Shown in pieces: positions 1 through 21,032 of a DNA stretch of 21,032 nt. The notes under the pieces were generated by a model, which had not been told where the DNA came from, ran no database searches, and saw nothing but the letters and a program-made list of their open reading frames with translations. The DNA comes from a virus, in IMG/VR virus record IMGVR_UViG_3300044813_000014, positions 1 through 21,032 of that record, one strand, 5' to 3'. Made by a program: the position numbers and the translations under genes. Positions within the stretch are counted from its first letter, which is position 1. Every line of letters starts with the position of its first letter.

Positions 1-2513
1 GACCAGGTGCCGTCGAACTGCTCCAGCCCCGCCGTCAGGATGCCGGCGATGTCGTTGCCGATCTCTATCAGCTGCCGGCGCCGTTCCTCGTTGGCCTGGT
101 GGTCGATCTCGACCATGCGCGCCTGGTGCAGGCGCTCCTCGGCCTCGATGCGCGCGTTGATGGCGCGGATGTTACTGGCGGCCTCGACCCGGTTCGGGTT
201 GAGGTCTTGGGCGCGCCGACGCTCGTGCAGGTCGGCGAGCTCCCTTCCCGACCGGGCCGCCTCTCTCGCCTGGTTAAGAACGCGCTGCGCCTCGGTCGCG
301 GCCCGGCGGTTCAAGGAGTTCTCGCCCAAGGCGTCGATCTGCGTTTGCATGATCTCGGCGTTGATGTCGGCGATCTCCGCGTAGACCGAGCGTAAGCCCT
401 GCGCGTAGCGCTGCGCGCTCTGCAAGTCCGACTCGCGCGCATCGCGGGTGTGCGCGACGTGCCCCGTGAGTGCCGCGTCCATCTCTTGCAGAATGGCCTC
501 GACGGCGTTCTGCGCGGCCTTCAACTTGTCGGGGTCGCCGGTGACGTAACGTGACTCCTCGACGAGCGCGTCGCGCATCCGCTCGGCGAACTGGAGCCGC
601 TCGAGCTGGAAGCGGCGCTCCTCGACCTCCTCGTTCGTCCGCTCGCCGGCGGAGACGGACTGCATGAGGCGCGCGACCTCGTTGGCGCTCATCTGCGCAC
701 TGATGCGCAGGCGTTCATCCCGGTAGCGCTTGTCGATCTCCAGCCGCTTCTCGTAACCTTCGGCGCCGATCTTGGCGAGAGTCTGCTGGTGCTGCCTCTC
801 GGCCTCCGCCTCCCGCTGGTCTACGTCCTGGCGCTTGACGTCACCCTCTTTACCATTCAGGCCCGAGAGGGCGGCGCGCTCTTTGGCGAAGACGTCCTTG
901 ACCTTCTCGTACCTGTCGTTCTCCAGTTCGACTCGCTTGTCGTTGTACTCCCCCAGCGATTCGAGGCCGCGGTCGTAACTGCGCTGCTGAGTTTCGAGCT
1001 GGTCGCGGAAGAGACTCTCCGCCTCGCGGGCGACGATTCTGGCCGCCTCCAGCGCGAGCTGCGCGGTTCGCTTGGCCGCGTTCGCGCCGCCAGACTTCTG
1101 GACGGCGTAGTTGCCCGCCCCGCCGCCGCGCGCGCGCTCCATCTCTGACATGGCGCGGCCCCGCTCCTCTGCCCCGCGGCGCTGCTGCTCGTCGCTCGCA
1201 GGCCGGTTGAGGTCGAAGTATCCGTGCCGCTCGTCGAGCCCGTGAATGAACTCGCCCTGCTCCCTGTCCCTGCCCCGCTCCAGGGCCTTACCCATCTCCC
1301 ACGGGCTCCAGCTGTTGCCGCGCCACCAGTCGGCGAAGCCCTCCATGACGCCGCGCACGCGCGCGATCTGCACCGCCGCGCCCATGCCCCACTTCTCCCA
1401 GATCGTGAGGTCGTCGGAGAGCGCGCCGTCCAGTTCCTTGACTGACTTTGTGAGTTCGGGCATGACCTCGCGCGCGATTTTGTAGATCGCGCCCTCGGCC
1501 TTCATCTTCATGATCTCAATCGAATCCCCGAGCTTGTCGGCCGCGCGCACGTCGTCTTCACTGAGGACCACGCCCCACTGTTCGGCCTGGCGGCGCGCCT
1601 CGGCGAAGCTGCCGCCCATCTCCTGGGCGATGCTGGCGAGCACCTTGCCCGACCGGCCGGCGAGTTTGTTCGCGGCGTCCAGGCGCTCGGCGCTGTTCGG
1701 GATCTTGGCGAGCGTGTCGAGCAGGTTCTGGGCTGCCTGGTCGGGGTCCCTCAGCGCCTCGGTCGCGTCGATGCCGAACCGCTTGAAGGTCGCCGCCATC
1801 GCCTTGTTGCCGTTGGCGGCCTCGGCGGCGTTACGGAGGTAAATCTGGAAGGAGTTGGCCGCCTGCTCGACCGTGGCGCCGGCCAGCCGCGCGTAGACGT
1901 CCACGGTCGAGAGGGTCTCGGCCGCGAGGCCGCTCTCCTGACCGAGGTCATGGATTTGGTTCGCGTAGTCGCTGAAGAGTGAAACCGACTTAGCGACCGC
2001 AAAGCCGGCGGCGACGAGGCCCACCGTGAGCACGGCCACCCCGGCCGCGGCCCCGAGTCCCGCTGCCCCGAGGTCGCTGATCGCCGCCTTGCCCCCTTCG
2101 GCTGCACCGGTGAGATTCTTGATATCGTCGGCGATGGATCTGAACTGGGTGACACGCGATCCGCCGGGAATGAGTCCCAGCAGGTTGTCGCCCGAGCGGG
2201 CGCGCGACTGCCCCGTGCGGTCGGCCTCGCGCTGGGCCTGGGTCATCGCCTGCGACATGGCGCGGGCGGCGTCGGTGGCGGCCTTCACCTCGGCCTTGGC
2301 GGCGCGTTCGGCGGCGCGCTGCTCCTCCTGCCACTGACGCATGAGGGACGCGCTGCGCTGCTTATGGAGCTGCTCGGCGGCGCGCTGCTGCTCGCGCAGC
2401 GAGACCTCGCCAGTCTTGACGGTGTCTTTAAAGCGCTTCTCGACCGCCGCGGTGATCTTCTGGAACTCCGCGTCCGAGGCCGTGTAGATGGTTTCGAGGA
2501 CGGCGGCTTCCAT
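1..2513 (-). CDS. Tail tape measure protein (3' end outside window)
   Basis: Reading from ATG at 2513 toward position 1, I checked the frame at six places and it stays coherent, giving at least 837 residues with no stop before the window edge. The N-terminal part is alpha-helical and rich in Ala, Gln, Arg and Glu. Near residues 140-170 is a hydrophobic Gly/Ala/Val stretch (GAAAGVAVLTVGLVAAGF) of the kind tape measures use for membrane insertion during DNA ejection. The rest is long charged coiled coil, consistent with a tail-length ruler. The start codon overlaps the stop of the frameshifted tail chaperone by one base (TGATG), the usual order chaperone then tape measure. Gene identity rests on size, composition and position, since this family is poorly conserved in sequence. 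Confidence 0.9.
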   Translation of the reverse strand, partial: MEAAVLETIYTASDAEFQKITAAVEKRFKDTVKTGEVSLREQQRAAEQLHKQRSASLMRQWQEEQRAAERAAKAEVKAATDAARAMSQAMTQAQREADRTGQSRARSGDNLLGLIPGGSRVTQFRSIADDIKNLTGAAEGGKAAISDLGAAGLGAAAGVAVLTVGLVAAGFAVAKSVSLFSDYANQIHDLGQESGLAAETLSTVDVYARLAGATVEQAANSFQIYLRNAAEAANGNKAMAATFKRFGIDATEALRDPDQAAQNLLDTLAKIPNSAERLDAANKLAGRSGKVLASIAQEMGGSFAEARRQAEQWGVVLSEDDVRAADKLGDSIEIMKMKAEGAIYKIAREVMPELTKSVKELDGALSDDLTIWEKWGMGAAVQIARVRGVMEGFADWWRGNSWSPWEMGKALERGRDREQGEFIHGLDERHGYFDLNRPASDEQQRRGAEERGRAMSEMERARGGGAGNYAVQKSGGANAAKRTAQLALEAARIVAREAESLFRDQLETQQRSYDRGLESLGEYNDKRVELENDRYEKVKDVFAKERAALSGLNGKEGDVKRQDVDQREAEAERQHQQTLAKIGAEGYEKRLEIDKRYRDERLRISAQMSANEVARLMQSVSAGERTNEEVEERRFQLERLQFAERMRDALVEESRYVTGDPDKLKAAQNAVEAILQEMDAALTGHVAHTRDARESDLQSAQRYAQGLRSVYAEIADINAEIMQTQIDALGENSLNRRAATEAQRVLNQAREAARSGRELADLHERRRAQDLNPNRVEAASNIRAINARIEAEERLHQARMVEIDHQANEERRRQLIEIGNDIAGILTAGLEQFDGTW

Positions 2514-3264
2514 CAGAACCCCATGAAAACGTCCGGGTGAATGAACACCCCCGCCTTCTTACTCAGGTGCAGCGCCGCTTCGCGCCGTGCCCGCATGATG
2601 ACGAGCGCCTCCCGGTAAGAGCGCTCCGGCTGCGACCTCAGCTCGCTCTCCCTCACGCCGAGGAATCGGGCGACGTCGTGACGTTCGACGTATCCGGGCT
2701 TTCCGGCGCCGGGGTGGTCTGGGGCGACGAGGTATCGCTGGTAGGCAAGCTGGTCGTCGTGCTCGTCTCCGGCGACTGCGGCCTCCCAGCATCGGGCTTT
2801 TTTGGCAGGCTGCCCTCCCTGGCGAACGTGAAGATGGCCTTGACCACCTTCGCGCTGCGTTTCATGAGCTCTTCGAAGGTCGGTTCCAGCGGCGACCCTC
2901 CCACCGTGAGCCCCCACGAGTGGAGGATGCCGTAGCGGTCACAGGCCAGGGCGTCGGCGTACATCTCTTTCTCGACCTCGCCCACCATCGCGCTCAGCTC
3001 GAGCGACGCAGCCAGCTCTTCCGCCACGCCGACCAGGCTGCCCTCTTCGGAGGCTTTACGCCGGCGCCGTCCTTTCCCCTTCGCGGCCCCCGTGTTGGCC
3101 TGGATCTTCTTCTCGACGCGCTCGGCGCACTCTCGGTAGACGCCCGCCATGCGCCGCCCCAGGTCGCCCGTGAACTTGTTGGCGTCCCACGTGAGCGGCA
3201 ACTTTTCCGCCCCCGCGGGCATGTCGTCGTTGATCAGGTATTCGTCGAGTAGATTGGCTTCCAT
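2513..3264 (-). CDS. Tail assembly chaperone, -1 frameshift fusion (GT-like)
   Basis: This is the longer product expected if ribosomes slip -1 at 2803-2797. They leave the 203-residue frame after Lys156 and continue in the overlapping frame (KARCWEAAVAG... to ...HPDVFMGF) for 94 more codons, about 250 residues in total. The second frame has no start of its own that makes sense: its coding-like part begins at the slip site and ends with the stop overlapping the tape measure start. By analogy with lambda gpG/gpGT and similar systems, the short and long forms coat the tape measure and recruit tail tube subunits in a set ratio. The position between tail tube and tape measure is exactly right. The fusion is inferred from sequence only. 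Confidence 0.85.
2653..3264 (-). CDS. Tail assembly chaperone, unshifted form (G-like)
   Basis: A 203-residue protein starting at ATG 3264 and lying between the tail tube and the tape measure. The first 150 residues are a mixed acidic/basic globular region with a Lys/Arg run (KGKGRRRRK) near residue 65. After the slippery Lys155-Lys156 pair, the unshifted tail of about 47 residues is almost entirely Ser, Thr, Pro and Asp. Such low complexity suggests an unstructured extension that exists mainly because the DNA is constrained by the other frame. No clear Shine-Dalgarno precedes the start, and the tube gene ends 75 bp upstream with a hairpin between. Sequence identity to a named family is not obvious; the call rests on position and the frameshift arrangement. 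Confidence 0.8.
   Translation of the reverse strand: MEANLLDEYLINDDMPAGAEKLPLTWDANKFTGDLGRRMAGVYRECAERVEKKIQANTGAAKGKGRRRRKASEEGSLVGVAEELAASLELSAMVGEVEKEMYADALACDRYGILHSWGLTVGGSPLEPTFEELMKRSAKVVKAIFTFAREGSLPKKPDAGRPQSPETSTTTSLPTSDTSSPQTTPAPESPDTSNVTTSPDSSA
2749..2820 (-). promoter_or_regulatory. Programmed -1 ribosomal frameshift signal
   Basis: The slippery heptamer A AAA AAG occupies 2803-2797, in phase with the zero frame as CC[A AAA AAG]. This is the most efficient bacterial -1 heptamer known. Nine bases upstream is a Shine-Dalgarno-like AGGGAGGG (2820-2813). Six bases downstream a stem GCTGG (2790-2786) can pair with CCAGC (2753-2749), enclosing a smaller GTCG/CGAC stem. The upstream SD-like element, A AAA AAG and downstream stem closely resemble the E. 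coli dnaX signal. The heptamer and SD-like run are directly visible; the stem is a candidate fold. Confidence 0.85.
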
Positions 3265-3286
3265 AATTACCGTCAGGTGGTCGAAA

Positions 3287-3323
3287 GGCCGGGCGCGCCG
3301 CCTGCTCGCGACGACGCCCGGCC
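3287..3323 (-). terminator. Hairpin after tail tube gene
   Basis: A perfect 9-bp inverted repeat (GGCCGGGCG / CGCCCGGCC) with a 19-nt loop lies 16 bp beyond the tail tube stop codon and before the tail chaperone start. On the minus strand the 3' arm is followed by only TTT, so it is not a full intrinsic terminator. It could cause partial termination or protect the 3' end of tube mRNA. Confidence 0.5.
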
Positions 3324-3339
3324 GGAGGCCCCGCGCGCC

Positions 3340-4326
3340 TTACAGCGCTGTCAGGAGGTTCACGCAGTTGACGGCGAGCACGCCGCCCGTCGAGTTGAAC
3401 GTCGAGTCGTAGATGGGGTTGAACTGGTACTCGTACCCGTAGACCCCGCCGTTGTCGTCGTCGGGGGCGGCCGCGAAGCGCCCCGCGATGTCGATCTGGA
3501 TCTTCTCGTTGATCGCCGCTTCGAGGATCGGCCCGGTGATGACCGCGCGGATGAAGTAGGTCGTGTTCGCGGCGAGCGCGCCGAACCACGCGCGCGACTG
3601 GGCGTTGTGCGCGGTCTTAAAGCCGAAGCCGAGGTCCGGGGCCTGCTCCGCCGTGTCCTTGTAGCTGGTCGAGCCGTCGAAGGCGAAGAAGGGCAGGAAC
3701 TTCTCGCCGATGTCGAGCGAGAAGGCGTAGGCGTCCGTCACGAGCGTCGTGCCGATGCCCGCCCACGTCGTGTCGACGTAGACCTTGATCTGCGGGGCCG
3801 CGACTGGGCGCGCCGTGATCAGCGTGGGGCTGGCCGTCAGCGTGTTGCCGTCGGAGGCCAGGCGGCCGAAGACGTTGCCGTTGTACTTGACGGACTGGCG
3901 GCTCGCCTCCAGCTTGAACGAGGAGATCTGCGTGAAGGTCGAGACCTGCGCGGCGGCCGCGTCGCCCCGCTCCACCGTATAGGTCTTCTGGTTCGTGTCA
4001 CGCCCCGACGCCACGGGGACGAATGCCCAGTTGCGCGAGTTCGTGCCGCCGCCCGGCGTGGTGATGGTCGCGCCGATGAGGCCCGCCAGCGCGTAGACGA
4101 TCGAGTTGAAGCAGCCGGCGCCCATGTAGGTGCCGCGCATGAGCGCGCCGTGGACGACCGCGGAGGTGTCGTACTTCTGACCCGGCGGGCGGAAGGTCTC
4201 GTGCTGGAGCTCCGGGTTCCACTGGATGTCGAGGTTCGGCACCTTGCGGTTGGCGGCGACCTGCGTGCCGGGCGTGGTTTCGACCCCGAGTTGGAGTCCC
4301 TTGTCTACTGTCGATCGCGTCGTCAT
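3340..4326 (-). CDS. Major tail (tube) protein
   Basis: A 328-residue protein starting at ATG 4326, with a good GAGGAG Shine-Dalgarno nine bases upstream. It is rich in beta-prone residues, Thr, Ala, Gly and aromatic residues, with a typical opening (TRSTVDKGLQLGVETTPGT) seen in siphophage tube proteins and a C-terminal region rich in small residues (FNSTGGVLAVN). Tube proteins polymerise as hexameric rings around the tape measure. It lies between the tail terminator and the chaperone pair, the standard order in long-tailed phages. A hairpin just after the stop suggests separate control of this abundant product. The family call is from composition, length and synteny. Confidence 0.85.
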   Translation of the reverse strand: MTTRSTVDKGLQLGVETTPGTQVAANRKVPNLDIQWNPELQHETFRPPGQKYDTSAVVHGALMRGTYMGAGCFNSIVYALAGLIGATITTPGGGTNSRNWAFVPVASGRDTNQKTYTVERGDAAAAQVSTFTQISSFKLEASRQSVKYNGNVFGRLASDGNTLTASPTLITARPVAAPQIKVYVDTTWAGIGTTLVTDAYAFSLDIGEKFLPFFAFDGSTSYKDTAEQAPDLGFGFKTAHNAQSRAWFGALAANTTYFIRAVITGPILEAAINEKIQIDIAGRFAAAPDDDNGGVYGYEYQFNPIYDSTFNSTGGVLAVNCVNLLTAL

Positions 4327-4339
4327 CTCTGTTCACTCC

Positions 4340-4783
4340 TCACTGCTTCGAGACCCGCAGGCGGTAGTAGCCGCCCCCCTCGTTGAACTTGTTCCCGCCG
4401 GCGTCGCGGTAGGGGAAGCGGTACGGCCGCTCCCTGACGATTCCCGAGATGTTCCAGCCGCCCGAGTTCTGGTTCTTCACGCCCTGGAGAGAGTCGTCCA
4501 TCGCCTGGTTCAGCGTGCGGCAGTTGGCGTCCCACGACCCCAGCTGCACCAGCCGCACGAGCATCAGCGGCTTGGAGAGCAGCCTCACGCCGAAGCCGCC
4601 GACGTCCTCCGCGGCCGAGGCGAACTCCATCAGCACGTAGGGGTAGACCGGGTTATCCGGCACCTCGTTCGGCGCGTAGCACCGGAACGTGGTCGAGGTG
4701 CTGCCCAGGCCCGCCCGGAGCGTCGCCGACACGAAGAGCAGAGCGCGCAGTACGGCGAAACTCTCGTCCACCTCGTCAGCCAT
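4340..4783 (-). CDS. Tail terminator / tail completion protein
   Basis: A 147-residue protein starting at ATG 4783, overlapping the end of the upstream gp10-like gene by eight bases. It opens with an amphipathic helix (DESFAVLRALLFVSATL) followed by a region with Tyr, Val and Arg strands and a beta-rich C-terminus (YYRLRVSKQ). That profile, the length and the position immediately before the tail tube gene match gpU/gp17-type tail terminators, which cap the tail tube and join it to the head connector. No catalytic motif is expected or seen. The call is mainly from synteny. Confidence 0.65.
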   Translation of the reverse strand: MADEVDESFAVLRALLFVSATLRAGLGSTSTTFRCYAPNEVPDNPVYPYVLMEFASAAEDVGGFGVRLLSKPLMLVRLVQLGSWDANCRTLNQAMDDSLQGVKNQNSGGWNISGIVRERPYRFPYRDAGGNKFNEGGGYYRLRVSKQ

Positions 4784-5225
4784 CTCCGGCCTGCCCTCCG
4801 ACCTCCTCGGCTTCCTTCAGCGACCTCACGACGAGCGGCCGTCGCTTACCCGTCTCGAGCCCGCGCTTGACTTCGGCGACGCCCTCGGCCGCGGCCTTGC
4901 GCCCGTACTCCATCCCCTCGTCCCAGAAGTGCACCCCGGCGACGTGACGGCCGTTTCGCGTCGCGTGGCCGTTGTTGACGTGCCCGGCGTAATCGACCAG
5001 CTCGCCGTCCACGACGTTGCCGCCCGCCTTGATGCGCGCCGTGGGGCTCTTCTCGGTTGCCCGCTTCGTGAAGCGGTGGCTCTTCCTGAGCCGGCCCTCG
5101 TCCAGGGGCGAGAGGTTGCGTGCCACGGTCAGGTGCTCTTTGGCCGCGGCGTTGACGCCGTCGGCCTTCCCCTCCCCGACGATCGTCTTGATGAGGGCGA
5201 AGTTGTTAGTGGTCTTGACGGGCAC
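4776..5225 (-). CDS. HK97 gp10-like neck/tail completion protein
   Basis: A 149-residue basic protein. The core LSPLDEGRLRKSHRF (about residues 39-53), followed by VDYAGHVNNGHATRNGRHV, is typical of HK97-gp10-like proteins, where a loop 'sPvdTGrLr.S' precedes a 'Y...ve.G' segment. These proteins bridge the head-tail interface. It begins two bases after the stop of the 86-residue protein and its 3' end overlaps the tail terminator, consistent with translational coupling. Family assignment is fairly secure. Confidence 0.8.
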   Translation of the reverse strand: MPVKTTNNFALIKTIVGEGKADGVNAAAKEHLTVARNLSPLDEGRLRKSHRFTKRATEKSPTARIKAGGNVVDGELVDYAGHVNNGHATRNGRHVAGVHFWDEGMEYGRKAAAEGVAEVKRGLETGKRRPLVVRSLKEAEEVGGQAGDG

Positions 5226-5227
5226 CG

Positions 5228-5488
5228 TTACGCCTGTTCCGTCGTCTTCGCCCGGCGAGTCCTGGCGCGGGCCGCCGGCGGCGCGTCGTCGGGCACGTGC
5301 TCGGCGTCCTCGACCTTCAGCGAGTTGATCAGGTAGACGGCGCCGTGCTGGAAACGGCCGTGCTCGCCCTCTCTCAGCTCGTAGCGGGCCTGAATGCGCG
5401 GCGCGCCCTCCTCGAGCGGCTCGAAGCGCGTCTCCTCGGTGCCGCCCTCGATGACGACGTGCGTGCGGTACTGAAAGCGTTTGGCCAT
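5228..5488 (-). CDS. Small basic protein of the head-tail module
   Basis: An 86-residue protein starting at ATG 5488, which overlaps the upstream stop by one base (TGATG). The first 60 residues are beta-prone with alternating charged residues (FQYRTHVVIEGGTEETRFEP). The tail is Ala/Arg/Pro rich (PPAARARTRRAK) and positively charged. I do not recognise the family. Its place between the head-tail joining protein and the gp10-like protein suggests a minor structural or assembly role. Confidence 0.7.
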   Translation of the reverse strand: MAKRFQYRTHVVIEGGTEETRFEPLEEGAPRIQARYELREGEHGRFQHGAVYLINSLKVEDAEHVPDDAPPAARARTRRAKTTEQA

Positions 5489-5886
5489 CAACTCTGCCTC
5501 TTGCGCTGAAGGGTGGCGGCCACCTTCAGGAGTAGGTCGGTCGACTTGTCCAGCCGGCCCGTGACCTGGAACGTGAGCTGCGGCGCGGCGCCGCGCGCGT
5601 CGACGACTATCGTGTCCTCGGCCTCGACGGCGACGTTCGCGGGCAACGTTAAGACGTGCGTCGCGGTGGCCAGCAGCGCGCCCCCGCGCTCGCCCTCGGA
5701 GACGCCGCCGGCCTCGTACTTGCACGGCACGTTCGGCGTCGTCGAAGGCGGCTGCGCGGTCGCGCCGTAGGCGTCGGTCGAGGCCGCGCCGGGCGAAGAG
5801 ACGGTGCAGGTGTCGGGGAGGAACTCCGTGGCGGCCTCGGCCACCTCGGCCCTCGCGTCCTCGATGGCCTGGGCGAACTCGTTCAT
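5488..5886 (-). CDS. Head-tail joining (stopper-like) protein
   Basis: A 132-residue protein. The ATG at 5886 overlaps the upstream stop as ATGA, which fixes this start over longer readings. The N-terminal helix (MNEFAQAIEDARAEVAEAATEFLPDT) leads into a beta-rich part. That part contains a 'PCKYE' segment, 'THVLTLPANVAVEAEDTIVV' and a C-terminal 'TFQVTGRLDKS', a pattern typical of head-closure proteins that seal the portal after packaging. It lies between the connector-like gene and the gp10-like protein, as expected. Function is inferred from family pattern and context. Confidence 0.7.
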   Translation of the reverse strand: MNEFAQAIEDARAEVAEAATEFLPDTCTVSSPGAASTDAYGATAQPPSTTPNVPCKYEAGGVSEGERGGALLATATHVLTLPANVAVEAEDTIVVDARGAAPQLTFQVTGRLDKSTDLLLKVAATLQRKRQS

Positions 5887-6164
5887 CCCCGCATGATCCT
5901 GACCGAGCCGGAGCCCGCGTCTTCGAACCGGAGCATCTTGCGCACGCGCCTGGTGATGGCCGCCCGCTTGTCGGCCGGGTTGATCTTGACCCCGCCGCCC
6001 TCGATGACCGTGTGCTTGTCCCGGATCGAGGTCCAGGTGGCGATGTCGGCGCGCAGAGAAGCCTCCTGGCCGGCCGTCAGGTTCTGGGCGTACCACTGGG
6101 CGACCGCGTAGAGTTCCCCGACGATCTCGGCCGTGGTGACGATCTCTGTGTCAGTTAGGGCCAT
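5883..6164 (-). CDS. Probable head-tail connector/adaptor protein
   Basis: A 93-residue mostly helical protein. The start at ATG 6164 has an AGGTAG Shine-Dalgarno supplied by the degenerate heptamer repeat just upstream. Small helical proteins in this slot, between the coat protein and the head-closure protein, are usually the adaptor ring (gp6/gp15 type). The sequence has an acidic N-terminal half and a basic Arg-rich C-terminus (KRAAITRRVRKMLRFE). No named motif is decisive, so the role is inferred from position. Confidence 0.6.
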   Translation of the reverse strand: MALTDTEIVTTAEIVGELYAVAQWYAQNLTAGQEASLRADIATWTSIRDKHTVIEGGGVKINPADKRAAITRRVRKMLRFEDAGSGSVRIMRG

Positions 6165-6192
6165 CGGCTACCTGCTACCTACTGCCTACTGC
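6165..6192 (-). repeat. Heptamer tandem repeat between two head genes
   Basis: Two perfect copies of GCAGTAG (minus strand), followed by degenerate copies, span the junction of two genes. They supply the TAG stop of the upstream gene (6188-6186) and an AGG-type ribosome site for the downstream gene. The same heptamer occurs in opposite orientation at 20304-20324. Confidence 0.7.
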
Positions 6193-6638
6193 TTCGGCTC
6201 GACCTCGACCTCGACCCATTCGCCGCGTCTGTAGTTCTCGACCTCGTCGGGGTGGATCGGGTGCGGGCCGTCGCCGTCGGTCGTGCGCTTCATCATCACG
6301 AACTTGATCTCGGCACCCTCGCCGGCCGGCGCGTCCGGCTGCTTGTAGCCGGCGGCGGCCCTAATCGCCGAGACGACCTGCACGTTCGACATGCCCGGCG
6401 AGACCTTCACCCGGTAGTGCTCGGCGATGATGTTCAGCCGCGGCCTTTTCATCTCCTCCAGGGCGTCGAGCTCTTCGAGCTTCCCCCTGAAGTCTTCCGG
6501 CAGGTGAGTATTCTCCGCGGGCGGCTGTGCCCCCGGCTGCTCGAAGAGCACGTGCACGCCCTCGATGAACTCGGACTTGTCGATGATCCTGAAGCCGCCC
6601 TCGGCGCCCCCGTCCTTGATTCTGACTGTCTCTGTCAT
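6186..6638 (-). CDS. Unknown head-module protein with SAP/HeH-like segment
   Basis: A 150-residue acidic protein starting at ATG 6638 with a GAGGA site upstream. Residues about 63-95 (KRPRLNIIAEHYRVKVSPGMSN, then VQVVSAIRAA) resemble the short helix-extended loop-helix segments seen in many phage proteins placed after the coat gene. The C-terminus is very acidic with alternating Glu and Val. It follows the coat gene after a perfect GC hairpin and may be a decoration or head-completion protein. That is inference from position. Confidence 0.65.
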   Translation of the reverse strand: MTETVRIKDGGAEGGFRIIDKSEFIEGVHVLFEQPGAQPPAENTHLPEDFRGKLEELDALEEMKRPRLNIIAEHYRVKVSPGMSNVQVVSAIRAAAGYKQPDAPAGEGAEIKFVMMKRTTDGDGPHPIHPDEVENYRRGEWVEVEVEPKQ

Positions 6639-6680
6639 GCCAGGTCCTCGTCTGTCTCAACGGTCTCCGATGATGGAGAG

Positions 6681-6717
6681 CGCCCGGGGGCCGCGGTGTG
6701 AAGGCGGCCCCCGGGCG
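6681..6717 (-). terminator. Perfect 14-bp hairpin after coat gene
   Basis: A perfect inverted repeat of 14 bp, 6681-6694 pairing with 6704-6717, with a 9-nt loop, lies 17 bp beyond the coat protein stop. It is almost pure G and C. No U-tract follows on the minus strand, so it may act as an attenuator or as a 3' mRNA stabiliser that raises coat protein yield over downstream genes. Confidence 0.6.
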
Positions 6718-6734
6718 TCTGAAGCGCCGCCTGG

Positions 6735-7889
6735 TTAGCCGAGGAGCAGCGCGATGTTCTCGGGCTTGACGGCCCCGACGCCCCACGCAGCCGCCACCTC
6801 GTACTGGAGCTGGTGGTACTGCATGTAGGCGGCCACGTCGAACGAGATCCCCGAGCGCGGGTCGGTGATCGTCATGCGGTCGATGGCCATGTCGCGCGGC
6901 ACGCCGTTGATCAGGGGGAGCGCCGGGAGGCGCGTCGCGAGCACGACCGCCGACTTGACCAGCGCGATGTTCGGGGTGAAGGAGGAGACGACCGTGACGG
7001 CCACGGCCGACGCGGCGAGCGCCTTCTTCAGACCCGGCTTCGCCAGCGTGACGACGCCGCCGGAGAGGGCCGAGGCGACGACGTACTTGTTGGTGTCGCC
7101 GGCGAAGGTGATCACGTCGCCCGCGAGGATCGTGCCCGAACCGGTGATGAGCGTGATGGCGGTGGCGCCGACGGCGTAGCCGGCGGTGTTCGTCGTGTAG
7201 GACGCGCCGGTGCCGGGCGTGACGGGGAGCACCGCGGCCGACTCGTGGACCGAGAGGGCGTGGATCTCCATCAGCTGACCCGAGCGCAGCGTGACGGTGT
7301 CGCCCGCCTCGTTGGCCTTGGTGAGCTGGCCGAGCGTGCGCATGTTGGCGCCCGCCGTGGTGTCGATGATCAGCGAGCGCTCGCTCCCCGGCGCGCCGTT
7401 GTCGTCGAGGATCTTGCGCACCTGCGCGGGGTCGCCGAGGTTGGTGGCGAAGGGCGTGGTGCCCGCCGTGCCGTATGCGCGGCTCGCCGCCTTGCGGGCC
7501 GTCGAGACGACGTCGGCCTCCATCTCATTCACCAGCGTGCGGATGGCCTGCTGGAGCTGGTCGGCCTGGATCGCCTGGGAGCCGGCGCCGTTGTTATCGA
7601 CCGAGAGCTGCTCCTCGCCGTTCCAGCGGAACGGGACGCGGCGCTGCTTGGTGATGGTGATGGGGACGTTGCCGATGGTCTGGTCGCCGTCGTTCGGGGG
7701 CGTGACGCCCGGCGTGATGTCGGTCGCCGCCGCGGCGGGCGTCTGGTGCGTGTAGACCGTCTGGCCGATGGCGGCGCGCGCGACGCGGGGGTCGCGGGAG
7801 ACCGACGGGATGGCGCCGACTACTTCGCGCGAGACGACGTCGAGGGCGACGTACAGGGGGGCGATCAAATTCGTAAGAACGTTTGCCAT
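6735..7889 (-). CDS. Major capsid protein, P22 coat type
   Basis: A 384-residue protein starting at ATG 7889 with a clear AGAGGA Shine-Dalgarno. The N-terminus (NVLTNLIAPLYVALDVVSRE, then VVGAIPSVSRD) is the hallmark opening of P22-gp5-like coat proteins, with the HK97 fold. The mid region carries a Gly/Ala/Thr-rich insert (about residues 235-300, with GYAVGATAITL and AGDVITFAGDTNKYVV) that looks like a small beta domain, comparable in place to the accessory I-domain of P22. The C-terminus (MQYHQLQYEVAAAWG) is the usual P22-coat ending. At 384 residues it is somewhat shorter than P22 gp5 (430). It follows the scaffold gene, as in P22-like heads. Confidence 0.93.
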   Translation of the reverse strand: MANVLTNLIAPLYVALDVVSREVVGAIPSVSRDPRVARAAIGQTVYTHQTPAAAATDITPGVTPPNDGDQTIGNVPITITKQRRVPFRWNGEEQLSVDNNGAGSQAIQADQLQQAIRTLVNEMEADVVSTARKAASRAYGTAGTTPFATNLGDPAQVRKILDDNGAPGSERSLIIDTTAGANMRTLGQLTKANEAGDTVTLRSGQLMEIHALSVHESAAVLPVTPGTGASYTTNTAGYAVGATAITLITGSGTILAGDVITFAGDTNKYVVASALSGGVVTLAKPGLKKALAASAVAVTVVSSFTPNIALVKSAVVLATRLPALPLINGVPRDMAIDRMTITDPRSGISFDVAAYMQYHQLQYEVAAAWGVGAVKPENIALLLG

Positions 7890-7950
7890 TTCAATCCTCT
7901 AAACTGAGTCAAGGGGCCGTCGGCGGCCGGCGGTTTCCTGCCCCGCCTGC

Positions 7951-8700
7951 CTAATCGACGACCGTGACGCCTTCCTTCGCCATCGTCGCCCTTTCGGCGG
8001 GCGTCTTCTGTTCGAATTCGGCTCTCTTGACAGTCTTGGCACCGCCAGTACCGCCGCCACTGCCGCCGGCCGGAGCACCGCTCCCGCCCGCGCCCGTGGC
8101 CTCGTAGAGCCACGGCTTTTGCGTCTTGAACTCCTCGCCGAAAAACTTGTCGAGGTCGCTGCGGGATTCGAGGCCGTCCTTGTCGAGGACGACGATCTTG
8201 TCGCCTTCGCCGAGCTTGAAGTGGCGCTCCGTGAGGAGCAGGGTGTCCTCGACCTTTTCCTTGTGGACACCGGCATTCAGGGCCGCCTCCCTCACCCTGT
8301 CGGTGAGCTTGAACTTCGTGAGCTGGCCGTCGCGGTCGCCGATCTGCTTCACCAAGTCCGCTTTCTCGTCGTCCCAATCCTTCTGCCACTTCGCCTTCAG
8401 CTTCTCGACCTCGCCGCTCTGGATGAGATTCTGTTCGTCGAGCTCGTCGAGGCGCGCCTGCGCGGCGCGCGCCTTCTCCGGGTCGATGCCCTTGTACTTA
8501 TCGACCTCGGTCTTCAGGCGCTTGCGCTCCGTCCGCTCGTGCTCGAGCGCGCCGGCCACTTCCTCCCGGTCGTCGAACTCGAAGTCGGCGAACTTCGCCG
8601 GGTCTACCTCGAAGCCGTCGTCCTTCTCAACGTAGAGAGCGCGATACGGCTCCGGGACATCTTCGAGCTTGGTGACCTTCTTAAACTTCCACTTAGCCAT
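7951..8700 (-). CDS. Scaffold protein
   Basis: A 249-residue protein; I chose ATG 8700 (MAKWKFKK) with a GGAG upstream rather than an in-frame GTG at 8733. The sequence is dominated by a charged coiled coil (about residues 50-135, rich in Glu, Lys, Arg, Leu) followed by a Gly/Ala linker and a basic C-terminal helix (KRAEFEQKTPAERATMAKEG). The C-terminal coat-binding helix-turn-helix is a known feature of P22-like scaffolds. It is immediately upstream of the coat gene and is the first gene behind a repeat-type promoter. With no protease gene seen, recycling rather than cleavage of the scaffold is likely. Confidence 0.85.
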   Translation of the reverse strand: MAKWKFKKVTKLEDVPEPYRALYVEKDDGFEVDPAKFADFEFDDREEVAGALEHERTERKRLKTEVDKYKGIDPEKARAAQARLDELDEQNLIQSGEVEKLKAKWQKDWDDEKADLVKQIGDRDGQLTKFKLTDRVREAALNAGVHKEKVEDTLLLTERHFKLGEGDKIVVLDKDGLESRSDLDKFFGEEFKTQKPWLYEATGAGGSGAPAGGSGGGTGGAKTVKRAEFEQKTPAERATMAKEGVTVVD

Positions 8701-8723
8701 TCGAGCACCGCTCCAATGTTTGT

Positions 8724-8742
8724 CGCCTGTCACCGACAGGCG
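8724..8742 (-). promoter_or_regulatory. Hairpin in leader of capsid operon
   Basis: A perfect 8-bp stem (CGCCTGTC / GACAGGCG) with a 3-nt loop lies 23 bp upstream of the scaffold start and downstream of the predicted transcription start. It is not followed by a T-run on either strand. It may stabilise the 5' end of the capsid transcript or be a protein-binding hairpin. Confidence 0.5.
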
Positions 8743-8786
8743 GAGATGTGGCGCGCGAGGAGAGTCCTCCGCGCCGTGCGAGCGTG

Positions 8787-8830
8787 AATCTAAGGCAGGC
8801 CGGGTTTTTATTTTCCGTAGGGGTGTCCGA
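8787..8830 (-). promoter_or_regulatory. Repeat-type phage promoter, copy 1 (capsid/tail operon)
   Basis: On the minus strand this holds the shared 23-bp element (begins TCGGACACCCC, ends GGAAAATAA) at about 8829-8807. A 15-nt spacer follows and then the -10 candidate TAGATT (8792-8787). The expected start of transcription near 8780 gives a leader of about 80 nt ahead of the scaffold gene. Two other copies share the element and the exact 15-nt spacing. Confidence 0.7.
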
Positions 8831-8869
8831 GTGGAGCAGACTGGTGAAGACTACCGGCCGGGGCCGGGT

Positions 8870-8875
8870 TATAAT
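8870..8875 (+). promoter_or_regulatory. Plus-strand -10 box, possibly leaderless
   Basis: A perfect TATAAT ends 6 bp before ATG 8882, so transcription would begin at or next to the start codon. I see no good -35 hexamer at 16-18 bp. The nearby repeat element lies in the opposite orientation about 40 bp upstream. Confidence 0.5.
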
Positions 8876-8881
8876 TCGCGC

Positions 8882-9199
8882 ATGGAAGAGCCCTTCGGTA
8901 CCGTGGCCGCGCCACCGCAGCCGGCCCCCAGCCCTTTCGTCCAGGCGGTCGCGCAGGCGCTCAGCGCGAAGCAGATCTCGCCCGTGTGCGTCGAATGCGG
9001 GCAGGCGCAGGATTGGCAGGATTGGATGCTGATCCCGACCCCGGTCGCGCTCCCGCTCATCCCGGGCCCCGGCGTCGAGGCGTCGGCGAGCCTGGCGGCC
9101 TCGCTGTCGTGCACGCGCTGCGGCCACGTGCGGCTTTACCGGTTGGACTTGATCGGGGTGCAGGTGGAGCAGCGGAGGATCATCGTGCCCGGGGGGTGA
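8882..9199 (+). CDS. Zinc-ribbon protein, first gene of inverted cassette
   Basis: A 105-residue protein on the plus strand. ATG 8882 is preferred because TATAAT lies six bases upstream, and upstream extension would run through the repeat element. An Ala/Pro-rich N-terminus is followed by two CxxC knuckles, C36/C39 (CVECG) and C77/C80 (CTRCG), enough for one zinc ribbon. The last strand region (VRLYRLDLIGVQV) is beta-prone. Its stop overlaps an in-frame GTG of the next gene (GTGA), suggesting coupling. I do not recognise the family; nucleic-acid or protein binding is possible but not shown. Confidence 0.7.
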   Translation: MEEPFGTVAAPPQPAPSPFVQAVAQALSAKQISPVCVECGQAQDWQDWMLIPTPVALPLIPGPGVEASASLAASLSCTRCGHVRLYRLDLIGVQVEQRRIIVPGG

Positions 9200-9204
9200 A
9201 TGTC

Positions 9205-9903
9205 ATGGGTGACGACGAGATGAGAGCTTGCCGCGGGTGCGGCGCACAGAGCAGGCTGGCGGCGGCCGAGTGTGACAGGCTTTGTACTGAATGTGGGCGG
9301 CTGAGGCCCCTGGCGCATAGTGGCCTTCCCGGCGAGACGGTTAAGCTAATTCGCCTCCTTCGTGACGACTCGCTCCGCTTCGAGGAGGTGACCATTCTTG
9401 AGAAGGGCACGGGTTACCTAATTTCGAAATACGCGACCGCCGCGAAATCGGCTGTAGTAGCGGACTTTAAATGTTCATTCTGCGAGAGAGTGTATTGGAT
9501 TAGTATTAATCCGCTGCTCGCAGCGCGCCCCTCAGAGTTGAATCTTCTTACCCTTGAATGTGCGCATTTTATTCCCGAGCGGGTGATTGAGGCGCTCGAC
9601 CGGCATTGCCGGCCGGTGGTTGTTGCACTCACCGGTGAGGGGCTCAGCGCACTTAAGTTCCCTCAAGCCAAACGCAGTGAGTTGTGCGAGCGCGTCGTGT
9701 TAGAGGAAGTCTTCGAGGGCAGCTTTAGGCGCTTCGCCGGCTACGACTCACGCGGTGAGACGTGGACTGTAGATATCGACCTCGAAGGCCGCTTCATCAC
9801 CTTCGACCACACCCACGTGGGCGCTCGTGAAGCCGGAGTGACCAGTCACTACTTACGCGAGGACGGGAAGTACAGCGCCGTCGTCTGGATGATTCCGAGG
9901 TGA
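9205..9903 (+). CDS. Cys-rich protein with two zinc-knuckle pairs
   Basis: A 232-residue protein. ATG 9205 has a G-run eight bases upstream; an in-frame GTG at 9196 overlapping the previous stop is an alternative start. An N-terminal zinc ribbon is visible (C9/C12 and C27/C30). A second possible site follows (C90/C93 with C119 and H121). The C-terminal 70 residues are beta-rich (TWTVDIDLEGRFITFDHTHV). The GC content falls noticeably in this gene compared with the structural genes, suggesting separate origin. The family is not recognised. As the largest member of the inverted cassette it is the likeliest functional core. Confidence 0.7.
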   Translation: MGDDEMRACRGCGAQSRLAAAECDRLCTECGRLRPLAHSGLPGETVKLIRLLRDDSLRFEEVTILEKGTGYLISKYATAAKSAVVADFKCSFCERVYWISINPLLAARPSELNLLTLECAHFIPERVIEALDRHCRPVVVALTGEGLSALKFPQAKRSELCERVVLEEVFEGSFRRFAGYDSRGETWTVDIDLEGRFITFDHTHVGAREAGVTSHYLREDGKYSAVVWMIPR

Positions 9904-9913
9904 TCTCGCTTAC

Positions 9914-10123
9914 ATGATAGTTTTCTGTACCTGTCCGACCCCACTCAACAGCGAACATCCCGACTTAGTGCTGTCCTGCCATCGGTGCGGTCATCCTATT
10001 GAGTGTGAGTATTCAGACGACGATAATCCTCACGCCGCCACCGTCCGCCACATTGATTATTTCGTCTGCGGCGCCCACTTGGCGGCCGCCGTCGACAACG
10101 TTCATTCCAGAACATTTGAATGA
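9914..10123 (+). CDS. Small Cys-rich protein
   Basis: A 69-residue protein beginning 10 bp after the previous gene, with a weak ribosome site. It has a C5-x-C7 pair, a CHRCG knuckle (C22/C25), C31 and C52, and several His residues, so it could bind one zinc, possibly two. Its stop overlaps the next start as ATGA. No family recognised. AT-richer codons than the surrounding phage genes. Confidence 0.65.
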   Translation: MIVFCTCPTPLNSEHPDLVLSCHRCGHPIECEYSDDDNPHAATVRHIDYFVCGAHLAAAVDNVHSRTFE

Positions 10124-10338
10124 GTAACAGCTATATTTACTGTAGCGAGTGCGCTTTTCCTATCACTTCTGGTTTTAACCCTGACGGCGAATTAGTCGTC
10201 CGCGGCTACACTCTCTGTCCGGAGTGCCTTGATGGAATCCCCGCAGAGGTCGCAAACGCATTCTTAACGGCGGCCAAAGAAGTGGGAGCCCGACGGCGAG
10301 CAGCAGGAGCTAGCCCAGCACCTGCTTCAGACTCCTGA
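10120..10338 (+). CDS. Small zinc-ribbon protein, last gene of cassette
   Basis: A 72-residue protein coupled to the previous gene by an ATGA overlap. Two CxxC knuckles (C8/C11, C33/C36) separated by about 21 residues form a compact zinc ribbon. The C-terminal half is an Ala-rich helix with a basic run (ARRRAAG). Its 3' end overlaps the convergent minor head gene by 29 bp with no terminator visible between them, so transcription would run antisense into that gene. Family not recognised. Confidence 0.65.
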   Translation: MSNSYIYCSECAFPITSGFNPDGELVVRGYTLCPECLDGIPAEVANAFLTAAKEVGARRRAAGASPAPASDS

Positions 10339-11278
10339 CGTATCTCATCCGCCCGAACTCCTTCGTCCGGTGGACGCCGACGAAATCCTTCAGCCCCACG
10401 CGCCCCGCCTTGTAAGCTTCGTAGCCGGCCGCGCCTAACACCTCTCTCTTATCCTCCGCCGACAGCTGCTCGAACATATCGGCGCCGGTCTCTATCGCCT
10501 CGTCGGCGCCTAAGACGAGGGGCACGGCCTGGCACCGGCAGTTCCAGTGGGTGTCGAGCGGCTCCGTCACGTCGTGGACGGTGCCGTGCATCGCCCAGCA
10601 GAGCACGCACGTCGTCGTCGAGAGCTCGGCCACCCAGACCCACCCGTAAACGTTCTCGCGCTCGGCCAGGCGGGCGGCGCGCGCGCCCTCGCGGTAGGCG
10701 TTCATGTGGGCGGTGCGTGTGACGGAGAGCGCGTGCGTGAGCTGTGTCCCGAGGCCCTCGGTGACAGAGCGCTCCAGCGCGGCCGCGGTCTGCTCCTGGA
10801 GGAGGTTGAAGGTCACGGCCTGGCGCACGCGCACGACGGCGCCGTCGGCTATGGGTTCGAGCACGGAGCGCAGCCGGGTCGGGTCGGCGAGGCCCTGGGC
10901 GAGTTCGGCCAGCCCGGGCGAGGTGAACTGCGCGGCGCCGGCCTGCGCCAGCAGCTCGCGCGTGTCGGCCGCGGCCCGGGCGAACGCCTCGGCCCGCGCC
11001 CGCGTGATCAACCCCGCGGCCTCGGCCGAGAAGTTGTGCACCTCGGCCTTGGTCAGCGCGAGCAGGTAGCGGAAGCGCCAGCTCCGAGCGAGCCAGGCCA
11101 GGTCGATCACCTCCGCACGCGCGCGCGCAGCGGCCATCTCGGCCGAGAGCTCGCCGGCGACGACCCGGATGCTGCGGTAGCGCACGCCGAAGGATTCCGC
11201 GACCCGACGCGCCAGCTCGGCGTCACGTCTGAGCAGCTCGCGGCGCTGCGCCTTGGCTTGTTTGAAGAGGGAGGGCAT
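10310..11278 (-). CDS. Minor head protein, Mu gpF/SPP1 gp7 type
   Basis: A 322-residue protein. I chose ATG 11278 (MPSLFKQ) because a longer reading would run into the tRNA-like element. No good Shine-Dalgarno is seen. The body is helical and rich in Ala and Arg. The C-terminal region has the family signature C224-x2-C227-x3-H231 (TTTCVLCWAMHG) followed by H244-x2-C247-x-C249 (HWNCRCQAVPL), a metal-binding cluster typical of Phage_Mu_F proteins. These enter the head near the portal and are associated with ejected DNA or portal assembly. It follows the portal after three small insertions (peptidase, unknown, tRNA-like). Confidence 0.9.
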   Translation of the reverse strand: MPSLFKQAKAQRRELLRRDAELARRVAESFGVRYRSIRVVAGELSAEMAAARARAEVIDLAWLARSWRFRYLLALTKAEVHNFSAEAAGLITRARAEAFARAAADTRELLAQAGAAQFTSPGLAELAQGLADPTRLRSVLEPIADGAVVRVRQAVTFNLLQEQTAAALERSVTEGLGTQLTHALSVTRTAHMNAYREGARAARLAERENVYGWVWVAELSTTTCVLCWAMHGTVHDVTEPLDTHWNCRCQAVPLVLGADEAIETGADMFEQLSAEDKREVLGAAGYEAYKAGRVGLKDFVGVHRTKEFGRMRYVRSLKQVLG

Positions 11279-11296
11279 AAGACGCTGATGTCGGTC

Positions 11297-11380
11297 GGGG
11301 CGGGAAGGACTCGAACCGTCCACCTCCGGGCGTAGTCTTCAAACCACGCGCGGCGCTCTAGCCCCTGAGCTACGCGCCCC
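11297..11380 (-). tRNA. tRNA-like element, isotype unresolved, long anticodon arm
   Basis: Read on the minus strand from 11380 this begins GGGGCGCG and ends CCGCCCC plus discriminator G, forming an acceptor stem with one C-C mismatch. A canonical D arm (UA-GCUC, 8-nt loop, GAGC), a typical class I variable loop (AGGUG) and a T arm with GGUUCGAGUCC (one mismatch) are present. The anticodon arm is abnormal: a 10-bp stem with one mismatch (11353-11344 with 11335-11326) closed by an 8-nt loop UUUGAAGA, about 11 nt longer than normal. GAA (Phe) or UGA (Ser) could be read from the loop. No CCA is encoded. It fills an otherwise unexplained 117-bp gap in a very compact operon. It may be a divergent working tRNA or a decaying one. 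Confidence 0.55.
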
Positions 11381-11395
11381 GGTATGACTCTCGCT

Positions 11396-11635
11396 TCAGC
11401 CTTTCAGCGGAGGCCCATCGTAAAACACTCGCCAGCCCCTCTCGACGCTGCGCCCGACCTCCCGACTGACGATGGGTTCGGAGTAGCCGGCGGTGACGAG
11501 CACCTGCGCGCGGTCGCCGGCCTTCAGCCCGACGCGGGAGTCGTAAGTGCGGATGACCTCGAAGCCGTCCACCTCGTGGACGCCGACCGCCCCGAGCACC
11601 CCTCCCTTCTCCATGAGCACGACGCGGCGGCTCAT
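11396..11635 (-). CDS. Small unknown protein
   Basis: A 79-residue basic protein. ATG 11635 overlaps the upstream peptidase stop as ATGA, which decides this start over a longer reading. The sequence is beta-prone with a central VGLKAGDRAQVLVTAGYSEPIVS and a C-terminal VERGWRVFYDGPPLKG. No domain is recognised. It sits between the cysteine peptidase-like gene and the tRNA-like element and is likely translated together with the peptidase. Confidence 0.65.
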   Translation of the reverse strand: MSRRVVLMEKGGVLGAVGVHEVDGFEVIRTYDSRVGLKAGDRAQVLVTAGYSEPIVSREVGRSVERGWRVFYDGPPLKG

Positions 11636-12150
11636 GAGCGCAGCCCCTGGCGCGCGTCCTGTCGCGACCGGTAGAAGGCGACGTCGGCCACGGCGACACA
11701 AGGCCGCCTGGCGGCGATCTTCTTCAGCGCAGACCTCATCCGCGGGACGCCCACGGGGTCGAGCACCGTGAACACATACCAGTGGTCGGGCTCGTACGGG
11801 CCTTCGTGAGTCTTGACGTCGTCGAGCGGGTCGTGAACGACGGCGCCGTCAAGGCAGACCACGGCGTGCGTGTTCTCCGGCTCGTCATCCTTCGGGGCCT
11901 TGGCGGCCATGATGGCGTAGCCTGGTGGCGGCGCGCAGGCCATACAGGCGCAGTGACGTACCCACACCAGGCCGAGGCCCAGCGGGCGCAGGAACTCGTT
12001 CCACAGGGCGAGCCAGCCCGGGTAGAGAGGTTCGCCCTTCTCGTCCAGGTACTCCGGCATCTCCTCTAGCCCCAGCTCCAGGAGCGAGGCGACGCAGGCG
12101 GCGAAGCAGTTGCCGCGCGCGCCGCGGCGGGTTTGGAAGACCTTGATCAT
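11632..12150 (-). CDS. Papain/C39-like cysteine peptidase-fold protein
   Basis: A 172-residue protein starting at ATG 12150, overlapping the portal stop as ATGA. It carries a plausible Cys-His-Asp triad in family order: C15 in GNCFAACVASLL, H95 in THAVVCLDG, and D107 in VVHDPLDD. This layout is typical of small phage proteins of the papain-like/C39 superfamily. Extra cysteines (C67, C69, C72) may bind metal. Whether it cuts a protein or has a transferase role cannot be said. Lying between portal and minor head, it might process a head or ejection protein, or act on the host after entry. Confidence 0.7.
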   Translation of the reverse strand: MIKVFQTRRGARGNCFAACVASLLELGLEEMPEYLDEKGEPLYPGWLALWNEFLRPLGLGLVWVRHCACMACAPPPGYAIMAAKAPKDDEPENTHAVVCLDGAVVHDPLDDVKTHEGPYEPDHWYVFTVLDPVGVPRMRSALKKIAARRPCVAVADVAFYRSRQDARQGLRS

Positions 12151-13781
12151 GCGCCCGCCCCCGCTCCGCCGGCGTCGGCGCCGACGCCGGCTCCGGGCGG
12201 CGGCATAGTGCCTTTGTCGAACTGCCTCAGCAGCGCGGCGCCGACGGTGTCGGCCTGCTCCTTCAGCGCCTCGCTCTCCTCCTTCGGGTTGACCGTCTCA
12301 GGGAGCGCGTCGGCCTGCTGTAAGATTTCGAGCAGCGTGAGGATGGTCAGCTGATTCTGGGCCGCCATCGAGCTGAAGACCTGGATCATCTGCGGCGTCA
12401 GGCGCAGCGCCTTCAGGTGCGAGCCCAGGGAGACGGAGCCGCCGGACTTCTCACCCAGGTAGCGCGCGTGGAAGCCGAGGCACTTGGTGAAGCACTGTTC
12501 GGCGGAGCCCGCCATGATCTCCAACTCCGAAGACTCCTGAGCGAAGTCGATGATCGACTCGGTCGCGGTGGCGTCGGCCTGCGGCCGCGCGACGAGCATC
12601 GAGAGGCCGAGCGCGGCCATCTGCGAGCGCAGGTCTTCGAGCGTCTTGCGGGTCTCTTCGAGCGCGACGCCCTGCGGCTCCAGGTATGTCGCCTCCTCGT
12701 CCTTCCCGATGGCGAGCCCGAGTCCCGAGCCGGCCTGACGCACCTTCCAACTTTCGGGTTCGGCGACCTTGAAGACGGGAATGGGGTTGCCGCACTTGTG
12801 CTCGGACTGGTCGCGGTCGGACTCCTTCTGGAAGTACTTGACGCAGAGCAGCGCGAGGTCGAGGCGCGGCGGCTCGCTCTCCAGGAACCCCACCTTGCGG
12901 CCGTAGGTGACGGCGATGGGGATGCGGTCGAAGTAGTCGCCGCGCGGCCCCTTGATGAAGCGCGGCTCGCCGACATCCTCGAATTTATCCTTGCCATCCT
13001 CACCCTTCACCTTCTTCTGCACCCGCGAGAGCACCCGCTGCATCGAGCGACCGTCGGCGGGATTGAGAAATTCGATGAGCGAGAGGATGCGGTAGTGCAG
13101 GACCGTCCGCTCCCCGAACTCTCCGTCCCGCTCGCAGGTCTCTTCCTCGAAGGTGATCTGGCCGATCTCTTTGCGCCCGTTGATGACGACGGGGACAAAG
13201 TTGACGGCCTGGCGCGCCTCGTACTTGATCCAGTAGGGGCGCAGACCCGCGCGCAACTCGTCTTCGAGCGTCGCGTCGGGGCCGAGGGCCGGCGGCATAT
13301 CGACCAGGACGAAACAGTGTCCTTCGAAGGCGCTCTCGAACACTTCCTGACAGAAGACCTCGCCCCGCGTGCCGGCGAGGTCGAGGTTATCCCAGTGCCC
13401 CTCGACGCCGGGCGTCTTGACCGCGCCGTCGTCGTTCAGCTCCGGCTTCCGCCCGCGGATGGCCAGCGGCACGTCGGGGCTGAGGACCGGATTCTTCTTG
13501 AAGACGAGACCCTTCGAGCCGAGCACCGTCCGGCCGTACGAATTGAAAAGCACGGCCGTCTTCAGGCGGTCGCGGTAGTCGTCCGCGTGTTCGGCCGGGA
13601 ACTTGGGCAGGTACTTGGAGACGGCGACCGACTGGCCGTTCACGCCCGTCGAGGACGCGCCCGTCTCGCGCAGGCGCAGCGTTCCGCCCTTCACGTCGCG
13701 GACGATCTCCTGCGCCGGCTGCATGCGCTGCCAGGCCGCGCACCTGTAGTCGGGTCGATCCTGTTTTCTGATTTCATCCAT
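12147..13781 (-). CDS. Portal protein, DUF4055 type
   Basis: A 544-residue protein starting at ATG 13781, two bases after the large terminase stop. The N-terminal segment (KYLPKFPAEHADDYRDRL, then FNSYGRTVLGSKGLVFKKNP) is characteristic of DUF4055 portals. Long helices follow in the C-terminal third, including LGLSMLVARPQADATATES and a stalk-like helix. The last 20 residues are Gly/Ala rich and probably disordered. The portal is the dodecameric vertex through which terminase pumps DNA. Order terS-terL-portal is standard. Family call is confident. Confidence 0.9.
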   Translation of the reverse strand: MDEIRKQDRPDYRCAAWQRMQPAQEIVRDVKGGTLRLRETGASSTGVNGQSVAVSKYLPKFPAEHADDYRDRLKTAVLFNSYGRTVLGSKGLVFKKNPVLSPDVPLAIRGRKPELNDDGAVKTPGVEGHWDNLDLAGTRGEVFCQEVFESAFEGHCFVLVDMPPALGPDATLEDELRAGLRPYWIKYEARQAVNFVPVVINGRKEIGQITFEEETCERDGEFGERTVLHYRILSLIEFLNPADGRSMQRVLSRVQKKVKGEDGKDKFEDVGEPRFIKGPRGDYFDRIPIAVTYGRKVGFLESEPPRLDLALLCVKYFQKESDRDQSEHKCGNPIPVFKVAEPESWKVRQAGSGLGLAIGKDEEATYLEPQGVALEETRKTLEDLRSQMAALGLSMLVARPQADATATESIIDFAQESSELEIMAGSAEQCFTKCLGFHARYLGEKSGGSVSLGSHLKALRLTPQMIQVFSSMAAQNQLTILTLLEILQQADALPETVNPKEESEALKEQADTVGAALLRQFDKGTMPPPGAGVGADAGGAGAGA

Positions 13782-13783
13782 GA

Positions 13784-15238
13784 TTAAATCCTGAACTCGA
13801 CGTTGCTCGCCACGGGCGCCTTCGGCCTCAGCAGCCGGTAGCGCGTCTCGTCGCCGGCGTGGTCCTCGGCCTTCGAATCGACGTCGTCCATGTCACTCTC
13901 GTCGCGCGGCAGCACCGGCACCGTGCGAATCCACTGGGTGCAGTTCTCGAAGACGAAAAGGCCCGGCGACTCCATCGGGAGGGGGCGACCCTCCCCGTCT
14001 GTCTTCGGCAGCGCCGCCGCCAGGTACTCGCGCAGTCGTCCCCACCCCAGCTTGCGGCTGCCGGACGACTTGTCGGCCTCGACGAAGCGGACGCCCTTCG
14101 CGGCCATGACGTCCGCAATGGACTTCGTGTCCTCGATCGAGCCGGAGTTGAAGATCGAGCCGTCGGCCGGGCCGGGCTTGATCCGGTCTCTACTGACGTA
14201 GGCGAGGGCCTCCTCACGCTTGACGATGCCGTCGGCGATGGCCGGCGCGAGCATCTTGAGCCCCTTGTTGGGCTTGCCGTTCCACCCGTACCACTCGCCG
14301 ATGCGGAAGACGGTGCCGCGCGGGTAGTGGACGCCGTTCGGGGCGGGCGACCCGTCACTCTCGGCCCACCAGCCGACGCTGAACGGTTTGCTGTCGCCCC
14401 AGTCGAAGGAGCGGTCCACCTTCCACGTCGCCGGGATCTGGAAGGGCTTGATGACGTGCACCGCTCGTCGGAAGAGGTCGTCGAGCATGCCGCCGGCGAC
14501 GATGTCCCAGTTGCCGTGACGCCACGCCTGTAAGAGCGCCTCGTTGCCGTTGGCCGACGCCTTGACCCGCTTCCAGTAGTCGGGATCGTTCTGCTGGAGC
14601 GCCAGGTTGTCGTCGAGCTTCGACGGGACGAAGACGCGCCAGGTCTCCTGCTCTTCGTCGTAGAAGGGGGTGAAGGGGGGCGCGGGGTCGATGTAGCGCG
14701 TCTTGACCCAGTTGTGACCGACGCCGCCCGGGTTACCCGTGGCGAGAAAGCGCTTGGCGACGGGCGCCTTGCCGTTGCGCAGGCAGGCGCGAAGTTTATC
14801 GACGGGGTCGGGCGAGGCCCACTGGGTGAGTTCCTCGAAGCAGATCCAGGTGTACTGGTGACCCTGGTAGCGTGAGGCGTCCCGGTCCCGCTCCATGCGG
14901 CGGAACTTGATGCGCGCGCCGTTGGGGAAGAAAAAGGTGCGCTTCGACGCCTTGAACTTGGCGCCGAGCGGGGTGAAGAGCTCGTGCGCGCGGTCGAGCG
15001 CCTCCTCCAGCTCGTCGTAGGTGCGGCGGAAGAAGATGCCGCGCGCATATTTTCCGGCCTCATCAACATGGCTTAACCAGTCGCCTAAACTCCCGTCGGT
15101 CTTGCCGCCGCCGCGCGCCCCGCCGAAGAAGATGTCTTCGATGGGGCAGGAGATGAGCGCCGTCTGCGGGCCTGGCTGCGCGGCCCAGACGACTATTGCG
15201 AGGAGGGCGGCTCTGACGGCTTGACTTGCTTTTGCCAT
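13784..15238 (-). CDS. Terminase large subunit
   Basis: A 484-residue packaging motor protein. A typical N-terminal lead (QPGPQTALISCPIEDIFFGG) precedes a Walker A-like loop GGARGGGKT (residues 39-47). The Walker B strand is WICFEE (131-136), with Glu where Asp is usual in the first acidic position. The coupling motif LATGNPGG follows near 165-172. The C-terminal RNase H-like nuclease begins with FDWGDSKPFSVGWW (D279, D282). It uses ATP hydrolysis to pump DNA and cuts it at headful or cos sites. The only usable start is ATG 15238, which overlaps the small terminase by 46 bp; a GAGGA lies directly before it. Confidence 0.95.
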   Translation of the reverse strand: MAKASQAVRAALLAIVVWAAQPGPQTALISCPIEDIFFGGARGGGKTDGSLGDWLSHVDEAGKYARGIFFRRTYDELEEALDRAHELFTPLGAKFKASKRTFFFPNGARIKFRRMERDRDASRYQGHQYTWICFEELTQWASPDPVDKLRACLRNGKAPVAKRFLATGNPGGVGHNWVKTRYIDPAPPFTPFYDEEQETWRVFVPSKLDDNLALQQNDPDYWKRVKASANGNEALLQAWRHGNWDIVAGGMLDDLFRRAVHVIKPFQIPATWKVDRSFDWGDSKPFSVGWWAESDGSPAPNGVHYPRGTVFRIGEWYGWNGKPNKGLKMLAPAIADGIVKREEALAYVSRDRIKPGPADGSIFNSGSIEDTKSIADVMAAKGVRFVEADKSSGSRKLGWGRLREYLAAALPKTDGEGRPLPMESPGLFVFENCTQWIRTVPVLPRDESDMDDVDSKAEDHAGDETRYRLLRPKAPVASNVEFRI

Positions 15239-15555
15239 TCCTCAGCGCTCATCCTCACGGGCACCCGCACAACGAAAGTGCCATCGCCCTGGTCGCCTTC
15301 GTCCGTGACGGGCGTCGTAACCTTCCCGTAGAGCCGGTCGAAGAGCAGCGCGCGGCTCGCCTGGCGGGTCTTAAACGAGTCGGACGTGCAGTCATCGACC
15401 AGCTTCGTAAAGATGGCGTCGAGGCGGCTCTTCTGCCCTGCACAACCCTCCTTCAGCGCCTTCTGTAGCCTGTAGCGCAGGTCGTCTTCGAGCGCTTTCG
15501 GCTTCCGGCCTGCACCCGGGCGCGCCCCGCCTTTATTTCCCTTCTCGTCAGCCAT
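15193..15555 (-). CDS. Terminase small subunit
   Basis: A 120-residue protein. The GGARPGAGRKPK opening at residues 9-20 is a familiar N-terminal motif of small terminases and their DUF5681-like relatives. A helical middle (residues 25-75) should form the DNA-binding/oligomerisation part. The C-terminal segment (VRVPVRMSAEEWQKQVKP) probably contacts the large subunit. It starts inside the end of the NTase-like gene (8-bp overlap) and overlaps the large terminase by 46 bp. Confidence 0.88.
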   Translation of the reverse strand: MADEKGNKGGARPGAGRKPKALEDDLRYRLQKALKEGCAGQKSRLDAIFTKLVDDCTSDSFKTRQASRALLFDRLYGKVTTPVTDEGDQGDGTFVVRVPVRMSAEEWQKQVKPSEPPSSQ

Positions 15556-15916
15556 CGAAACAACCTTGAGTCGGCAGGACCGACAGGTCGATGTAGGCGT
15601 ATGTGCCGAGGTAGATGCTGAAGGCCAGCCGCCCGTGCGGCTTCTGTGCGGCGTTCTCCCGCACCTTCTTCCAGTGGTATCGCTCGCGCCTCGGGTACCG
15701 GCAGACGGCCAGCTCGATCCGCCGCGCCAGCACCTCCGGCGCGACGCACTTCTCGGCCCAGGGCGCGGCGATCAAGTCCAGGTCCCGCGTGAGCGAGCCG
15801 TGGACGCCGACGGCGTAGCCGGCCGCGCGCGCGACCTCGCGGATGGTCGGGAGGATGGAGAGGTAGAGCCTCTTCAGCTCCCTCTTATCCTTCGTGTATG
15901 ACCACTCGACTCTCAC
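15548..15916 (-). CDS. Nucleotidyltransferase-like small protein
   Basis: A 122-residue protein; GTG 15916 is chosen because a GGGGGAG Shine-Dalgarno lies seven bases upstream and the previous gene ends 16 bp before. The motif VGVHGSLTRDLDLIAAPW (about residues 36-53) recalls the G-S...D-x-D strand of the nucleotidyltransferase fold, with D45 and D47 as potential metal ligands. A distal acid is plausible in AYIDLSV (D110). Similar proteins are common beside phage packaging genes, and their role is not established. Substrate unknown. Confidence 0.72.
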   Translation of the reverse strand: MRVEWSYTKDKRELKRLYLSILPTIREVARAAGYAVGVHGSLTRDLDLIAAPWAEKCVAPEVLARRIELAVCRYPRRERYHWKKVRENAAQKPHGRLAFSIYLGTYAYIDLSVLPTQGCFDG

Positions 15917-15932
15917 CGACCGACTCCCCCGG

Positions 15933-16481
15933 CTACCGCTCTTCGACCCGCGCGGCGGCCGCCGCCGTGTCGCTCTCGATGACGGCGAGCGCCTGGGTCG
16001 GCCCGTAGACCCCCACGTAGCGCGGGTCGGTCCACATGCAGCGGTCGCAGACGATCTTCTCGCCCGGGTCCGCGAACTTGTCCCAGCCCGCGGGCGAGTC
16101 CGTCGGCGAGACGTCATAGAACCCGGCCGTCATGTCCTCGGTGCGGCTGCCGTCGAACTCCTGATGGCAGCGGTCACACGGGCCGTTGACCTTCTCGTGC
16201 ACGTTCACCTCCTCCTCGTAACGCTGAATGAGCCGGGCGGCCGCCCTGTGCCAGCACGGCCGCCGGTTCAAGTAAGAGAGGCACTGGCAGATGCGCCCGG
16301 CCTCGTAGAGCCCGCCCGACGGGCTCAGCACCAGGAGCCGACGCCCGTCCCAGTGCAGGAACGGGTTCTCCTCGATCTGCCGCCTGGCCTTGACGATGGC
16401 CACCTCCCAGCGGCGGTCACCGGCGACGCGGTCGAAGGCGGCCAGCGTGACCTTCGCGAGCAGCTCGGTGTCGAGGTCCAT
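15933..16481 (-). CDS. SWIM-type zinc finger protein
   Basis: A 182-residue protein starting one base after the stop of the zinc-ribbon gene (TGAGATG). Residues 65-78 (CQCLSYLNRRPCWH) fit the SWIM pattern CxC...CxH. Two further knuckles, C102/C105 (CDRCH) and C145/C148 (CDRCM), suggest a second zinc site. SWIM domains bind DNA or proteins. The C-terminus is an Ala/Glu helix. It lies just before the NTase-like and terminase genes, so a role in packaging or late regulation is possible but unproven. Confidence 0.75.
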   Translation of the reverse strand: MDLDTELLAKVTLAAFDRVAGDRRWEVAIVKARRQIEENPFLHWDGRRLLVLSPSGGLYEAGRICQCLSYLNRRPCWHRAAARLIQRYEEEVNVHEKVNGPCDRCHQEFDGSRTEDMTAGFYDVSPTDSPAGWDKFADPGEKIVCDRCMWTDPRYVGVYGPTQALAVIESDTAAAAARVEER

Positions 16482-16482
16482 C

Positions 16483-16662
16483 TCAGCCGGCCTGTACCCC
16501 TTGCAGCACGTATTCGACTTTGAAGCGGCCGACGACCGGCTCCCCGCAGCGCGTGCAGTCCTGCTGGTACTCGACCTCCTCGTCGCCGCCGCAGAGCCCC
16601 GCGGGCGGCGGCTCGATGTCGGTCTCCTTGCCGCAGTGCGGGCACTTGTCGCTGTAGAGCAC
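16483..16662 (-). CDS. 59-residue zinc-ribbon protein, GTG start
   Basis: A short gene fitting exactly between the metallopeptidase and SWIM genes. GTG 16662 is preceded by AGGAGG six bases upstream, and the TGA lies one base before the next ATG. Two CxxC knuckles are seen, C7/C10 (CPHCG) and C36/C39 (CTRCG), with a beta-prone tail (GRFKVEYVLQG). The pattern is a compact zinc ribbon, like those of the plus-strand cassette. Function unknown. Confidence 0.75.
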   Translation of the reverse strand: MLYSDKCPHCGKETDIEPPPAGLCGGDEEVEYQQDCTRCGEPVVGRFKVEYVLQGVQAG

Positions 16663-16677
16663 GGCCGACCTCCTTCC

Positions 16678-17325
16678 CTACACCCTCTTGCCGCAGCCGC
16701 ATGCGTAGGCTCGCGTCTCGAAGCTGGGCGGCGCGAAGAGAGGCGCCTTCAGCGCCGCCTCGACGAACTCCCTGCTCTGCCCCGCGCAGTAATTCACGCC
16801 GTAGCGCTCCATGATGAAGACGTGCTCCTCGACGTCGTGGGCCTGCTGGCACAGCACCGGCCGGTCGTCGTGCTCCTCGTCGTAGAGCTTCTCGCCTTCC
16901 TTACTCACCTTGTGCGCGTAGTGGCCGAGCTCGTGCTCGCCGACCGAGCAGGCCCGCCAGAAGCCGCGCTCGACCCACGCCGGCGCGTCGAGCCAGATGC
17001 GCGCCTGCGGGATGTTGCCGTGCAGGGTGCAGAGGCGGTCGATCTGGTCGGCGCGCTTCCAGGGTTTACCGTTGACGTTGATGATCTCCGCCTGGCCGAC
17101 GACCTGGACGCCGCCCTCGATGTACTTGACGTTCGTCCACATCGCGACGAGGTCTACCTTCTGGAGGTGACTGTGGCGCGGGTTGAACATCGGCGCGCCC
17201 TCGTCGATGAACATTTGGCGGAGCCAGGCGACGACCTCCGGCGCCGGCTCTACTTCGAAGCCGGGCTCGCGCAGGTGCTCGGGCGGCAGCGGCCAGCCCA
17301 GCGCCTCTAATTGCTCAGTAGTCAT
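16678..17325 (-). CDS. Putative phage metallopeptidase (HExxH)
   Basis: A 215-residue protein with a zinc-peptidase motif HELGH at residues 131-135 in GEHELGHYAH. Downstream, HDVEEHVFIMERYG (163-176) matches the segment often following HExxH in the family annotated as putative phage metallopeptidase. A cluster of cysteines near the C-terminus (C209, C211) could bind metal. ATG 17325 overlaps the spanin-like stop as ATGA. No signal peptide is seen, so a cytoplasmic role or holin-dependent release is likely. It might serve in lysis, but the family function is not settled. Confidence 0.82.
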   Translation of the reverse strand: MTTEQLEALGWPLPPEHLREPGFEVEPAPEVVAWLRQMFIDEGAPMFNPRHSHLQKVDLVAMWTNVKYIEGGVQVVGQAEIINVNGKPWKRADQIDRLCTLHGNIPQARIWLDAPAWVERGFWRACSVGEHELGHYAHKVSKEGEKLYDEEHDDRPVLCQQAHDVEEHVFIMERYGVNYCAGQSREFVEAALKAPLFAPPSFETRAYACGCGKRV

Positions 17326-17699
17326 CGCCGCGGCGGTCGGCGCCTGCGCCCCTCGGGTAGCGCCCGCCGCTCCAGCAGGTGCTCCGCGCGCTCGAGCCGC
17401 GCCCGCGTGTAGAAGAGCTCCTCGCGGTAACGGTTGACGAGTCGATCCTGGTCAGCGGCAAGTTCCTCCAGATGCGCGGCGCGGATGTACCAGGTCTTGG
17501 CGTCCTCGTTCGTGGCGTCCACCTGGCGTTCGAGCGAGGCGATGCGGTCGCGGTAGGCGTTGTTCTCTCTGAGCGCCTGGGGGCAGTCGGCCGGGGCAGG
17601 CCCCTGCACCCTCGGCTGCTGCGCCGTCGCGAGCTGCGTCGAGAGGAGGCAGAGGAGCGTGACCGAGAGCAGGAGCGCGAAACAGAGTCTTCTCGTCAT
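17322..17699 (-). CDS. Secreted/anchored coiled-coil protein, spanin-like
   Basis: A 125-residue protein with an N-terminal signal or anchor segment (LCFALLLSVTLLCLLSTQL, residues 5-23) and a likely cleavage after ATA. A long charged coiled coil (about 42-115) and a very basic end (GRRRRPPRR) follow. A membrane segment followed by a periplasmic coiled coil next to holin-like genes is the layout of Rz-type inner-membrane spanins. No separate Rz1-like lipoprotein frame is obvious. Both ends overlap neighbours by four bases (ATGA), so it is translated as part of the lysis block. Spanin identity is inference. Confidence 0.6.
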   Translation of the reverse strand: MTRRLCFALLLSVTLLCLLSTQLATAQQPRVQGPAPADCPQALRENNAYRDRIASLERQVDATNEDAKTWYIRAAHLEELAADQDRLVNRYREELFYTRARLERAEHLLERRALPEGRRRRPPRR

Positions 17700-17857
17700 G
17701 GCATTCTCCAGGTGCCGTTCGCGGCATCCGCCGCCGCGAGGAGCAGAGTCAGCAACAGCGTGGACAGCACCGACGTGACGAAGACGGCGTACCAGTACGC
17801 GCGGTCGTCTTCGGGCGGTTGCGCCGTGCCGGTCATGTCGGGGCGGGTGACGTTCAC
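17696..17857 (-). CDS. 53-residue single-pass membrane protein
   Basis: GTG 17857 overlaps the upstream stop (GTGA), and the stop overlaps the downstream start (ATGA). That exact fit defines this short gene. A hydrophilic N-terminus of about 21 residues is followed by one membrane segment (WYAVFVTSVLSTLLLTLLLA) and a short tail. Its place in the lysis block suggests an antiholin or holin accessory protein. No family is recognised. Confidence 0.65.
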   Translation of the reverse strand: MNVTRPDMTGTAQPPEDDRAYWYAVFVTSVLSTLLLTLLLAAADAANGTWRMP

Positions 17858-18114
17858 GGCCTGAGCCCCCTTAGTGCTATGAGGCGGCGGCCGAGGTTGG
17901 CGAGGCCGCGGTAGAAGCGCGGCCCGTTGTGCGTGACGTAGGTCAGCAGGCCGATGGCGAGCGCGGCCTGCCCGGGTGTGACGTGCGCCCACACCTCGCC
18001 GAGCCGACTGCCGAAGTCGACCAGAAGGCCGGCCACGTAGGTGACGGCCATTGTGATGAACGTAGCGATGAGGCCGCCGCCGCTGTGCATGTCGTGCGCC
18101 CTGACTTCCATCAC
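17854..18114 (-). CDS. Small membrane protein, holin-like
   Basis: An 86-residue protein with two hydrophobic segments (about 15-34, LIATFITMAVTYVAGLLV, and about 49-60, ALAIGLLTYV) and a basic C-terminus (RRLIALRGLRP). ATG 18114 lies two bases after the holin-like gene's stop. Two membrane spans, small size and a positively charged tail fit a second holin or an antiholin. Family not identified. Confidence 0.62.
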   Translation of the reverse strand: MMEVRAHDMHSGGGLIATFITMAVTYVAGLLVDFGSRLGEVWAHVTPGQAALAIGLLTYVTHNGPRFYRGLANLGRRLIALRGLRP

Positions 18115-18116
18115 CG

Positions 18117-18515
18117 TTACCCCGCCGGCGGGAACGCTGCGTTGAGCGCGTCCCGGAGCTGCGTCAGGTACTTGGCGAAGCGCATGCGGCTCACCTGGTC
18201 ACCGACCAGCGCGAGCACGGTCGAGATGGCCTGGCGCGTCAACAAATCTTTCCAGCCGGAGCCGGCGCTTGAGGCGAGCGTGTGCACGGTCGTCCCCGCC
18301 GGCGAGGCCAGCGCACCGTTGAGCAGTTCCCCGGTCTGCTTCTTGTCGCGCTGCGACCAGAAGAGCGAGGCGACCGCGACGGCCGCGCCGACCAGCTGGG
18401 CGGCCGAGCCGACGAACGAGTCGCGCTCGGCGTCGCCCAGGTAGCCACGCGTGACGAGCACGCCCGCGAGTAAGACCAAGCCCCAGCGGATGAGAGCAGC
18501 GATTTGTGGGTTCAC
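18117..18515 (-). CDS. Holin, Pam3-gp28-like
   Basis: A 132-residue protein with GTG 18515 preceded by AAGGAG at seven bases. Residues 5-55 contain two membrane segments (IRWGLVLLAGVLVTRGYL and AAQLVGAAVAVASLFWSQ) joined by a short polar loop, the pattern of Pam3-gp28-type holins. The extended C-terminal half is helical and cytoplasmic (about 75 residues), longer than in many relatives. It is the first gene of the long lysis-packaging operon behind repeat promoter copy 2, so its timing probably follows that promoter. Confidence 0.72.
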   Translation of the reverse strand: MNPQIAALIRWGLVLLAGVLVTRGYLGDAERDSFVGSAAQLVGAAVAVASLFWSQRDKKQTGELLNGALASPAGTTVHTLASSAGSGWKDLLTRQAISTVLALVGDQVSRMRFAKYLTQLRDALNAAFPPAG

Positions 18516-18625
18516 GAAGTTTCTCCTTAAAGCTACAAGGGGCGGGGCCGGCTCGGCACAGGGCGACCAGACGCGCAGTTGACGGTTGTCGCCGGCATGG
18601 AGCTTCTAGCCCCGCCACGGGCGCG

Positions 18626-18670
18626 AGACTAGAGCAAGGCGGTTATTTATTTTCCGTAGGGGTGTCCGAG
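18626..18670 (-). promoter_or_regulatory. Repeat-type phage promoter, copy 2 (lysis/packaging operon)
   Basis: The shared 23-bp element lies at 18669-18647 on the minus strand, a 15-nt spacer follows, and the -10 candidate is TAGTCT (18631-18626). Predicted transcription starts near 18619, giving a leader of about 100 nt before the holin GTG. The 5' edge of the element is only eight bases from the previous gene's stop. The 160-bp intergenic stretch holds no other clear signal. Confidence 0.7.
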
Positions 18671-18677
18671 CGGAGGG

Positions 18678-19163
18678 TCAGTGGAGCAGGCCGTAGTAGC
18701 GGACGGTGCCTTTGCGGCCGCACTTTCCCTTGCCGCTCATCGTGGTGATGTAGACGAGATCGACGGCGGCTGAGGACCACTCGTCGAGGAAGGCTTGGAT
18801 CAGTTCGGCCGGGAGGAGCGTTTGCGCCGTGATCTCGGCGACGGTCACGAGTTCGGCCCGTTCCATCACCTTCAGCACGGCCATGCGCTGCCGGTGCTCG
18901 TCGCCGGCGTGGCGCATGCGGTAAGCGCGCGCGACGCGGTAGAGTTCGCGCCTCATGTTCGGGTCATGCTCGGCGGCGGCGATCTCCGTGATTCTCTTCG
19001 CGCACTCAAAATCCATAGCGCGAGGGTCTCCCGCGCGCCTGGCCAACTCCCGCAGACGCGATCGCTGCTCGCGTCTGCGCACGGAGCGCGTCAGGTCGGA
19101 CGGGTAGGCAGGCCGGGGCGGCGGCGGCGGGAGGACGGCGGGGGACGGGCTTGCAGAAGACAT
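18678..19163 (-). CDS. Unknown basic protein, winged-helix-like C-terminus
   Basis: A 161-residue protein. A Pro-rich N-terminus (residues 7-20) is followed by an Arg-rich helical region with RRREQRSRLRELARRAG. The C-terminal 65 residues (from VMERAELVTVAEITAQ to GTVRYYGLLH) read like a winged helix: three short helices, then a Gly/Lys-rich wing. That would suggest DNA binding, possibly a late regulator. It begins six bases after the VRR-NUC stop and is the last gene before repeat promoter copy 2. No family recognised. Confidence 0.65.
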   Translation of the reverse strand: MSSASPSPAVLPPPPPRPAYPSDLTRSVRRREQRSRLRELARRAGDPRAMDFECAKRITEIAAAEHDPNMRRELYRVARAYRMRHAGDEHRQRMAVLKVMERAELVTVAEITAQTLLPAELIQAFLDEWSSAAVDLVYITTMSGKGKCGRKGTVRYYGLLH

Positions 19164-19169
19164 ATGATC

Positions 19170-19646
19170 TTACTCGTAGATGGGGGCGTGACGGGCGAGG
19201 CCCAGGTACTCGATGACTAATCGTGCCGCGGCCTGCCACGAGTAGCAGACCTCCCGGCGGACGCCGATGCGGTCGAGGTAGCGCATGTATCGCTCCTGGT
19301 TTTCGCTCGGCTTCTCGCCCCTGCGCTTCATCTCGATGCGCAGCCCGTGCCAGTGGGCGCGGGGCTCGTCGCAGGAGATGTCGAGGATGCCGCTCTTCAA
19401 CCCTTCGGCGACCAGGCGGCGGGCGTGCCCCTTGGCGACGTGCGCGCCGTTCGGGATGCTGTGAATCCAGTCGAGCGTCTCCCGCTCGTCGCTGCCCTCG
19501 GGGTAGAGCCTGGCCGTCGAGCCGATCCAGGAGAAGAGGCACTGCTGCTCGATGGTTTCGAGGTGGGGCGGCCGGGTAATGGCGAAAAGCGTCCGGCCCT
19601 TCCGCCCCTCGAAGTTCATCCCGCCCCTGATCACCCCCTTGGCCAC
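19170..19646 (-). CDS. VRR-NUC domain nuclease
   Basis: A 158-residue protein with GTG start at 19646. Signature elements appear in order: a helix with E33-Q34 (ETIEQQCLFSW), IPNGA (64-68), GLKSGILDI with D89, RIEMKR with E105 and K107 (the E-x-K catalytic pair), and SENQERYM with Q117. These match the PD-(D/E)xK nuclease core of stand-alone phage VRR-NUC proteins, likely acting in DNA recombination or branch resolution before packaging. A -10 box TATAAA ends seven bases before the start, so the mRNA would be leaderless. Confidence 0.88.
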   Translation of the reverse strand: MAKGVIRGGMNFEGRKGRTLFAITRPPHLETIEQQCLFSWIGSTARLYPEGSDERETLDWIHSIPNGAHVAKGHARRLVAEGLKSGILDISCDEPRAHWHGLRIEMKRRGEKPSENQERYMRYLDRIGVRREVCYSWQAAARLVIEYLGLARHAPIYE

Positions 19647-19653
19647 ACCGCGG

Positions 19654-19698
19654 TTTATACAACTGGGGTGAGAATTATTTTCCGTAGGGGTGTCCGAG
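19654..19698 (-). promoter_or_regulatory. Repeat-type phage promoter, copy 3 (VRR-NUC operon)
   Basis: The 23-bp element is at 19697-19675 on the minus strand, a 15-nt spacer follows, then TATAAA (19659-19654), the best -10 of the three copies. It ends seven bases before the VRR-NUC GTG, so transcription would start at the start codon itself. Confidence 0.72.
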
Positions 19699-19732
19699 TG
19701 GGGCCGGGTGCGCGCAAAACTCGCGCCTCGGC

Positions 19733-20122
19733 TCAGCTCGCCGGTGTCTCCTCACGGCGCAGCTCGTCGAGCGTGGCCAGGTGGGGACGCAGCGCCTCGA
19801 CCGTCTCGACCGTGCGCGGCGCGAACGGGTGGAGGCGACTCCCCCGCTCCTCGGCCGCCGTGACGTGGTAATCGAAGTATGTGAGGAAGGCGCGCACCTC
19901 CGCTTCCACCTCGCGCAGCGCCTCCAATTCACCATCTGCCATATTTCCCTCCCGGGGGGCCGGAATGACCCGCAACGTTTTGTAGCAAATTTTCGCGCCG
20001 CAGTTGTCACAGCGCAGGCAGTCGTCGATTTCCCAAGTCTTCTTGTGGAAGAGGAGGCGTCGGCCACACGTACAGCGGATGAGGATGGAGATCGGGTTGC
20101 TTCCGAGGTAGGTCGCTCTCAT
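19733..20122 (-). CDS. Zinc-binding protein with possible internal start
   Basis: A 129-residue reading. The N-terminal 50 residues hold a zinc cluster (C17-x-C19, C35-x2-C38-x2-C41, C46) resembling Com-type or zinc-ribbon phage proteins. The C-terminal part (from Met61) is an acidic helical segment. Met61 (ATG at 19942) has a strong GGGAGG five bases upstream, so a separate 69-residue product may be made from 19733-19942. The upstream promoter carries a palindromic operator candidate. Function unknown; a regulatory role for the zinc part is possible. Confidence 0.65.
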   Translation of the reverse strand: MRATYLGSNPISILIRCTCGRRLLFHKKTWEIDDCLRCDNCGAKICYKTLRVIPAPREGNMADGELEALREVEAEVRAFLTYFDYHVTAAEERGSRLHPFAPRTVETVEALRPHLATLDELRREETPAS

Positions 20123-20151
20123 AGGGCAGCTGAGGAGACCGGATGCCCTGA

Positions 20152-20176
20152 ATTATACGACGGAATTCGCCGAATT
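20152..20176 (-). promoter_or_regulatory. Promoter with palindromic operator candidate
   Basis: TATAAT on the minus strand (20157-20152) lies about 30 bp upstream of ATG 20122. A perfect inverted repeat AATTCG-c-CGAATT (20164-20176) sits where the spacer to a -35 box would be. A repressor bound there would block the promoter. No good -35 is seen. Confidence 0.5.
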
Positions 20177-20254
20177 TATTGCAGTGAGGACGTTCGTGGG
20201 TTGGGAAAATTAGAAGATTATTTCTATCCGCGGGAGGGGGCGGGTTGAATTAAC

Positions 20255-20268
20255 GTTGATTAATCAAC
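20255..20268. promoter_or_regulatory. 14-bp perfect palindrome
   Basis: GTTGATTAATCAAC is fully self-complementary and lies in a non-coding, AT-richer pocket between 20123 and 20331. Its two-fold symmetry suits a dimeric DNA-binding protein; the HTH protein at 20661-20921 is a nearby candidate. Confidence 0.4.
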
Positions 20269-20283
20269 CAGGGCGGGGGGCGG

Positions 20284-20324
20284 TTCAGCGTTCAGCGTTC
20301 ACAGTAGGCAGTAGGCAGTAGGCA
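20284..20324 (+). repeat. Tandem heptamer repeats
   Basis: Two exact copies of TTCAGCG (20284-20297), then three exact copies of GTAGGCA (20304-20324). They lie just beyond the stop of the 20332-20649 gene in a 209-bp non-coding stretch. The same heptamer, inverted, occurs at 6165-6192. Confidence 0.85.
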
Positions 20325-20331
20325 GTTCACT

Positions 20332-20649
20332 TCACTCGTCGCCGAACCAGCCGCGCGCCTGTATTAGCCCTCGCTGATTCAGAATATAGATCGGGAGGCG
20401 CCGGCCGTCACTCAGCTCCAGGACGAGGTTTTCGCCGAGCAGCGCCCCGGCCTGGTGGGAGTCGAGGTCGATGCGTCCGGTGATGTCCCTCAGCCCCTCG
20501 ACCTCGGCTTCGGGGTCGCCGAACGTCGCCGCGCCGTGTATCTTCTGCGTCACGCTCAGACTGTAGACGACCTCGGCGACGAAGGTGCCCTCGTGGTAGA
20601 GCCGGCCGCGGCCGGAGGGGCTTTCTATGATCTCTGTCCGTGTCGGCAT
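20332..20649 (-). CDS. Unknown 105-residue protein
   Basis: ATG 20649 has a GAGGGG site and lies 11 bp after the HTH gene. The protein is beta-prone with regularly spaced Gly (SGRGRLYHEGTFVAEVVYSL near residues 12-31; ITGRIDLDSHQAG near 56-68). The end is LIQARGWFGDE. This suggests a small beta-barrel or binding domain. No cysteines, signal peptide or catalytic motif. Family not recognised with confidence. Confidence 0.7.
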   Translation of the reverse strand: MPTRTEIIESPSGRGRLYHEGTFVAEVVYSLSVTQKIHGAATFGDPEAEVEGLRDITGRIDLDSHQAGALLGENLVLELSDGRRLPIYILNQRGLIQARGWFGDE

Positions 20650-20660
20650 GCTCGACCCCT

Positions 20661-20921
20661 CTACAGCCTGTGCAGCCAGTCCATCAGGTCGCCATTGTGT
20701 ATCTGCACCCAGCCGCGCCTTTCTGACCGCAAACCATCCTCACGGATCGCGCGCTTGATCTCGTCGACGGGGACGCGGGCGCGCGCGGCCGCCTCCGCGA
20801 GGCTCAGCCAGGTCGGCTGCTCGCCGTAGTTATCCCAGGGGTAGCGTGCGTTAGACTTCTCGCCCTGGTAGGTGCGGCCCTCGTGGACGTGGCGGCCGAC
20901 GAATGTTACTTCACTTCGCAT
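20661..20921 (-). CDS. Small helix-turn-helix DNA-binding protein (excisionase-like fold)
   Basis: An 86-residue protein. ATG 20921 is chosen because it overlaps the end of an upstream reading frame and precedes the compact domain. The C-terminal 50 residues follow the HTH_17/excisionase pattern: a helix with LSLAEAAARARVPVDEIKRAI, a turn, then RSERRGWVQIHNGDLMDWL as the wing. Such proteins act as excisionases, regulators or terminase-like adaptors. A longer reading from 21023 is possible but its extra sequence looks non-coding. Confidence 0.7.
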   Translation of the reverse strand: MRSEVTFVGRHVHEGRTYQGEKSNARYPWDNYGEQPTWLSLAEAAARARVPVDEIKRAIREDGLRSERRGWVQIHNGDLMDWLHRL

Positions 20922-21032
20922 CTCTCTATGGGCTTGCCCTGATATAGATATTTGCCTCTCAAACACTCCCAGCAAACATAAAGATCGACCTTTAGCGCGA
21001 TGCTTTCTGCTGTGACAACCCATGTGGCGGCA
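20906..21032 (-). CDS. C-terminal end of a Cys-containing protein (5' end outside window)
   Basis: The last 41 codons of a minus-strand frame end with TAA at 20908-20906, overlapping the HTH gene start by 16 bp. The sequence includes VDLYVCWECLRGKYLYQG and a further Cys near the end (ERCEVK), consistent with another zinc-binding small protein. The coding-like composition and overlap support it, but only a fragment is visible and a competing frame exists. Confidence 0.45.
   Translation of the reverse strand, partial: AATWVVTAESIALKVDLYVCWECLRGKYLYQGKPIERCEVK

Follow-up and report, generated by a model that had tools for sequence, protein, structure and literature searches.

A 24-bp element repeated ahead of three minus-strand operons of a phage, probably a phage-specific promoter element

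The viral record and the repeated element

The window, that is the entire viral record of 21,032 bases (G+C 60–70%), carries nearly all of its genes on the minus strand. These encode a VRR-NUC nuclease, an orphan protein of 161 amino acids, a holin, the terminase, the portal, a Mu F-like head protein, the scaffold, the capsid and the tape measure (Table 1). The VRR-NUC gene likely starts at the ATG at 19619 and the scaffold gene at the ATG at 8700, where the sequence provides a GGAG ribosome site. Relatives of the terminase and the capsid reach identities of up to 66–69%. The portal has no relative above 30% identity, which leaves no close relative to compare, and searches for closer relatives via the portal or via the 161-amino acid protein returned none; the phage lineage is otherwise unknown. 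We recognised neither an integrase nor a repressor gene in the 21-kb fragment, and a tRNA search of the window found none. The small Cys-rich genes of the inverted plus-strand block appear zinc-ribbon-like, and a TATAAT at 8870–8875 lies 6 nt ahead of the first ATG of this block, as in a leaderless transcript.

Table 1. Features of the window discussed in the text
Feature	Coordinates	Strand	Detail
Element copy 1	8808..8831	-	exact match; ahead of scaffold/capsid/tail operon
Element copy 2	18647..18670	-	exact match; ahead of holin/terminase operon
Element copy 3	19675..19698	-	exact match; ahead of VRR-NUC gene
CNCCR extension (weaker), copy 1	8832–8836	-	upstream of element
CNCCR extension (weaker), copy 2	18671–18675	-	upstream of element
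CNCCR extension (weaker), copy 3	19699–19703	-	upstream of element
-10-like TAGATT	8787..8792	-	15 nt after copy 1
-10-like TAGTCT	18626..18631	-	15 nt after copy 2; also within a predicted RNA hairpin
-10-like TATAAA	19654..19659	-	15 nt after copy 3
Putative alternative start, first G of GGAAAA	copy 1 8816; copy 2 18655; copy 3 19683	-	expected for a single-subunit polymerase if aligned to the Syn5 promoter (PMC3950665)
Head scaffolding gene	7951..8733	-	3' of copy 1; PHROG 206, E 5e-35
Inverted block, small Cys-rich genes	8882..10338	+	breaks up the late operon of the minus strand; directly upstream of copy 1
Holin gene	18117..18515	-	3' of copy 2; PF23987, E 3e-10
Orphan 161-aa protein gene	18678..19163	-	between copies 3 and 2; predicted C-terminal winged helix
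VRR-NUC nuclease gene	19170..19646	-	3' of copy 3; PHROG 824, E 2e-29; PF08774, E 1e-4, just under cut-off

An exact search finds the 24-bp element CTCGGACACCCCTACGGAAAATAA three times in the window, on the minus strand only. It is one base longer than the 23 bp noted by the sequence-only reading, which had rightly described a threefold minus-strand, intergenic repeat; its coordinates for copy 1 (about 8829–8807) were off by one, the exact search giving 8831–8808. No copy is expected by chance (0 in 100 dinucleotide shuffles), and no further site with three or fewer mismatches exists in the window. The extended pattern CNCC-R-24mer-W-N14-TANNNW matches at the three copies and nowhere else in the window. 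The element is contiguous, asymmetric and non-palindromic, and it contains CGGA as a direct repeat whose two starts are 12 bp apart.

All three copies are intergenic, between co-directional genes, and point the same way as the genes downstream of them. Copy 2 starts 7 nt past the stop of the 161-amino acid gene and copy 3 ~35 nt past a stop codon, whereas copy 1 is located between the scaffold gene and the plus-strand Cys-rich block, at the place where minus-strand transcription must restart after this inverted block. This position of copy 1, together with the constant orientation, makes promoter function the natural reading.

The boxes downstream of the element

At exactly 15 nt from the end of each copy, a pattern search confirmed the TAnnnW hexamers that the sequence-only reading had listed. 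They match TATAAT at 4/6 (TAGATT), 3/6 (TAGTCT) and 5/6 (TATAAA) positions, summing to 12/18 at the shared offset. When all three flanks were shuffled, a summed match of this size at any offset from 0 to 29 had P = 0.0002; with copies 1 and 2 held fixed, P was 0.0017 if the flank of copy 3 was shuffled, 0.0016 if it was drawn from intergenic composition and 0.0005 if it was replaced by a random window flank. The -10-like boxes at a fixed distance are statistically real.

The downstream flanks of copies 1 and 2 are identical at 19/30 bases, a level reached in none of 4000 shuffles, so that these two copies are not independent. Their hexamers agree at 4/6 positions, no better than the 30-nt flank as a whole. 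The earlier argument, that differing spacers speak for selection on spacing rather than recent duplication, therefore fails for this pair. By contrast, copy 3 is unrelated to both outside the block, which means that the block itself is constrained or was copied alone. The same comparison bears on a non-regulatory origin of the element as a mobile, recombination or recently duplicated sequence: the agreement between copies 1 and 2 is what a duplication would leave behind, but copy 3 is identical over 24 bp and yet unrelated around them, and all copies share one orientation, an operon-start position and a fixed -10 offset. We regard such an origin as most improbable.

A host sigma70-type -35 (TTGACA-like) is absent at 16–18 nt from the -10-like boxes, where GGAAAA, GAAAAT and AAAATA match it at one or two of six positions, and a promoter scan listed no -35/-10 sigma70 promoter at the three sites. 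The sigma54 promoters of phage YuA reportedly have the form TGGCACG-N4-TTGCA, with GG-N10-GC. We rejected this class: the best match was 18/36 (P 0.13), and the element has GG-N10-GG instead of GG-N10-GC. Two-box scores for sigma32, ECF and sigma70 are not interpretable, because their null ignores the identity of the block across copies.

Two possible readers: a phage factor with host polymerase, or a phage polymerase

Taken in the broad sense, the element is quite probably a phage-specific promoter element; few, perfectly conserved phage promoters are a well-known kind, with a precedent in PMC4331800. The sequence-only reading had proposed a promoter class in which the element replaces the -35 region. 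A promoter class specific to the phage is still the best reading, and the fixed -10 is real, but the -10 boxes are poor and the duplication argument is lost for copies 1 and 2. It had also observed, correctly, that perfect conservation extends over more bases than in a usual sigma promoter, which favours a single-subunit polymerase as much as an activator. Its list of possible readers included a phage-directed host polymerase and omitted a serious rival, namely a single-subunit RNA polymerase of the phage itself, with its start site within the element.

We tentatively lean towards a site for an activator or an alternative sigma factor that stands in for the -35 next to a host-type -10. A phage-encoded factor of this kind would bind the 24–29 bp element at about -51 to -28 (reaching -56 if the CNCCR extension is included) and recruit host RNA polymerase, with the weak TAnnnW box, at its distance of 15 nt downstream, serving as the -10 and the element standing in for the -35. 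Minus-strand transcription of the late operons would then start, or resume, at a promoter class peculiar to the phage, with the element as its recognition site. The element would be centred near -40 and would cover the -35 region, where an activator is expected to sit.

The main evidence for an activator or alternative sigma factor is the occurrence of the -10-like boxes at a single offset. Against it stand the poor quality of these boxes (TAGTCT, 3/6), since factor-assisted promoters that lack a -35 need good ones, as T4 middle promoters do (PMC2988021); the dependence between copies 1 and 2, whose hexamers are conserved no more than their flank; and the form of the element, which is asymmetric and contiguous and exceeds a typical activator half-site in length. 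The likeness to T4 middle promoters, the closest analogue, to which the sites had been compared, is limited to a phage element that replaces the -35 at a fixed distance upstream of a host-type -10. In that case of sigma appropriation the MotA box, (a/t)3TGCTTtA, spans ~10 bp and is centred at -30, with a spacing of 12+/-1 bp to its good -10 (PMC2988021), whereas the element here spans 24–29 bp, has an unrelated sequence and lies 15 nt from a poor -10, so that length, sequence and spacing all fail to match.

The orphan 161-amino acid protein is a candidate DNA-binding regulator or activator, judged from its position and predicted fold. A single-sequence AlphaFold (AF2) model, made with no alignment, has a pLDDT of 73 and a putative C-terminal winged helix, and its top Foldseek matches are mostly winged-helix transcription factors with modest E-values (best 2e-3). 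We found no sequence homologues of the protein, and it is not related to the gene of MW202444.1 annotated as ‘transcription initiation factor iiE’. That the element and its degenerate -10 form the late-promoter class of an unseen lineage, served by host polymerase and a phage factor, possibly this protein, is distinctly unlikely as a complete account. Were the activator reading to hold, it would add a late-gene promoter and a matching activator, both specific to the phage, and the activator would have a candidate.

A possible if somewhat doubtful alternative is that a T7-like single-subunit RNA polymerase, encoded by the phage, uses the element as its promoter and that the TAnnnW boxes are coincidental. 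Such a polymerase would bind positions -15 to -1 (CTCGGACACCCCTAC) and initiate at the GG within the element (GGAAAATAA). Phages of this type carry low-copy elements that are short, contiguous and perfectly conserved, in codirectional intergenic positions, and in these respects the element agrees with the promoter class (contiguous sites of ~20 bp, near-identical, codirectional, intergenic and in low copy). There are published precedents: VSW-3 has a 21-bp promoter repeat in four copies (PMC9624206), and the siphovirus Xp10 has two 43-bp repeats ahead of its structural genes (PMC4331800). Xp10 resembles the present phage in being a tailed phage of siphovirus type whose structural genes are preceded by a small number of long, perfect repeats in intergenic DNA; going by its published description, it differs in the length of its repeats and in having both in one gap. 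The repeat search that flags the element also recovers the known promoter of Syn5, a perfect 20-bp repeat in two copies (PMC3950665). It also finds similar repeats soon after the polymerase gene in 25/76 IMG/VR polymerase loci; some of these repeats are weak and may be due to chance.

The bases of the element point in the same direction. Its core, GGACACCCCTAC followed by GGAAAA, aligns with Syn5 (GGGCACCCGTAA followed by G), with the weak promoter of KP34 (GGACATCCGT) and with a predicted Stenotrophomonas phage promoter (TGGTACCCGTAC). It matches the Syn5 promoter ATTGGGCACCCGTAA-GGG at 12/18 positions, sharing GGxCACCCxTAx and the G that follows, and it also matches the KP34 weak promoter TTGGACATCCGT (PMC6834552) and the predicted promoter TTGGTACCCGTAC of Stenotrophomonas phage SBP7phi1. 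In the Syn5 register the RNA would begin with the purine-rich GGAAAA. Averaged over 21 harvested promoters, the similarity of the element is greater than that of shuffles (P 0.013–0.018) in the forward orientation only, a modest resemblance to single-subunit polymerase promoters that would count against an activator.

Other comparisons weaken the case for a single-subunit polymerase. The ten published promoters alone give no signal versus shuffles (P 0.20–0.45), and with a weight matrix built from nine published promoters, all of which end in A, the site ranks only 329/42026. In the Syn5 register the AT-rich stretch from -17 to -13 is absent (CNCCRCTC), as is the A at -1 (CTAC before GG); the element differs from Syn5 at 5/15 upstream positions, is without the ATT run and has C at -1. 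The plain reading as a Syn5-type promoter, with which we began, was weakened by the matrix and shuffle tests. The likeness to the KP34 weak promoter (ACTTTGGACATCCGTCAAGT) consists of a GGACA-x-CC-x-T core (PMC6834552), but that promoter is weak, imprecise and inside the polymerase gene, and overall identity is 10/20. Nor would a single-subunit polymerase account for -10-like boxes that share one offset. Moreover, the fragment contains no single-subunit polymerase gene, and PF00940 is absent from all ~97 records of terminase or capsid relatives, while the Syn5 positive control was found. The apparent lack of a T7-like polymerase in these records lowers the prior for a single-subunit polymerase and would favour an activator; that same prior is raised by the element being long and contiguous. 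Either reading can claim one statistical support, of modest strength, and suffers from one structural weakness.

If a single-subunit polymerase does read the element, the phage would join a T7-like polymerase with a tape measure, a rare arrangement, and the polymerase/promoter pair could be of use as a tool. Under either reading this is one more phage with few, perfectly conserved promoters, of a kind that a simple intergenic comparison finds. SBP7phi1 (L217) has four coding-strand copies of a TTGGTACCCGTACAACA-type sequence, a candidate promoter for its polymerase; two of the four follow closely on the RNA polymerase gene. Loci L232, L237, L238, L243 and L251 have candidate single-subunit polymerase promoters in repeats right after the polymerase gene, for example TCAATTGGGCACTTATAG, TTTCGGTACACATACGACAG and TATGGACCCCTATTGGAT.

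Searches beyond the window and other functions

The element sequence is absent from the viral and bacterial collections that we searched. Viral contigs contain neither the exact 24-mer nor its 17-mer; a 15-mer has 26 single matches there, nearly all within long open frames, and none of these 26 records keeps the 3' part of the element or has PF00940. Bacterial genomes lack the 22-mer and hold 22 single matches to the 17-mer, about the chance expectation. BLAST against phages gave one chance match, a fuzzy search in part of the relatives gave no site with fewer than 7 mismatches, and the relatives' own repeated promoters, which have a clear -35/-10 in the marine ones, include no homologous element.

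Functions other than a site for an activator or sigma factor or a single-subunit polymerase promoter are, taken together, fairly unlikely. One is a repressor operator or a roadblock of the stoperator kind, in which asymmetric sites in short intergenic gaps would shut late operons. The copies are codirectional, intergenic, non-palindromic and near-identical, as such sites would be, and the direct CGGA repeat could fit a tandem binder; an operator alone predicts no -10 at a fixed downstream distance, and the lack of a recognised integrase or repressor gene also speaks against it. We consider this function improbable.

Another, which we consider very improbable, is an RNA-level element that would act in the 5' leader on translation, processing or antitermination. 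Its sense-strand position ahead of operons would suit this role, as would the folding of the copy 1 leader, which is stronger than in shuffles (z -3.1); folding is unremarkable in the leaders of copies 2 and 3 (z -1.3 and -0.9), the 24-mer itself is unstructured (z -0.6) and an Rfam search gave no match at the sites. A transcript would also be complementary to the start of tRNA-Ser. This opposite-strand resemblance (GGTGTCCGAGTGG) is supported by one tRNA-Ser with one mismatch and is probably a coincidence.

Several further features lie near these subjects. The leader that separates copy 1 from the scaffold gene (8700–8840, minus strand) has two strong hairpins in its unusually stable predicted fold. 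The plus strand at 8808–8836 contains GGTGTCCGAG(T/C)GG, which resembles the D-arm start of tRNA-Ser genes, the sense transcript being antisense to it. Many marine relatives (L059 and related loci) carry a 20-bp repeat, ACTAATTTTACATAACCTTG, downstream of the terminase; it looks like a duplicated sigma70-type promoter, with TTTACA-N18-TATAAT in the first copy. In the window itself, positions 6168–6191 and 20302–20325 hold related CAGTAGG-type tandem repeats of 24 bp in opposite orientation, 88% complementary and apparently intergenic.
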